A stretch of 64,000 nucleotides of DNA from Cyanobium sp. N.Huapi 1H5 (lineage in GTDB: Bacteria; Cyanobacteriota; Cyanobacteriia; PCC-6307; Cyanobiaceae), in the NCBI RefSeq assembly GCF_024345535.1, contig NZ_JAGQBH010000002.1, positions 62,001 through 126,000 of the forward strand, given 5' to 3'. The notes beneath the pieces are model-generated. The model was not told the DNA's origin. It saw only the letters and a list, made by a program, of their open reading frames with translations, and did not search any database. The number at the start of each line of letters is the position of its first letter. Position 1 is the first letter of the stretch. Shown here one piece after another: positions 1 through 64,000 of the stretch. The position numbers were made by a program, and so were the translations under genes.

Positions 1-101
1 GCTCCGGTGCCCTCTCCGTCGGTGGCTGAACTCCCGGCCAGCCGCGCACAGCATCACGCCGCCCTCTCGGGCTAGAAGGGAGCAACGGCGGAGCCCAAGG
101 G

Positions 102-1526
102 GTGGATTTCGAGCGCTTTCAGAGGCTGTTCACGGCCCCGCTGCTGCCCCTGGGCCGCCAGAGCTTCTCCCTGCTCTGGATCGTGGAGGTGCTGCTGCTG
201 CTGCTGGCGGTGAGCCTGGCGGCGCGGGGCTTGAAGCGGCTGCTGGCCGGACGGGTGCTGCGCTGGTTCTCCCTGCCGGAGGGGCGGCGCGAGGCGGTGG
301 CCACCCTTCTTTCCATGGGGCTGGCCGCCCTGGGCTATGTGGTGGTGGCCCAGGGGATGGGGCTCGACATCGGCGCCCTGGCCGTGATCTTCGGGGCCCT
401 GGGGGTGGGGATCGGCTTCGGGCTGCAGGAGCTCACCCGCAACCTCACCAGTGGTCTCACCCTGCTGATGGAGGGGAAGCTGAAGGTGGGCGACCAGATC
501 GAGTTCGGCGACACCAGCGGTTTCATCCGGGAGATCTCGATCCGCTCCACCGTGATCCGCACCTTCCAGGGCGCCGAGATCGTGGTGCCCAACTCGGCCA
601 TCACCAATGCGCCGGTGAAGAACCTCAGCTACCTGAGCTCCGATGGCCGGGTGGATGTGGAAGTGACGGTGGCCCACGGCAGCGACCCTTTAGCCGTGAC
701 CGAGGTGCTGCTGGATGCGGCCCTGGCCGAACCGACGGTGCTGGCCGATCCGCCGCCGAAGGTGCTGCTGCACGGCCTCCAGGGCCAGGGGATGGCGTTC
801 GAGCTCTGGGCCTGGACCTCGTCGATCCACGCCAGCCTCAGCCTGCGCAGTTCGCTCAACTACGCGATCGAGCAGGGGCTGCGCGAGCGCCGCATCGAAC
901 TGGCCGGTTCCCGCCAGCAGATCCAGCTGCTGTCGTCGCGGCGCGCGGTGGAAGAGGAGCGAGCCGGCCCGGACTGGAGCCCCCTGCGGGCGTCCCTGCC
1001 CGACCATCCCTGTTTCAGCAGCATGGATGATCGGCGGCTGCGGGAACTGGTGGGCAGCGGCGCCCGCCGCTCACTGCCCGCCGGCACGGTGCTGGTGCAC
1101 CAGGGGGATGAGGGCCGCTCCTTTCACCTGGTGCTGAGTGGCGCGGTGGATGCGATCCACGAAACGGACCGGGTGAGCCGCAAGCTGTTCACCTTCACGG
1201 CCGGGGAGTTCTTCGGTGAACTGCCGCTGCTGCTCCAGGTGCCCTACCCCACCACCATGGTGGCGGCCGAGGACACGACGCTGTTCGTCGTTCCCAGCGG
1301 CAGCTTCCGCGCCCTGCTGGCCTCGCGGCCCGAATTCGCCGACACCGTCGCCCGGGAGGTGGCGCGCCGCAGCGATGTGTTGCGCAGCTACGAGGACTGC
1401 CTGCGCCAGCGCGGCCTGCTCGAGGACGCCGACATGGGCCACCCCCTGCAGTGGTTCCGCGAGCGGCTGAAACGGGTGCTGGCCGGACGCCCCGCCATGG
1501 CCTCGGTGGAAACGGAGGCGGGCTGA
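102..1526 (+). CDS. MscS-type mechanosensitive channel with C-terminal cyclic-nucleotide-binding-like domain
   Basis: 474 residues from a GTG start. A hydrophobic helix lies near residues 22-42. The pore-lining glycine/alanine-rich helix and MscS beta domain follow (GVGIGFGLQEL, then KVGDQIEFGD). The C-terminal third is a cNMP-binding fold with the GEFFGEL signature at about 368-374. This architecture is known for bacterial cyclic-nucleotide-regulated MscS-like channels of the inner membrane, which release solutes on osmotic downshift or carry ions. The phosphate-binding cassette reads PYPTT at about 381-385 instead of the usual PRxAT, so the arginine that holds the cyclic phosphate is missing and ligand control is doubtful. 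It stands alone; the next gene is on the other strand. Confidence 0.88.
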   Translation: MDFERFQRLFTAPLLPLGRQSFSLLWIVEVLLLLLAVSLAARGLKRLLAGRVLRWFSLPEGRREAVATLLSMGLAALGYVVVAQGMGLDIGALAVIFGALGVGIGFGLQELTRNLTSGLTLLMEGKLKVGDQIEFGDTSGFIREISIRSTVIRTFQGAEIVVPNSAITNAPVKNLSYLSSDGRVDVEVTVAHGSDPLAVTEVLLDAALAEPTVLADPPPKVLLHGLQGQGMAFELWAWTSSIHASLSLRSSLNYAIEQGLRERRIELAGSRQQIQLLSSRRAVEEERAGPDWSPLRASLPDHPCFSSMDDRRLRELVGSGARRSLPAGTVLVHQGDEGRSFHLVLSGAVDAIHETDRVSRKLFTFTAGEFFGELPLLLQVPYPTTMVAAEDTTLFVVPSGSFRALLASRPEFADTVAREVARRSDVLRSYEDCLRQRGLLEDADMGHPLQWFRERLKRVLAGRPAMASVETEAG

Positions 1527-1580
1527 GCGCCGATCCGCGAGTGCAATCCGATCAGCAGACTGCAACCAGCCATGGGACCC

Positions 1581-2435
1581 CTACAGGGCCGCCTTGATCG
1601 CTGCATCCAGCCCCGTGGTCGGCCGGCCAAGGAGTTGGCTGAGTTGCCTGCCGTCATCAAACAGGGCGCCCTGGGAGGCACCCGTATCGGAATCGGCCAG
1701 GAGACCTGCCAGGGGCTCCGGCAGGCCAGCACCGATCAGGGCGGTGCGGTAGTCCGCTTCGGGAAGGTTGACGTAGTTGATGGTTTTGCCGACCTGGCGG
1801 GAAATCGCTGCGGCGAAGTCGCTCAGGGTGTAGGCGCTGTCGCCAGCGAGTTCATAGATCTGGCCGTCCGGATCGTCGCTGGTGAGGATGGTGGCGGCGG
1901 CTTCGGCGTAATCGGCACGGGCCGCGGAGGCGATGCGGCCCTCACCGGCGCAGCCGTAGACGGCCCCCATCGACAGGGCAGAGGCCATGCCTGCCGTGTA
2001 GTTCTCGGTGTACCAGCCGTTGCGGAGCAGCACGAACGGCAGGCCGGAATCATGAATGGCCGCTTCGGTTTCCCGGTGCTCCTGAGCCAGAGCGAGGACC
2101 GAGGTATCGGCGTGCAGGACACTGGTGTAGGCCAGCCGTTTGACTCCCGAACGCTTGGCCGCGTCGATGACGGCCTGATGCTGGCGCGTGCGCTGGCCGA
2201 TCTCGCTGGAGGAGATCAGCAGGAGCCTGTCTGCGCCTTGAAAGGCGGCCTCCAGGCTGGCGGGATGGTTGTAATCGGCCTGGCGAACCTGCACCCCCAG
2301 GGCGGCGATGTCGCTGGCTCTCTCGATGTTGCGGACGGCGGCGACGATGCGCTCAGCGGGCACCCTCCTGAGCAGGACGTCGATGACCAGGCGGCCCAGC
2401 TGGCCGCTGGCTCCCGTGATGACGAACGTGGTCAT
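1581..2435 (-). CDS. NmrA/SDR-family NAD(P)-dependent oxidoreductase, QorB-like
   Basis: 284 residues starting MTTFVITGASGQLGR, with the Rossmann glycine motif GASGQLG at the N terminus. The length and the NmrA-like body match the family of QorB (YtfG), an NAD(P)H:quinone oxidoreductase acting in the cytoplasm. It diverges from an HxlR-family regulator, and the 87-base gap holds a perfect palindrome with further half-sites. The same pairing of qorB/qor2 with an HxlR regulator is known in other bacteria, so control by quinone or electrophile stress is a reasonable inference. Substrate cannot be read from sequence. Confidence 0.85.
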   Translation of the reverse strand: MTTFVITGASGQLGRLVIDVLLRRVPAERIVAAVRNIERASDIAALGVQVRQADYNHPASLEAAFQGADRLLLISSSEIGQRTRQHQAVIDAAKRSGVKRLAYTSVLHADTSVLALAQEHRETEAAIHDSGLPFVLLRNGWYTENYTAGMASALSMGAVYGCAGEGRIASAARADYAEAAATILTSDDPDGQIYELAGDSAYTLSDFAAAISRQVGKTINYVNLPEADYRTALIGAGLPEPLAGLLADSDTGASQGALFDDGRQLSQLLGRPTTGLDAAIKAAL

Positions 2436-2479
2436 TGCCGTTTGATGGATTGGGGTGATGGAACGGCGGCAACCTACCC

Positions 2480-2518
2480 CTTACAATTTCGATTTGTAAG
2501 TACTTACAAAAAGGTAAG
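2480..2518. promoter_or_regulatory. HxlR-type operator array between divergent genes
   Basis: An 18-base perfect palindrome TTTGTAAGTACTTACAAA lies at 2493-2510. Its half-site recurs outside it: CTTACAA at 2480-2486 pairs with TTGTAAG at 2494-2500 across 7 bases, and CTTAC at 2503-2507 pairs with GTAAG at 2514-2518 across 6 bases. Four half-sites therefore alternate in orientation. GTAAGTACTTAC-like palindromes are typical HxlR operators. The array ends 4 bases before the regulator's start codon, so binding would cover its ribosome-binding site and both divergent promoters. Confidence 0.75.
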
Positions 2519-2522
2519 CCCC

Positions 2523-2936
2523 ATGGCTGGGAAAGGGCCAGAGCCAAGTGCAGCGGTCTCCAGGCTTGGCGAGACCCTGCGCCGCGGGGAGGTTCTGGCG
2601 CCGGAATGCCCGTCGCGGGAGATCCTCAAGCACGTCACCAGCCGCTGGGGGGTGCTGGCGCTGGTGGCCCTGATGGAGCGCACCCATCGCTTCAGCGAAC
2701 TGCGCCGCAGGATCGGGGGCGTCAGCGAGAAGATGCTGGCCCAGACGCTGCAGCAGCTGGAACAGGACGGCTTCATCCGGCGCGTGTCCTATCCGGTGGC
2801 GCCGCCGCACGTGGAGTATTCGCTCACCGCCCTGGGGGTGGGCATCGGCCGTCAGGTCGAGGCGATGACCGACTGGATCGAGATCAACCTGCCGGAGATC
2901 CTCAAGGCCCAGCAATCACCACGGGCAACGCCTTGA
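2523..2936 (+). CDS. HxlR-family transcriptional regulator
   Basis: 137 residues. The winged-helix core contains WGVLALVALM, FSELRRRIGGVSEKMLAQTL and the wing with DGFIRR, all characteristic of HxlR proteins. ATG 2523 is chosen because it follows an AAGG at 2511-2514 and because the reading frame upstream of it is antisense to the oxidoreductase. Cys29 is the only cysteine and lies just before the first DNA-binding helix, where thiol-sensing HxlR members (QorR, YodB, HypR) carry their sensing cysteine. It probably represses itself and the divergent oxidoreductase until modified by quinones or oxidants. Its 3' end overlaps the convergent P450 gene by 35 bases. Confidence 0.9.
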   Translation: MAGKGPEPSAAVSRLGETLRRGEVLAPECPSREILKHVTSRWGVLALVALMERTHRFSELRRRIGGVSEKMLAQTLQQLEQDGFIRRVSYPVAPPHVEYSLTALGVGIGRQVEAMTDWIEINLPEILKAQQSPRATP

Positions 2937-4107
2937 GCCCGCGCAGCTCCAGGTTGTCCTGATACTCCAGGGGCTCGCCGGTGAGGCGCAGTTCTGGGCA
3001 GCGCCGCAGCAGTGCGGTGAAGGCGACCGTCGCCTCCATCCTGGCCAGGGCCGCCCCCAGGCAGTAGTGGGGACCATGGCCGAAGGCGAGGTGGGCGTCG
3101 AACCGTCGTTGTACATCGAGCTGCTCGGGATCGGAGAACCGGGCCGGGTCGCGATTGGCGGCGGCGAACATCAGGTACACCAGCTGCCCCTTGCGGATCG
3201 AGCGGCCGCCGATCGTCAGATCCTCGCCAGCCTCCCGATACATGAACTGCACCGTGCCGTCGTAACGGAGGAACTCCTCCACCGCATTCGGAATCAGCGA
3301 CGGGTCGTCGCGCAGCAGCTGGAGTTGCTCGGGGTGGCGCAGCAGGGCCAGCAGGCCGTTGCCGATCAGGTGGGTGGTGGTCTCGTGGCCGGCCGCCAGG
3401 AACAGATTGGCGTTGGCGATCAGCTCCGTCTCACTGAGCCGATCGCCATCCATCTCGGCATGCACCAGCAGGCTCAACAGATCGTCGCTGGGCGTTGCCC
3501 GGCGTTTGTCGAACTCTGCGCCGAAGAGCTCCGTCAGCTCGTGGGTGCTCTGCAACGCCCGCTGGTACTGCTCGGGGGTCACGGCGGAGGGATCGGTGCC
3601 GAAGATCGCCGAAAAATCGTCCGACCAGCGCTTGAGGCTTTCCAGGTCGCCCGTTTCCAGGCCGAGCAGGCGGGCGATCACCCGGGCCGGCAACGGAAAA
3701 GCGAAGTCGGCGATCACATCGAAGCGGCCCTGCTTCGGCAGCCGGTGCAGCAGCTCATCGACCAGGGTCTCGACGGCCGGCCGCAGGTGGTCCACGGCCC
3801 GTAGCGTGAACACCTTGGCCACCAGGGCGCGGAGCCGATGGTGCCGTTCCGGGTCCGTGATGTTCATCTGGGCCCCGATCACCTCGAAGAGCCGCTGCAG
3901 CTCGGGGCAGCCGGCCCGCTCACCCATCCCTCCGGCACGATCGGAGCGCAGCCGCGGGTCCTGGGTGGCTGCCACCACATCGTCGTAGCGGGTCAGCACC
4001 CAGGCCCCGAACGGTTCATGCCAGTGGACCGGATCTGTACGCCGCAACGCGGCGTAGGTCGGGTAAGGATCGACCAGCATCGCCGGGCTGAACAGGGCTG
4101 CGGTCAT
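2902..4107 (-). CDS. Cytochrome P450
   Basis: 401 residues, a usual length for a soluble bacterial P450. The I-helix oxygen-activation motif is AAGHETTTH, the ExxR motif is EFLR in VEEFLRYD, and the heme-thiolate loop is FGHGPHYCLG with the axial cysteine. It hydroxylates an unknown small molecule using electrons from ferredoxin; no redox partner gene is adjacent. It converges on and overlaps the HxlR gene by 35 bases. With a quinone-reductase-like enzyme and a thiol-sensing regulator next door, a detoxification role is plausible but unproven. Confidence 0.93.
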   Translation of the reverse strand: MTAALFSPAMLVDPYPTYAALRRTDPVHWHEPFGAWVLTRYDDVVAATQDPRLRSDRAGGMGERAGCPELQRLFEVIGAQMNITDPERHHRLRALVAKVFTLRAVDHLRPAVETLVDELLHRLPKQGRFDVIADFAFPLPARVIARLLGLETGDLESLKRWSDDFSAIFGTDPSAVTPEQYQRALQSTHELTELFGAEFDKRRATPSDDLLSLLVHAEMDGDRLSETELIANANLFLAAGHETTTHLIGNGLLALLRHPEQLQLLRDDPSLIPNAVEEFLRYDGTVQFMYREAGEDLTIGGRSIRKGQLVYLMFAAANRDPARFSDPEQLDVQRRFDAHLAFGHGPHYCLGAALARMEATVAFTALLRRCPELRLTGEPLEYQDNLELRGLKALPVVIAGP

Positions 4108-4168
4108 GGGCGGGATGCTGTCCAGAGCACGTTAACGAGATGATCCGGCATATCCGGCACGCGCTCGT

Positions 4169-4567
4169 TCAGAGGCCGAGAGCCGTCCTGCGTTCCTCCA
4201 TCGCAGCCATCAGAACGGCCCTTATCTCGTCGGATTGAGTCATGGCGATGCTGTGCACCTTGATGTGCCTGAGGGTCTTGCCCGTCCCTTCCAGCAATGA
4301 GCCTGTGGAAGCGATGTTGGCTCCGTGGTAGAAGCCGAGATTGGCGTAGGCCTTCTGCGGCATGATGTAGGCATAGGCTTCGGACATTTTCTTTTCGCCA
4401 TAGCCATAGGCTGCTGAGGGCTCACCGGGTCTGGGTACTTCGGTGGCGTCCGGGTGCAATTCAGAGATCAGGGCTCTGAGTGCCCAGCAGATGTCAGCCA
4501 CCTGCTTCGATGCGGCCAGCACCACCTCTTGAAACGTCCCCAACCTCGTGATGCTGTTCATCGCCAT
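4169..4567 (-). CDS. DUF1801 (YdhG-like) domain protein
   Basis: 132 residues from ATG 4567; ATG 4561 is equally possible. The DUF1801 core is clear: an N-terminal helix, then HPDATE, the strand with AYIMPQKAYANLGFYHG, and the signature LLEGTGKTLRHIKV. The family has a small alpha/beta fold of unknown function, often annotated as iron-chaperone-like. The start overlaps the stop of the upstream DUF3592 gene, which suggests a two-gene operon. G+C is visibly lower than in flanking core genes, a sign of recent acquisition. Confidence 0.75.
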   Translation of the reverse strand: MAMNSITRLGTFQEVVLAASKQVADICWALRALISELHPDATEVPRPGEPSAAYGYGEKKMSEAYAYIMPQKAYANLGFYHGANIASTGSLLEGTGKTLRHIKVHSIAMTQSDEIRAVLMAAMEERRTALGL

Positions 4568-4974
4568 ACCAGGTAGGTTGCGAGCAAGAGAAAACCAACA
4601 CCAAACCAGAGCCAATACAACCAGTCGGATGGTGCTGTGTTATTGAGCACGGCCATCGAAGGATTCTTCGGATTGTAGAACACGTCCACGCTGCTGTGCT
4701 GGGCGTAGGGTTTGATGAGTTGCTGCATGGCGCTCTTGCTCACACCGTATCCAGAGAAAGCGACGCGATAGCCGACATAACGTTCGCCGCCCACCTCGTA
4801 GCGATAACGCAGCACGGGTTTCATCGTTTCCAGATGGGTGTCATCCACCCGAGACTCGATGACTTGACCCTTCACGGTCGGCCACTTCCGAGCCTGCTTG
4901 GAGAGGAGCCGCAGCCAAAGGGACAGGGCGACGAACGCGGCACCGGTCAGGAATGTGATGGTGGCGAACACCAT
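4558..4974 (-). CDS. DUF3592 domain membrane protein
   Basis: 138 residues. A hydrophobic helix at about 2-22 and a second one at the C terminus (WLYWLWFGVGFLLLATYLV) flank a soluble domain with the DUF3592 pattern WPTVKGQVIES, YRYEVGGERYVG and the VDVFYNPKNPSMAVL strand. The family is membrane-bound and of unknown function. ATG 4974 is chosen because the reading frame upstream encodes hydrophilic, unrelated sequence while the first membrane helix begins here. It lies in a lower-GC patch and is probably translated with the DUF1801 gene behind it. Confidence 0.75.
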   Translation of the reverse strand: MVFATITFLTGAAFVALSLWLRLLSKQARKWPTVKGQVIESRVDDTHLETMKPVLRYRYEVGGERYVGYRVAFSGYGVSKSAMQQLIKPYAQHSSVDVFYNPKNPSMAVLNNTAPSDWLYWLWFGVGFLLLATYLVWR

Positions 4975-5096
4975 GGGAGCTGATGCATCGTGATCAATTC
5001 TATGGGACCGAATCCTGGGTGCCCACGGCGTATTGGCGTGTTCAACAGACGAATCGTCTCTTGCGCCGTGAAGCCGAACGCCATCACCGTGGCCAT
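4947..5096 (-). pseudogene. Short ORF, possible remnant of a DUF2384-type antitoxin domain
   Basis: 49 codons from ATG 5096. The stretch FGFTAQETIRLLNTP followed by GPIELI loosely resembles the C-terminal DUF2384/MbcA-like domain of toxin-antitoxin antitoxins (helix, then W-L-N-T-P, then a G-x-x-P-L-E-L element). The usual tryptophan and the central glycine pair are not conserved. It overlaps the DUF3592 start by 28 bases. It may be a decayed fragment or chance; the remaining bases up to 5176 hold nothing I recognise. Confidence 0.2.
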
Positions 5097-5176
5097 GACT
5101 CTTCGAATCTCCTTTTCTGTGCACGGGCAAGGTTGCACGCCAAGGATCATTCCATGGACCACTTGAACGGTCCCCT

Positions 5177-5689
5177 TCAGCTGCAGCTGTCACCGCCGGA
5201 CTCCAGGGTCAGCAGTTGCCGGCGCAGCAGTCCTGCGAGTTGCTCCCGCTCCTGCGAGGTCGTGAACTGCTCCAGCAGCTCCCGCTCCCGACCAAGGATC
5301 TGAGGCAGCACGGCCTCCACGCGCTCAGCGCCCTTGGCTGTGAGCCGCACCAGGACGCTGCGTCGATCCATGCTCTCGCGGTGCCTCTCGACCAGACCGT
5401 CGCTCTCCAGGCGGTCGATTCGGTTGGTCATCGCGCCCGAGGACAGCATCAGGGCCCCGTAGAGCTCGGTGGGGGTGAGCTGGTGCGGCGGCGGCTGTCG
5501 CCGCAGGGTGGCCAGCACATCAAAGGACCAGACGCTGAGTCCATGGGGAGCCAGCAGCGTCTCGCGCTGACGCTCCAGCAGCCGGGCCATGCGCAGGATG
5601 CGCCCCACCACCGCCAGGGACGAGACATCCAGCGCCGGGGAGGCCTGATGCCACTGGCAAAGGATCTGGTCGATGCGGTCGGAGTCCAT
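5177..5689 (-). CDS. MarR-family transcriptional regulator
   Basis: 170 residues with the MarR winged-helix core: LTPTELYGALMLSSGAMTNRIDRLESDGLV as recognition region, then the wing with MDRRSVLVRLT, and a C-terminal dimerisation helix. The N-terminal helix pair is longer than in minimal MarR proteins. The gene diverges from four overlapping transporter and glyoxalase-like genes, and two copies of a near-palindromic site lie between the start codons and over the first transporter start. It is therefore the likely local repressor, released by a phenolic or similar ligand. Confidence 0.9.
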   Translation of the reverse strand: MDSDRIDQILCQWHQASPALDVSSLAVVGRILRMARLLERQRETLLAPHGLSVWSFDVLATLRRQPPPHQLTPTELYGALMLSSGAMTNRIDRLESDGLVERHRESMDRRSVLVRLTAKGAERVEAVLPQILGRERELLEQFTTSQEREQLAGLLRRQLLTLESGGDSCS

Positions 5690-5701
5690 GGATCGAGGAT
5701 A

Positions 5702-5757
5702 GCTTGACGTCGAGAGACCTTGCCTCTAGCTTCAGGTCATGTCTCTTGATATCGAGA
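5702..5757. promoter_or_regulatory. Two MarR-type operator sites
   Basis: CTTGACGTCGAGA at 5703-5715 and CTTGATATCGAGA at 5745-5757 are near-identical and each is an imperfect palindrome (TCTTGATATCGAGA for the second). Their centres are 42 bases apart, four helical turns, so dimers would bind the same face. This resembles the TCTTGAxxTCAAGA-type sites bound by many MarR proteins. The second copy overlaps the first codons of the transporter gene. The assignment to the neighbouring MarR is inference from position and motif. Confidence 0.6.
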
Positions 5758-6260
5758 TGTCCTGTCTTGGTCTGGCCCGCCCGAAGGCGCCCGCCGTCCC
5801 CGTCGTCCCGGCCTTGCCCATCGCCCTGGCTCTCCTCGCCGGAGCTCTGCTGCCGGTGCAGGCGGCCATGAACGCCCAGCTGGCCAACTCGCTTGAGTCC
5901 GTTCCTCTCGCTGCCGCCCTCTCCTATCTGGTGGGCTCCGCCACGTTGGTCGCGCTGCTTCTCAGTCGCCTCTTCCCCGCACCCCACTGGCGTTCGATCC
6001 GCACGGCACCACGCTGGACCCTCCTGGCTGGGGTTCTCGGCGCCTGGTACGTGAGCTCCAGCACCCTGGTGATCACCACTCTTGGCGCCACCATGACGCT
6101 GGGTCTGGTGGTGGCTGGCCAGGCGGTCGCGGGCCTTGTCATGGATCACCACGGCTGGCTGGGGCTCCCTCGCCAGCGACTTGGGGCACGGGGCTACGGG
6201 GCTGTGGCGCTGTTCCTGGCGGCCATGGCCCTGCTCACCCAGGCGGGGGGAGCACGATGA
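5739..6260 (+). CDS. DMT-superfamily transporter, YdcZ/DUF606 type (first of pair)
   Basis: 173 residues with about five membrane segments, starting with PIALALLAGALLPVQAAMNAQLA, and the DUF606 signature GVLGAWYVSSSTLV. Proteins of this type are half-size members of the drug/metabolite transporter superfamily and usually act as pairs in the inner membrane. ATG 5739 is chosen, but ATG 5757 lies in frame just after the second operator copy and is possible. The stop overlaps the start of the second DUF606 gene by 4 bases. Substrate unknown. Confidence 0.82.
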   Translation: MSLDIEMSCLGLARPKAPAVPVVPALPIALALLAGALLPVQAAMNAQLANSLESVPLAAALSYLVGSATLVALLLSRLFPAPHWRSIRTAPRWTLLAGVLGAWYVSSSTLVITTLGATMTLGLVVAGQAVAGLVMDHHGWLGLPRQRLGARGYGAVALFLAAMALLTQAGGAR

Positions 6261-6748
6261 ACCTTCTCTCGGCCCTGCTCTGTGCGTTCTCGGCAGGGGG
6301 TCTGCTTTCCGTTGGTGGGGCCGCCAACGCCCGTCTGGCCGGATCACTGCGTTCGGCCACCGCCGCCGCCACGATCAACTTCCTGGTGGGGGCCACGGCC
6401 CTCAGCCTGCTGGTTTCCCTCGGCGGCTACAGAGCCAACATCATCGAGCGACTGGCCGGGGTCCCGCCCTGGGTCCTCTGCGGCGGCGTGCTCGGTGCCT
6501 TCTACGTGACCCTGGCCACCCTGGTGATTCCCAGGCTCGGGCTCACCGCCACCACCATGACGGTGGTCTTCAGCCAGTTGATCGGCTCGCTGATGATCGA
6601 CCACTGGGGCTGGCTTGGGGTCCCCCAACGGCCGAATGGGCCGGGCCGCTGGCTGGCGGTGCTGCTGCTCCTGCTGGCCGTGGCGCTGCGCCGGAGTGAG
6701 ACCTCCACCTCGACCGCCACCTCCCCCCGATCCAGTTCCCATGACTGA
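6257..6748 (+). CDS. DMT-superfamily transporter, YdcZ/DUF606 type (second of pair)
   Basis: 163 residues, homologous along its length to the preceding gene: FSAGGLLSVGGAANARLAG, a central NFLVGATALSLLV segment, and the signature GGVLGAFYVTLATLVIPRLG. The short C-terminal tail is serine/threonine-rich. Overlapping starts and stops (4 bases upstream, 8 bases downstream) point to translational coupling and a heterodimeric transporter. Probably co-regulated by the divergent MarR protein. Confidence 0.82.
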   Translation: MNLLSALLCAFSAGGLLSVGGAANARLAGSLRSATAAATINFLVGATALSLLVSLGGYRANIIERLAGVPPWVLCGGVLGAFYVTLATLVIPRLGLTATTMTVVFSQLIGSLMIDHWGWLGVPQRPNGPGRWLAVLLLLLAVALRRSETSTSTATSPRSSSHD

Positions 6749-7931
6749 CTCTCCGGGCCATCTGCGGGTGGGGATGGCCTTCTCCGCCTTTGTGGTCATC
6801 GGTGCCGTCGAGGGAGCCTTCGGCGTTCTGGTGCCCTCGCTGCTGGACACCTTCGACCTGAGCACGGCGTCGGTGACGCTGTTGCTGGCCAGCCAGATCG
6901 GCGGCTACACCCTCGCGGCGTTGTTCAACGGTGTGGTGCACAGCCGCCTGGGGCTGGGCCGGATGCTGGTGGTGGCGTTCTCATTGCTGGCCTCGGCCCT
7001 GCTGGTGTATGCCCTGACCCCCCGCTGGGACCTGATGGTGGCGGGTGGTGCGGCTCTTGGGCTGGGCATCGGCCTGATCGATGCCGGCCTCAACACGGCC
7101 GTGGCCCGGCACGAAGCCGGGGCCGCTCTGATCGGCCCGCTGCATGGCTTCTACGGCGTCGGAGCCTGCGTGGGCCCGGTGATCGCCACCACGCTGCTGG
7201 CGCTGGAAAGCGGGTGGCGCCTGGTCTACGTGGTGCTGGCCGGCCTGGTCGGCCTGCTCCTGCTTGGGGTGTGGCGCCAGCGCCGGGTCTGCCTGTGGCA
7301 ACGTCCTCCCACGGCGGCAGGCGGCGACTGGAGAGTCCTGGGGCAGGCGCTTCGGCGCCCATCCGTGCGGCTGGGCGGCCTGGTGCTGCTCTGTGCTGTG
7401 GGCATCGAGGCTTCGATCGGCACCTGGGCCTTCAGCGTTCAGCACCTCGGCCGCTCCCAACCGGCCGTTGCGGCGGGTATCGGCGTCAGCCTCTACTGGC
7501 TGGGGCTCACCATCGGCCGCTTCTGTTTCGCCGGGCTGGTGACGTTGCTCGGCGAGATCCGGTTGATGGCCTGCTCACTCGGGCTGCTGCTGGCCGCCCA
7601 GATCGGCTGGTCCCATGGGGCCGTGCCGTTGGTCACCCTGCCGCTGATGGGATTCGCCCTTGCCGCGATCTTTCCGGCAACGATCCTGCTGATCCCGCAG
7701 CGCCTTCCCGCCCATCTGGCGCCTCCCGCTGTCGGCTTCGGCACCAGTGCGGCCAGTGCCGGTGCCGTTCTCCTTCCCGCGTCGCTCGGCTGGATCGCCG
7801 CCGGCAGCGGCCTGCCGGCGGTGCCGGCTCTGCTGGTGCCCGTGGTGCTGGGCCTGGCTGTCCTCTACGGCCTGCTGCTCCAGGCTCCCGAACCCGCAAC
7901 GAACTCCTTACCTCTTCCTCGTCATGGTTGA
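6741..7931 (+). CDS. Major facilitator superfamily transporter
   Basis: 396 residues and about twelve membrane segments. Early features include GAVEGAFGVLVPSLLDTF, followed by a long hydrophobic region, a central loop near residues 175-200 (RQRRVCLWQRP) and a C-terminal half with GIGVSLYWLGLTIGR. It resembles MFS proteins of the sugar/drug efflux groups; substrate is not readable. ATG 6741 is chosen because the frame above is antisense or out of phase with the DMT gene, which it overlaps by 8 bases. It is third in the MarR-controlled gene run. Confidence 0.85.
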   Translation: MTDSPGHLRVGMAFSAFVVIGAVEGAFGVLVPSLLDTFDLSTASVTLLLASQIGGYTLAALFNGVVHSRLGLGRMLVVAFSLLASALLVYALTPRWDLMVAGGAALGLGIGLIDAGLNTAVARHEAGAALIGPLHGFYGVGACVGPVIATTLLALESGWRLVYVVLAGLVGLLLLGVWRQRRVCLWQRPPTAAGGDWRVLGQALRRPSVRLGGLVLLCAVGIEASIGTWAFSVQHLGRSQPAVAAGIGVSLYWLGLTIGRFCFAGLVTLLGEIRLMACSLGLLLAAQIGWSHGAVPLVTLPLMGFALAAIFPATILLIPQRLPAHLAPPAVGFGTSAASAGAVLLPASLGWIAAGSGLPAVPALLVPVVLGLAVLYGLLLQAPEPATNSLPLPRHG

Positions 7932-8898
7932 CATCGGACTGACCCACGTGGCCCTCCCGGTCACCGATCTGGAGCGCAGCCTGGATTTCTATGCCACCTA
8001 CACCGACCTGCGGGTGGTCCACCGGCGGGGAAGTGAGGCGGGCTCGCGTGTCGCCTGGATCGGCGACGGCACCCGGCCCTTCGTGGTGGTGTTGATCGAG
8101 ACACCGGCGGTGGCGGCCCCATTGCGGCCCCTCGGCCATCTCGGGGTGGGCTGCGCCACACCGCAACGGCTGCGGGAGCTTTGCGCACTGGCCCGGGCCC
8201 GGGGGGTGCTGGTGTCAGAGCCCAGGGACGACGGGCCGCCGGTGGGGCTCTGGGCCTTCCTGCGTGATCCCGATGGCCACACCCTTGAGCTCTCCTATGG
8301 CCAGGAGATCGGCCGGAGTCAAGGACTCGATCCACGCCTGCACTGGCTGGCTGAACCACCCCGCTGGGAGTGGGACGCCGCCGGCGGCGGCCTGCGGGTC
8401 TGGCCGGCCGGCCGCACCGACTTCTGGCAGCGCACCCACTACGGCTTCGAGGCCGACAACGGCCATGCCCTGCTCATGGAGGCGGCCGGTGATGTGGTGT
8501 TCACCACCCGGGTGACGGCCCATCCCCGCCATCGCTACGACCAGGCCGGGCTGCTGCTGCGGCTGTCGCCGGCCTGCTGGATCAAGACGTCGGTGGAGTT
8601 CGAACCGGAGGGCCCCAACAGGCTCGGCGCGGTGGTGACCAACGCCCAGGCCTCCGACTGGTCAACCCAGCCCCTGGATCGGGCGATCACGACGGTGTGG
8701 TTCCGGCTGCGTCGCGAGGGCCGTGATGTCATCGCCGACTCCAGCCTGGATGGGCAGCACTGGGAGCAGCTGCGGATGGCACGGCTGCACGAGCTCAGCG
8801 AGTCGGGGCCGGTGCAGATCGGTCTGTATGCCTGCAGCCCCACGGCGGCGGGTTTCATGGCGGAGTTCGATCAGTTCGGCTGCCGATCGAGAGCGTGA
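7924..8898 (+). CDS. VOC/glyoxalase domain fused to DUF1349 domain
   Basis: 324 residues. Residues 1-130 form a glyoxalase/bleomycin-resistance (VOC) module: LTHVALPVTDLERSLDFYATY with a metal-ligand histidine, and FLRDPDGHTLELSYGQ with a histidine and glutamate. Residues about 135-320 match DUF1349, a beta-sandwich of the concanavalin type: DFWQRTHYGF, HRYDQAGLLLRL and SLDGQHWEQLRMA. Both families occur alone; the fusion is unusual. The start overlaps the MFS stop by 8 bases, making this the fourth gene of the MarR run. A role in modifying or sequestering a compound that the transporters export is inferred. Its end overlaps the convergent DHFR-like gene by 28 bases. Confidence 0.8.
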   Translation: MVDIGLTHVALPVTDLERSLDFYATYTDLRVVHRRGSEAGSRVAWIGDGTRPFVVVLIETPAVAAPLRPLGHLGVGCATPQRLRELCALARARGVLVSEPRDDGPPVGLWAFLRDPDGHTLELSYGQEIGRSQGLDPRLHWLAEPPRWEWDAAGGGLRVWPAGRTDFWQRTHYGFEADNGHALLMEAAGDVVFTTRVTAHPRHRYDQAGLLLRLSPACWIKTSVEFEPEGPNRLGAVVTNAQASDWSTQPLDRAITTVWFRLRREGRDVIADSSLDGQHWEQLRMARLHELSESGPVQIGLYACSPTAAGFMAEFDQFGCRSRA

Positions 8899-9449
8899 GG
8901 GCGTGATGTCACCACCGCATAGTGATTCTGAACAAAACCAAAGGGATACACCTTTGAGGCGATGACGTTGAGCGTGATGTCCGCCTCAAGGTCGCCGAAC
9001 AGCCTGAGACCCGAACCAAGGAGCACGGGGATGACAGTCAGCGTCAACTCCGTGATCAGACCGGCTGCCAGGAACGACTGGATGACTTTGCCGCCATCCA
9101 CATACAGATGCTGGTGACCTGACGCCGAAGCACGGCGGACCACTTCAGCCGGGCTCTCTCGGCTCAGCTGAACAGTCTCCGGGAGTCCAGCTGGAAGTTG
9201 TTCGATGGAATGGCTCAGGACGTACACCGGCATGGCGCCGTAGGGCCACTCTGGAAACGTGAGCACCTTCTCGAAGGTTCCCCGTCCCATGACGAGGGCA
9301 TCTATTGTATGGAGGAACTGCGCATAGCCACAATCTTCGCCGGGCTGGACCGTTGCATTGGCTCGATCCAGCCAATCGATGGAGCCGTCCGTGCGGGCGA
9401 TGAAGCCATCCAGGCTGGTGGCGATGAACACGGAGCACCTGGTGCCCAT
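8871..9449 (-). CDS. Dihydrofolate reductase-family protein (RibD C-terminal type)
   Basis: 192 residues beginning with the family motif SVFIATSLDGFIA. DALVMGRGTFEKVLTFPEWPYG and HLYVDGGKVIQSFL match the YyaP/YwjB-like RibD_C group. These are cytoplasmic NADPH-binding reductases of unknown substrate, not the housekeeping DHFR. It converges with the VOC-DUF1349 gene and lies at the edge of a lower-GC patch, with no obvious functional partner. Acquired origin is inferred from composition. Confidence 0.85.
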   Translation of the reverse strand: MGTRCSVFIATSLDGFIARTDGSIDWLDRANATVQPGEDCGYAQFLHTIDALVMGRGTFEKVLTFPEWPYGAMPVYVLSHSIEQLPAGLPETVQLSRESPAEVVRRASASGHQHLYVDGGKVIQSFLAAGLITELTLTVIPVLLGSGLRLFGDLEADITLNVIASKVYPFGFVQNHYAVVTSRPHALDRQPN

Positions 9450-9508
9450 GGGGTCCTCGTGAAGCTGTCAGCCATGGTCTCATCCATGCACGCGGAGGAG
9501 CGATCGAT

Positions 9509-10117
9509 TCACGCAGCCCTTGCGATCGCGATGATGCCATAGCGCCCCTTGTCACGGCCAGTGGTGGGCGGGTTGATGAACTCGGCGTGTTCAATGCCGG
9601 CATCCAGCGTCTTCAAAATGTTGATGACGGCTGATGGTGTATGCGAGTCATAGAAAAATGTCTGTCCGAACATCGTGTCGGTGAATGGCGGGTGGTCTGA
9701 GCCGCCCACCGTCAGTATCAGCCTGGAAGCCTGTCGCAGGCTGCCCAGTACTCTGCGCAGAATCGGCTCGTGGTGTTCCCGTGGAATGTGGAACAGCGAG
9801 TCCCAGATGACGGCCCCATCGTAGATCTCGTCGGGTTCGAACGTTTCCATCTTTGCTTGCAGCCAGCGACCAGCAGGAAATCGCTCCTTTGCGAGGGCGA
9901 GCAGGTCTTCCGCTTGATCAACGCCGGTCACGGCGATGCCCTTCTGCAACAGGAACTCCGCCACGGGTCGGCCTGTGCCGCAGCCAAGGTCGAGCACTTT
10001 GGCCGGCTTGGGAAGATGCTGCGTGAGGCGCTCCAGGAAGGGAATTTCATAGGGGAGAAGGGTTGCTCGGGCGTTGTCCCAGTCTTTGGCGATGGCGTTG
10101 TAGCTCTGGCGATTCAT
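9509..10117 (-). CDS. Class I SAM-dependent methyltransferase
   Basis: 202 residues. SAM-binding motif I is VLDLGCGTGRPVAEFL, followed by the acidic loop GVDQAEDLLALAKERFP and motif IV-like GAVIWDSLFHIP. The fold is a Methyltransf_11/25-type small-molecule methyltransferase; substrate unknown. ATG 10117 (MNRQSYNAIAKDWD) is chosen as the natural family start; an in-frame ATG at 10147 adds ten residues. Base composition is lower in G+C than the flanks. Confidence 0.85.
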   Translation of the reverse strand: MNRQSYNAIAKDWDNARATLLPYEIPFLERLTQHLPKPAKVLDLGCGTGRPVAEFLLQKGIAVTGVDQAEDLLALAKERFPAGRWLQAKMETFEPDEIYDGAVIWDSLFHIPREHHEPILRRVLGSLRQASRLILTVGGSDHPPFTDTMFGQTFFYDSHTPSAVINILKTLDAGIEHAEFINPPTTGRDKGRYGIIAIARAA

Positions 10118-10599
10118 TGCAGAGTTGCCTGGTATGCAGGTTTCCATGCGGGAGATTTTCGCCTTTCCTCTACCTGACTATAGCGGATATGGGTATGGGT
10201 TCTTTCTCGGCTAACTGCTGATGACTTTACAGTTATTCCGGATTGGCAAATAATCGTAAGCTCAGCATTCACGAGTTCAGATATGTCTCCGGGTTTTGCG
10301 GTGCTCCCATTAAACCCGCTAGAGTCCATGCCTGATCGCAGAACAGCTTCGCCTGCAGATTCACCCTTGATGGCAGTAAAGTGGATTCGTCATGGATGAT
10401 CCGGATGATGACACTCGTCACGTCAACACAAATTGATCCACATAGGGATTGGCGCGACTGGTTTGATGGATAAGTGTGGTGAGATCAGCAAGCTGATGTC
10501 AAACGTCCCAGATCAGAAACGGGCAGGTTCATCTGGTGATTGACTGAATCCACAGCTCCCGACTTCTGTGCCTGAAAGTCAGCTGCCGCGACATAGTCT
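10118..10599. other. 482-base intergenic stretch without recognisable gene
   Basis: Clearly AT-richer than the rest of the window. Short ORFs on both strands look like chance. Two weak inverted repeats are present: TAACTG 10213-10218 with CAGTTA 10231-10236, and CGGGTTT 10290-10296 with AAACCCG 10312-10318. Neither is followed by a T-run. It probably holds the methyltransferase promoter and leftover transferred DNA. Confidence 0.4.
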
Positions 10600-11016
10600 T
10601 CAACTGAGGTTTTTGCTCTCAACGTGATGGGCGAATCTGTCCAGGATAGCTTGCCAACCCTGTCGTTGCTGCTCACCCGAATTTATTGATTCGGCATCGA
10701 AGCTCTCGCGAACAGTCACCGTCTCGTCGCCCTCAGCGAACTCCACTGCTACCAGTCGCTCGTCAGCTAAAGCGAATTCGATGAGATCGTAGGGGACTAC
10801 TTTCGTGAAGGTGCCCTCAAAATCAAAGCCTATGCTGCCGTCTTTGGCCTCCATGCGGTAAGAGAACTTTCCGCCGTGGCTCAGGTCGATCTCTGCGCTT
10901 GGGCAATGCCAGTCCTCCGAAGCCGCGTTCCACTGCTGAATGTCAGAGGGTGATGTCCATGCTTTCCAAACTTGTTCGATTGGAGCGGCAACTTTGACTT
11001 CAATCGTGATTCGCAT
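10600..11016 (-). CDS. SRPBCC/AHSA1-like domain protein
   Basis: 138 residues. The sequence opens with ITIEVKVAAPIEQVWKAWTSP and has GGKFSYRMEAKDGSIGFDFEGTF, the standard START/Bet-v-1-like AHSA1 pattern of a hydrophobic ligand-binding cup. The C-terminal helix includes GWQAILDRFAHHVE. The family is cytoplasmic, with roles in ligand binding or resistance; no specific function can be given. It is the last gene of the lower-GC patch, and the subtilisin fusion downstream on the same strand returns to high G+C. Confidence 0.85.
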   Translation of the reverse strand: MRITIEVKVAAPIEQVWKAWTSPSDIQQWNAASEDWHCPSAEIDLSHGGKFSYRMEAKDGSIGFDFEGTFTKVVPYDLIEFALADERLVAVEFAEGDETVTVRESFDAESINSGEQQRQGWQAILDRFAHHVESKNLS

Positions 11017-11147
11017 GATTCTCCTTGGTTGTGACGTGGATCTTGATTGTTCGTGTTTCCGTGAACCACCCCAGGCGGTTGATCCTCAAACGCTGAGAGC
11101 CCCTCCAGTGCCATGCCTGGGTATTCGCCACGGTGTAACTTAGCCCT

Positions 11148-11167
11148 GGTTCACCGACCCGTGAACC
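11148..11167 (-). terminator. Hairpin directly downstream of the subtilisin fusion gene
   Basis: GGTTCAC 11148-11154 and GTGAACC 11161-11167 form a perfect 7-base stem with a 6-base loop, one base beyond the stop codon. There is no T-run on the minus strand side, so intrinsic termination is uncertain; it may instead stabilise the 3' end. Confidence 0.35.
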
Positions 11168-11168
11168 T

Positions 11169-13520
11169 TTATGTTTCCAGCAACATCTTCGAGAGATTCG
11201 GCAGGCCCGCCCCCTGGTGGTAGCGGTCCCGTTGCAGGTCGGTGCAGTGCTCCAGCAGGATCCGCTTCACCCGGTCGGGATAGCCGATGAATTCGGTGCG
11301 CACTGAGAGGAAGGCGGCCAGCAGCCCCGAGATGTGAGGCGCCGCCATGCTGGTGCCGGAAAGGGGCACGTAGAGCTCATCGAGGCCCTTGCCCTTGTCG
11401 CGGCTGGGGGTGCGTTTGGGGTCGCTGCTGCTGCGGCAGGACAGGATCTTTTCTCCCGGGCCCACCACGTCGGGCTTGAGTCGGCCATCGGCGGTGGGGC
11501 CCCGCGAGGAGAAGTAGGAGGTGCCGTACCGGTGTGGCAGGGTCGGGTGCACCGAGCCCACGGCGATCGCCTCCTCCAGGTTGGCCGGATCGCCGATCGA
11601 CAGATCGAACGAGCGGGTGGCGCTGAAGCCGTCCACCACGATGTCGCCGCTGCCCTCGTTGCCCGCCGCCAGCACCACCAGCACCCCCTGGCGCACCAGC
11701 CGCAGCAGGGAGGCGCACAGGGGTGAATCGCCGCAGCCGAAGCTGGCCGGATCGAACGGTCCCCCCAGGCTCAGGTTCACCCCCTGGATCGCCAGGCGCC
11801 GTCCCTCCTGGTTCTGCTTCCAGATGTGGTCGATCGCCTTGATGATCCAGGCGTCGTAGCCACCGCCGTTGTCGGCCAGCACCTTGTAGCTGACGATCCT
11901 GGCCCGGGGGGCCATCGCCAGCAGGTCGGGGCCGCCTTCGCCGCCCACCGACAGCAGTCCGCCGGCGATGATCCCCGCCACATGGGTGCCGTGGCCGTTG
12001 GCATCGTTGCCGCTGCCCTTCTGCACCGGCCCCCGCGCGGTGCAGTCCCACTCCGCAGCGATCGTTCCGTCCGGGGCGAAGGTCGGGTTGTGGAAGTGGG
12101 GGTGCTGCCGGTCGATGCCGGTGTCCAGCACGGCCCAGGTGATGTCCTGGCCGCAGGCGTTGTAGCCCAGCTGGGCGGTGCGGGCCTGCACCGTGTGGAT
12201 CGAATCGTGCATCAGCGCCTTCTTGCGGCTGTTGCTGAACATCCGGTACACCGCCGGTGAACTGGCGCCGTACTGGCGGCTCATCGCCCCCGCCAGCGTC
12301 TCCACTTCGGCGCGGGTCAGGTTCACCGCCACGTAGCGATCAAGCTGGTCCTCCAGGTACACCGTCTCGGCGGTGATCGGACCCTGCAGCACATGCGCCC
12401 GGATCCACTCCAGCACCGCTTCCCGCGCCTTCTGCAGCGAATCGCCCCCCTCGCCTGCCCCCGCGGCGCGATCCGCCAGCTCGATCAGCACCGGCACCCG
12501 GGCGGTGGCCTCCACATCCAGCGCATCGGCCAGGCTGCGGGCCACCGTCATCGGGCTCACCGGCTGGAAGCGGGAGCGGTCCAGCGCCGTCATCACCGTT
12601 TCCTGGGTCGACTGGCGCGACAGATAGCGGCTGGCGGAATGGGCCTTGCTGGGTGGCCACACCACCCCCACCACCCGTTCATCGATGATCTTCGGCTTGC
12701 CGGCGGCGCTGTATTCATCCGCCAGGCTCTGGTCGAGGCAGACGATGTCGCCGTCCTGGGCAATGTTCACCCAGCGCTTCACACCGGCCGGGATCGGCAG
12801 CGTCTTGCCGTGCCATTTCTGCAGCACGTCGGTCACCTGGGGCAGCCCCAGCGGTGAGCCGATCGTCACGTACAGATCCACCTCCACCGCAGCGCCCAGC
12901 TCCATCAGCGCCTGGTAGGTGACCATGCTCCCCTGGCTGTGGCCGACCACCACGAAGGGACCCCCGCCGGTGCTGATCCGGTCCTTCACCGTCTGCACCA
13001 TCCGTTCCCGCTTCGTCCTGTTGAACAGGAAATCGTTCACATCGGCCATGAACGCCTTGGTGAACATCGCCGTCACCGGGCTCCACAGCCCCTTCGCCTC
13101 CACCGAGAGCGTCGCCGGCCCTCCCATCGGTGCCCCCCGGTGGGCCGCCGTCTGGGCGGCCGCGTCCAGCTGCGCCGTCAGCGCGTCCACGAACGCCTGC
13201 GACGCTTCCGGCGAATCGCTGTCCTGGATCGAGGCGGCCAGCAGCCCCTCCGCCTCCGGCTGCAGCGTCGCCCGGTCGTCACCGATCGCCCGGGTGGAGA
13301 ACCCCGCCGTCTCCGGGTAGCGCTCCCGGTCGACCCAGTAGGCCATGCGGGTGCGCTCCCCCTGGTCGGCGCCGAACAAGGCCCGGTCCCACTCCGAGCG
13401 CAGCACCCCTTCAGGGGGCATGTTGGAAATCCCGTGGCAGTAGATCACCGTGCGGGCCTGTCCCCGCATGGTCGGGGTGCTGGCGCTGCCGGTGGCGGCG
13501 GCTTTCTTCGGGGCGGTCAT
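11169..13520 (-). CDS. Alpha/beta hydrolase - subtilisin (S8) fusion protein
   Basis: 783 residues from ATG 13520; a TTG at 13532 would add four. The N-terminal part has a lipase/esterase-like alpha/beta hydrolase pattern: oxyanion segment CHG near 28-30, nucleophile elbow GHSQGS with Ser195, then a candidate acid in QDGDIV and a histidine in KAHSASRYL. The C-terminal part is a subtilase with catalytic Asp466 (LDTGID), His510 (HGTHVAG), the AAGNEG oxyanion asparagine and Ser724 (GTSMAAP). Both catalytic sets look intact. No signal peptide or membrane helix is visible, so it should be cytoplasmic. No partner gene is adjacent. The pairing of the two hydrolases in one chain is uncommon and its substrate is unknown. 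Confidence 0.88.
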   Translation of the reverse strand: MTAPKKAAATGSASTPTMRGQARTVIYCHGISNMPPEGVLRSEWDRALFGADQGERTRMAYWVDRERYPETAGFSTRAIGDDRATLQPEAEGLLAASIQDSDSPEASQAFVDALTAQLDAAAQTAAHRGAPMGGPATLSVEAKGLWSPVTAMFTKAFMADVNDFLFNRTKRERMVQTVKDRISTGGGPFVVVGHSQGSMVTYQALMELGAAVEVDLYVTIGSPLGLPQVTDVLQKWHGKTLPIPAGVKRWVNIAQDGDIVCLDQSLADEYSAAGKPKIIDERVVGVVWPPSKAHSASRYLSRQSTQETVMTALDRSRFQPVSPMTVARSLADALDVEATARVPVLIELADRAAGAGEGGDSLQKAREAVLEWIRAHVLQGPITAETVYLEDQLDRYVAVNLTRAEVETLAGAMSRQYGASSPAVYRMFSNSRKKALMHDSIHTVQARTAQLGYNACGQDITWAVLDTGIDRQHPHFHNPTFAPDGTIAAEWDCTARGPVQKGSGNDANGHGTHVAGIIAGGLLSVGGEGGPDLLAMAPRARIVSYKVLADNGGGYDAWIIKAIDHIWKQNQEGRRLAIQGVNLSLGGPFDPASFGCGDSPLCASLLRLVRQGVLVVLAAGNEGSGDIVVDGFSATRSFDLSIGDPANLEEAIAVGSVHPTLPHRYGTSYFSSRGPTADGRLKPDVVGPGEKILSCRSSSDPKRTPSRDKGKGLDELYVPLSGTSMAAPHISGLLAAFLSVRTEFIGYPDRVKRILLEHCTDLQRDRYHQGAGLPNLSKMLLET

Positions 13521-13622
13521 GGGGGCGCACAAGAAGGGAACCCACCCCCGACCTAGCCAGCCCGGCCGCCGGCGTACAACGGCCCGCCGCCGCTGTCATC
13601 GTTCTTGAGGCCGCCCCCGCCC

Positions 13623-14348
13623 ATGACCCTGCTGCTGTCCGTTCTGGCCCTGGTGCTGCTGCTGGATGTGGTGGTGCTGGTGGTGCTGCTGCCCTCGCTG
13701 CTGATCCGCCTGCTGCTGGTGCCGCTGTTCCCCGAGGTGGTGTGGTGCGGCCGGGGCCGGCAGAAGCGGCTGGCCCTCACCATCGACGACGGCCCCAGTG
13801 GCCCCGGATCGGAGGCCCTGCTGGCCCTGCTACGGGAGCTCGAAGTGCCGGCCACCTTCTTCCTGATCGGCACCCACCTCGAGCGCGACCACCGCTTCGC
13901 CCGCCGCGCCCTGCAGCAGGGCCACGACCTCGGCAACCACCTCTGGCGCGACGAGCCCTCCGTTTCCCTGCCGCCGCCGCTGTTCCAGCAGCAGCTGGCC
14001 GACACCGAGCGGGCCATCGCCCGGGCCGCCGCCCCCGCCACCCTGCGCTGGCGCTGGTTCCGGCCCGGTGGCGGCCGCTTCCGCCGGCCCATGCTCGACG
14101 CCCTCGCGGCCCGGCGCTACCGCCTGGTGCTGGGTTCGATCTTCCCCTGGGACACCCTGCGGCCACCCCTCTGGTTCCTGCGCCTGTTCGTGCGCCTCAA
14201 TGCCCACCCCGGCGGGATCCTGGTGCTGCACGACACCCCGGCCCTCAATGGCCGCACCCTGGACACCCTGCGCCGCCTCGTTCCCGAGCTGCGGCGCCGC
14301 GGCTACCGCTTCGTGCCCCTCGACGAGCTGCTCGATCCGGCCGCCTGA
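13623..14348 (+). CDS. Membrane-anchored polysaccharide deacetylase-family protein (NodB fold)
   Basis: 241 residues. An N-terminal hydrophobic anchor of about 35 residues precedes the NodB domain. Motif 1 is LTIDDGPSG with the metal and base aspartates; motif 2 reads GNHLWRD, where the usual HxxxH has an aspartate in place of the second histidine; motif 3 is FRPGGGRF; the C-terminal histidine motif is ILVLHD. Members remove acetyl groups from peptidoglycan or exopolysaccharide at the cell surface. The altered motif 2 leaves activity uncertain. ATG 13623 is used. Confidence 0.85.
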   Translation: MTLLLSVLALVLLLDVVVLVVLLPSLLIRLLLVPLFPEVVWCGRGRQKRLALTIDDGPSGPGSEALLALLRELEVPATFFLIGTHLERDHRFARRALQQGHDLGNHLWRDEPSVSLPPPLFQQQLADTERAIARAAAPATLRWRWFRPGGGRFRRPMLDALAARRYRLVLGSIFPWDTLRPPLWFLRLFVRLNAHPGGILVLHDTPALNGRTLDTLRRLVPELRRRGYRFVPLDELLDPAA

Positions 14349-14405
14349 TCCGGCGCCCGGCGGTGGGTGTGGGGCCTACGATCCGGGCCGTCCGCCCCCT
14401 GGGGA

Positions 14406-15434
14406 ATGCGCTTCAGCAGCCTGCTCACCCGGATCGGCGCCGTGCAGGACGGCAGCCCGCGGCACCTGGCGGAGGATCCGGAGATCACGGGCGCCGAAGC
14501 GCTGGATCGCGCCGGCCCCGGCCAGCTGGCCTTCCTCGAGCCCGGCAACGCCCTGGCGGCCGCCCTCTCCGCCAGCGGTGCCGCCGCCCTGCTGCTGCCC
14601 CTCGACGAAGAAATCCAGCAGCTGGCCACTGATCGTGGCCTGGCCTGGGTGGCCCTCAAGGATCCGCGCCTTGGCTTCGCCCAGGCCCTCGGGGCCCTGC
14701 ATCCCCCCACCCCGAAGCCCCCGGGGATCCACCCCAGTGCCGTCATCGACCCCAGCGCGGCTGTGGCCGCTGATGTCCATGTGGGCGCCCATGGGGTGAT
14801 CGGTGCCGGCAGCGTCGTGGCCGCAGGCTGCGTGCTCCATCCCGGCGTCGTTTTGTATGAAGACGTGCAGCTCGCTGAGGGCTGCGAGATCCACGCCAAC
14901 GCCGTGCTCCACCCCGGCAGCCGCCTCGGGGCGGGGTGCGTGGTCCAGTCCCAGGCGGTGATCGGCGCCGAAGGCTTCGGCTTCGTGCCCACGGCCACCG
15001 GTTGGGTGAAGATGCCCCAGACCGGCCGGGTGGTGCTCGAGAACGGCGTCGAGGTGGGCTGCGGCTCCACCATCGACCGACCCTCCGTCGGCGAGACCCG
15101 CATCGGTGCCGGCACCAAGATCGACAACCTCGTCCATGTCGGCCATGGCGTCGTCACGGGGAAAGGCTGTGCCCTGGCCGCCCAGGTGGGCATCGCCGGC
15201 GGCGCCGTGCTCGGCAACGGCGTGATCCTCGCCGGCCAGGTGGGTGTGGCCAACCGGGCCGTGATCGGCGACCGGGCCATCGCCTCCTCCAAGTCCGGCA
15301 TCCACGGCGAGATCGCCGCCGGCGAGGTGGTCAGCGGCTACCCCGCCATCCCCAACCGGCTCTGGCTGCGCTGCTCCGCCGTCTTCAACAAGCTGCCCGA
15401 GATGGCCCGCACCCTGCGGCAGCTGCAGAAGTAG
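14406..15434 (+). CDS. lpxD: UDP-3-O-(3-hydroxymyristoyl)glucosamine N-acyltransferase
   Basis: 342 residues. The N-terminal uridine-binding domain ([13 protein letters not shown]) is followed from about residue 100 by the left-handed beta-helix of hexapeptide repeats ([13 protein letters not shown] onward). HVGHGV holds the catalytic histidine, and a C-terminal helical extension ends the chain. It adds the N-linked acyl chain in lipid A synthesis at the inner membrane's cytoplasmic face. Followed 29 bases later by leuB, as I recall from other picocyanobacteria. A TACGAT at 14377-14382 could be a -10 element. Confidence 0.97.
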
Positions 15435-15463
15435 CCTCGCCTGCTGAGCGGCCCCCCCTCGCG

Positions 15464-16546
<1,083 letters not shown>

Positions 16547-16625
16547 ACCCCTCCTCCGGTGAAGGCCGCGGGGGGCGCGGACCGGCGACCTGCCAAACTC
16601 ACAGCCTCTCAACCCCCCTGCGTCG

Positions 16626-17528
16626 ATGTCGAAGCGTCACCCGGTCGTGGCTGTCACCGGTTCCTCGGGAGCGGGAACCAGCACCGTCAAACGGGCCTTC
16701 GAGCACATCTTCTCCCGCGAGGGCATCATCCCGGCGGTGGTGGAAGGCGACAGCTTCCACCGCTTCGAGCGGGGCCCGATGAAGCAGGCGATGGCCGAGG
16801 CCCAGGCCCGCGGCGAGAACTTCTCCCACTTCGGCCCCGAGGCCAACATCTTCGACAAGCTCGAGGAGCTGTTCCGCACCTACAGCGAGACCGGCAGCGG
16901 CAACCGCCGCTACTACCTCCACTCGGTGGAGGAGGCGGCCGAGCACAACGCCCGACTCGGCACCAGCCTGGAGCCGGGCCAGTTCACCCCCTGGGAGCCC
17001 ATCCCCACCGCCACCGACCTGCTCTTCTATGAAGGCCTCCACGGCGGCGTGGTGGGCGACGGCTATGACGTGGCGGCCCTGGTGGATCTGCTCATCGGCG
17101 TGGTGCCGATCGCCAACCTGGAGTGGATCCAGAAGATCTCCCGTGACAACGCCGAGCGCGGCTACTCGGCCGAGGCGATCGTGGACACGATCCTGCGCCG
17201 CATGCCCGACTACATCAACCACATCTGCCCCCAGTTCAGCCGCACCGACATCAACTTCCAGCGGGTGCCCACGGTGGACACCTCCAACCCGTTCATCTGC
17301 CGCAACATCCCAAGCCCGGACGAGAGCTTCGTCATCATCCACTTCCGCAAGGGGGCCCGTGAGAAGTGGGGCATCGACTTCTCCTACCTGCTGCGCATGA
17401 TCCACGATTCCTTCATGTCCAGCCCCACCAGCATCGTGGTGAACGGCGGCAAGATGGGCTTCGCCATGGAGATCATCCTCACCCCGATCATCCACAAGAT
17501 GATCGAGGAGAAGAAGCAACTGAGCTGA
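16626..17528 (+). CDS. prk: Phosphoribulokinase, class I (proteobacterial CbbP type)
   Basis: 300 residues beginning MSKRHPVVAVTGSSGAGTST, where the GSSGAGTST phosphate loop at about 12-20 is that of class I bacterial PRKs. DSFHRF, LLFYEGLHGG, WIQKISRDNAERGYS and DYINHICPQFSRTDINFQRV continue the class I pattern. The plant/cyanobacterial class II enzyme starts with a GDSGCGKST loop and has paired regulatory cysteines, neither seen here. It makes ribulose-1,5-bisphosphate for Rubisco using ATP. Location next to leuB and close to fba fits carbon fixation. A hairpin follows directly after the stop codon. Confidence 0.95.
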   Translation: MSKRHPVVAVTGSSGAGTSTVKRAFEHIFSREGIIPAVVEGDSFHRFERGPMKQAMAEAQARGENFSHFGPEANIFDKLEELFRTYSETGSGNRRYYLHSVEEAAEHNARLGTSLEPGQFTPWEPIPTATDLLFYEGLHGGVVGDGYDVAALVDLLIGVVPIANLEWIQKISRDNAERGYSAEAIVDTILRRMPDYINHICPQFSRTDINFQRVPTVDTSNPFICRNIPSPDESFVIIHFRKGAREKWGIDFSYLLRMIHDSFMSSPTSIVVNGGKMGFAMEIILTPIIHKMIEEKKQLS

Positions 17529-17552
17529 AGATCGAGCTCTCGATCTTCCTTT
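17527..17552 (+). terminator. Hairpin at the prk stop codon, possible terminator
   Basis: GAAGATCGAG 17527-17536 pairs with CTCGATCTTC 17539-17548, then CTTT. The T-run is short, so termination may be partial. A competing hairpin (CCTTTCGG 17548-17555 with CCGAAAGG 17568-17575) shares a base with it and would mask the AAAGGA just ahead of the next gene's GTG start. Confidence 0.45.
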
Positions 17553-17580
17553 CGGCCCTAAGATCCCCCGAAAGGAATCG

Positions 17581-17958
17581 GTGAATCCCATCACCGCCCA
17601 GCCCCCCACCATCCACCCGTCCGGCCCAGGCACTCCCCCATCGCGAACCCCTTCCTTCGTGATCCGGGGCGGGGAGTCCTCGGCCTCGCCGTCGGTCGGA
17701 GCCCTGCGCTTTGACCGCATCAACAGCGCCGAACTGCTGCGCTGCTCGCGCCGGGTCTACTTCCGTTTCCTCGAGTCCTGTCCCACCGCCCCCGAACCGC
17801 TGGGGGTGGTGCTGCTCGGAACCGGCCCCCAGGGGCGGGTGGTGTTCGAGCTGCCCATCCTCCTGCCGGACGAGCAGTTCGTGCCGATGGAGCTGCTGCG
17901 CCCCCGCTCGGCCCGGGGACGCGGCGCCCGCGGGGGATCCAGCCGCCCGCTGCCATGA
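17581..17958 (+). CDS. Hypothetical protein
   Basis: 125 residues from GTG 17581, preceded by AAAGGA at 17571-17576. The first 40 residues are proline/serine-rich and probably disordered. The conserved-looking part begins at LRFDRINSAELLRCSRRVYFRF and runs through GVVLLGTGPQGRVVFELP to an arginine/glycine-rich tail. No family recognised. The stop overlaps the pilD start by 4 bases, so the two are probably co-translated. Confidence 0.7.
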   Translation: MNPITAQPPTIHPSGPGTPPSRTPSFVIRGGESSASPSVGALRFDRINSAELLRCSRRVYFRFLESCPTAPEPLGVVLLGTGPQGRVVFELPILLPDEQFVPMELLRPRSARGRGARGGSSRPLP

Positions 17959-18806
17959 CCTCCGACGCCCTGCTCGCCCCCAGCGCCGCCCTGCCGTTGC
18001 TGGCCCCCCTGGTGGCCGTGGTCGGTGCCTGCATCGGCAGCTTCCTCAACGTGGTGGTCTGGCGGCTTCCGCGGGAGGAGTCCCTGGTGTTCCCCGGCAG
18101 CCACTGCCCCCGCTGCGGCGCCTCCCTGGCCTGGTTCGAGAACGTGCCGCTGCTCAGCTGGCTGCTGCTGCGCGGCCGCTGCCGCCACTGCCAGGCGCCC
18201 ATCGCCGTCCGCTACCCGCTGGTGGAGCTGCTCACCGCCGGCCTCTGGGTGGCCATGCTGTTCGCCCGCCCGGCGGCCATGGGCCCCGACCCCAGCCCCT
18301 GGCTGCTGCTGGCGGCCGGCTGGCTCCTGGCCAGCTGGCTGCTGCCCCTGGCCCTGATCGATCTGGACAGCCTCTGGCTGCCCGAACCCCTCTGCCGCTG
18401 GGGGGTGCTGCTCGGCCTGGCGGTCACCGCCGGCGTCGGCTTCCCGCAGGGGGCCGAAGTGGGCCGGGCGCTGCTCTTCTCCCACCTGCTGGCGGTGGCC
18501 GCCGGCCTGCTGGGCTTCGAGGCCCTCAGCGCCCTGGCCGAGAAGGCGATGGGCCGGCCGGCCCTGGGCCTGGGGGACGCCAAGCTGGCGGCCCTGATGG
18601 GCGCCTGGCTCGGACCCCTGGGCCTGGGTCTGGCCGTGAGCCTGTCGGTGCTCGGCGGTGCCCTGATCGGGGGCATCGCCCGCCTCAGCGGCCGTCTCGG
18701 CCGCCAGCAGCCCTTCCCCTTCGGCCCCTTCCTCGCCGCCGCCGCCCTGGCGGTCTGGATCGGCGGCCACGGCCCCTGGCTGCGCCTGTGGGGCCTGGGT
18801 CTTTAA
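17955..18806 (+). CDS. pilD: Prepilin peptidase / type 4 prepilin N-methyltransferase
   Basis: 283 residues, polytopic. The N-terminal methylase part has two zinc-binding CxxC pairs (HCPRCGASL and CRHCQAPI) around the conserved FENVPLLSW. The peptidase part carries its two catalytic aspartates in LIDLDS and GLGDAKL (GxGD). It cleaves and methylates type IV pilin and pseudopilin precursors at the inner membrane, supporting pili or DNA uptake. Starts within the end of the preceding gene. Confidence 0.95.
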   Translation: MTSDALLAPSAALPLLAPLVAVVGACIGSFLNVVVWRLPREESLVFPGSHCPRCGASLAWFENVPLLSWLLLRGRCRHCQAPIAVRYPLVELLTAGLWVAMLFARPAAMGPDPSPWLLLAAGWLLASWLLPLALIDLDSLWLPEPLCRWGVLLGLAVTAGVGFPQGAEVGRALLFSHLLAVAAGLLGFEALSALAEKAMGRPALGLGDAKLAALMGAWLGPLGLGLAVSLSVLGGALIGGIARLSGRLGRQQPFPFGPFLAAAALAVWIGGHGPWLRLWGLGL

Positions 18807-18845
18807 TGGCCCCAAGTCTCCGTTCCCCGTCGCCGCCGTCGCCCC

Positions 18846-19736
18846 ATGTCCCTGTTCGACTGGTTCGCCGATCGCCGCAAGAACGCCCCCGCCGTCCGGG
18901 CCAGCAAGGGCCCTGAGGCCGACGAGGGGGATGGCCTCTGGAGCAAGTGCGCCGAATGCGGCCTGGTGGTCTACCGCAAGGACCTGATCGCCAACGCCAG
19001 TGTCTGCAAGGGCTGCGGCCACCACCACCGCATCGACAGCGCCGAGCGCATCCGCCTGATCGCCGATGAGGGCAGCTTCGAGCCCATCGATGCCGATCTG
19101 GCCCCCACCGACCCCCTCGCCTTCAAGGACCGCCGCAGCTACGCCGACCGGCTGCGGGACAGCCAGCGGGCCACGGGCCTGCGGGATGCGGTGGTCACCG
19201 GCCTCTGCCGCCTGGAGGGCATGCCCCTGGCCCTGGGGGTGATGGACTTCCGCTTCATGGGCGGCTCCATGGGCTCGGTGGTGGGCGAGAAGCTCACCCG
19301 CCTGGTGGAGCTGGCCACCGCCCACCGCTACCCGCTGCTGATCGTCTGCGCCTCCGGCGGCGCCCGCATGCAGGAGGGGATGCTGAGCCTGGTGCAGATG
19401 GCCAAGGTGTCGGGCGCCCTGCAGCGCCACCGCAGCGCCGAACTGCTCTACCTGCCCCTGCTCACCCATCCCACCACCGGTGGGGTCACGGCCAGCTTCG
19501 CCATGCTCGGCGACCTGATCCTGGCCGAACCCAAGGCGATGATCGCCTTCGCCGGCCGCCGGGTGATCGAGCAGACCCTGGGCGAGAAGCTGCCCGAGGG
19601 CTTCCAGACCGCCGAGTACCTCCAGGACCACGGCTTCGTCGACACGATCGTGCCCCGGCCCGAGCTGCGCGGCACCCTGGCCACCCTGCTGCGGCTGCAT
19701 GGCAGCCTGCGGCCGGCCGTTTCCGTGGTGCCATGA
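18846..19736 (+). CDS. accD: Acetyl-CoA carboxylase carboxyltransferase subunit beta
   Basis: 296 residues. The N-terminal zinc ribbon has CAEC and CKGC pairs near residues 37-60. The carboxyltransferase core has [17 protein letters not shown], the oxyanion loop GGARMQEG and [11 protein letters not shown]. Together with AccA it transfers the carboxyl group from biotin to acetyl-CoA, the first step of fatty acid synthesis. The stop overlaps the next start by 4 bases. Confidence 0.97.
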
Positions 19737-20179
19737 GCGGTGTCATGGGAGGTGGCCGCGCCCCGTTCGCCGCCGGTCTGCTGGCGGTGCTGCTGCTGCT
19801 GGGCTGCTGGCTGGCGGCTCCCGCCGTCGCCGTCGCCGGCCCGGTCGACTGGCAGGAGGTGGAGGCCGGCCCTGAGGGCCGCCAGTGGTGGGATGCCGGC
19901 AGTCTCCGCTTCGATCGCGAGGGGCGCCTCTCGGTGCTGAGCCGCTTCCAGCCCGCCGCCGCCGCCGATGCGCCCGAGGACGCCCGCCCCCCTGTCGGCC
20001 AGCTGTATGTGATGCAGCTCGACTGCGACGAGGAGCTCTACCGCGACACTGCCGTCAACGGCCTGCCCCGCTGGGGAGCCACCTGGCAGGCCGCCGCCGG
20101 CGACAACCTCACGATCCGGGTGCTGCATGCCGCCTGCGAGGCCGCCCGCCGGAACCAGGAGAGCGATGCGACGGCCTGA
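19733..20179 (+). CDS. Hypothetical secreted or membrane-anchored protein
   Basis: 148 residues. An N-terminal hydrophobic segment ([22 protein letters not shown]) looks like a signal peptide, with a cysteine inside the hydrophobic core rather than in a classical lipobox. The mature part has [20 protein letters not shown] and a strand [15 protein letters not shown], suggesting a small periplasmic beta domain. Family not recognised. It overlaps accD by 4 bases and the oxidoreductase gene by 14 bases. Confidence 0.75.
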
Positions 20180-21260
20180 GGCGCCCCTGCGGGTCGCCGT
20201 CGCCGGCCTCGGCTTCGGCGAGAAGGTCATCCTGCCGGCCCTGCGGGACGCCCCGCTCACCGAGCCGGTGGCCCTCTGGCACCCCCGGCCGGAGCGGGCC
20301 GCCGCCGCGGGCCAGGCGGCGGCGCTGCCCGCCTTCGACGATTTCGCCGCCCTCCTGGCCGATCCCGCCGTCGAGGCGGTGGTGATCGCCACGCCGCCGG
20401 AGCCCCGTTTCGCCCTGGCCCGCGCCGCCCTGGAGGCGGGCAAGCATCTGTTCCTGGAGAAGCCGGTGGCCCTCAACACCGGCCATGTGGAGGAGCTGCA
20501 GCGCCTCGCCATGGCGCGGGGCCTGGTGGTGGCGGTCGACTTCGAGTACCGGGCCGTGCCCCATGTGCAGCAACTGGCCGCCCTGCTCGAGGCGGGGGTG
20601 CTGGGGGATCCCTGGCTGGTGAAATTCGACTGGCTGATGTCCAGCCGCGCCGATCCCCGCCGGCCCCACACCTGGTATTCCCAGGTGGCGGCCGGCGGCG
20701 GCGTGCTCGGCGCCCTCGGCACCCACGCCTTCGACACCCTCCACTGGCTGATCGGCCCCAGCCGCGGTCTCACCGCCCGGCTCAGCACCGCCATCGGCGA
20801 GCGCCCCATCCCGGGCTCCGGCGCCATGGGGGTGGTGGATGCCGAGGACAGCGCCCTGATCCAGCTCGACCTCGAAGACCGGCGCGGCCGCCCCGTGCCC
20901 GCCCAGCTCAGCCTCTCCTCGGTGGCTCGGGCGGGACGGGGCTACTGGATCGAGCTCTACGGCAGCGAGGCCACCCTGGTGCTGGGCTCAAGCAACCAGG
21001 CCGACTACGTCCACGGCATGCAGCTGTGGATGGCCCGCCCCGGCGAGGCCCTGCGGCCCGTGGCGGCCGATCCGGCCCTGGCCTACGGCCGCACCTGGGA
21101 GGACGGCCGGATCGCGCCGGTGCGGCGGCTGCTCGGCTGGTGGTCCCAGGCGGTGCGGGAGCGGCGACCGATGCTGCCGGGCCTGTCGGAGGCGGTGGCC
21201 AGCCAGCGGTGCTGCGACTGGGCCCGCCAGGGAGCAGGAACCCTGGAGGGCATCCCCTAG
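20166..21260 (+). CDS. Gfo/Idh/MocA-family oxidoreductase
   Basis: 364 residues from ATG 20166. The Rossmann motif AVAGLGFGEK is N-terminal; the family motif EKPVALN with its lysine and the DFEYR segment follow, and the C-terminal beta-sheet domain has GGGVLGALGTHAFDTLHWLIG. These enzymes oxidise or reduce sugars or related compounds with NAD(P). Substrate unknown. It sits between accD and fba. The start overlaps the preceding gene. Confidence 0.9.
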   Translation: MRRPEAPLRVAVAGLGFGEKVILPALRDAPLTEPVALWHPRPERAAAAGQAAALPAFDDFAALLADPAVEAVVIATPPEPRFALARAALEAGKHLFLEKPVALNTGHVEELQRLAMARGLVVAVDFEYRAVPHVQQLAALLEAGVLGDPWLVKFDWLMSSRADPRRPHTWYSQVAAGGGVLGALGTHAFDTLHWLIGPSRGLTARLSTAIGERPIPGSGAMGVVDAEDSALIQLDLEDRRGRPVPAQLSLSSVARAGRGYWIELYGSEATLVLGSSNQADYVHGMQLWMARPGEALRPVAADPALAYGRTWEDGRIAPVRRLLGWWSQAVRERRPMLPGLSEAVASQRCCDWARQGAGTLEGIP

Positions 21261-21263
21261 ACT
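21258..21263 (+). promoter_or_regulatory. Candidate -10 element for fba
   Basis: TAGACT lies 91 bases before the fba ATG, giving room for an untranslated leader. No good -35 is visible. Assigned by position and similarity to TANANT only. Confidence 0.25.
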
Positions 21264-21353
21264 CCCCGGCAGACCCGGCGGGACGACCCCGCCAGCCGTC
21301 CTTCGACCACGGTTCTCCGCAACCGTACCCACCCAAAAACCGCGAGATTTCCC

Positions 21354-22427
21354 ATGGCGCTCGTACCGCTTCGCCTGCTGCTGGATCACGCCGCAGAAAA
21401 CGGCTACGGCATTCCTGCCTTCAACGTCAACAACCTGGAGCAGGTGCAGTCGATCATGGAGGCTGCCTACGAGACCGACAGCCCGGTGATCCTGCAGGCC
21501 TCCCGCGGCGCCCGTCAGTACGCCGGCGAAAGCTTCCTGCGCCACCTGATCCTGGCCGCGGTCGAGACCTATCCCGATATCCCGGTGGTGATGCACCAGG
21601 ACCACGGCAACAGCCCCGCCACCTGCTACGGCGCCGCCGCCAACGGCTTCACCTCCGTGATGATGGACGGCTCCCTCGAGGCCGACGCCAAGACCCCCGC
21701 CAGCTACGACTACAACGTGGCCGTCACCAAGGAAGTGGTGGATGTGGCCCACGCCATCGGCGTGAGCGTGGAGGGCGAACTGGGTTGCCTGGGTTCCCTG
21801 GAGACCGGCAAGGGTGAGGCCGAGGACGGCCACGGTTTCGAAGGCTCCCTCGACCACTCCCAGCTGCTCACCGACCCCGCCGAGGCCGCCGACTTCGTCG
21901 CCAAGACCAAGGTCGACGCCCTGGCCATCGCCATCGGCACCAGCCACGGCGCCTACAAGTTCACCCGCAAGCCCACCGGCGAAGTGCTGGCCATCTCCCG
22001 GATCGCCGAGATCCACAAGGCCATCCCCAACACCCACCTGGTGATGCACGGCTCCAGCTCCGTTCCCCAGGAATGGCTGGACATGATCAACAAGTACGGC
22101 GGCGCCATCCCCGAGACCTACGGCGTCCCCGTCGAGGAGATTCAGGAAGGCATCCGCAACGGCGTGCGCAAGATCAACATCGACACCGACAACCGCCTCG
22201 CCTTCACCGCCGCCGTCCGGGAAGCCGCCGCCAAGGATCCCGCCAACTTCGATCCCCGCCACTTCAACAAGCCCGCCCGGGCCTACATGAAGAAGGTCTG
22301 CCTCGACCGCTACCAGCAGTTCTGGTGTGCCGGCAACGCCAGCAAGATCAAGCAGCGCGACATCAACTACTACGCCACCCTCTACGCCAAGGGTGCCCTC
22401 GATCCCAAGACCGCTGTCGCCGCCTGA
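21354..22427 (+). CDS. fba: Class II fructose-1,6-/sedoheptulose-1,7-bisphosphate aldolase
   Basis: 357 residues starting [19 protein letters not shown]. Class II metal aldolase features: [16 protein letters not shown] with catalytic Asp and zinc-ligand His, [16 protein letters not shown] and HGSSSVP zinc ligands, and [10 protein letters not shown] phosphate loop. Used in the Calvin cycle and gluconeogenesis in the cytoplasm. The gene is monocistronic by appearance, with its own leader and a strong terminator downstream, fitting high expression. Confidence 0.97.
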
Positions 22428-22462
22428 TCGGCGTTCCGCCTGCGATCCAGCATCGATCCATC

Positions 22463-22485
22463 GGGGGCCTGCGGGCCCCCTTTTT
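22463..22485 (+). terminator. Rho-independent terminator of fba
   Basis: GGGGGCC 22463-22469 and GGCCCCC 22474-22480 form a 7-base GC stem with a TGCG loop, followed by TTTTT. It lies 36 bases after the fba stop; the next gene is convergent. Confidence 0.9.
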
Positions 22486-22523
22486 CATGGCCCGCCCTCC
22501 CGGGCGCCCAGGCTGGGGGGCGC

Positions 22524-25409
22524 TCAGGGCAGGGGCAGGGGCAGCGGCGTGCCGTCGGGGAGCGGCGGTTTGGCGGTCGCGGCCTCCTCCTTGGCGGTGG
22601 GGGCCGCGTCCACCAGCCGGTCCAGGGCGCGGCGCAGGCTGCGCTCCATCACGAAGCGGCGACCGTCGGTGACCACCACCCGCACCAGGGTCGGCAGGTC
22701 GTTGCTCTTCGACTGCAGGTAGATCGGCTCCACGTAGAGCAGGCCCTCGCCCACCGGCAGCACCAGCAGGTTGCCGCGGAACAGCCGCGAACCGAGTCGG
22801 TTCCAGAGGCCGAACTGGAAGCTGATCGTCGGGTCCTGGTCGATCAGGGCCGTGACCTGCTGGGGGCCGAGCAGCAGCCGTTGCTGGGGGAAGCGCACCA
22901 GCATCAGTTCCCCGTAGTGGGGGGGATCGTTGCGGGCCGCCAGCCAGCCCACCAGGTTGGAGCGCTTCAGCGGGGTGAAGGGCAGCAGCAGCACGAACTC
23001 GGAGCGCTGCTCGCCGGGCAGCTGCAGAGTGAGGTGGTACGGCGACACCGGCACGGTGCTTTCGCCGTAGATCTCGGTGGGCACCGCCCAGACGTCGTCG
23101 CCGTTGTAGAAGGTGCGCACGTCGGTGACGTGGTAGCGCAGCAGCCGCTCCGCCTGGATGTCGAACTGGCTCTTGGGCACCCGGATGTGGGCGAGCAGGG
23201 CCCGGGGCATGGCCGACAGCGGCCGGAACAGTTCCGGGAAGGCGCGCACCCAGGTGCGCAGCACCGGATCCCTGGCGTCGTTCACGTAGAACCAGAGTCG
23301 GCCGTCGTGGGCGTCCACCACCGCCTTCACCGGGTTGCGGAAGTAGCGCAGGCCCTGGGGATTGGGATCGCTGTAGGGGTAAGAGCGGCTCGTGGTGAAG
23401 CCGTCCAGCAGCCAGTACTGGTACTGCTCCGGCCGGTAGCCCTCACTGCCGGCCACCCGGGCCGTGACCAGGTAGGGCTGGCTTTCGAAGCGCAGGAACG
23501 GCGCCAGGGCCGTCAGGCGCTGATTCACCTGGCGCCGCAGCAGCAGCAGGGAGCGCTCGGTGAAGGAGCCGGTGAACAGCAGCCGCGGTTCCCGCAGGTA
23601 GATCGCCGCCCCCAGCCGGTTGAGGGGAGGGGCGAGGGAGATCCCTCGGGTGCCGGTGTAGTGGGTGTAGACGTTCAGTTCCCCCTCCGGATAGGAAAAC
23701 TCCTTCACCTTGGTGGGGGCGATCGCGTAGGGGGAGGGCCCGGAGGCGAAGTAGAGGCTCGGGCTGCCCACCGGCAGCGCCGCCCGTGCCTCCTTGTCGG
23801 AGATGCCCAGTTCGGGGATCCCCTGCACCCGGCCGCTGCTGCCCAGGTCCTTGACGAAGAACAGGGGCAGGCCGTCGGCGCCGAAGGCGTTCACTGGCGA
23901 GACGGTGAAGCCGTGGCCATTGGTGAACACCAGATGGCGGTTCAGCCAGGTGCGCGAGCCGGGCGGCAGGGCGCTGCTGTCCAGCTCCCTGGCCGAGATC
24001 AGCACCTGCTGGGAGCCGTCGCGGGCTGACTTGCCCTGCAGCGGATAGCGATCCACCGCCGCCGACGGGAAGGTGTAGTACAGCCGCAGCTGCTGCAGCT
24101 GGCGGTTGGCGGCCAGCAGGGGCTGGCTGTCCCAGAGGCGGATGTTGTCGAGGGTGCCGGGGGCGCTGGCCAGATCCGCCTTCGTCAGGCCCTGGTTGGG
24201 TTCCAACCGGATGGTGCGCACATTCTCGAGGCCGAAGGCCCGGCGGGTGGCCCGGATGCTGCGCTCCAGGTAGGGGGCCTCCACCGCCAGTTCCCGCGGC
24301 TGCACCCAGAAGCGCTGGGCCAGGGGCGTGATCACCCATTCGCTGATCGGCACCAGCACGGCCGTGCCCGCCAGGGGCAGCAGGGCGCCGCGTCGGACCC
24401 AGCCCCGGGGCAGGGGCACCAGCAGGGCGCAGGCCGTGAGCAGCAGCAGCAGCGCGAACAGCAGCCGCAGGGGCAGGCGCACGTGCAGATCCACGTAGCC
24501 CGCCCCCGAGGCCACGCCGCTGCCCTGCACCATCAGATCGAAGGGCGCCAGGGCGTTGCTGAGGGCCATCACGACGGCCAGGGCCGCCACCTGGGGCTGC
24601 AGCACCCGCTGCTGGGCCTTGCTGAGCCCGTCGAAACGCAGATCGCTGAGGCTGCGGCCCTTGCCGATGGTCAGCAGCAGACAGGCCGCCAGCCCCACCA
24701 GCCCTTGGGCCAGCAGCACGCTCAGCAGCAGCCGCAGGGCCGGCAGGCGCAGCACCGTGAACGACAGGTCCAGACCGGTGAGGGGATCCCCTTCGCCGAA
24801 GGGGGTGGCCAGCAGGGCCGGCAGCCACAGGCTCCAGCCCCGGGCCACCGCCGTCGCCGAGCCCGCCAGGGCGGCCGCCAGGGTGATCCGCAGGGTGGTG
24901 AGGGGCCAGAGCAGCAGCGGCAGCAGCAGGCCCCCCGCCAGGCCCGCCACCAGCAGGGGCGGCAGATCCCGCAGCACGGAGAAGCCGGTGATCACGTCGC
25001 CGTTGAAGGGGTTGGCGATCAGACCCCGGGCCTGCACCAGCAGGTAGCTGAGGCCGCCGGCCAGCAGCAGCACCAGGCCGATCAGCACCGCCACCAGGGC
25101 GCCGTTGCCCAGCCGCAGCAGGGGCGCCCCCGGCCGGGGCGCCTCGGGTCCCTGCTCCCTGAGCCGCCAGCAGCGCTGCAGCTGGGCCAGCTGCAGGGCC
25201 GAACCGAGGCCGAAGACCGCCGTGAAGGCGGCGATCTGCAGCATCCAGCGGCGCAGCAGGATCTGCTGGAAGTCGAACTGGCTGAACCAGAGCCACTCGA
25301 TGGCCAGCCGGGCCCCCGCCCAGAGGGCCAGCAGCAGAGCGAAGGCGATGGCCAGGCCGACGGCGAGGTGGGGCCTCCGGCGGGACGGCAGAGGGGTGGG
25401 AACGGGCAC
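22524..25409 (-). CDS. UPF0182-family membrane protein
   Basis: About 961 residues from GTG 25409; the frame stays open to a GTG at 25466 and the start is uncertain. The first 300-330 residues contain about seven membrane helices, opening with HLAVGLAIAFALLLALW and WLWFSQFDFQQILLRRW, the family hallmark. The large soluble remainder includes VEAPYLERSIRATRRAFGL, YTHYTGTRGISLAPPLNRL, WLLDGFTTSRSYPYSDP and NDLPTLVRVVV. It is presumably an inner-membrane protein with a large external domain; function unknown. It is convergent with fba and divergent from thrC. Confidence 0.9.
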   Translation of the reverse strand: MPVPTPLPSRRRPHLAVGLAIAFALLLALWAGARLAIEWLWFSQFDFQQILLRRWMLQIAAFTAVFGLGSALQLAQLQRCWRLREQGPEAPRPGAPLLRLGNGALVAVLIGLVLLLAGGLSYLLVQARGLIANPFNGDVITGFSVLRDLPPLLVAGLAGGLLLPLLLWPLTTLRITLAAALAGSATAVARGWSLWLPALLATPFGEGDPLTGLDLSFTVLRLPALRLLLSVLLAQGLVGLAACLLLTIGKGRSLSDLRFDGLSKAQQRVLQPQVAALAVVMALSNALAPFDLMVQGSGVASGAGYVDLHVRLPLRLLFALLLLLTACALLVPLPRGWVRRGALLPLAGTAVLVPISEWVITPLAQRFWVQPRELAVEAPYLERSIRATRRAFGLENVRTIRLEPNQGLTKADLASAPGTLDNIRLWDSQPLLAANRQLQQLRLYYTFPSAAVDRYPLQGKSARDGSQQVLISARELDSSALPPGSRTWLNRHLVFTNGHGFTVSPVNAFGADGLPLFFVKDLGSSGRVQGIPELGISDKEARAALPVGSPSLYFASGPSPYAIAPTKVKEFSYPEGELNVYTHYTGTRGISLAPPLNRLGAAIYLREPRLLFTGSFTERSLLLLRRQVNQRLTALAPFLRFESQPYLVTARVAGSEGYRPEQYQYWLLDGFTTSRSYPYSDPNPQGLRYFRNPVKAVVDAHDGRLWFYVNDARDPVLRTWVRAFPELFRPLSAMPRALLAHIRVPKSQFDIQAERLLRYHVTDVRTFYNGDDVWAVPTEIYGESTVPVSPYHLTLQLPGEQRSEFVLLLPFTPLKRSNLVGWLAARNDPPHYGELMLVRFPQQRLLLGPQQVTALIDQDPTISFQFGLWNRLGSRLFRGNLLVLPVGEGLLYVEPIYLQSKSNDLPTLVRVVVTDGRRFVMERSLRRALDRLVDAAPTAKEEAATAKPPLPDGTPLPLPLP

Positions 25410-25559
25410 AAACGGAGCGTAGGCAGAACCCTGCGGGCGACAAGCTGCGGGCCCACGGCGACACACCCAGCAGGGCCGGCCACAGCAGCGGCGCCATACC
25501 CGACGCTGGAGGTCGGCTTTGCCGACGGGGCCCGGACGCCGCTGTTAGCGTGTCGCCCA

Positions 25560-26855
25560 GTGACCGGGATTCCCTTGACCGCCACCCTTTCCCGCTCCAC
25601 CTTCACGGGCCTGCGCTGCAAGGAATGCGGTCATCCCTACGAGGCCGGCGCCCGCCACGTCTGCGAGGACGTCTGCTTCGGCCCCCTCGAGGTGGTCTAC
25701 GACTACGACGCCATCCGCAGCCGCGTCAGCCGCGCCACCATCGAGGCCGGCCCCACCTCGATCTGGCGTTACCGGGAATTCCTGCCCGTCGAAGGGGACC
25801 CCATCGACGTGGGCACCGGCTTCACCCCCCTGCTCAAGGCGGATCGCCTCGCCCGCCGTCTCGGCCTCTCCTCCCTCTACATCAAGAACGACGGCGTCAA
25901 CATGCCGACGCTGTCCTTCAAGGACCGCGTCGTCTCGGTGGCCCTCACCCGGGCCCGGGAACTGGGCTTCACCACGGTCAGCTGCGCCTCCACCGGCAAC
26001 CTGGCCAACTCCACCGCCGCCATCGCCGCCCATGCCGGCCTGGAGTGCTGTGTCTTCATCCCCAGTGATCTGGAGCTGGGCAAGGTGCTCGGCACCCTCG
26101 TCTACAACCCCACCCTGATGGCGGTGAAGGGCAACTACGACCAGGTCAACCGGCTCTGCTCCGAGGTGGCCAACACCTACGGCTGGGGCTTCGTCAACAT
26201 CAACCTGCGCCCCTATTACTCGGAAGGCTCCAAGACCCTCGGCTACGAGGTGATCGAGCAGCTCGGCTGGCGGCTTCCCGACCACATCGTCGCCCCCCTG
26301 GCCTCCGGTTCCCTGTTCACCAAGATCCGCAAAGGCTTCGACGAATTCATCAAGGTGGGCCTCGTCGACGAGAAGCCGGTGCGCTTCAGCGGCGCCCAGG
26401 CGGAGGGGTGCTCCCCCATCGCCCAGGCCTTCGCCGCCGGCCGCGACTTCATCACCCCGGTGAAGCCCAACACGATCGCCAAGTCGATCGCCATCGGCAA
26501 CCCGGCCGATGGCCCCTACGCCATCGACATCGCCAACCGCACCGGCGGCACCATCGCCGCCGTCACCGATGAGGAGATCATCGACGGCATCAAGCTGCTG
26601 GCCGAGATGGAGGGGGTGTTCACCGAAACCGCCGGCGGCACCACCATTGCCGTGCTCAAGAAGCTGGTGGAGCAGGGCAAGATCGACCCCTCCGAAACCA
26701 CCGTCGCCTACATCACCGGCAACGGCCTCAAGACCACCGAGGCGATCGCCTCCTCCATCGGGGCCCCATACACGATCGAGCCCCAGCTGGCCAGCTTCCA
26801 TGAAGCCTGGGAGCGCTCCCAGGCCTCCCACGGCGGCGCCGCCCCCCGGGCCTGA
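25560..26855 (+). CDS. thrC: Threonine synthase
   Basis: 431 residues from GTG 25560; TTG 25575 is an alternative. An N-terminal CxxC-type segment ([11 protein letters not shown]...CEDVC) precedes the PLP fold, as in long cyanobacterial threonine synthases. The PLP lysine is Lys121 in LSFKDR, and [18 protein letters not shown] and [12 protein letters not shown] are diagnostic. It converts O-phosphohomoserine to threonine. A ThiS/MoaD-like gene follows after 43 bases on the same strand. Confidence 0.95.
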
Positions 26856-26898
26856 TCGCCCCGTTTCTCCCGTCCTGCCTGCCCCACCGACCCATTCC

Positions 26899-27174
26899 AT
26901 GACCATCCAGGTTCTGATCCCCACCCCCCTGCAGAAGTTCACCAACGACGAGGCCAGCGTCAGCCTGGAGGCCACCAGCATCGACGGCCTGCTGCAGGCC
27001 CTCGAAGGCCGCTACCCCGGCATCCAGGCACGCCTGTGCGATGAGAACGGCAAGCTGCGCCGCTTCCTCAACCTCTACGTGAACAGCGAGGACATCCGCT
27101 TTCTCGACAACCAGGCCACCGTCCTCAGCGACGGCGATGAAGTGAGCATCGTGCCGGCCGTCGCCGGGGGCTGA
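26899..27174 (+). CDS. ThiS/MoaD-family sulfur-carrier-like protein
   Basis: 91 residues, a beta-grasp protein: [19 protein letters not shown], the [12 protein letters not shown] helix, [16 protein letters not shown] and the C-terminal [14 protein letters not shown]. The terminal Gly-Gly is the site that is adenylated and thiocarboxylated in ThiS, MoaD and CysO. No E1-like activating enzyme is adjacent. Its position behind thrC hints at sulfur delivery to an amino-acid route sharing O-phosphohomoserine, as CysO works with CysM, but this is inference. Confidence 0.88.
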
Positions 27175-27184
27175 TCCCGTTGTT

Positions 27185-27218
27185 GGTCACGGACGGATGA
27201 CGCAGGTCACGGACGGAT
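27185..27218. repeat. Two direct repeats, 20-base period
   Basis: GGTCACGGACGGAT occurs at 27185-27198 and again at 27205-27218, between the ThiS-like gene and the bicupin gene. The spacing is close to two helical turns. It could be a regulator site or a small duplication. Confidence 0.6.
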
Positions 27219-27225
27219 AGGGAAA

Positions 27226-27240
27226 GCGCCCGAAGGGCGC
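27226..27240. terminator. Short GC hairpin after the thrC-ThiS-like unit
   Basis: GCGCCC 27226-27231 and GGGCGC 27235-27240 with a GAA loop. No T-run follows, so it is a weak terminator candidate for the upstream pair. Confidence 0.35.
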
Positions 27241-27271
27241 GTCGATGGCGTTCAGAATTCCATAAACTTTT

Positions 27272-27294
27272 GTACCCATACGCCCCGTACCCAT
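27272..27294 (+). promoter_or_regulatory. Paired GTACCCAT motifs at the bicupin start
   Basis: GTACCCAT occurs at 27272-27279 and 27287-27294, 15 bases apart, the second overlapping the ATG at 27293. An AT-rich CATAAACTTTT just upstream could be the -10 region. Role unknown. Confidence 0.3.
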
Positions 27295-28291
27295 GGAACC
27301 GATTCAGGCCACCAGCCCCACGGTTCCAGCGGGCAGCGCCGCCGTCCCCCACGACTGGCTTTCCGCCGGCCTCTACTACGACTACCGCCAGGCCGCCAAC
27401 CCGGTGCGGCCGGGCCTCACCGAACCGATCCGCTACCACCGCTGGGGGCCCGAGCTCCACGGCCATGGCCCAACGGCGGTGCTGCCCCTCGATCTGAGCG
27501 CCGCCCTGGGCTGCGACGGACCCGCCACCAGCCCGGGCCTGGCGGCCCATTTCCTGCGCCTGTTGCCAGGCGAAGGCCTCAAGGCGGCCGCCGCCGCCAC
27601 CAGCTCCCTCTTCTATGTGCTGCGCGGCGCCGGCCAGCTGGAGCGTCCCGGCGATGCCCTCGGTGCGCCCCTCAGCCTGAGCTGGAGCCAGGGGGATCTG
27701 TTCGTGCTCCCCGCCGGAGCCGACCCCCTGCTCCAGGCCAGCGAGGAGAGCGTTCTGTACTGGGTGCATGACGCCCCCCTGCTCCACTACCTGGGGGTGC
27801 TGCCCTCCGTCCCCCGCTTCACGGCCGTCCACTACCCGGCCGCCCGCCAGGAGGAGGCCCTGCAGCAACTGCTGGCGGACCCCAGCGCCGCCCGCTCCAA
27901 CCGGCTCAGCATCCTGCTGGCCCATGCCGAGCTGCCCGCCACCCGTACCGTCACCCACACCCTGTGGGCCATGCTCGGTGTGGTGCCCGACGGCGTCACC
28001 CAGCCGCCCCACCGTCACCAGTCGGTGGCCCTCGATCTGATCATCGACTGCGATCCCGGCTGCTACAGCCTGGTGGGCACTGAGCTGGGCCCCGACGGAA
28101 CGATCCTCAACCCCACCCGCATCGACTGGGAGCCGGGCGGAGCCTTCATCACGCCCCCGGGCCACTGGCATGCCCATGTGAACCGCAGCGGCCGGATGGC
28201 CCGGCTGCTGCCGATTCAGGATGCCGGCCTACACACCCACCTGCGCAGCCTCGACATCCGCTTTTCCTCCGGCCTGGGCGGCGAGGGCTGA
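27293..28291 (+). CDS. Bicupin-domain protein
   Basis: 332 residues. Two cupin-like halves are visible: the first with [20 protein letters not shown] and [12 protein letters not shown] lacks obvious metal histidines, while the second has [16 protein letters not shown] with two histidines and [13 protein letters not shown] with more. The layout resembles gentisate 1,2-dioxygenase-like bicupins, with one active and one structural half. Substrate not known. It is followed convergently by ftsH, with 63 bases of coding overlap. Confidence 0.8.
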
Positions 28292-30181
28292 ACCGCCCCT
28301 GGCCTCATGGGCCTCCACCAGGGCGCGGAAGCTGTCACCGTCGATGGTTTCCTGCTCGATCAGCCGGTTCACGAGCTCATCGATCAGCTCGCGCCGGGGG
28401 GTGAGCACCGCGACGGCCTTCTCAAGGGCCTCGGTGGCCAGCTGGCGCACCTGTTCGTCGATGCGGTTGCCGGTGCGCACCGAGGTGTGGGGGCTGGAGC
28501 GGATCCAGTCGCGGCCGAGGAACACCTCCTCACCCTCCTCCTCCAGGGCCAGGGGGCCGAGGCTGGAGAAGCCGTAGCGCAGCACCATGTCGCGGCAGAT
28601 CCGGCGCACCAGCTGCAGGTCGCTGCTGGCCCCCTGGGTCACCTCGCTGCGGCCGAACACCACGAGTTCGGCGGCCCGGCCGCCGAGGGCCACCACCAGC
28701 CTGGCCCGCAGGTAGGCCTTGCTGATCAGACCGGAATCGAGGATGTCCTCATCGGGCATGGTGCGGGCGAAGCCCCCCACCCCGCCGGCCCTGGGCAGCA
28801 GCGTCACCTTGTCAAGCCTGTCGGCGTGGGCCAGGAGCGTGGTCAGCAGGGCGTGGCCGATCTCGTGGTAAGCGATCAGCCGTTTCTTGGCGCTGTCCTG
28901 GAGCGGAGCGGCGGCCAGCCCCATGGTGATGCGCTCGAGGGCATCGCCGATGGCCTGGTCATCCACCTGGCTCTTCTGGCGCCGTGCCGTGAGGATGGCC
29001 GCCTCGTTGAGCAGGTTGGCCAGATCGGCACCGGAGAAGCCGGGGGTGCGGCGGGCCCAGTCGGCCAGGGACACCTCCTCGGCCAGGGGCCGGGTGCGGG
29101 CATGGACCGAGAGGATCTCCTCCCGGCCGGCCCGGTCCGGCAGGTCGACGCTGATGCGGCGATCGAAGCGGCCGGGCCGCAGCAGGGCCGTGTCGAGCAC
29201 GTCGAGACGGTTGGTGGCGGCCAGGAGGATCACGCCCGAGTTGTCCTCGAAGCCATCCATCTCGGTGAGCAGCTGGTTGAGGGTCTGCTCCCGTTCGTCG
29301 TTGCCGCCGCCGATGCCGGCCCCCCGCTGGCGCCCCACCGCATCGATCTCGTCGATGAAGATGATGCAGGGCGCCTTGGCCTTGGCCTGACGGAACAGGT
29401 CCCGCACCCGGCTGGCCCCGACGCCGACGAACATCTCGACGAACTCGGTGGCGGCCATCGAGAAGAAGGGCACCCCGGCCTCACCGGCGATGGCGCGGGC
29501 CAGCAGCGTCTTGCCGGTGCCGGGGGGACCGACCAGCAGCACCCCCTTGGGGATGCGGGCGCCGATGGAGGTGAACCGTTCCGGGGTCTTGAGGAAGGTC
29601 ACCACCTCCTGGAGCTCCTCCTTGGCCTCGGCGATGCCGGCCACGTCCTCGAAGCGCACCGTGATCGCCCCTTCCTCCTGCAGGCGGGGCTGGCTGCGGC
29701 CGAAGCCCATCGCCTTGTTGGCCACCTGGGCGGAGCGGCGCACCAGCAGCACCAGGCCGGCGATCAGCAGGGCCACGAGCAGGCCGTTGGTGACCAGGCC
29801 GGCCATGGCATCCTCGCGCCGCTCGTCACGCACCGTCAGCGGCACCCGGGCCTGCTCGGCCGTGCGCAGCAGCTGCTGGTTGTCGCTGAAGACGGACACC
29901 TGGCGGCTGCGGCCGTCGGCGAACGTGGCGGTGACCACGCGCTGGGCGGGGGCCAGCTCCAGGCTCTTGATCTTTCCGGCTTCGATGTCCCGCAGCAGCT
30001 GGCTGTAGGAGGGCGGCGCGGAGCCCTGCCCCCCCAGGCTGAAGCCGGGACGCACCTCCGGTGCCGGCTTGGATGGCGCAGGAGTGGCCGGGGCCGCCGG
30101 AGTGGCGGACGCTCCCTCGGCACCGGGCGTGGCCTGGGCGACGGAGGTCCTGGCCGGCTCCGGAGGAGAACTGCTGCTCAC
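28229..30181 (-). CDS. ftsH: ATP-dependent zinc metalloprotease FtsH
   Basis: 650 residues from GTG 30181, preceded by AAGGA. Order: an alanine/proline-rich N-terminal stretch (1-55), the periplasmic-type [19 protein letters not shown] domain, one membrane helix at about 128-147, AAA+ ATPase (Walker A GPPGTGKT with Lys224; IIFIDEID; second region of homology) and the M41 protease with HEIGH at 439-443. It degrades membrane and damaged photosystem proteins. With this start the first of the two usual membrane helices is missing; GTGs at 30337 or 30343, antisense to rpmF, would add a hydrophobic stretch. Confidence 0.92.
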
Positions 30182-30286
30182 AGGCCTGGCGTCCTTTTCA
30201 GGAGTTGCTGTCGGAAATCGACTGTAGCGATTTGACGAAAGGCGAGTCGGCGAAGCAGGATCATCGTTTGGCAGTGAGTTAGCGGG

Positions 30287-30469
30287 ATGGCCGTTCCCAA
30301 GAAGAAAACCTCCAAGGGCAAGCGCAACCAGCGCCACGCCCACTGGAAGGCCAAGGCCGGTGTGGCGGCCCAGAAGGCCATGTCGCTCGGCAAGGCTGTC
30401 CTGAGCGGCCGCGCCCAGGGCTTCGTCTACCCGATCGCTGAGGACGCCGAAGCCGCCGAAGAGAGCTGA
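30287..30469 (+). CDS. rpmF: 50S ribosomal protein L32
   Basis: 60 residues: [20 protein letters not shown] is the standard L32 N terminus, and the C-terminal half lacks the CxxC pairs of zinc-type L32, as in cyanobacteria and plastids. It diverges from ftsH. Its last 43 bases overlap the convergent glycerate kinase gene. Confidence 0.95.
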
Positions 30470-31374
30470 ATCCCCAGGGGGTGGGCACGCCGGCGTCCGT
30501 CCAGGATCACCCCACCCTCCAACGGAATCCCTGAGCCGATCCCTGAGCGGCTGGGCCCCAGCAGTGGGTCCTGGTAGAGCGCCGGCGGCAGCGAGTGGAG
30601 CGTGGCCCGCACCATGGCCTCGAGCTGACGGCCGTTGAGCCATCCGCCACCGGCTCGACGCTGGCGGGCTTCGGCCTGGAAGCGCCAGCGACGGGGCAGG
30701 CTCCAGCGCTCCGGTCGCAGCAGCCAGAGGCCGTCACAGGCCGCCCAGAGTTTCCCGTAGGCCGCCAGGTGCCTGTCCCAGCGTGGCAGCCAGCGGCGTT
30801 GAGATTCGCCGAGCTCCTCCAGCCCCGCTCCGCTGCCCAGCCGCTCGTCCAGGACCTGGGGGCCCAGGGCCTGGCAGCCCATCAGCCACCCCTCGATCAC
30901 CAGCGCCTCGGCGGGCACCTCCCGCCAGCCGTTCCGCTCGCCTTCCCCGCCGGCCAGGGTCTTGTCGAACCGGGGCAGCCGCAGCGTCCCCCCGGCCCGC
31001 CAGGTGGCCAGCGCCTCCAGCAGCAGGGGCAGGTCGTGGCTGCCGGGAGGGACCCGGGCCACCCCGAAGGGATTGCCCGCCAGCCGGGCGCGGCGTTCGC
31101 CGGCCGGCAGGTAGAGGTCGTCGATCGAGACCACCGTCAGCCGCAGGCCCCCGAGGGCGGCGAGCCGTTCCAGGGCGCGGCCCAGGCTGGTTTTGCCGGC
31201 GCCCACCGGCCCGTTCAGGGCCAGCACGGGGCGCCGGGTCACGACTCCGTCGCGCAGGCTGCTCTCCAGCTGCCGCAGCAGCGGCAGGGCCAGGTGACGC
31301 AGCAGGGTGGGGTGGACCGGCCCCAGGTCCGCCGCCCGGGCCAGGTGTCCGTCCCAGTCATCCGTCCCAGTCAT
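30427..31374 (-). CDS. glyK: D-glycerate 3-kinase
   Basis: 315 residues. P-loop [16 protein letters not shown] near residues 50-65, [46 protein letters not shown] and [12 protein letters not shown] match the plant/cyanobacterial GLYK family. It phosphorylates D-glycerate to 3-phosphoglycerate, the last step of photorespiration, in the cytoplasm. Upstream on the same strand lies the Ycf20-like gene. The 3' end runs into rpmF. Confidence 0.9.
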
Positions 31375-31419
31375 ACGGCGCTGGCTCCGAGGGCATGGAG
31401 AGATCTGGTGGCACCACCC

Positions 31420-31767
31420 TCAGGTTCCCACCTTGAAGGCCTCGAGCACGATGGCGTAAGTGGCGCCGATGCGCAGGTTGTCCACCAGCACCCAGGCCAG
31501 GGAGGGTTCGGGGCCCACCAGGCGGGTCCGCAGCCGCACCAGCGTCTCGAAGGTCAGCAGCAGACCCAGCACCACCGCCGGGCGGCCCCCCGGGGTCGTG
31601 AAGAGCAGCAGGCTGGTGAGGTTCTGACCAGCGAAAAAGCCCAGCAGCAGCGCCAGGGCGGCCAGGCTGCCGGCCCGCCAGCTGCGCCGCGCCACGCCGA
31701 CCGCGCGGTTCCCCAGCCGGCTCACCAGCCCCTGGAAACGGGTGCGCTGCACGGGGAGGCGGGTCAT
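31420..31767 (-). CDS. DUF565 / Ycf20-like membrane protein
   Basis: 115 residues from ATG 31767. A basic N terminus is followed by two hydrophobic segments, SLAALALLLGFFAGQNLTSLL and AVVLGLLLTFETLVRL. This pattern is that of DUF565, the Ycf20 family of cyanobacteria and plastids, implicated in photoprotection in plants. The gene overlaps the end of the HAD phosphatase gene by 4 bases, so both are likely co-transcribed. Confidence 0.8.
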   Translation of the reverse strand: MTRLPVQRTRFQGLVSRLGNRAVGVARRSWRAGSLAALALLLGFFAGQNLTSLLLFTTPGGRPAVVLGLLLTFETLVRLRTRLVGPEPSLAWVLVDNLRIGATYAIVLEAFKVGT

Positions 31768-32561
31768 GGCGTGTCCAGCAGGCGCTCCAGCCACGACAGC
31801 GTCACCTGGCCCTCGGGGCAAGGTGGCCCCCGGCGCACGACGATGGTGTCTCCGGGCTCCTCCAGGCTCTCGACCACGGCCCTGGCGGCGCTGAAGCGGG
31901 CCTCCGGCTCCTCCCGCGTCGCCGCGCTCAGGCAGACCAGACAGCTCAGCCCGGCGCCGGTGGCCGCCGCCAGCCCGGCCGGCGAGTCTTCGAGCACCAG
32001 AACGCCTGCCACCTCTCCGCCCGCCTCTCCGTCCACCGCTTCGCTACCCGTCCCGGCCAGCTGTCCCAGGGCCAGCCTGTAGGCCTCCGGATCCGGCTTC
32101 TTGCGGGCCACATCGTCACCGCAGACCCAGAACTCAAAGGCCCGGCCCAGGGCCGGCGGGGCCCCCTCCAGCAGGGCCTGCACCGCGCGGCGGCCGCTGG
32201 TGGTGACGATGCCCTGCCGCAGGCCCGCCGCCGCGGCCTCCTCCACCAGCCGGGCCACCCCGGGCCGCAGGGCGAGGCGGCCCTGCTGCACCAGCTCGGC
32301 GTAGAAGGTCTGCTTGCGCCGCTGCAGCTCCTCCACCCGGCCCCGTTCCGGTGTGCGGCCCTCCACCTGCTCCAGGAAGGCGGTGATCCGTTCGTGGCCG
32401 CCGCCCACCGCCAGAAGCCGCCCGTAGGTGGGCCGGTCCCAGCGCCAGGGCAGGCCGGCGGCCTCGAAACTGCGGTTGAAGGCCACCCGGTGGCCCTCGA
32501 ATTCCGTCTCGGCCAGGGTGCCGTCCACGTCCCAGAGCAGGGCCGACAGGGCCGGGGCCAT
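31764..32561 (-). CDS. HAD-superfamily phosphatase, CbbY-like
   Basis: 265 residues. HAD motif I is WDVDGTLAETE (nucleophile and acid aspartates), motif II IVTTSG, motif III KKPDPEAY and motif IV LVLEDSPAG. The alpha-helical cap between motifs I and II places it with CbbY, the xylulose-1,5-bisphosphate phosphatase that removes a Rubisco inhibitor. Neighbouring photorespiratory glycerate kinase fits. Phosphoglucomutase-like function is the alternative. Confidence 0.87.
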   Translation of the reverse strand: MAPALSALLWDVDGTLAETEFEGHRVAFNRSFEAAGLPWRWDRPTYGRLLAVGGGHERITAFLEQVEGRTPERGRVEELQRRKQTFYAELVQQGRLALRPGVARLVEEAAAAGLRQGIVTTSGRRAVQALLEGAPPALGRAFEFWVCGDDVARKKPDPEAYRLALGQLAGTGSEAVDGEAGGEVAGVLVLEDSPAGLAAATGAGLSCLVCLSAATREEPEARFSAARAVVESLEEPGDTIVVRRGPPCPEGQVTLSWLERLLDTP

Positions 32562-32649
32562 CGGACGCCGCGCTTGTGTAGGGAGTCAGGCTAAGGGGTG
32601 CGCCCCGCAGCCCCGCCTTCCACAATGCGGGGGCCCCGCCTGCCCCTCG

Positions 32650-34566
32650 TTGCTCTCTGCCGCCGACGAGCGACGCTGGCTCCTGCCCTCCCCCCTCGGC
32701 GGCGACGGCCCCGCCGAGGCAGCCGGGGCTCCGGATGCCGACCTCCCCTGTGAGCTGCTGGCGCTGCTGCGGCGTCGCGGCCTGGTGACGGCCGAGGCGG
32801 TGCGCCAGTTGCTGGATCCGGAGGCGGCCCCCGATCCGGAGGCCCATTTCCCGGCTCTGGCGCTGGCGGTCGAGCGGCTGGTGCGCTGCTGCCAGGGCGC
32901 GGAGGCGGTGGCGATCTGCGGCGACTACGACGCCGATGGCATGACCAGCACCGCCCTGCTGGTGGGGGTCCTGCAGCGGCTCGGCGCCCGCCCGCGGGCG
33001 GCCATCCCCAGCCGCATGGACGACGGCTACGGCCTCAATTCCGCCATGGTGGAGCGGCTGGCGGCCGATGGCGTTCGGCTGCTGATCACGGTGGACAACG
33101 GCGTGGCCGCCATCGAGGCCCTGGAGCGCGCCGCGGCCCTGGAGGTGGAGGTGATCCTCACCGACCACCACACCCTGCCCCCCCAGCTGCCGCCGCACCT
33201 GTCCCTGCTGCACCCGGCCGTCACCCCGGAGGGCTCCCCCTACCGGGGCCTGGCGGGGGTGGGACTGGCCCACGTTCTGGCCACCGCCCTCTGCCGGCGC
33301 CTGAGCCACCGCCACGGGCTGGAGATCGCCCTCAACCTGTTCTGCATCGGCACCATCGCCGACATGGCCCCCCTGGAAGGGGTCAACCGCCGCTGGCTGC
33401 TCGATGGCCTGCCCCTGCTGGGCCGCAGCCCCCTGCCCGGCCTGCAGGCCCTGCAGCAGCTGGCGGGCCTGGAGAAGCACCGGGTCGATGCCGAGGCGGT
33501 GGGCTTCCAGCTGGCTCCGCGCATCAATGCCGTCGGCCGGCTGGGGGACCCCCAGCTGGTGGTGGACCTGCTGACGACCGACGATCCCGAGCGGGCCCTG
33601 GAACTGGCCCGCTCCTGCGAAGCCCTCAACCGCCAGCGGCGGGAACTCTGCAGTGCGATCGAGGCAGAGGCCCTGGCCCTGCTGGAGGCCGATGGTCCCC
33701 GCCGGCCCGCCTTCCTGCTGCTTGCCCAGGGCCACTGGCACCACGGTGTCATCGGCATCGTCGCCTCCCGGCTGGTGGAGCGCTTCGGCCGTCCCGTCGC
33801 CCTGCTGGCGGGCGAAGGGGGAGGCCGGCTGCGGGCGTCGGTGCGGGCTCCGAAGGGCTTCGCCGTCGATGGGGCCCTGACGGCCTGCGCCGAGCTGCTG
33901 GAGCGTTACGGCGGCCACCCCGCCGCCGGCGGCTTCACGGTGCGGGCCGAGAACGTCACGGCGCTGCAGGAACGGCTCGACGCCCTGGCCAGCGGCTGGC
34001 TGGAGTCGGCGGGTGATGGCCGCACGGTGGAGCCCGAGGCCCTGCTGCGGCTGGAGCGCATCGACCGGGAGTTCTGGCGCCAGCTCCAGCGGCTCGCCCC
34101 CTTCGGCATCGGCCATCCCACCCCCCTGTTCTGGAGCAGCCGCTGCCAGGTGGTGGAGCAGAAGCTGCTGCGCGGCGGCCACCTGCAGCTGCAGCTGGCC
34201 CAGGGGGAGACGCGGCTGCGGGCGATCGGCTGGCGCTGGCAGGGTCCCGACCAGTGGGAGGGCCCGGTGGATGTGGCCTATCGCCTGCGCCGCGATGACT
34301 GGCAGGGGGTGGAGCGGTTCCAGCTGGAGCTAGAGGCGATCCGCTCCAGCGGCGGTGACACCGTGGTGCTGCAGCGCCGCGATCGCACCTACTGGTGCCG
34401 CCGCCAGGGGGACAGCCTGGTGATCCGCAACGCCGCCGGCGAGGAGCTGCGCTCCGCCATCCCATCCGACGGCGCAGGCCCCGCCGCCCTGGGGGACCCG
34501 CCCCACCCCTACGTTCAGGGATTGATGCGGGAGGCGGCCATGGCTCTGGGGATGGTCGAAGGATGA
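32650..34566 (+). CDS. recJ: Single-stranded-DNA-specific exonuclease RecJ
   Basis: 638 residues from TTG 32650 (no ATG or GTG fits nearby). DHH motifs are present: ICGDYDADGMTS, LLITVDNGVAAIEAL, VILTDHHTLPP and CIGTIADMAPL, followed by the DHHA1 part (GHWHHGVIGIVASRL, YGGHPAAGGF) and an OB-like domain. It degrades single-stranded DNA 5' to 3' in recombination and repair. The stop overlaps the CLC start by 4 bases, so the two are coupled. The start is the weakest part of the call. Confidence 0.92.
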   Translation: MLSAADERRWLLPSPLGGDGPAEAAGAPDADLPCELLALLRRRGLVTAEAVRQLLDPEAAPDPEAHFPALALAVERLVRCCQGAEAVAICGDYDADGMTSTALLVGVLQRLGARPRAAIPSRMDDGYGLNSAMVERLAADGVRLLITVDNGVAAIEALERAAALEVEVILTDHHTLPPQLPPHLSLLHPAVTPEGSPYRGLAGVGLAHVLATALCRRLSHRHGLEIALNLFCIGTIADMAPLEGVNRRWLLDGLPLLGRSPLPGLQALQQLAGLEKHRVDAEAVGFQLAPRINAVGRLGDPQLVVDLLTTDDPERALELARSCEALNRQRRELCSAIEAEALALLEADGPRRPAFLLLAQGHWHHGVIGIVASRLVERFGRPVALLAGEGGGRLRASVRAPKGFAVDGALTACAELLERYGGHPAAGGFTVRAENVTALQERLDALASGWLESAGDGRTVEPEALLRLERIDREFWRQLQRLAPFGIGHPTPLFWSSRCQVVEQKLLRGGHLQLQLAQGETRLRAIGWRWQGPDQWEGPVDVAYRLRRDDWQGVERFQLELEAIRSSGGDTVVLQRRDRTYWCRRQGDSLVIRNAAGEELRSAIPSDGAGPAALGDPPHPYVQGLMREAAMALGMVEG

Positions 34567-35996
34567 GCCGGTCCCCGCTGGGCCCCGTGCGTTCCCTGCT
34601 GCTGCTGGCGCTGCTGGGGGCCGTGGTGGGGCTGGCCTGCTGGCCGCTCAACCGCATCGACCTGCTCCAGGATCGCCTGCTCTCCACCATGCCGGCCTTC
34701 AGCGAGGAGGGGTGGAGCGTCACCGGCTTGCTGCTGGCGCTGGCCCCGATCCCCCTGGTGCCGCTGCTGCTCTGGTTCCAGCGGGGTCCGTGGCGCCGCG
34801 GCGCCGGCTCGGGCATTCCCCAGGTGATGCTCTGCCTGGAGGATCCCCACCGGGGCGCCCAGCTGCTCTCCGCCGCCCCGACCGGGGAACGGCTGGGCCT
34901 CTGGACCGTGGCCAGCCTGGCCCTGCTGCCCCTGGGCCGCGAGGGCCCGGTGGTGGAGGTGGGTGCGGCCGTGGGCCAGGCCCTGCTGCGGCGCTGGCCC
35001 GGCCTGCTGCACCGGGCCAGCCGTGGCCACCTGCTGGCCGGAGCGGCGGGTGCCGGGCTGGCCGGAGGCTTCAACACGCCCCTGATGGGGATGGTTTTCG
35101 TGGTCGAGGAGCTCACCGGCAGCTTCCAGCAGCGGCTGGTGTGGCCGGCGCTGGTGCTGACCAGCGCGGCGGCTCTGGTCAGCGGCCTCGGCGGCCAGCC
35201 GATGTTCGCCCTCGGGATCAACCCCAGCCCGGTGGCGGAGACCGAGCAGTTGCTCTGGGCGATTCCGATCGGCCTCGGCGGCGGGGCCCTCGGCGGTCTG
35301 TTCGCCTGGCTGCTGGTGCGGGCCACGGGCCTGATGACCCCACTTGCCCGTCGTCAGCCCCTGCGTCTCGGCCTGGCGGCCGGGGTGGCCCTGGCCCTGC
35401 TGGCCCTGGTCACCGGCGGCGCCAGTGGCGGCGATGGCGAGACCCTGATGCGCCTGATCCTTGATCAGGACGCTGACACCACCATCGACGGCAGCTGGAT
35501 CATGCTGCTGGTCTCACGGTTGGTCGGGCCGGTGCTGGCCCTTTCCGCCGGGATCCCCGGGGGACTGATCGACCCGGCCTTCGCGGTGGGTGGTGTGTTC
35601 GGCGCAGGGGTGGTGCGGGCCCTGGCGGGGGATCCCCATCTGGGCCTGGCCCTGGGCATGGCGGCGGGACTGGCGGGCGCCACCCAGCTGCCGGTGATGA
35701 CGATCGCCTTCGCCATCCGCATGGCGGGCGACCAGCAGCTCATGCCAGGCCTGGTGGCCGCCGCTGTGATCGCGGCCTACACGGGCCAGGCAATCCAGCG
35801 CCGACCCGTGTACCACGCCCTGGCCGACCTGCTGGTGCCGGAGCGATCAGAGGGCGCCGCGGCGGTAGTAGAGGATGAAGATCACGGCCGGACCGGCCAG
35901 GGTGATCAGGGCCAGGGCGCCGAAGTTGGAGATGAGATGGAAGTCGATACCCATGGTGCGGCTGCCGGCGAGGGGGACAATCGGCCAGGAGTGTAG
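34563..35996 (+). CDS. CLC-family chloride channel/transporter
   Basis: 477 residues with the CLC selectivity-filter segments [17 protein letters not shown] (gating Glu128) and GIPGGLIDP near 330-338. It moves chloride, possibly in exchange for protons, across the inner membrane. No CBS domains. Membrane sequence ends near residue 425; the hydrophilic, acidic tail from about 429 is antisense to psb30, so the true functional end may be little conserved. Overlaps recJ by 4 bases. Confidence 0.9.
35847..35954 (-). CDS. psb30: Photosystem II protein Psb30 (Ycf12)
   Basis: 35 residues, too short for routine ORF calling. One membrane helix ([18 protein letters not shown]) followed by RRGAL matches picocyanobacterial Psb30/Ycf12, which begins MGIDFHLI and ends in a basic turn. 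It is a peripheral subunit of photosystem II in the thylakoid. The gene lies wholly within the antisense of the CLC 3' coding region. TACACT on the minus strand at 35990-35995 could be its -10. Confidence 0.88.
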
Positions 35997-36122
35997 GTCG
36001 CCCGGCGGCCGCTTCAGGGCCCCGCCCCGGCGGCCGTGATCGGTTGTCATGGCTGGCGGGGGCGTGGGCTGGGAAGGAGGGCTCGGAAAAAGGCATCGGA
36101 AGAAGGCCTCGGGTGTGAGTGA

Positions 36123-36506
36123 ATGGAGCAACCCCGTGGCGTCCCCGTGCCCCGAACCGAGCACTGGCAGTGCATCAGCGGCTGCGGTTCCTGCTGCCGT
36201 CTCGATCCGGCCCTGCGGGGCGACGCGATCGAGGCCCTCGACCCCGACCAGCAGGAGGTTTACTTCGCGATGGTGGGGGAGGACGGCTGGTGCCGCCATT
36301 TCGACACCGGTTCACGCCGCTGCCGCATCTATGCGGAACGACCCGACTTCTGCCGGGTGGATCAGCTGGTGGCGCTGTTCGGCCAGCCCGGCGACGACCC
36401 CGATGCCCTGGCCATCGCCTCCTGCCGGCAGCAGATCCGCGCCGAGCTGGGCGGACGCCATCCGGTGATGCGCCGTTTCCTTCGGACGATCCGCCAGCCC
36501 TCATGA
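36123..36506 (+). CDS. YkgJ-family cysteine-cluster protein
   Basis: 127 residues. The cysteine pattern ([13 protein letters not shown], then [19 protein letters not shown] and a late SCRQQ) is that of the YkgJ/UPF0153 family, thought to bind zinc or an iron-sulfur cluster. Function unknown. Its stop overlaps the start of the first UPF0016 gene by 4 bases, suggesting co-expression with the metal transporters. Confidence 0.87.
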
Positions 36507-36841
36507 GCAGCACCCCCGAAACCCCAGCCCCCTCGAGCTGGATCACGGTGTTCCTGAGCACCGCCACCACCGTCTTCCTGGCCGAACTCGGCGACAAGAC
36601 CCAGCTCGCCGCCCTGCTGCTGTCGGCCCAGTCGGGCCGGCCGGTGGTTGTGTTCGTGGGCGCCTCGCTGGCCCTGATCTGCTCCAGCCTGGTGGGGGTG
36701 CTGCTGGGGCGCTGGCTGTCCACCGTCATGCCCCCCCACCAGCTGGAGCGGGCCGCGGGGATCCTGATGGTCGCCCTGGGGCTGTGGCTGGGCCGTCAGG
36801 CGGTGCTGCACCTGGCGCCGCTCCACCTCCTCAACACCTGA
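36503..36841 (+). CDS. UPF0016/GDT1 half-size cation transporter (first)
   Basis: 112 residues with three membrane segments and one copy of the family motif, FLAELGDKTQLA. Full-length UPF0016 proteins (Synechocystis Mnx, plant PAM71, human TMEM165) carry two such motifs and move manganese or calcium. Half-size pairs are known in cyanobacteria as hemi manganese exchangers that must pair. The partner is the next gene, 19 bases on. Confidence 0.9.
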   Translation: MSSTPETPAPSSWITVFLSTATTVFLAELGDKTQLAALLLSAQSGRPVVVFVGASLALICSSLVGVLLGRWLSTVMPPHQLERAAGILMVALGLWLGRQAVLHLAPLHLLNT

Positions 36842-36860
36842 ATCCGTCCCCCGCCGCCCC

Positions 36861-37202
36861 ATGCCCTTCGCCCTGCTCGCCTCCACCTTCGCCACCGTCT
36901 TCCTGGCGGAGCTCGGCGACAAGACCCAGCTGGCCATCGTCAGCATCAGCGGCACCTCCAACCGGCCCGGGGCGGTGTTTGCCGGCAGCGCCTTCGCCCT
37001 GGTGCTCGCCAGCCTGGTGGGGGCGGCGGCGGGGGGCTCCCTCTCCAGCGTCATCCCCACCGATGGACTGCAGCTGGCGGCCTCCGCCGGCTTCCTGATC
37101 ATCGGCACCCGCCTGATCCTGCGCTCCGGCGCGGACGGCGGCGAGGCACCCGCCGCGACCACCGAGGCCGCTGGCGAGGATGCCGAGACCCCCGCTCCTT
37201 AG
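36861..37202 (+). CDS. UPF0016/GDT1 half-size cation transporter (second)
   Basis: 113 residues, again with one motif, FLAELGDKTQLAIV, and three membrane segments, then an acidic, alanine/glutamate-rich tail after about residue 92. It is expected to form a heterodimer with the preceding protein for manganese export from the cytoplasm or import into thylakoids. The tail is not part of the usual domain. Confidence 0.9.
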   Translation: MPFALLASTFATVFLAELGDKTQLAIVSISGTSNRPGAVFAGSAFALVLASLVGAAAGGSLSSVIPTDGLQLAASAGFLIIGTRLILRSGADGGEAPAATTEAAGEDAETPAP

Positions 37203-37333
37203 AGTCCCCGGGTGACGTTCGCCGTGACGGCGGGCGCTGCCGGGCCATCCCCCGTCCACGGAGGCCGACGACCCCCCTGGCGCTCCGGACCACCCTGGTC
37301 ACCGCGCTGCTCCGGCAGTGCCATCCTCCGCGT

Positions 37334-39649
37334 ATGTCCCATCCGATGAAGTTCACGGTCGCCGATCTGCTCGACCACCTCTCCACGACCGATGCGGTGG
37401 CCCTGGCCAAGCTGGAGAAGTCGCTGGGCCTGACCACCAAGACCTGCAAGCAGCAGTTGCGCATCGGTCTGGATGCCCTGCTGCGGCTGGGGCTGGTGGA
37501 AGAGGACGGGGAAGGCCTCCGCGCCCGTGAGACTCCCGAGCTGATCCCGGCCCGGCTGCGCTGCTCGAGCAAGGGCTTCTGCTTCGCTCTGCGGGAGGAC
37601 GGCGGAGAGGACATCTACATCCGTGACCACCAGCTCAACCACGCCTGGAACGGCGATCGGGTCCTGGTGAAGATCACCCGCGAGGGCGGCCGCCGCCGCT
37701 CGCCGGAGGGGGGCGTGCAGTGCATCCTCGAGCGCCAGACCCCCAGCCTGCTGGCCCAGGTCGAGCGGCAGGAGGGTCAACTGGTCGCCGTCCCCCTCGA
37801 CGACAGGTTGCTCACCTCCGTCGTCCTGCCCGAAGAGGATGCGGTCCACCTCGATCCCGCCGAGGAGGCGGTGGTGGAGGTGAAGATCGATCGCTTCCCC
37901 GTGGCCCAGTTCGGTCCGGCCGGCCACGTCGCCCGCAGCCTGCCGGTGCACGGCGGGGAAGCAGCCGACACCGACCTGCTGCTGGCCAAGCATCGCCTGC
38001 AGGAGCGTCCGGCCTCCCCCCGCGCCACCCTGAAGCAACCCGCCGCCAAGCGCACCGACCTGACGGCCCTGCCCACCCTGATCCTGGAGGCCTGGGAGGG
38101 CGGCGAGGCCCCGGTGCTGCCCGCCATCTCTCTGGAGGAGCGTGAAGGCGGCTGGCGGCTGTGGGTGCACAGTCCCGCCGTGGCCGAGCGCATCGGCATG
38201 GGCAACAGCCTCGACACCTGGCTGCGGGACCAGGGCGAGGCGATCTGCCTCGGACGGCGCTGGCTGCCCCTGCTGCCCCCGGCCCTCGCCAAAGCCTGCG
38301 GCTTCCGTCCCGGCGACAGCCAGGCGGCGGTGTCGGTGGCCCTGGAGCTGGACGCCGAGGGGGCCCTCGAGCACTTCCGCTTCAGCCTGAGCCAGATCAG
38401 CCCCGATGCCCGGGTGGACCGGGCCGCGATGCAGGCCCTGGCCGAGCGCAAGCCCAAGGCCCGCACCGTCCCCGCTGCCCTCAAGGCCCTCAAGGATCAT
38501 CTGCCCCTGCTGGAGCAGCTGGTCCAGCTGAGTGGCCTACTGCGCCAGCGGCGCCTCGCGGCTGGCTCGATCGATCTCGACCTGCCGATGCCCGCCATCG
38601 ACAGCCTCGGCGACCTGCGGGTGCCCGCCCCGGATGCGGCCCTGCAGGGCTGGCTGGTGGAGCTGCCGGCCGAGGATCCGGTGGCGATCCTGCGGGAGGC
38701 GGTGCTGGTGGCCCAGCGGGCCCTGGGCCGCCACCTGCTGGCCCTGGAGTTGCCCGCCCTGTTCGCCCTCAATCCGGCGGCGGAGGCCACCGACATCAAC
38801 GACGTCGCCAAGGCGGCCCTCGCCCTCGACATCCCGATGGAGCTCAGTGCCGACGGCAACGCCAGCGCCGCCGAGCTCGCCGCCGTCTTCGCCGCCACCG
38901 ATCGCGGCCGGCCCCTGCAGCAGCAGCTGCGCGATGCCCTCCGGCCGGTGCAGCTGGCGGCCGAAGCCGGCCCCCACGCGGTGGCCGGTGAGGAGACCGC
39001 CGTGGCCCCCTGGTGCTGTCCGGCCCTCCACTACGCCGACATCTGGAACCAGCAGCTCCTGGTCAGCCTTCTGGTGGACGGCAAGGACCGGCCCAGCGTG
39101 CGCCACAAGGTGAGCACCGACCTGGCCAGCGACGCCTGCCACGGCAGCACCGACTGGCCCCTGCTGACCCCCGGCCAGCTGGCCCCCTACCAGCAGGGCC
39201 TGGAGCACGGCCTGGCCCAGCGCCTCAACGGCCGCTGCCGCTTCCTGCAGGAGCTCCAGGCCGATGTGCTCGCCCTGGCCCAGGCCCGCCACACCGAGCC
39301 CCTGGTCGGCCAGACCCTGCCCGGGGTGATCAGCGGCGTGCAGAGCTACGGCTTCTTCGTCGAGGTTCCCCCCTCCCAGGTGGAGGGACTGGTGCACGTC
39401 AGCTCCCTCAAGGACGACTGGTACGAGTACCGCTCCCGCCAGAACCGCCTGGTGGGGCGCAAGTTCCGTCGCACCTACATGGTCGGCGACGGGGTCGACG
39501 TGGAGATCCAGAAGGTGGACGCCCTGCGCCACCAGATCGACCTGGCGGTGCTCCAGCCCGAGGACTTCGAGCGGGTGGAGGAAGGGCCCGCCGATGGCAC
39601 GGCGAACGACGGCTTCGATGAAGCCAACGGCGCCGCTGACGAGGGCTGA
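37334..39649 (+). CDS. RNase II/R-family (RNB) protein with degenerate active site
   Basis: 771 residues; ATG 37346 (MKFTVADLL) is an equally good start. Order: N-terminal helix-turn-helix-like region, cold-shock-like domain (RLRCSSKGFCFAL, DIYIRDHQLNHAWNGDRVLV), RNB region, and a C-terminal S1 domain from about 657 (GVISGVQSYGFFVEVPPSQVEGLVHVSSL is split here only for description: GVISGVQSYGFF then EGLVHVSSL). Active RNase II/R enzymes have four aspartates in a D-x5-D-x-D-D cluster. Around residue 259-275, where it should be, the chain reads APVLPAISLEEREGG, with no such aspartates. It probably binds RNA without exonuclease activity. Confidence 0.87.
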   Translation: MSHPMKFTVADLLDHLSTTDAVALAKLEKSLGLTTKTCKQQLRIGLDALLRLGLVEEDGEGLRARETPELIPARLRCSSKGFCFALREDGGEDIYIRDHQLNHAWNGDRVLVKITREGGRRRSPEGGVQCILERQTPSLLAQVERQEGQLVAVPLDDRLLTSVVLPEEDAVHLDPAEEAVVEVKIDRFPVAQFGPAGHVARSLPVHGGEAADTDLLLAKHRLQERPASPRATLKQPAAKRTDLTALPTLILEAWEGGEAPVLPAISLEEREGGWRLWVHSPAVAERIGMGNSLDTWLRDQGEAICLGRRWLPLLPPALAKACGFRPGDSQAAVSVALELDAEGALEHFRFSLSQISPDARVDRAAMQALAERKPKARTVPAALKALKDHLPLLEQLVQLSGLLRQRRLAAGSIDLDLPMPAIDSLGDLRVPAPDAALQGWLVELPAEDPVAILREAVLVAQRALGRHLLALELPALFALNPAAEATDINDVAKAALALDIPMELSADGNASAAELAAVFAATDRGRPLQQQLRDALRPVQLAAEAGPHAVAGEETAVAPWCCPALHYADIWNQQLLVSLLVDGKDRPSVRHKVSTDLASDACHGSTDWPLLTPGQLAPYQQGLEHGLAQRLNGRCRFLQELQADVLALAQARHTEPLVGQTLPGVISGVQSYGFFVEVPPSQVEGLVHVSSLKDDWYEYRSRQNRLVGRKFRRTYMVGDGVDVEIQKVDALRHQIDLAVLQPEDFERVEEGPADGTANDGFDEANGAADEG

Positions 39650-39656
39650 TCCGCCG

Positions 39657-40307
39657 ATGGCGCCCTCCTCGCTCCCCGTGGTGCTGGCGGTGTCCGGCGC
39701 CTCCGCCCAGCCCCTGGCCGAGCGGGCCCTGCAGCTGCTGCTCGAGGAGGACCTGCCGGTCGAGATGGTCACCAGCCGGGGGGCGATCGGCGTCTGGCAG
39801 GCGGAGATGGGCCTGCGGGTGCCGTCCGAGCCCGACGCCCAGGAGCGCTTCTGGCGGGAACGCACCGGCTGCAGCTCCGGCCGGCTGCACTGCCACCGCT
39901 GGAACGACCAGGCCGCCGCCATCGCCAGCGGCAGCTACCTCACCCGCGGCATGGTCATCCTGCCGGCCAGCATGGGCACCGTCGGCCGGATCGCCTCCGG
40001 TGTGGCCCTGGATCTGATCGAACGGGCGGCGGATGTGCACCTCAAGGAGGGACGGCCCCTGGTGATCGCGCCGCGGGAGCTGCCCTGGAACCTGGTGCAC
40101 CTGCGCAACCTCACCCGTCTGGCCGAGGCCGGGGCCCGCATCGCCCCCCCGGTTCCGGCCTGGTACCACCAGCCCACCACGATCGGTGAGATGGTGGACT
40201 TCCTGGTGATCCGCGTCTTCGACACCCTCGGCCTCCAGCTCGGCTCCCTGCAGCGCTGGCAGGGGCCCGTGGGCCGGCCAGCACCGGACCAAGTCTCCAC
40301 CCCCTGA
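39657..40307 (+). CDS. ubiX: Flavin prenyltransferase UbiX
   Basis: 216 residues from ATG 39657. LAVSGASAQPLAERAL near the N terminus is the flavin-binding start, and SGSYLTRGMVILPASMGTVGRIASG with RPLVIAPRELPWNLVHLRNL are the family signatures. It makes prenylated FMN, the cofactor of UbiD decarboxylases, here most likely for plastoquinone synthesis. Seven bases after the RNB gene. Confidence 0.93.
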   Translation: MAPSSLPVVLAVSGASAQPLAERALQLLLEEDLPVEMVTSRGAIGVWQAEMGLRVPSEPDAQERFWRERTGCSSGRLHCHRWNDQAAAIASGSYLTRGMVILPASMGTVGRIASGVALDLIERAADVHLKEGRPLVIAPRELPWNLVHLRNLTRLAEAGARIAPPVPAWYHQPTTIGEMVDFLVIRVFDTLGLQLGSLQRWQGPVGRPAPDQVSTP

Positions 40308-40318
40308 CGCTCCGGACC

Positions 40319-40861
40319 GTGCTGCACCGCCTGCTGCTGCTGCCCCTGCTTTCGCCGCTGCTGGTGACCCTGCTGGTGGCGGCCCTCAACCCCAGCCCCT
40401 CCCTGGCCCTGCGGCTGCTCACCTGGCAGACCCCGTCGCTGCCGATCGGCCTGTGGATGGCGGCCGCCGCCGGCGGCGGCGCGGCCCTCAGTGCCGGCGC
40501 CACCGCCCTCGCCCTGCGCCAGGGGGGTCGCTCGCCCCTGCGGCGCACCGTCCGTCGCCCGGATCGGCTGGAGGACGACACCTGGAGTGCCCCCTGGGGT
40601 GGCTGGTCCGAGGGGCGTGCCGCCGCCGCCCCAGCCCCCGCCGCTCCATCGGCCACTCCATCGCCGGCTGCCGCCGGCCCCAGCCGCGCCCCCGGCGAGC
40701 CGGCGCCGACGGTCTCGGTGCCCTACCGGGTGCTGCACCGCCCGGAGACCGCCGAACCGCGCCCGTTCCGTCCCGAGCCGGCGGTGGCGTCGCGCCAGCC
40801 GGCCCCGGCCCCGGCCAGCGCCGTTGACGACTGGGGCCACGACGACGGCGAGGAATGGTGA
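40319..40861 (+). CDS. Hypothetical membrane protein with Pro/Ala-rich tail
   Basis: 180 residues from GTG 40319. Two hydrophobic segments (LLLPLLSPLLVTLLVAAL and LWMAAAAGGGAALSAGATAL) are followed by a basic stretch and a long proline/alanine-rich linker that ends in an acidic DDWGHDDGEEW. It looks like a small inner-membrane protein with a disordered cytoplasmic tail. No family recognised; it lies between ubiX and DUF2996. Confidence 0.65.
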   Translation: MLHRLLLLPLLSPLLVTLLVAALNPSPSLALRLLTWQTPSLPIGLWMAAAAGGGAALSAGATALALRQGGRSPLRRTVRRPDRLEDDTWSAPWGGWSEGRAAAAPAPAAPSATPSPAAAGPSRAPGEPAPTVSVPYRVLHRPETAEPRPFRPEPAVASRQPAPAPASAVDDWGHDDGEEW

Positions 40862-40938
40862 CGCCGGTCGCCCCGACAACCCTGGGCCCCTGGACGCTGC
40901 CTAAAGTTCCCGCACCTCCGCGCCCAGGGACCGCACCG

Positions 40939-41409
40939 GTGACCGAGACCCCCAGCAACACCCCCGACCCTGTCGCCACCTCGCCGGAGGCGAAGACCGC
41001 CGCCCCGGTGAAAACAGAGGCCCCCGCCGCCGCGAAAGCCAAGCCGCCCGCGCCTGAGGACAAGCCCTTCGAGGTCTTCGTGCCGGAGCTGCTGCTGCCG
41101 GCCCTGGTCAAGGAAATCGAGGCCTACGGCGGCCCGGCCCCGGAGCTGGTGTTCGAGCAGGGCCCCATGCCTGTGGTGGGAGCCGACTGCTGGATGGTCC
41201 GGGGTCGGCTTCCGGGGGAGCGCCGCTTCTGGCTCTGCTTCACCCGGCCCGACATCAGCTCCGCCAAGACCATCGCCCTCACCGAGGGGGCCGGCAGCCC
41301 CAGCCTGCTGGAGTCGTTCCTGATCGACGAGAAGAAGATGACGCTCTCGCTGCTGGTGTCGCGGGTGGTGCAGCGGCTCAACGGCCAGAAGTGGCTGGGC
41401 CCCAACTGA
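40939..41409 (+). CDS. DUF2996 protein
   Basis: 156 residues from GTG 40939, chosen because AGGGA lies 8 bases before it; ATG 40855 would add 28 residues. A disordered proline/alanine/lysine-rich N terminus precedes the conserved domain: [38 protein letters not shown] and the C-terminal helix [22 protein letters not shown]2996 is restricted to cyanobacteria and plastid-bearing organisms; function unknown. Confidence 0.82.
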
Positions 41410-41412
41410 GGC

Positions 41413-41430
41413 GCCGGCCCGTTCGCCGGC
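41413..41430 (+). terminator. GC hairpin after DUF2996
   Basis: GCCGGC 41413-41418 pairs with GCCGGC 41425-41430 (self-complementary), loop CCGTTC. No T-run. Weak terminator candidate between DUF2996 and acsF. Confidence 0.3.
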
Positions 41431-41454
41431 TTCACATCCGCGGCTTCACATCCG
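41427..41454. repeat. Perfect tandem duplication, 2 x 14 bases
   Basis: CGGCTTCACATCCG occurs twice head to tail (41427-41440, 41441-41454), 59 bases before the acsF start. A TACGAT at 41478-41483 between repeat and start could be the acsF -10, which would put the repeat over the -35 region. Confidence 0.7.
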
Positions 41455-41512
41455 GACCGATCGCGGGGATCGATGCCTACGATGGCGGCCGAGCTCTCTG
41501 AACGCCCGCGCG

Positions 41513-42604
41513 ATGGTGCCTCCCGCCACCCAAGCCCCCACCGCCCCCCGGGTGGGCACCCCGGATGCCCCGGCCATCAAGGACCCGGTGAAGGACACGA
41601 TCCTCACCCCACGCTTTTACACCACGGATTTCGACGCCATGGCGGCGATGGATCTGCGGCCCAACGAAGTGGAACTGGAGGCCATCTGCGAGGAGTTCCG
41701 CAAGGACTACAACCGCCACCACTTCGTCCGCGACGGCCAGTTCGAAGGTGCCGCCGACAAGCTCGATCCGGAAACCCGCCGGGTGTTCGTCGAGTTCCTC
41801 GAGCAGAGCTGCACCTCGGAGTTCTCGGGCTTCCTGCTTTACAAGGAACTGAGCCGCCGCATCAAGGAGCGCAACCCGCTGCTGGCGGAATGCTTCGCCC
41901 ACATGGCCCGTGATGAGGCCCGCCATGCCGGCTTCCTCAACAAGGCCATGGCCGATTTCGGCCTCCAGCTCGACCTGGGCTTCCTGACGGCCACCAAGGC
42001 CTACACCCACTTCCAGCCCAAGTTCATCTTCTACGCCACCTACCTCTCCGAGAAGATCGGCTACTGGCGATACATCGCCATCTACCGCCACCTGGAGAAG
42101 CACCCCGAGAGCAAGATCTTCCCGATCTTCAACTTCTTCGAGAACTGGTGCCAGGACGAGAACCGCCATGGCGACTTCTTCGACGCCCTGATGAAGGCCC
42201 AGCCCGACACCGTGCGCGGCTTCACCGCCCGCCTCTGGTGCCGCTTCTTCCTGCTGGCCGTGTTCGCCACCATGTACGTGCGCGACGTGGCCCGCAAGGA
42301 GTTCTATGAGGCCCTCGGGCTTGATGCCCGCACCTACGACAAGTACGTGATCGCCAAGACCAACGAGACCTCCGCCCGGGTGTTCCCCGTGGTGCTCAAT
42401 GTCGAGCATCCCGAGTTCTACGAGCGGCTGGAGAAACTGGTGCAGAACAACGCCGCCCTGGATCGGGCCGACCGTTCCGGCGCCCCGGCCCCGGTTCGCG
42501 CCCTGCGCAAGCTGCCTCACTGGGTCGGCAACGGTGTCCAGATGGCCCGGCTGTTCCTGATGGCTCCGATCCGCAGCGAGCGCTTCCAGCCCGCCGTGCG
42601 CTGA
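41513..42604 (+). CDS. acsF: Magnesium-protoporphyrin IX monomethyl ester (oxidative) cyclase
   Basis: 363 residues. Diiron ligands are visible as two ExxH motifs, RDEARHAG and QDENRHGD, with further glutamates in [21 protein letters not shown] at the N terminus is typical of AcsF/ChlA. It forms the fifth ring of chlorophyll using oxygen, at the thylakoid membrane. It has its own upstream region. The presence of this enzyme is strong evidence for an oxygenic phototroph. Confidence 0.97.
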
Positions 42605-42643
42605 GACGACCCGCCAGAATCGGCCCAGTTCTCCCTTCGCCGC

Positions 42644-44104
42644 TTGGTCGTCTCCCCTCCCACCGGCGCACCGGCCGCCAGTGCCCTCACCCTGTCTCCG
42701 GCGGCCCTCGGGGATCCGGCCTGGCGTTCCGTCCTCGAGCCGCTCCTGGCTGCGGGACGCTCGGCTGGAGCCGACCTGGTGGAGGTGTTCCTGGAGCGCT
42801 CGGATCATCTCGGCCTACTGGCCGAGCAGGATGTCATCACCAGCGTCAGCCCGGCCTTCGGCGCCGGGGCGGGTTTGCGGGTGTTCCTGGGGGACCGGGA
42901 CGGCTTCGTCTCCACCAATGACCTGAGCGCCGCCGGCCTGCGGGCCGCCCTTGAGCAGGCCCTGGGCATGCTGGGGCTGCTGCTCCCCTCCCAGGGCGGC
43001 AGGGCCTTTGATGGCCTGCCCGAGCTGCGCGACTTCGCCGCCACCAAGGAGGGTTGGCTCCAGGCCTGCCCGTCCCTGGCCGAGACCACCGGCCGTCTGC
43101 TGGAGGGCACGGGCCGTCTCGCGGCCCATGGCCAGCACCTGCAGGTGCGTCGCGGCAGCTATGCCCGTGACTGGCAGGAGGTGCTGGTGGCCGCCAGCGA
43201 CGGCACCTTCGCCCGGGACGTGCGGCTGCACCAGTCGGTGGGCCTCAATGTGCTGGCGGCCGACGGCGACCACCGGGCCAGCCTGGGCCGGCGCTACGGC
43301 ACCTCCGACAGCCCCGACGATCTGCGCCGCTGGGATGTGGAGGCCGCCGCCGTGGACGTCTGCAGCAGTGCCGGCACCATGCTCTATGCCGATTACGTCG
43401 AGGCCGGCCAGTTCCCCGTCGTGCTCGCCAACCGCTTCGGCGGTGTGATCTTCCATGAGGCCTGCGGCCACCTGCTGGAGACCACCCAGGTGGAGCGGGC
43501 CACCACCCCCTTCGCCGACATGGTGGGCCAGCCCATCGCCCATCCCTCCCTCACCGCCATCGATGAGGGTCTCACCGCCGGGGCCTTCGGCTCGCTGGCG
43601 ATGGACGACGAGGGCATGGAACCCCAGCGCACCGTGCTGATCGAGAACGGCATCCTGCAGCGCTTCCTCAGCGACCGGGCCGGGGAGCGCCGCACCGGCC
43701 ACCCCCGCACCGGCAGCGGCCGGCGCCAGAGCCACGCCTTCGCCGCCGCCAGCCGCATGCGCAACACCTACATCGCCGCCGGCCCCCACAGCCCGGAGGA
43801 TCTGATCGCCTCCGTTGACAAGGGGCTGTACTGCAAGTCGATGGGGGGGGGCAGCGTCGGCCCCACCGGCCAGTTCAACTTCGCCGTCGAGGAGGGCTAC
43901 CTGATCGAGAACGGAACCCTCACCAGGCCGGTGAAGGGGGCCACCCTGATCGGCGACGCCAAGGAGGTGATGCCCCGGATCTCCATGTGCGCCAACGACC
44001 TCGAGCTGGCTGCCGGCTTCTGCGGTTCGGTCAGCGGCAGCATCTTCGTCACGGTGGGCCAGCCCCACATCAAGGTCGACACCATCACCGTGGGAGGACG
44101 CTGA
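42644..44104 (+). CDS. tldD: TldD-family metalloprotease subunit
   Basis: 486 residues from TTG 42644. The metal motif HEACGH (HExxxH) lies in [14 protein letters not shown], and [20 protein letters not shown] and [11 protein letters not shown]-like sequence near the C terminus match TldD. In other bacteria TldD and TldE/PmbA form a heterodimeric protease that cuts small unfolded peptides. The PmbA partner follows after two bases, so the operon supports the same role. Confidence 0.92.
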
Positions 44105-44106
44105 GC

Positions 44107-45501
44107 ATGGGAACCACCGAATCAGCGGCCGCCAGCCTCGATGCCGAGGTGCTGCGCCAGCGCCTCGACCAGCTGGCCCAGCGTGAAGGAGTCCGGCGCT
44201 GGGATCTGGGTGCCTCCTGCAGCACGGACACCTCCGTGCAGGTCGACCGGGGCGAAGCCAAGCAGATGAAGGGCGCCCAGCGCAGCGCCATCACCCTCAG
44301 GGTCTGGAACGACGACGGCCTGGTGGGCATCACCAGCACCTCCGACCTCTCCGACGCCGGCCTGGCCCGGGCCCTGGCCGGGGCCCGCGACGCCAGCGCC
44401 TACGGCAACGTTGACGAAGTCCCCGACTTCTCCCCCCTGGCCACCGCGCCGCTGCCGGTGCTGGAGCAGCCGCTACGCCCGCCGGTGAGCATCCTCAGCC
44501 TGCTCGACACCCTCAAGGAGGCCGAGAGCGACCTGCTCGGACGCCACCCCGCCATCGGCACGGTCCCCTACAACGGCCTGGCCCAGCGCAGCAGCGATCG
44601 TCTCTACATCAACAGCGACGGCGCCTGCCGTCAGCAGCGCCTCACCACCGCCTCCCTCTACCTCTACGCCCGGGCCGAGGAGGCGGGCCGCAAGCCCCGC
44701 AGCAGCGGCGCCGTGCGTCTGGCCTACGGCGCCGCCGACCTCGATGTGGCTGGCTGCGTGCAGGAGGCGGCGGAGCGCACCATCGCCCACCTCGATTACG
44801 CCCCGATCCGCACCGGCCGTTACACCTGCGTGTTCAGTCCCGAGGCCTTCCTCGACCTGATCGGCGCCTTCAGCAGCCTGTTCAATGCCCGCGCCGTGCT
44901 GGATGGGGTCAGCCTTAGCCGGCGCGAGTCCCTCGGCGAGCAGCTGGCCGTCCCCTTCTTCTCCCTGCACGACAACGGCCTGCATCCGGCCAACGTGGGC
45001 GCGGCCGCCTTCGACGGGGAAGGCACGCCCACCCGCCGCCTGTCCCTGGTGGAGGGCGGGGTGCTTCGGCACTTCCTCCATTCGGAGGCCACGGCCCGGG
45101 CTTTCGGGGTCGCCCCCACGGGCCATGCCGGCCTGGGGGCCAAGGTGTCGGTGGGCCCCGACTGGTTCGAGATCGGCCCCACCCCCGGCAGCGACGGGGG
45201 CGCCCGGGGCCTCGACCGCTTCGCCTCCGGAGCCGGCGCTGGAGACGGCCTGGTGGTGATCGACTCCCTCTCGGCCCTCCATGCCGGCGTCAAGGCCAGC
45301 CAGGGCGCCTTCTCCCTCCCCTTCGACGGTTGGCTGGTGGAGGGCGGCACCGCGCGCTCCATCGAGGCCGCCACCGTGGCCGGTGACATCCGCACCCTAC
45401 TCAAGGCCATTGTGGGCTTCGAAGGGCCGGCCAAGGTGACCCCCGACGGTCTCTGCCCCCACGTGTGGGTGGAGGGTCTCTCGATCACCGGCGACGCTTG
45501 A
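44107..45501 (+). CDS. pmbA: TldE/PmbA-family protein
   Basis: 464 residues from ATG 44107. It shares the TldD/PmbA fold but has no HExxxH motif, as expected for the TldE/PmbA half. Recognisable parts are RGEAKQMKGAQRSAITLRVW, GLVGITSTSDLSDAGL, YTCVFSPEAFLDLIGAFSSLFNA (given in two parts: YTCVFSPEAF, DLIGAFSSLFNA) and VVIDSLSALHAGVKASQG. It completes the protease with the preceding TldD. Its stop overlaps the fmt start by 3 bases. Confidence 0.92.
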   Translation: MGTTESAAASLDAEVLRQRLDQLAQREGVRRWDLGASCSTDTSVQVDRGEAKQMKGAQRSAITLRVWNDDGLVGITSTSDLSDAGLARALAGARDASAYGNVDEVPDFSPLATAPLPVLEQPLRPPVSILSLLDTLKEAESDLLGRHPAIGTVPYNGLAQRSSDRLYINSDGACRQQRLTTASLYLYARAEEAGRKPRSSGAVRLAYGAADLDVAGCVQEAAERTIAHLDYAPIRTGRYTCVFSPEAFLDLIGAFSSLFNARAVLDGVSLSRRESLGEQLAVPFFSLHDNGLHPANVGAAAFDGEGTPTRRLSLVEGGVLRHFLHSEATARAFGVAPTGHAGLGAKVSVGPDWFEIGPTPGSDGGARGLDRFASGAGAGDGLVVIDSLSALHAGVKASQGAFSLPFDGWLVEGGTARSIEAATVAGDIRTLLKAIVGFEGPAKVTPDGLCPHVWVEGLSITGDA

Positions 45502-46556
45502 GAATCCTGTTCTGGGGCACCCCGGCCTACGCCGTGGTCAGTCTCGAGGCCCTTCAGCAGGCCGGCCACAGGATCGTCGGTGTGGTGAGCCAGCCCGACC
45601 GACGCCGGGGTCGGGGCAAGGCCCTGGTGCCCTCCCCTGTGAAGCAGCAGGCCCTGGAGCTGGGTCTGCCGGTGTTCACCCCCGAGCGGATCCGCCGCGA
45701 CCTGGCCTGTCAGCAGGCGCTGGCCGCTCTTGGGGCCGACGTCTCGGTGGTGGTGGCCTTCGGCCAGATCCTGCCTCCGTCGGTGCTGGCCCAGCCTCCC
45801 CTGGGCTGCTGGAACGGCCATGGCTCCCTGTTGCCCCGCTGGCGGGGCGCCGCGCCGATCCAGTGGGCCCTGCTGGAGGGGGACGGCGAGACCGGCGTCG
45901 GCATCATGGCCATGGAGGAGGGTCTCGACACCGGCCCGGTGCTGCAGGAGCGGCGCCTGTCCATTCCCTTGCTGGAGAACGCCGGCCAGCTGTCGCAGCG
46001 GCTGGCGCGGCTCACCGGGGAGCTGCTGGTGGAGGCCCTGCCCCTGATCGAGGCGGCGGGCCCCGGGCCGGAGCCGGAACGGCTCGCCCGCCTCGGGGTG
46101 TGTCCCCAGGCGTCCGATGGGGTGAGCCACGCCCGCCAGCTCACCAAGGAGGACACCTTGGTGGACTGGAGCGGCACGGCCCTGGCCATCCACCGCCGGG
46201 TGATGGGGCTGCACCCCAACGCCTTCTGCCCCTGGGGGGCCGAGCGTCTGAAGCTGCAGGCCACCGAACCTCTCGTTTCACGCCTGAGGGACCAGCTCAC
46301 TCCGGTGGCTGCCGCCCTGGCCGAGCGCTGGGGAAGCCCCAGCCAGGACGGGGCGGCAGCGAGCAGCTCGTCAGCGGCGGTCCCTGGAACCGTGCTCGCG
46401 GTGGTGGAGGGTGAGGGGCTGGTGGTGGCCACCGGCGGCTGTCCGGTGCTGCTGCGCCAGGCCCAGCTGCCGGGACGGCGTCCGAGCGAGGGTCAGGCCC
46501 TGATCCAGCAGCTGGGGCTCGTGGTTGGCGACCGGATCGGTGCAAATACCCCCTGA
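45498..46556 (+). CDS. fmt: Methionyl-tRNA formyltransferase
   Basis: 352 residues from TTG 45498, whose TG doubles as the start of the pmbA TGA stop. LRILFWGTPAYAVVSL opens the formyl-transferase domain, the catalytic asparagine and histidine are in WNGHGSLLPRWRGAAPIQ, and EGLDTGPVL carries the family aspartate. The C-terminal OB-like domain has an inserted alanine/serine-rich segment near residue 290. It formylates initiator Met-tRNA. Confidence 0.95.
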   Translation: MRILFWGTPAYAVVSLEALQQAGHRIVGVVSQPDRRRGRGKALVPSPVKQQALELGLPVFTPERIRRDLACQQALAALGADVSVVVAFGQILPPSVLAQPPLGCWNGHGSLLPRWRGAAPIQWALLEGDGETGVGIMAMEEGLDTGPVLQERRLSIPLLENAGQLSQRLARLTGELLVEALPLIEAAGPGPEPERLARLGVCPQASDGVSHARQLTKEDTLVDWSGTALAIHRRVMGLHPNAFCPWGAERLKLQATEPLVSRLRDQLTPVAAALAERWGSPSQDGAAASSSSAAVPGTVLAVVEGEGLVVATGGCPVLLRQAQLPGRRPSEGQALIQQLGLVVGDRIGANTP

Positions 46557-46664
46557 TCCGCTCTTTCGGCAAGGGGTGTTGACGTTTTGTTCCCTTAGGG
46601 GCGTCTCAGTGTTGGACCGCCGACGCAGGCAGTAGACCGAAGTCAGTGAATGGGTGGGGATGTC

Positions 46665-46862
46665 ATGACCAGCGAACTTTCCTTCGTCAACAGCACCGGC
46701 TCCGGCTGCCGGATCTTCCGGGACACCCTGGGCTGCTACGTGGCCAGCCATGAGCGGATTCCGGGCCAGCGGGTGATGAGCCCCACCCTGGCCGGCGCCT
46801 ATGCGGCCTGCCAGGGGTGGGAGCACCGGGCCCAAGGGGAGGAGCCGTCCGGGGCTGGCTGA
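46665..46862 (+). CDS. Small hypothetical protein
   Basis: 65 residues from ATG 46665 (ATG 46650 adds five). It has SGCRIFRDTLGCYVASHERIPGQRV and two more cysteine/aromatic positions (split here: SGCRIFRDTLGC, CQGWEH), with no membrane segment. A GGTGGGG stretch precedes it. The 108 bases upstream are intergenic. No family recognised; coding is plausible but not certain. Confidence 0.5.
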   Translation: MTSELSFVNSTGSGCRIFRDTLGCYVASHERIPGQRVMSPTLAGAYAACQGWEHRAQGEEPSGAG

Positions 46863-46898
46863 ACCTGCCGCCGGGAACGGAGTGCCCCAGCCTCCGGT

Positions 46899-47096
46899 TC
46901 AGCTGCCGGAGGCGAGCTCCTCCGGTTGGCGCCGGTGCAGTTCGTGCAGCCCTTCCAGTTGGTTATGCACGGCCACCAGCTGATCACGGATGTGGCGGCT
47001 GTTGTCGATGCGCTCCAGGGCGAGCAGCATGCCTTCGATCTGCGCCTTGCAGTCGATCAGCACGCGGCACTGGGTGGATCCGGGTTCGTAGGGCAT
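46899..47096 (-). CDS. Small helical hypothetical protein
   Basis: 65 residues, highly helical, with a heptad-like run (IEGMLLALERIDNSRH, HNQLEGLHELHRR) suggesting a small coiled coil. A strong AAGGAGG-complementary ribosome-binding site (GCCTCCTTCC on the minus strand is not SD, so support is weak) is absent. It superficially resembles the CsoR helical core but lacks the Cys-His-Cys copper ligands. Function unknown. Confidence 0.5.
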   Translation of the reverse strand: MPYEPGSTQCRVLIDCKAQIEGMLLALERIDNSRHIRDQLVAVHNQLEGLHELHRRQPEELASGS

Positions 47097-47162
47097 GTCG
47101 GAAGGAGGCAGATCCTCAGTTCACCCTAGGGAGGCGGCGGAGGCTGTCACAACCACTGCCGT

Positions 47163-48638
47163 TCAGCGGGAACCGCTGCGGCGCCGGCCCCGGTCGTGGC
47201 CCTGTCCCTGCCCATGGCGGGGGCCCTGGCTTCGGCGTCCCCGGCCGCCGCTGAGATCCAGGGGTGGCGCGGAGAGCACGGTGGGCTCGAAACCGGAGAT
47301 TTCCTGGCGGGGCAGGGGGGAGCCGACCAGGCGTTCGATGGCCCGCAGCAGCTCGTGCTCCTCGGCCGCCACCAGGGAGATGGCATGGCCGTTCTGGCCC
47401 GCCCGGCCGGTGCGGCCGATGCGGTGCACATAGTCCTCGGCCACATTGGGCAGGTCAAGGTTGACCACATGGGGCAGCTGGTGGATGTCGATGCCGCGGG
47501 CGGCGATGTCGGTGGCCACCAGCACCCGCACCTCGCCGCTCTTGAACTCCGCCAGCGCCCGGGTGCGGGCCCCCTGGCTCTTGTTGCCGTGGATCGCCGC
47601 CGCCCCCAGCCCCTCCTTCTCAAGCCGCTCCGCCAGCCGGTTGGCGCCGTGCTTGGTGCGGGAGAACACCAGCACCTGACGCCAGTCGTTGCTGCGGATC
47701 AGATGGCTGAGCAGATCCCCCTTGCGGTCCATGTCGCAGGGATGGATCACCTGCTCCACCAGGGGCGCGGCCTGGTTCTCGGGAGTGGCCTGGAGCTGCA
47801 CGGGGTTGTGCAGCAGGCCCGTGGCCAGCCGGCGGATCTCGGTGGAGAAGGTGGCCGAGAACAGCAGGTTCTGGCGCTTCGCCGGCAGCAGGGAGAGGAT
47901 CCGGCGGATGTCGCGGATGAAGCCCATGTCGAGCATCCGGTCGGCCTCATCGAGCACCAGGATCTCGACCCGGTCGAGCCGCAGGGCGTTCTGCTGGTGC
48001 AGGTCCATCAGCCGGCCGGGGGTGGCCACCAGCACGTCGGCACCGCGGCGCAGCCGCTGCATCTGGGGGTTGGCGCTCACGCCGCCGAAGACGACGTCGG
48101 AGCGCAGATCCAGGTAGCGGCCGTAGGCGGTGACGCTGTCCGCCACCTGGGCCGCCAGCTCGCGGGTGGGCGTCAGCACAAGGGCCCGCACCACTCCGGC
48201 CCGGGCGTGGGGCCCATGGCGCAGTCGTTCCAGCATCGGCAGGGTGAAGCCCGCCGTCTTGCCGGTGCCCGTCTGGGCGGCTGCCATGACGTCGTGGCCG
48301 GCGAGCACCGCCGGGATGCACTGCAGCTGGATCGGCGAGGGGCTGCTGTAGCCCTTAGCGGCCACGGCCTTGAGGATGGGCTCCGAGAGACCCAGCACGG
48401 CGAAATCCGTCGCCAGTCCGGCCACCGGCGGGTTCAGGCCCGTGGCGGTGTGGTTGGGGGTGAGGGGATCGGCGGCCAGGGAAGCAGCGACAGGTGCAGC
48501 CACCGGCGCGGACGTGGGGGAGGAGCCGTTGCCGCTGCGTCGGGTCCGGGTGGCCTGGGCCTTGGGCCTGGAGGTAGGGGCGGTGATCGGGCGCGAACAC
48601 GGAGTGGCCACCAGCCTAGGACCGGCCGGCGGCGCCAT
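47163..48638 (-). CDS. DEAD-box ATP-dependent RNA helicase
   Basis: 491 residues from ATG 48638. A disordered, proline/alanine-rich N-terminal extension of about 75 residues precedes the core. The Q motif is [21 protein letters not shown], Walker A AQTGTGKT, the DEAD box VLDEADRML, motif III SAT, and motif [14 protein letters not shown] glycine/arginine-rich tail ends the protein, as in RhlE-like helicases. It remodels RNA, often in cold or redox stress. It begins 4 bases after the DUF6464 gene stop on the same strand. Confidence 0.93.
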
Positions 48639-48642
48639 CGCC

Positions 48643-48990
48643 TCAGCGGGGCGTGCGGTGGCTGCAGCGTTCGCAGGGCCCGTCCGGCAGCACGGCGCAG
48701 CGCAGCAGGGGGCTGCGGGCGTTGAAGCGGCAGTGGGGGTCACCGATCACCCAGCGCCCGTCCCACCAGAGGGCATCCGCCGGCCGGCGCTGGGGCTTCA
48801 CCTGCAGCGCCACCGTCGCCAGCTCGTAGCGGCCCTGCCGCAGCCGGTAGCGGTGGCGGCGCTGCAGCACCAGGAAGCTGCCCTCGCCGACGGTCAGCCA
48901 GCGGCCGGGGTGGGGGACGTCGCCGAGGTCGTCGATCTCGATCGTGGTGATCAGCCGGTCCGAGTCGATCTGGCGCAGCTCGATCCGCAT
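48643..48990 (-). CDS. DUF6464 protein
   Basis: 115 residues. An N-terminal beta-rich part ([39 protein letters not shown]) ends in the diagnostic cysteine block [18 protein letters not shown] followed by GPCERCSHR, probably a metal-binding knuckle. DUF6464 is cyanobacterial and of unknown function. It directly precedes the DEAD-box gene. Confidence 0.75.
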
Positions 48991-49003
48991 CGTTCCGCGG
49001 GCC

Positions 49004-49807
49004 TCAGGCGTCGCCGCTGCCCTGCTCGGGCAGGGTCGAGGGCTCGGTGCGCAGGGAGAAACCCCAGGCGAACAGGGCGGCCACCACGAGCAGCAGGGCC
49101 CATTCCGGCACCTCCATGGCCGGCAGCACCAGGCGCAGCAGCAGCTTCAGGCCCACCAGCCCCACGGCCAGGTAGCCGGCGGTTTCCAGATGGGGAAAGA
49201 TCTCCAGCCAGCGCAGGAACAGCTCGGCCGTGAGCCGCAGGGCGAGGATGCCGATCACTCCGCCAGCCATCACCAGCGGCACCCGGTCGGTCACCGCCAC
49301 CGCTGCGGAGACGCTGTCGAGGGAGAAGGCCAGGTCGGTGAGGGCCAGGGTGGCCACGATCGAGCCCAGGGTGGCGCCGTGGTGGGGATGGCCCGGGCCG
49401 TGGTGGGAGCCGTGGGTGGCGTGGTCGGCTGCCGTCGGATCCTGGCCCGCATCGTCGTCGTCGGCGCCGTCGTCCTTGCCCAGCAGGTGGCGGCCGCAGA
49501 GCCAGAGCAGGTAGGCCGAAGCCAGCAGCTGCAGGGGCCAGAAGGCCAGCACCTGGCTGGCCAGGGCGATCAGGGCCAGCCGGAAGACCAGGGCCAGCAC
49601 CAGGCCGAGGTTCAGGGCCATGCGCTGGCGCGCCGGATCGTGCAGCCGCCGGGAGATGGCGGCCAGGGCAATGGCGTTGTCGGCGGAGAGCACCGCCTCC
49701 AGCCCCACCAGCAGGACCAGCAGCAGCAGCACCTCACCCCACTGGTCAGCTTCCTGCAGCAGCGGCTGCAGCAGGGGGGTCAGGCTCTCCACCGATTCCA
49801 CTTCCAT
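49004..49807 (-). CDS. TerC-family membrane protein
   Basis: 267 residues, about seven to eight membrane segments. The family motifs are EAVLSADNAIALAAI and LALTDLAFSLDSVSAAVAV, each with acidic residues in the membrane. The cytoplasmic loop between them (about residues 112-143) is rich in aspartate and histidine (DDGADDDDAGQD, HGSHHGPGHPHHG), suggesting metal binding. TerC proteins are linked to manganese efflux and, in plants, thylakoid biogenesis. Confidence 0.9.
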   Translation of the reverse strand: MEVESVESLTPLLQPLLQEADQWGEVLLLLVLLVGLEAVLSADNAIALAAISRRLHDPARQRMALNLGLVLALVFRLALIALASQVLAFWPLQLLASAYLLWLCGRHLLGKDDGADDDDAGQDPTAADHATHGSHHGPGHPHHGATLGSIVATLALTDLAFSLDSVSAAVAVTDRVPLVMAGGVIGILALRLTAELFLRWLEIFPHLETAGYLAVGLVGLKLLLRLVLPAMEVPEWALLLVVAALFAWGFSLRTEPSTLPEQGSGDA

Positions 49808-49878
49808 TCCTGGCGTTCGCTCGGCCGTGGAGGCTGCAAAGAAGCACTCTAGAAAGACCGTCGGTCCCTTCCGCCCCC

Positions 49879-50724
49879 ATGCACGTTCAGGTCCGACTGC
49901 TCCACTGCGACGGCGGCCGCCGCGTCGTGCTGGTCTCGGCCCGGGATGGGGAGCGCTTCCTGGGCAGCGCCCTGGGGGAGGCGGGGGATGCGGAGGAGGC
50001 CGAGGACCGCGCCAGGGCCAGGCTCCTGGCCCGCCTCCAGGATCCCGGGCCGGCCGCCGCAGCGCCGGAGCGGGTCTCCGCCACCTTCACCCCTGCCCCG
50101 GCGGCGGATACGCCGGCTCCTCCGCCGAAGCGATCGGTGGCCGCCTCTGAGCCACTGCTGGCCGCACCGCCACAAGCCGCACCGCCTCAAGCCGCCCCGC
50201 CAACAGCCCCGCCACCGCCCCCTGGACCGCCCGCGTCTGCGGAGCCTGGATACGCTGTGGCCACACCCGCGCCCCCTGCACCCCCAACTCCGGACGAGGA
50301 CCCCCAGGACTGGAGTGCCGAACTCACCCACCTGGATCTGCAGCTGCGCCGGCTCGGCTGGGACCGGGACCGGGAGGCCGCTTATCTGCAGCGCTGCTTC
50401 GGTCACCCCAGCCGCGATCGCATCACCGTCTACGCCGATCTGATCGCCTATCTGCAGGCGGTCGAAACCCTCGAGCCCGGCTGCGATCCCGCCTCGGCGC
50501 CAGTTCCGCTGCGACGGTCCGACCTGCTCGAGCAGTGCAACCTGCTCCTGCAGCAGCTCGGCTGGGACGGGGGCATGGGCCGGAGCTTCCTTGAGCAGCA
50601 CCTGGGCGTCAGCAGCCGCCAGCAGCTGAAGGACGCTGATCTGCTGCGCTTCAACATGCTGCTGGAGGAGGAGACCCTGCGGGCCGCCGACGGCGGGGCT
50701 GCGGCTCCGGGCCCGGACGGCTGA
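49879..50724 (+). CDS. Hypothetical protein with internal duplication
   Basis: 281 residues. An N-terminal small domain (HVQVRLLHCDGGRRVVLVSAR) is joined by a long proline/alanine linker (about 58-145) to two related helical repeats. Repeat one runs LDLQLRRLGWDRDREAAYL to YADLIAYLQAVE; repeat two runs CNLLLQQLGWDGGMGRSFLEQHLG to LLRFNMLLEEE. The shared core L-x-x-L-G-W-D suggests a duplicated helical module. Family not recognised. It probably has a scaffold role, which is speculation. Confidence 0.7.
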   Translation: MHVQVRLLHCDGGRRVVLVSARDGERFLGSALGEAGDAEEAEDRARARLLARLQDPGPAAAAPERVSATFTPAPAADTPAPPPKRSVAASEPLLAAPPQAAPPQAAPPTAPPPPPGPPASAEPGYAVATPAPPAPPTPDEDPQDWSAELTHLDLQLRRLGWDRDREAAYLQRCFGHPSRDRITVYADLIAYLQAVETLEPGCDPASAPVPLRRSDLLEQCNLLLQQLGWDGGMGRSFLEQHLGVSSRQQLKDADLLRFNMLLEEETLRAADGGAAAPGPDG

Positions 50725-50730
50725 TCCCGT

Positions 50731-51597
50731 TCAGGGGAGCGGCCCGCTGCCATGGGGCTCGCTCACCACACTCAGGGCGTGGAAATAGGCCATGTCGGCG
50801 GGAAGTTCCCGCGTGGCGGAGGATCGGGCCTCCAGGCGCCGCCGCAGACCCCTGGCCCGCAGGCGATCCCATCGGGCCAGGAGTTCCCGGAGCAGGGATT
50901 GCTCGCGGTCCCGCCGCTGGCTGCCGGCGGCAAAGGCCAGGGCGTACACCAGGGCCAGGAGCAGCACCCTCAGCGTCCTCTGGACGATCGCCCAGAGCTC
51001 CGGCCTCCAGGGGGAATGGATGACGCTCCTGGAGCTTCTGAGGGATTCGTGCAACCGTTCGTTCAGGGCCTGCTTCAGTTCAGGCAAGGACTGGGGGCCC
51101 TCGCTCAGCCTCAGTCCGGGGCCCTGCAGGGCGGCGATCCTCTGCTGCAGATCCTCCACCGACGTGGCGGCTCCGATGGCGCGCCGAAACTCCTCGGCGC
51201 GTTCGGTCGCCACCGCCATGGCGCTGCTCTGGCTGGTGGCCACCAGCCCGTAGCCCTGGAAGGCGGAGACGGCCTGCAGGGGAATCAGCAGCAGGAATCC
51301 GATCACCGCACCGGTCGCCCATCGGGCCAGCGCACGGCGACGGGCCTGAACTCTGAGGCGCTCGGGTTCCAGGTAGGCGAGCAGATGGACCAGCCCCAGT
51401 CCCACCAGGGCCAGGGGGGCGCCATCCAGCAGGGCGCTGATCAGGCTCGTCAGCCAGGCCGGTTGCCCGACCGCCAGGGGCAGAACCGCGTTCAGGATCG
51501 TCACGACGTAGGTGACGAAAAGGGCCAGGGCGATCAGCGCCAGAACATCGGCGAGGGTCTGGCGGGGCAGGTATGGATCCGGATCGTTCAGTGACAT
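50731..51597 (-). CDS. HpsJ-like membrane protein
   Basis: 288 residues from ATG 51597. Two N-terminal membrane segments (TLADVLALIALALFVTYVV, GLGLVHLLAYLEPER), one at about 115-133, a central helical region with EEFRRAIGAATSVEDLQQRI, then a last membrane helix RVLLLALVYALAFAAG and a basic tail. This layout resembles cyanobacterial HpsJ-family proteins, named for hormogonium polysaccharide genes and found near exosortase and polysaccharide systems. It diverges from a surface protein gene. Confidence 0.65.
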   Translation of the reverse strand: MSLNDPDPYLPRQTLADVLALIALALFVTYVVTILNAVLPLAVGQPAWLTSLISALLDGAPLALVGLGLVHLLAYLEPERLRVQARRRALARWATGAVIGFLLLIPLQAVSAFQGYGLVATSQSSAMAVATERAEEFRRAIGAATSVEDLQQRIAALQGPGLRLSEGPQSLPELKQALNERLHESLRSSRSVIHSPWRPELWAIVQRTLRVLLLALVYALAFAAGSQRRDREQSLLRELLARWDRLRARGLRRRLEARSSATRELPADMAYFHALSVVSEPHGSGPLP

Positions 51598-51969
51598 CGG
51601 GAGGGGCCGGACCCCGTGCAGGCCAATGGCCAACATTGTGGCGATGGTTGAGGCCTCTGTGGTGAAATCCTGCTGTGGATCTCTGGAAAGTCCTTGGTCC
51701 TGGGTATCGCCGGCCTTCGGGAGATGCCGCTGAACAGCTACCGGCAACTGCTGGAGAATGGTGTTAGATTCTCGCTGCACATCCATTGCCTTGAAGTCTG
51801 CAGAGTACAACCTGAAAAAGAAGGAAAAGCACCTTCTTCCTGTCTGAAAGATCCTCATCTGAAAGATCTTTGTCAGGTTGATCGCCACAGGCCCAATTCC
51901 GTCAGCTACCGGTTCGCCAGTCTCAAGTCCACCAACCGCCAATCAGCCAGCTACAAGTCAGCCAGCCCC
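51598..51969. other. 372-base divergent intergenic region
   Basis: AT-richer than the flanks. It has an inverted repeat AAGAAGG 51818-51824 / CCTTCTT 51832-51838, and two direct repeats CTGAAAGATC at 51844-51853 and 51859-51868. The last 50 bases contain degenerate repeats of AGCCAGC. It presumably holds the promoters of both divergent genes; no ORF is supported. Confidence 0.5.
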
Positions 51970-53115
51970 ATGATGTCGGTGCATCAACCAACCACTCCCG
52001 CCAGCGTGCAGGTGCCGCGGCGCATCCGGGCCTTGGGCGGTCGCCAGGCGCTGGCCTGGGGCGTCGGGATCGGCCTCGGGCTGGCACTCGGCCACGACCG
52101 GCCCGCCCGGGCCAACGGCGCCCAGGCGGCCGGCTTCAACCTGGGGTGCGCCGCCGGTTTCGGTCTGGTGAACATCACCTCCAGCAACATCGCCTCCAGC
52201 CTCGGCACCAGCACGGGCTCCCCCAACCAGATCAACGGCGGGTCCACGGTCTCGGTGCCGGCGAGCTGCAGTGTCGCCCCACCCGCCCCTGCCCAGCCGG
52301 GCAACGGCCATGCGCTGGTGGGCGGCCAAGCCCGGCTCAACGCCGGATCGATCGCCGCCACCCGGATCTTCCGATCCCAGTCCGCCACCGTCACCAACGG
52401 CCCCGGCACCACGGTGGTCAGCAATGCCTGGACCGTCCAGGCCGAGGCGGATGCCCTGGCCGTGGCCAGCTACATCGGTGGAATCAACGCCTCGAACTGC
52501 ACTGTGGCGCTGAGCTCCTGCCACTACAGCGATGCGGTCAACCTGTCCGGCAGCCTCACCCTCACCGGATCGCTGCCCGACACGGGGGGGATCAACTACT
52601 ACAACGTCCAGACCGTCGGCAGAAACGTCGATCTCAATTTCGTCGGCTCGGGCCGTGAGTACTTCGTCTTCAACATGCCCGCCAGCCTCACCACCAACCA
52701 GGACTGGACGCTGCAGGGGAATGTGGATCCCTCCAGGATCATCTTCAACTTCGCCCGCCCCGGCTCCAACCTCAGCCTGACGGGATCCGATGTCTTCGGT
52801 ACCTTTCTGCTCACCGGCGGTGGCACGGCGACGCTGAATCGCTCCGGCAATGGAAATCCCTCCAGCATCACCGGCTCCCTGATCGTCATCAACAACCGAT
52901 CCGCCCTCAGATTCGGCTCATCGACCGGCGCCAATCGTGTCAATGCCGTGATCAACGGCAGGCCCTTCAACCCCACAGCCCTGCGCAGTGTTCCCGTGCC
53001 CGGCCCCCTTCCCCTGCTCGGCGGTGCCGTCGCGTTCGGCTGGACCCGCCGGCTGCGGCGGCGATTGCGGCAGGTCCGCCGGCCCGCCCGGATCCCTCAG
53101 GCAGCCTCCGTCTGA
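51970..53115 (+). CDS. Choice-of-anchor A-like surface protein with PEP-CTERM-like tail
   Basis: 381 residues; ATG 51970 is followed at once by ATG 51973. A signal-like hydrophobic segment (WGVGIGLGLALGHDRPARANG) is followed by a large serine/glycine/asparagine-rich beta domain with TAGGATLNRSG-type repeats, GSLTLTGSLPDTGGINYYNV and YFVFNMPASLTTNQDWTL-like strands. This matches the choice-of-anchor A / ice-binding-like secreted beta-helix group. The C terminus has VPVPGPLPLLGGAVAF plus a run of arginines, the cyanobacterial PEP-CTERM-like sorting tail. Probably exported and processed by an exosortase. Confidence 0.75.
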   Translation: MMSVHQPTTPASVQVPRRIRALGGRQALAWGVGIGLGLALGHDRPARANGAQAAGFNLGCAAGFGLVNITSSNIASSLGTSTGSPNQINGGSTVSVPASCSVAPPAPAQPGNGHALVGGQARLNAGSIAATRIFRSQSATVTNGPGTTVVSNAWTVQAEADALAVASYIGGINASNCTVALSSCHYSDAVNLSGSLTLTGSLPDTGGINYYNVQTVGRNVDLNFVGSGREYFVFNMPASLTTNQDWTLQGNVDPSRIIFNFARPGSNLSLTGSDVFGTFLLTGGGTATLNRSGNGNPSSITGSLIVINNRSALRFGSSTGANRVNAVINGRPFNPTALRSVPVPGPLPLLGGAVAFGWTRRLRRRLRQVRRPARIPQAASV

Positions 53116-53183
53116 GCCCGTTTCATCTGGCGACAATGGCCCGCCCGGCTCCGAGGGAGGCCGCCGGCTGCGTGCGACGCTGA

Positions 53184-54209
<1,026 letters not shown>

Positions 54210-54231
54210 GGGCCCCAGCGCCACCAGCTCC

Positions 54232-55113
54232 TCAGCCCGTGGCGCGGACGCGGCAATGGCTGCGGACCAGGGTGGTGCCCAGCTCCAGCAGGCGCTGGTT
54301 GGCATAGGCCTCTCGCTCCAGGGCCTTCTCCCAGTCGGAGGCCCCGGCGTAGAGGGGATCGTCGAGATGGAGCTTCAGTTCCGGCGGCACCTCCTGGCTC
54401 AGCCCCAGGGTGCGGGGGACGGAGCGCAGTCCGCCCGCCGCACAGCTCTGGGCCACGTGGATCGCCTCGTGGTTGAGCACCTGGGCGAAATCCACGGTGC
54501 CCTTGTCGACCACCGCGGGCTTGATCCTCAGGGTGCGGGCGGCGTGGTCCCATTCCCCGGCGGCCCCCGTCTTTCTCGGTTCCGCCAGTTGCACCTGCAC
54601 GCCGGCCTCCTCCAGGACGCCGAGCAGTTCGGCGATGGCGCGGCGCTTCTCGCCGTGGTCGGGTGGGGAGTCGATCAGCGCCTGGAGCTCATCCACCGAG
54701 AGCTCGGGTTCACCGGCCCGGCGGCGGTAGAGGAAGCGGACGCCACCGCCGGCCAGGGGCTCGGCGGTGGGAATCCACTGGCGGTCGGCTTCCTTGAGGC
54801 TCTCGAGCAGGCCCCCCTCGATCAGGGCCATCGGCCGCAGGCGCGGATCGGGGGCCGGATCGAAGCGCTCCAGCAGCCGGGTGGTGACCTCGGGGGCCTG
54901 CTGGGGCAGGCTGCCCACCTGCTCCAGCAGGCCGGAGAAGGCGGCACCCCCCAGCACCAGAACGGCCACCCCGCCGGCCAGCCCCCAGGCACGGCCATGG
55001 CGGGGCTTCGGCTCCAGCAGGTCCCCGCAGCGTCCGCACCGGGGAAGGCCCGAGAAGGGTTGCTGCAGCCGCAGGGGACGACCGCGGCAGGTGGGACAAC
55101 GGAAGCGGGCCAT
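54232..55113 (-). CDS. Zinc-ribbon, membrane-anchored putative metallopeptidase
   Basis: 293 residues. The N terminus is a zinc ribbon with Cys6, Cys9, Cys26 and Cys29. A membrane helix at about 43-62 follows (GLAGGVAVLVLGGAAFSGLL). The distal domain has an HExxH-type motif, His215-Glu216-x-x-His219 in NHEAIHVAQSC, and downstream glutamates in WEKALEREAYANQ that could supply the third ligand of a zincin. No known family recognised. It converges with gap1. Confidence 0.75.
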   Translation of the reverse strand: MARFRCPTCRGRPLRLQQPFSGLPRCGRCGDLLEPKPRHGRAWGLAGGVAVLVLGGAAFSGLLEQVGSLPQQAPEVTTRLLERFDPAPDPRLRPMALIEGGLLESLKEADRQWIPTAEPLAGGGVRFLYRRRAGEPELSVDELQALIDSPPDHGEKRRAIAELLGVLEEAGVQVQLAEPRKTGAAGEWDHAARTLRIKPAVVDKGTVDFAQVLNHEAIHVAQSCAAGGLRSVPRTLGLSQEVPPELKLHLDDPLYAGASDWEKALEREAYANQRLLELGTTLVRSHCRVRATG

Positions 55114-55215
55114 CGCTCGTCAGACCGGCCCCCAGCATGACGGCAAAAGGGCCGGGATGTCGCGGCGGCGTGCGGTGGTTGCGAGGATCGCCACCGGTTC
55201 GATCCCCCCGTTGCG

Positions 55216-58200
55216 ATGCCTCTCCACGCCCTCGTGCGCCAGCTGCAGGCCGCGCCGCTCACCGCCGAGGTGAGGGCGCGCTGCGGCCGGCCCGAGCGCC
55301 TGCGGCTGAGCGGGGCGGGCCGGGCGGCCCGGGCCCTGGTGGCCAGCGCCCTGGCGGGCTGTGGCGAAGCCCCCCTGCTGGTGATCGTGCCGACCCTGGA
55401 GGAGGCGGGCCGCTGGGCCTCCCTGCTGGAGCTGATGGGCTGGCCCCTGTGCCAGCTCTATCCCACCAGCGAGGGTTCCCCCTACGAGCCCTTCGACCCC
55501 ACCAGCGAGATCACCTGGGGCCAGTTGCAGGTGCTCGCCGAGCTGATCGGGGACGGGGACGGGGCCCCGGGCACCGGCGGCGGCCGCTTCGCCGTGGTGG
55601 CCACCGAGCGCGCCCTCCAGCCCCACCTGCCGCCGCCGCCCCAGCTGGCGGCCCGCTGCCTCACCCTGCGCCGGGGCGACCGGGTGGATCTCGAGCAGCT
55701 GGCCCACACCCTGGCTGGCCTGGGCTACGAGAAGGTGCCGACGATCGAGCAGGAGGGCACCTGGAGCCGCCGGGGCGACATCGTCGATGTGTTTCCGGTC
55801 AGCGCTGAGCTGCCGGTGCGGCTGGAGCTTTTCGGTGAAGACCTCGAAAAGCTGCGGGAGTTCGACCCCGCCACCCAGCGTTCCCTCGATGTGATCGAGC
55901 GGGTGCGCCTCACCCCCACCAGCTACGCGCCCCTGATCGCCGAGGCCCTGCGGCAGCGGATGCCGGACGGGCTGGAGCGGCTGCTGGAGCCCGCCGCCCT
56001 CGACCAGCTGCTGGAGGGCGGCACGCCGGAGGGGATGCGGCGGCTGATGGGCCTGGCCTGGGAGGCGCCGGCGACCCTCCTCGACTACCTGCCCGCCGGC
56101 ACGCTGGTGGCGATCGATGAGCGGCGCCAGTGCCTGGCCCACGGCCAGCAGTGGTACGACCATGCCGCCGAGCACCACGGCGAGGTGGTGAACGCCACAG
56201 GCAGAGGCGACGGAGGTGGCGACGGCGGTGGCGACGCCACCCCCCTGCCCCTGCCCGGCCTGTTGCACCGGCCGACCGCGGCGGCCCTGGCGGCGGCGGA
56301 GGCCTTCACCGGTTTCGACCTGGCGGAGCTGCACGAGAGCGACCGCCACCCGAACGACCTCGACCTGGCCAGCCGGCCGCTGCCGGCCCATCCCAACCAG
56401 TTCGGCCGCCTGGCGGAACAGATCAAAGGCCACCTGCGCGACAAGGCCCGGCTCTGGATCGTTTCAGCCCAGCCGTCGCGGGCCGTGGCCCTGCTGGAGG
56501 AGCACGACTGCCCCGCCCGCTTCGTACCCAACGCCCGCGACTTTCCGGCCATCGAGCGGCTGGTGGAGCAGGCCACCCCGGTGGCGCTCAAGCTGCGCGG
56601 CACGGCCGAACTGGAGGGGCTCCAGCTGCCGGCCTGGAAGCTGGTGCTGTACACCGACCGGGAGATCTTCGGCCAGCACAGCCTGGCGGCCGGGGGCTAT
56701 GTGCGCCGGCGCCGCAAGGCGGCCAGCCGCACGGTGGATCCCAACAAGATGCTCCCCGGCGATTTCGTGGTGCACCGCAACCACGGCATCGGCCGCTTCC
56801 TGAAGCTGGAGAAGCTGGCCATCGGCGGCGAGGCCCGAGACTACCTGGTGGTGCAGTACGCCGACGGGCTGCTGCGGGTGGCCGCCGACCAGCTGGGCAG
56901 CCTCGGCCGCTACCGGGCCAGCAGCGACAGCCCGCCGGAGCTCAACCGCATGGGCGGCACGGCCTGGACCAAGGCCAAGGAGCGGGCCCGCAAGGCGGTG
57001 GCCAAGGTGGCGATGGACCTGGTGAAGCTCTACGCCGAGCGCCACAAGGCGCCGGGCTTCGCCTTCCCCCCCGACGGCCCCTGGCAGGCCGAACTGGAGG
57101 ATTCCTTCCCCTACGACCCCACCCCCGACCAGCTCAAGGCGATCGTCGAGGTGAAGCGCGACATGGAGCGGGACCAGCCGATGGACCGGCTGGTGTGTGG
57201 CGATGTGGGCTTCGGCAAGACGGAGGTGGCGATCCGGGCCATCTTCAAGGCGGTCACCGCCGGCAAGCAGTGCGCCCTGCTGGCCCCCACCACCGTGCTG
57301 GCCCAGCAGCACTGGCGCACCCTGAGCGAGCGCTTCGCCCCCTACCCGCTCAAGGTGGCCCTGCTCAACCGCTTCCGCACCGCCGCCGAGCGCAAGACGA
57401 TCCTCGACGACCTGGCCAAGGGCAACACCGACGTAGTGGTGGGCACCCACCAGCTGCTGGGCAAGGGCACGGCCTTCCGCCAGCTGGGCCTGCTGGTGGT
57501 GGACGAGGAGCAGCGCTTCGGAGTGAATCAGAAGGAGAAGATCAAGGCGCTCCGAAAGGACGTCGACGTGCTCACCCTGAGTGCCACGCCGATCCCGCGC
57601 ACCCTCTACATGAGCCTCTCGGGGGTGCGGGAGATGAGTCTGATCACCACGCCGCCGCCCCTGCGGCGCCCGATCAAGACCCACCTGGCCAGCCTCGATG
57701 AGGAGGCGGTGCGCAGCGCCATCCGCCAGGAGCTCGACCGCGGCGGCCAGGTGTTTTACGTGGTGCCGCGGGTGGAGGGGATCGAGGAGGTGGCGGGCCA
57801 GCTGCGGGCGATGCTGCCGGGGCTGCGGCTGCAGGTGGCCCATGGCCAGATGCCGGAGGGGGAGCTGGAGAGCGCCATGGTGGCCTTCAACGCCGGCGAG
57901 GCCGACGTGATGCTGTGCACCACGATCATCGAGAGCGGCCTGGATATCCCCCGGGTGAACACGATCCTGGTGGAGGACGCCCACCGGTTCGGTCTGGCCC
58001 AGCTGTACCAGCTGCGGGGCCGGGTGGGCCGCAGCGGCATCCAGGCCCACGCCTGGCTGTTCTATCCGGGCGATGCCTCCCTGAGTGATGCGGCCCGCCA
58101 GCGGCTGCGGGCGATCCAGGAGTTTGCCCAGCTGGGCTCGGGCTACCAGCTGGCCATGCGTGACATGGAGATCCGTGGGGTGGGCAATCTGCTCGGGGTG

Positions 58201-58833
58201 GAGCAGAGCGGCCAGATGGAGGCGATCGGCTTCGACCTCTACATGGAGATGCTGCAGGACTGCCTGGCCGAGATCCAGGGCCAGGACATCCCGGCGGTGG
58301 ACGAGACCCAGATCGACCTGCCGGTGACGGCCTTCATCCCGGCCGACTGGATCACCGAGGCCGACGAGAAGATGGCGGCCTATCGCGCCGCCGCCGAGTG
58401 CGGCGGCAAGGCCGCCCTGGTGGAGCTGGCCGCCGGCTGGGCCGACCGCTACGGCCCGATTCCGGCGCCGGTGCAGAGCCTGCTGCAGCTGATGGAACTG
58501 AAGCTGCTGGCCCGCCGCTGCGGCTTCTCGCGCATCAAGCCGGAGAAGCCCAACATCGCCCTGGAAACGCCGATGGAGGAACCCGCCTTCCGCCGCCTGC
58601 GCCAGGCCCTGCCCCAGCACCTGCACGGCCGGCTGGTGTACCAGGGCGGCGCCGGCAGCACCGCCAAGGTGCTGGCCCGGGGCCTGGGGGCCCTCTCCCC
58701 CGCCCAGCAGGTGGAGCAGCTGATGGCCTGGCTCTCGGCCATGGCCTGCCAGATCCCCGAGGCCGACGGGCGCACCCCGGAGCAGCGGGCCGAGGAGCAG
58801 AGCGCGAAGAACGCGGCGGTGCTGGTGGTTTGA
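55216..58833 (+). CDS. mfd: Transcription-repair coupling factor Mfd
   Basis: 1205 residues. The N-terminal UvrB-like region ([14 protein letters not shown]), the RNA-polymerase-interacting CarD-like domain near 512-570 ([15 protein letters not shown]), the translocase with Walker [12 protein letters not shown] and the DEEQ box [11 protein letters not shown], helicase motif VI RGRVGRS and a C-terminal TRCF domain (IPADWI, RYGPIP) are all present. It removes stalled RNA polymerase and recruits UvrA to lesions. The stop overlaps the glycosyltransferase start by 4 bases. Confidence 0.97.
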
Positions 58834-60101
58834 GCGACCCCTTCGCCGTGACGGGCCCCTTCGCCGAGACAGGTTCCGCCGGCACCTCAGCGGACATCGC
58901 CGTTATCATCCCGCTGTTCAACGGGGCGTCCTGGATCCGCCAGACGCTGGCGTCGGTGCTGGCCCAGACCCTGCCCGCCCGGGAGATCATCGTCGTCGAC
59001 GACGGCTCCAGCGATGACTCGCTGGCCATCGTCCGCTCCTTTCCCCAGGTGGCCCTGCACCGCCATCCCGGCAAGGGCACCCACCAGACCCGGCAGTTCG
59101 GCTTCGCGCGCAGCACGGCGGCCCTGGTCACCTTTCTGGACCAGGACGACCTCTGGCATCCCCGCCACCTCGAGCTGCTCAGCACGCTGCTGCGCGACGA
59201 TCCGGCGGCCTGTGCGGCGGTGTCCCGCACCCTCACCTACGAAGACGAGCGGGAGCTGCACTTCCCGACACCCTTTCTGGGTCCGGAACGCTTCGACCCC
59301 TGGGACACCTTCCCCTTCCACCGGATCGACACCCCGTCCTTCGTGCTGATCCGGCGTTCCGCCCTGGAGGCCATCGGTGGCTGGCCGGCCCGGAACGCCT
59401 GGAGCAGTGATGTGCAGGCCTGGTTCCAGCTGGCCTCCATCGCCCCGTTGGTGCGCAATGCCAGCGCCACCGCCGCCTATCGCGTGCAGCACCGGGAGGC
59501 CACCAGCACCCGCTGGCGCCTGGAGCGGGCCCACGAGTACTTCCTCAACATCCGCACCAGCTGCGAGGCCCTCGCCCGCGAGCGCGGCCTCAGCCATCCG
59601 CAGGACGGGGAGCTGCGCCTGCGGCAGTGCCGGATTCTCGGGCCCATGGCGCAGGTGATCGAGGCACTGGAACGGGCCGATCCGGTGCTGATGCGCTCCG
59701 CCCTGACGCAGCTCGAAGCCGAGCTGAGCCGATCGGCGGCCGCCACGGATCTGGTCATCGGCACCCTGAGCTGGTACATGCGCCCGACCCTCACTTCCGG
59801 CGACGTCCGGCAGTGGCGACCCCTGGTGCGGACCCTCTACAGGGGCCAGCCCGGCACCCTTCGGCATCTGGGCCAGCTGGTGCCCTTCCACCCGGAGGGT
59901 GCCTATCCGACGTCCGTCCTGACGGGGTATCTGCTGGCGGAGCCCTGGCAGCCCCGCGCCTGGTGGCGGCTGGCCCGCCATCGGGGAGCTCCGATCGCCC
60001 TCAACGGGATAGGGCGCCTGGGGCGTGTCCTGATGGGTGTCCTGAGGCGTTTGTCTGCAGGATCGCCATCGCTTCGGCGGGGGTGCAGAACACGAACCTA
60101 G
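58830..60101 (+). CDS. Glycosyltransferase family 2
   Basis: 423 residues from TTG 58830, which overlaps the mfd stop; GTG 58848 is an alternative. [23 protein letters not shown] and [14 protein letters not shown] form the nucleotide-sugar site; LDQDDLW is the DXD-type metal motif. After about residue 220 the chain is a helical C-terminal domain. It probably adds a sugar to a surface glycan. The 3' end overlaps the convergent deacetylase-like gene by 101 bases. Confidence 0.88.
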
Positions 60102-61116
60102 AGCGCTCCGGGTGGGACGTCAGAGCCTGCAGGCAGCGCTCGATTCTCGGCAGCGACCCGGGTTCGACGGGGGCGTTGGAGTGGATGGCGAAGGCCAGAT
60201 AGGGCCGGCGTTGCTGGGTGATCGCCCGGTCGAGCATCCGGCTGAAATCGTTGGGAGGTCTCCAGTCCCGCCACATGGAAAGGGGGGTGTCCTGCCGCCG
60301 GTGCTGCAAACCGTTGTTGCGCAGGCGCCTGAATCTCTGCCCCAGGCTTCTCGGGCCCCAGCCGTAGCGGAGGTGGGAGGAGGTGAGGGGCAGAAGCGTG
60401 ATGTCACGCTCGCCGGCTCTGGCCCTGCGGCGAAAGTCGCTGCGGGATGGGGCATAGGGCTCGCGGGGCACCCGGTAGTAGTCCGGCAGGTCGCCCGAAT
60501 GGGCAGGTTTGCGCGCGTCCAGTGCATTCGGGGCCAGGCCGGGCTCGATGGTCAGATCGAAGCGGAACCCCAGGGCTTCGGCCCGGTTGATGGCCTCCGT
60601 TCCCGACCAGTAGTTGCCGAAGCGCAGGGAACGGCAGGTTCTGCCGAAACTGGATCGATAGCCCTCCACGGCGGTGTCCAGACACTCAGCCACCCAGTCG
60701 TCATTGCCGTGATCATCCAGCCAGTCGCCGGAGTTCCCACACCAGCGGTAGGTGTGGACATGGGCGCCCAGCTCATCGCCGGCATCGATGGCTTGCTGGA
60801 ACAATTCCGGGTAGTGCTCCACGGCCCAGGAGGCGCGGCCATGGGCCAGGGCCACCTGGGGATCCATGCGGATGAACCAGCTGACATGCACGGCGTCGCC
60901 TGTGCGCTGCTGCAGGGCCGATCGCCATTCCCCGATGTAGGCGTGGGTGAGCTCGTAGCCCCTCCATGGCTCGGGGTTCTGGCGCGAGACGAAGAACTCG
61001 TCCGGCTCCACATCGATGCAGATCAGGACGGGAATCTTCGTCTTCACGAACGATCGGAAGGGAGCAGGGCCGTCAGCGGTTGGTGCTGCCCTGGCTGAGA
61101 TTAGGCTGAATCTCAT
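60001..61116 (-). CDS. Polysaccharide deacetylase-like protein
   Basis: 371 residues. VLICIDVEPDEFFV is the opening strand with paired acidic residues, and DAGDELGAHVHTYRWCG provides an HxH metal-binding motif typical of deacetylase-like TIM-barrel-type folds. Later AFAIHSNAPVEPGS and a helix with [14 protein letters not shown] close the domain. Substrate is unknown; surface polysaccharide is likely because a glycosyltransferase overlaps it. No signal peptide is evident. Confidence 0.75.
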   Translation of the reverse strand: MRFSLISARAAPTADGPAPFRSFVKTKIPVLICIDVEPDEFFVSRQNPEPWRGYELTHAYIGEWRSALQQRTGDAVHVSWFIRMDPQVALAHGRASWAVEHYPELFQQAIDAGDELGAHVHTYRWCGNSGDWLDDHGNDDWVAECLDTAVEGYRSSFGRTCRSLRFGNYWSGTEAINRAEALGFRFDLTIEPGLAPNALDARKPAHSGDLPDYYRVPREPYAPSRSDFRRRARAGERDITLLPLTSSHLRYGWGPRSLGQRFRRLRNNGLQHRRQDTPLSMWRDWRPPNDFSRMLDRAITQQRRPYLAFAIHSNAPVEPGSLPRIERCLQALTSHPERSRFVFCTPAEAMAILQTNASGHPSGHAPGALSR

Positions 61117-61190
61117 CGCCCGGCCGGGGTGCGTGATCGCCAGGTGGTGGCCAGCGGGGGATCCTTGAATTCAGGCGCTGCAGCGGCACC

Positions 61191-62459
61191 ATGGGGGCTG
61201 GGCCCGTATCCCCGCCGATGATCGACTTTGCCAGCTATCGGCCCAGGGGCGACAAGCGCAACACCGCCTTCTTCGAGGACTATCTGCCCCGGGTCTATGC
61301 CCGGCGAGCCGATTCAGGGCTGGAGCAGGTGGTGGGGCCGATGGCGGCCGTCGTGATCCAGGTGGACCACGGCAACGGCCTGCCCTACCTGGCGGAACTC
61401 ACCCTCACCACCCCCTATCGCTACCAGGAGTGCTGGATCAACGCCACCCACCGCATTTACCTGCTCAAGGGGGGTGAGGCCTTTCCGCGGCTGATCGTGC
61501 TGGAGCCGCTGTTTGACGACTTCGAGGATGAGGTCACGCGCTGGAATGCGATGTATCCCCTCTCGATCGACAAGCCCAACGCCCGCTACATCGGTGAGAT
61601 CTTCCAGGTGTCCTCCTGCCACGATCTGCGCGCCATCCTCGAACCCCAGAACATCCGCTTCGCCTATCCGGGGGAGACCGCCAACCCCTTCTATGCCTCG
61701 AAGCATCTCTGCTTCACCTTTCTCTCCGACTACACCTACAACCGGGTCGGCTATGTCGACCGGCCCCTCGATGGCCTGGCGGCCCTCGATCTGGGTGATC
61801 GGGTGCTGCTCGATGACGAGGCGCTCGAGCCCCTCAGCGAAGCCGCCCGGCGCCACCGGGAGCATGGCCTGGAGGCCAAGATCCTGGGCATCGATCACCT
61901 GGCCACGCGGGTGCTGGCCGGTGAGCGGGAGGACGCCATCCTCGAGTATCTGACGATGGTTCCCTACTACTACTGGGGCTCCTACGACATCGCCGAGATG
62001 AACTCCTCCACCAACGTCACCCGCCATCCGACGCTGGCGGACGACAAGCTCTCACCGGCCCGAGTCTTCACCGCCAACAACACCCCCTCCTATCTCAACT
62101 CCCTGGCCAACCTGCCCATGCCCACCGAGGACTTCGTGCGAAATTTCGGCCGGCGCATGCATCACATCGCCTATGAGGTCGTCGATGGCGAGAGCAACGG
62201 CGAGAAGAACGTGGACGTGGTGGTGCGCACCCTGCGCGAGCTGGGCATCCCCTTCCTCGCCGACATGGTGGGGGAGTGTGGTGACCAGCCCAACCTGCGC
62301 CAGATCTTCTCGCGCAGCTCGCCCTATTCCCTTCTGATCACCGAGTACGTGGAGCGCTGCCTGGGCTACGACGGCTTTTTCACCCGCGAGAACGTGGCGG
62401 CCCTCACCGAGGCCGCCGGCCATGCGGAGCGCTATGAGCATGGCCACGTCTTCGACTGA
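61191..62459 (+). CDS. HPPD-like VOC-superfamily protein
   Basis: 422 residues from ATG 61191; ATG 61218 is also possible. The C-terminal half carries a putative iron triad of 4-hydroxyphenylpyruvate-dioxygenase type: His236 in GIDHLATRV, His325 (or His324) in RMHHIAYEV, and Glu385 in LLITEYVER. The first half shares the VOC-like strand-helix pattern without a clear ligand set. It is not canonical HPPD: the usual C-terminal helix motif differs. Possibly an alpha-keto-acid dioxygenase of unknown substrate. Confidence 0.7.
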   Translation: MGAGPVSPPMIDFASYRPRGDKRNTAFFEDYLPRVYARRADSGLEQVVGPMAAVVIQVDHGNGLPYLAELTLTTPYRYQECWINATHRIYLLKGGEAFPRLIVLEPLFDDFEDEVTRWNAMYPLSIDKPNARYIGEIFQVSSCHDLRAILEPQNIRFAYPGETANPFYASKHLCFTFLSDYTYNRVGYVDRPLDGLAALDLGDRVLLDDEALEPLSEAARRHREHGLEAKILGIDHLATRVLAGEREDAILEYLTMVPYYYWGSYDIAEMNSSTNVTRHPTLADDKLSPARVFTANNTPSYLNSLANLPMPTEDFVRNFGRRMHHIAYEVVDGESNGEKNVDVVVRTLRELGIPFLADMVGECGDQPNLRQIFSRSSPYSLLITEYVERCLGYDGFFTRENVAALTEAAGHAERYEHGHVFD

Positions 62460-62517
62460 GACGCCCACCCCATGAGAATTTCCGTTAAGGTGACGTCATC
62501 TTTCGTTACGCGGCGAC

Positions 62518-62685
62518 ATGGGTGAGCTGATCGAGGTCGCGGGCGCCACCCAGAATCCCTTGATGCTGCCGGCCTTCCTGGGCGTGCTCGGCCTCGGTTT
62601 CTTCGCCCTGCTCCAGTCCACCGCCGGCAACAACGACGACGACGATTCCTCCCCCGGTGGCGGACTGATGCAGCCCGTGGCCTGA
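62518..62685 (+). CDS. Small membrane protein, 55 residues
   Basis: Missed by length filters. It starts MGELIEVAGATQNP, has one membrane helix (LPAFLGVLGLGFFALLQST), then an asparagine/aspartate run NNDDDDSS and a glycine/methionine tail. The codon pattern is that of a real gene and it has its own 58-base leader with a TGACGTCA palindrome at 62491-62498. The layout recalls small thylakoid subunits, but I cannot name it. Confidence 0.65.
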   Translation: MGELIEVAGATQNPLMLPAFLGVLGLGFFALLQSTAGNNDDDDSSPGGGLMQPVA

Positions 62686-62709
62686 GCCCCTGGCTTCAGC
62701 TGACGCTCC

Positions 62710-62958
62710 TCAGTTGCCGCTCGCTTCGGCCTGCGACCGTTTCCAGGCGGCCGGCATCAGCACCAGGAACAGCAGCCACCAGGCGGCGATCACCACTGAG
62801 ACCCCGGCGGTGAGCCACCACAGATGCAGCAGCACCCAGCTGCCGGCGATGACCATCAGACCGGTGAGCAGGATGCTCCACGGCTGACACCACCACGGCT
62901 TGAGGTCCCAGACCGAGCCGGGCAGCCAGCCCGGCCCGTGCGGCTCAGGGGTTGGCAA
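62710..62958 (-). CDS. DUF6737 membrane protein
   Basis: 82 residues. The N-terminal signature VWDLKPWWCQPWSILLTG runs into a first membrane helix, and AAWWLLFLVLMPAAW is in the second. This is the cyanobacterial DUF6737 pattern; function unknown. Its start lies inside the end of the upstream protease gene (14-base overlap), so the two are probably translated together. Confidence 0.75.
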   Translation of the reverse strand: MPTPEPHGPGWLPGSVWDLKPWWCQPWSILLTGLMVIAGSWVLLHLWWLTAGVSVVIAAWWLLFLVLMPAAWKRSQAEASGN

Positions 62959-64000
62959 GGGCCGCCGGGAGGTTGGCGCTGCCCGGCTGGAAGGCCTTCT
63001 GAAGGGCCGCGCCCGCCTGCATCTGCTTGCGCAGGGTGGATTCGGCCACCCGGTACTGGCTGTCCCGGTTGGTGCCGATGTCCTCCAGCCGGAGGCGCTG
63101 CACCTCCTGCTCGGTCATCTTCACCGGCACGTCGGGATTGATGCCGTGCTTGTGGATGTCCCGGTTGCGGGGCGTCAGATACTTGGCGATGGTCACCGTC
63201 ATGCCCGAGCCGTCGGACAGGCCGCGGACGGACTGCACCAGACCCTTGCCGAAGGTCTTCTGACCCACCAGCACGGCGCGGTTGTTGTCCTGCAGGGCGC
63301 CGGAGAGGATTTCGCTGGCGCTGGCCGAACCCTCGTTCACCAGCACCACCATGGGCTTGGTGGTCAGGGCCTGGCCCGTGGCCCGCTTGACGTCCTGGAT
63401 GCCGTCGCGGGTCTTTGTGGAAACGATGATGCCCTCGTTGATCCACTGGCGGGCGATCTCGACGCTCGCCACCAGCAGGCCGCCGGGGTTGCTGCGCAGG
63501 TCGAGCACATAGCCCTGCACCCCCTGGGCCTCAAGGTCGCGGACCGCCGCCCGCATGTCCTTGGTGGCGGTGGCGCTGAACTGCTTCAGGCGGATGTAGC
63601 CGATCCTGCTGCCGTCCGGCGCGGTGTTCACCTGGTGGGTGACGGCGTGGATCTCGATCAGCTCCCGGGTCAGGGGGGTGTCGATGTTCTGGCCCTTGCG
63701 GCGCAGGACCAGGTTCACGGTGGTGCCCGCCTTGCCCCGGATCAGCTTCACCGCGTCCTCGGTGCTCATCCCCTTGGTGCTCTTGCCGTCGATCGAGACG
63801 ATCACGTCCTTGGGCTGCACCCCGGCCCTCGAGGCCGGTGAACCCTCGATCGGGGAGATGACGACCAGCTCCTTGGTCTCCTTGTCGACGCTCAGCTGGA
63901 TGCCCACCCCGGAGAGCTCCCCGGAGGTGTCGATCTGCATCTCCTTGAACTCCCGCGGGTCCAGGAAACGGGTGTAGGGATCGTCGAGGGTGCTGAGCAT
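62945..64000 (-). CDS. Carboxyl-terminal processing protease (S41), N-terminally cut by the window
   Basis: At least 351 residues; the gene continues past 64000, and LDDPYTRFLDPREFKEM is an internal segment. A PDZ domain follows (ELVVISPIEGSPASRAGVQPKDVIVSIDGKS as two motifs: SPIEGSPASRAG, KDVIVSIDG). The catalytic serine is in NEGSASASEILSGAL and the lysine in GQKTFGKGLVQ. CtpA-type enzymes trim the C terminus of photosystem II D1 in the lumen; CtpB/CtpC paralogues have other targets, and I cannot tell which this is. Confidence 0.93.
   Translation of the reverse strand: MLSTLDDPYTRFLDPREFKEMQIDTSGELSGVGIQLSVDKETKELVVISPIEGSPASRAGVQPKDVIVSIDGKSTKGMSTEDAVKLIRGKAGTTVNLVLRRKGQNIDTPLTRELIEIHAVTHQVNTAPDGSRIGYIRLKQFSATATKDMRAAVRDLEAQGVQGYVLDLRSNPGGLLVASVEIARQWINEGIIVSTKTRDGIQDVKRATGQALTTKPMVVLVNEGSASASEILSGALQDNNRAVLVGQKTFGKGLVQSVRGLSDGSGMTVTIAKYLTPRNRDIHKHGINPDVPVKMTEQEVQRLRLEDIGTNRDSQYRVAESTLRKQMQAGAALQKAFQPGSANLPAALANP

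Follow-up and report, generated by a model that had tools for sequence, protein, structure and literature searches.

Cyanobacterial genomes encode Zam, a member of an RNase R-related RNB clade that Thomas et al. found in every cyanobacterial genome they searched (PMC9145284). Its active sites are degenerate and it was classed as a non-functional nuclease, with the purified protein of Synechococcus PCC 7002 showing neither nuclease activity nor RNA binding, subject to the caveat of aggregation (PMC9145284). The CSD1 of the PCC 7002 protein contains two redox-active cysteines, C73 and C79, and the gel mobility of purified Zam changes with redox (PMC9145284). Strains of PCC 7002 in which zam was deleted or these cysteines were replaced by serine have pigment and photosystem balance phenotypes, and the authors favour a redox-controlled interaction between Zam and RNase E (PMC9145284). 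Related losses are described in fungi. The four acidic sites of yeast Ssd1 are occupied by Ser704, Val709, Glu711, and Phe712 (PMC8934651), and fungal Dis3L2 is reported to have lost its active site at least four times with its cold-shock domains kept (PMC8097288).

We analysed a stretch of 64,000 nucleotides from Cyanobium sp. N.Huapi 1H5 (GCF_024345535.1, NZ_JAGQBH010000002.1, positions 62,001-126,000), referred to below as the window. A preliminary description had singled out in it an RNase II/R-like protein without catalytic aspartates. The open reading frame concerned starts with ATG at 37334 on the plus strand, ends with a stop codon at 39649, and encodes 771 amino acids. This protein is Zam, the known non-nuclease RNB protein of cyanobacteria. 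Since Zam was described as such before (Thomas et al. 2022, PMC9145284), the main point was already known, and the odd gene is a widespread pseudoenzyme and not a local oddity. What we add is that the catalytic site has decayed to differing degrees between lineages, with the RNA-binding parts nearly unchanged. The locus comprises the following features, with dN/dS given against the Zam locus L004:

37334..39649, plus strand: zam gene, 771 amino acids, RNase R-type pseudonuclease (open reading frame, Pfam and NCBIfam matches; groups with 251 other Zam)
37334..37528, plus strand: N-terminal helical (HTH-like) region, residues 1-65 (predicted helices H9-15, H24-30, and H36-52)
37553..37720, plus strand: CSD1 (OB_RNB, residues 74-129; PF08206, 64.9 bits; dN/dS 0.021 over residues 70-135)
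37562..37582, plus strand: cysteine pair C77 and C83 in RCSSKGFCFA (motif and spacing match C73/C79 of PCC 7002)
38051..39073, plus strand: RNB domain, residues 240-580, catalytic residues lost (PF00773, 143.6 bits; predicted fold like RNase R)
38087..38122, plus strand: former metal-site loop, residues 252-263 (E252, P260, L262, and P263 at the four aspartate columns of the alignment)
39008..39031, plus strand: former arginine loop, residues 559-566 (PWCCPALH, aligned with SPIRRY in active paralogues)
39302..39550, plus strand: S1 domain, residues 657-739 (PF00575, 41.1 bits; dN/dS 0.012 over residues 655-741)
39581..39646, plus strand: disordered acidic C-terminal tail, residues 750-771 (pLDDT < 50)
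39660..40307, plus strand: downstream flavoprotein gene, often beside zam (PF02441, 118 bits)

The layout is of the RNase R type. OB_RNB, CSD2, RNB, and S1 all score above their Pfam cut-offs in this single protein, with RNB far above its cut-off of 29.3 bits and the best stretch for CSD2 at residues 92-133; the same Pfam search of the protein returned no match above cut-off for residues 1-65. The best curated profile is TIGR02063 (RNase R) at 206.5 bits, as opposed to only 25.1 bits for TIGR02062. This score misses the RNase R equivalog cut-off of 597.85 bits, which no protein exceeded across 194 genomes of the phylum. AlphaFold2, supplied with an alignment of 113 Zam, predicted a confident model (pLDDT 90.8, pTM 0.88) in which the final 22 residues are the only stretch below a pLDDT of 50. 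The top solved structures returned by Foldseek for this model were those of RNase R (8cdu, 5xgu, and 7did). With VIA-align, it superimposed on M. genitalium RNase R (7dcy/7did) over 611-612 residues (Z 36.4, rmsd 3.3-3.4) and on yeast Ssd1 (7am1) over 605 residues (Z 30.7, rmsd 4.3).

To locate the catalytic columns we used the genome's own intact paralogue L001, which carries IDDADTRDIDD and SPIRRY. The four metal-ligand columns correspond to E252, P260, L262, and P263 in window Zam, none of them aspartate, and as E252 remains a glutamate, one of the four is still acidic. The absence of catalytic aspartates noted earlier is thus borne out column by column. The string that the preliminary description gave as the replacement of the metal site, APVLPAISLEEREGG, spans residues 259-273 and does hold three of the columns, with the fourth (E252) just before it. 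The column of the R500-type arginine is L565, followed by H566; R500 is presumably E. coli RNase II numbering. Among cyanobacterial RNB paralogues used as controls, all 16 have D, D/E, D, D at the metal columns and all 16 have RRY; a 17th control stretch (L121) was dropped after giving no open reading frame match. We considered whether misalignment had masked aspartates lying elsewhere, as the preliminary description allowed, and ruled this out because the 16 controls align cleanly and window Zam contains no instance of the spaced motif D-x5-[DE]-x-[DE]-[DE]. Exonuclease loss is well supported for window Zam, which, judging by the aligned residues and the predicted model, most likely has no 3'-5' exonuclease activity. 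The preliminary description had offered loss of exonuclease function in the lineage as one possibility. The loss stands, given the missing aspartates, the missing R500-type arginine, and the published classification of the family as non-nuclease (PMC9145284), but the lineage was drawn too narrowly, as none of 252 Zam retains four acids.

Statements in print bear on whether Zam could still be a nuclease, acting through other residues or a remodelled site. For the RNase E link, Thomas et al. depend on taking the Anabaena protein studied by Zhou et al. to be Zam (PMC9145284). A review presents Alr1240 of Anabaena as an RNase II that is active on unstructured RNA and binds RNase E, and its gene table puts alr1240 second, just as it does sll1910, whose inactivation gave acetazolamide resistance (PMC10989914). 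If Alr1240 lacks the aspartates, its identity with Zam and its activity as an RNase II cannot both hold in any simple way. Our comparison exposes this conflict: a protein called Zam, of a family without catalytic acids, is elsewhere described as an active RNase II. Contamination with E. coli RNase II or mis-assignment of Alr1240 would explain it. Retained activity would also fit the purifying selection on RNB (dN/dS 0.13), the invariance of part of the dead site within the window's family, and the glutamates E252, E268, E269, and E271, which lie in or directly after the former metal loop. Against it stand the absent spaced acidic motif, the loss of the R500-type arginine together with its neighbour, and the inactivity of the purified PCC 7002 protein (PMC9145284), and we consider a surviving nuclease very improbable.

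The preliminary description had raised the question of a second, intact RNB gene, and the genome has one outside the window, on contig C5 at 261316-263355. It encodes the 679-residue L001, for which OB_RNB and CSD2 Pfam matches are absent. The RNB identity of L001 is 0.58-0.61 to L117/L118, 0.47-0.53 to six rows sampled at class level (L119, L120, L122, L123, L124, and L128), 0.40-0.41 to L129-L132, and, despite their origin in the window's own family of genomes, just 0.35-0.36 to L125-L127. We infer that exonuclease work is left to this Rnb paralogue, in which the catalytic signature is seen and whose activity would follow by analogy with Synechocystis Rnb.

We quantified constraint on the gene by comparing window Zam with its relatives. 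Against L004, dN/dS was 0.105 over the whole gene, 0.021 in CSD1, 0.012 in S1, 0.13 in RNB, and 0.36 in the 22-codon dead loop; against the more distant L005 it was 0.041 in CSD1, 0.095 in S1, 0.377 in RNB, and 0.555 in the loop. Whether measured by dN or by dN/dS, the rate of change in CSD1 and S1 is therefore 4 to 11 times lower than in RNB. Across 3000 random pairs of the 252 Zam, mean identity was 0.77 for CSD1, 0.75 for S1, 0.42 for RNB, and 0.27 for the dead loop. The cold-shock and S1 parts are kept, as first described, both by their Pfam matches and by this very strong conservation. The whole-gene dN/dS of 0.105 against L004 ruled out a pseudogene. Given this purifying selection and the presence of P260 and L262 in all 24 members examined from the window's family, the replaced site is not noise.

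The same data bear on whether Zam is a functionless relic in decay. Its RNB domain has diverged strongly, with identity to Zam from beyond the family at a median of 0.26; this depth is not special to the window's family, since the RNB of L249 reaches only 0.31. A search with window Zam found a match in 118 of 244 genomes of the phylum, of which 114 belong to the window's class (24 to its family) and four, as listed, are weak matches outside it. A divergent Zam query matched 284 of the 291 genomes of the class, though some of these matches may be to Rnb. Of the seven class genomes without a match (G309, G317, G281, G245, G298, G430, and G451) we checked the first four. Each of the four has no Zam match at E 1e-5 and a single RNB gene with an intact Rnb-type site, which lacks the CSD1 cysteine motif, implying that Zam is dispensable in some lineages. 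Zam seems absent from these four genomes, of which G309 and G317 belong to family f55 and G309 is a single-contig genome. In G241 (L115), zam is split into two open reading frames in different frames. Plastids are reported to be without Zam. Although the absences from G309, G317, G281, and G245, the split gene, and the RNB divergence are what a relic would produce, the reading frame in the window is open, CSD1 and S1 are held at a dN/dS of 0.01-0.02, matches are widespread in the class, and deletion has a phenotype in PCC 7002 (PMC9145284). A relic is already contradicted by the selection data and we regard it as scarcely credible.

These considerations leave a non-catalytic protein, as the preliminary description had suggested, whose role it took to be RNA binding. 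The first half of that proposal holds. The second is plausible from the sequence conservation of CSD1 and S1, but the purified PCC 7002 protein gave a negative result in the RNA-binding test of Thomas et al., with aggregation as a caveat (PMC9145284). We consider it quite probable that Zam is a redox-gated, non-catalytic adaptor of RNA decay, descended from RNase R, with the fold kept and the metal residues lost. Its working parts would be S1 and CSD1 with the C77/C83 pair. Following Thomas et al., a disulfide in the RNA-contact loop of CSD1 may close and open with the photosynthetic redox state, and this could switch the docking of Zam on RNA, on RNase E, or on both. RNB would survive as a scaffold whose former active site, in the window's family, carries an invariant hydrophobic and proline replacement. 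The purifying selection on RNB (dN/dS 0.13) speaks against this part of the reading, since a domain that is a mere relic would not need it.

Zam may instead act mainly as a protein-protein regulator of RNase E and not as an RNA binder. Such a role agrees with the redox-dependent interaction that Thomas et al. propose and with their negative RNA-binding result (PMC9145284). However, K80, F82, and F84, residues of the RNA-contact type in the CSD1 loop (RCSSKGFCFA), are the same in 112, 101, and 112 of 113 Zam, respectively, and the RNase E data may concern Rnb instead. We judge a mainly protein-binding role unlikely, though it deserves serious weight. For the redox-gated adaptor, 244 of 252 Zam keep both cysteines of the putative switch. 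The exceptions show that it is not universal: seven Zam (L116, L214-L218, and L250) have lost both cysteines and L260 has lost the second. The seven come from genome family f18, and their catalytic loop is also shortened.

To trace the loss of the aspartates across Zam, we gathered 276 sequences: 113 evenly drawn, 80 from named contigs, and batches of 23 and 60, leaving 252 after removal of 24 identical cores. The 80 named loci were the best 80 of at least 512 confirmed relatives, with L036, a Zam that keeps three aspartates, as the reference for both confirmation and ranking, and the 60 of the last batch were hand-picked among the matches listed. Shares of aspartate patterns in the 252 are consequently inflated. 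We dropped L121 (no open reading frame match), L115 (the split gene), and L256, L257, L258, and L275 (other RNB proteins). In this non-random set, aspartate occurs at sites 201, 207, 209, and 210 in 57, 6, 111, and 94 of the 252 Zam, respectively, and at none of the four in 130; no Zam has four acids, whether or not glutamate is counted. D201, D209, and D210 without D207 are found in 52 of the 252, also from the non-random set, and named three-aspartate carriers include Nodosilinea, Leptolyngbya, Phormidesmis, Oculatella, and Vasconcelosia records. D207, D209, and D210 occur together in one Zam (L317), and D207 alone in five (L195, L201, L202, L203, and L205), which are Okeania, Trichodesmium, and Hydrocoleum records. 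Among the evenly drawn 113, 97 have no aspartate at these sites, five have D209 and D210, five D209 only, three have three aspartates, two D201 only, and one D201 and D209. We had considered that D207 was lost only once, before the other three, in every Zam, and dropped this scheme given that L317 and the five D207-only proteins keep D207.

We then placed these patterns on trees. A FastTree phylogeny built with the aspartate columns left out and rooted on three Rnb rows put the 252 Zam in one group apart from the outgroup (topology only). Scoring each site as D or not-D, parsimony required a minimum of 12, 3, 11, and 4 changes at sites 201, 207, 209, and 210, with D at the root for 201, 209, and 210 and not-D for 207, where glutamate in two of the three outgroup rows was scored not-D. 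With regain forbidden, 34, 16, 18, and 8 losses were required. On a quick IQ-TREE tree of 47 representatives of the 252, which has long branches, odd composition flagged in several rows including the window's, and a number of open forks, the minimum changes were 3, 1, 9, and 3. L036, its sole three-aspartate row, is nested in groups of 6, 22, 37, and 43 rows with SH-aLRT values of 97, 96, 91, and 98, away from the three root rows. We take these root rows, as well as L249, to be Gloeobacter-like. Rare aspartates could equally score as gains in such a set, and parsimony counts alone cannot separate loss from gain. Since Zam descends from RNase R and chance rebuilding of an IDGxxxxxIDDA motif seems unlikely, we read the changes as losses, which suggests piecemeal, repeated decay of the site across cyanobacterial Zam, much like that of fungal Ssd1.

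A more far-reaching history would have early cyanobacteria possess a bifunctional RNase R with a redox-switched CSD1, from which the nuclease was lost many times independently. Leptolyngbya- and Nodosilinea-type lineages would now be one aspartate short, and in the window's family the pocket would have been rebuilt as a conserved W/P/L and PW plug that took on a new role, structural or in binding. The single three-aspartate protein in the supported tree lowers the odds of this history, and we hold it tentatively, at somewhat less than an even chance.

The dead site of the window's family bears a signature of its own. Of 24 family Zam examined, all have P260 and L262, 22 have P263, and three have E252; at the four sites 21 are entirely without acids, and the remaining three, including the window's, have one glutamate. 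W254, P260, L262, P559, and W560 are invariant in all 24, although the family shows full conservation at just 22 of the 361 RNB columns. The other 228 Zam do not have the resulting W-x5-P-x-L replacement as their consensus. At thirteen RNB positions the family is invariant for a residue found in less than 10% elsewhere, and five of these positions belong to the two loops that once formed the active site (p 0.0003 or 0.002 by Fisher test, depending on loop borders, in a post hoc comparison of 24 related sequences). With invariant residues concentrated in these loops, the dead site in this family is probably not simply drifting, and the W/P/L and PW replacement may plug the pocket, form a packing core, or provide a new binding site. 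Separately, C130 (37721-37723), at the end of CSD1, is invariant in 24 of 24 family members and present in less than 10% elsewhere; it could take part in redox chemistry.

The surroundings of zam also recur. We take the downstream flavoprotein to be UbiX-like. A UbiX-like open reading frame accompanies zam on the same strand at 15 of 23 other family loci and, beyond the family, at 118 of 181, in most cases no more than 600 bases downstream; because the flanks differ and can be short, some may have been missed. A limited literature search found no paper treating zam and ubiX together. Just upstream of zam, at 36119-37202 of the window, is a tandem pair of GDT1 cation/proton antiporter genes, with GDT1 matches beside zam at 23 of 23 other family loci and at 0 of 181 outside the family.

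This known pseudoenzyme merits follow-up for its graded decay, for the signature in the window's family, and for the conflict over Alr1240, and the series of Zam with zero, one, two, or three of the four aspartates offers material for testing the order of nuclease loss. Placed beside the described systems, window Zam shares with Zam of Synechocystis PCC 6803 (sll1910) and Synechococcus PCC 7002 (A1543) the OB/CSD-RNB-S1 layout, the degenerate acidic site, two CSD1 cysteines six residues apart, and a second RNB gene in the genome. It differs in that its family is without the RRY arginines and has the invariant W-x5-P-x-L, the likeness being one of family and published description. Cyanobacterial Rnb (the Synechocystis Sll1290 type, here L001) has the RNB domain in common with window Zam, but all 16 controls of this type keep D, D/E, D, D as well as RRY, whereas window Zam has neither. 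RNase R of E. coli (5xgu), B. subtilis (8cdu), and M. genitalium (7did) has the same fold and domain order but keeps the metal ligands and the R500-type arginine; window Zam has lost both and scores under the equivalog cut-off. Yeast Ssd1 (7am1) and the other fungal pseudonucleases derived from Dis3L2 resemble Zam in their RNase II fold, lost acidic site, and conserved cold-shock domains. In Ssd1, insertions in CSD1 and S1 block the RNA funnel. When the predicted structure of window Zam is inspected by segment, no long insertion is conspicuous in its OB and S1 segments. Finally, Ssd1 has its origin in Dis3L2, whereas Zam is nearest to bacterial RNase R and carries a redox cysteine pair.
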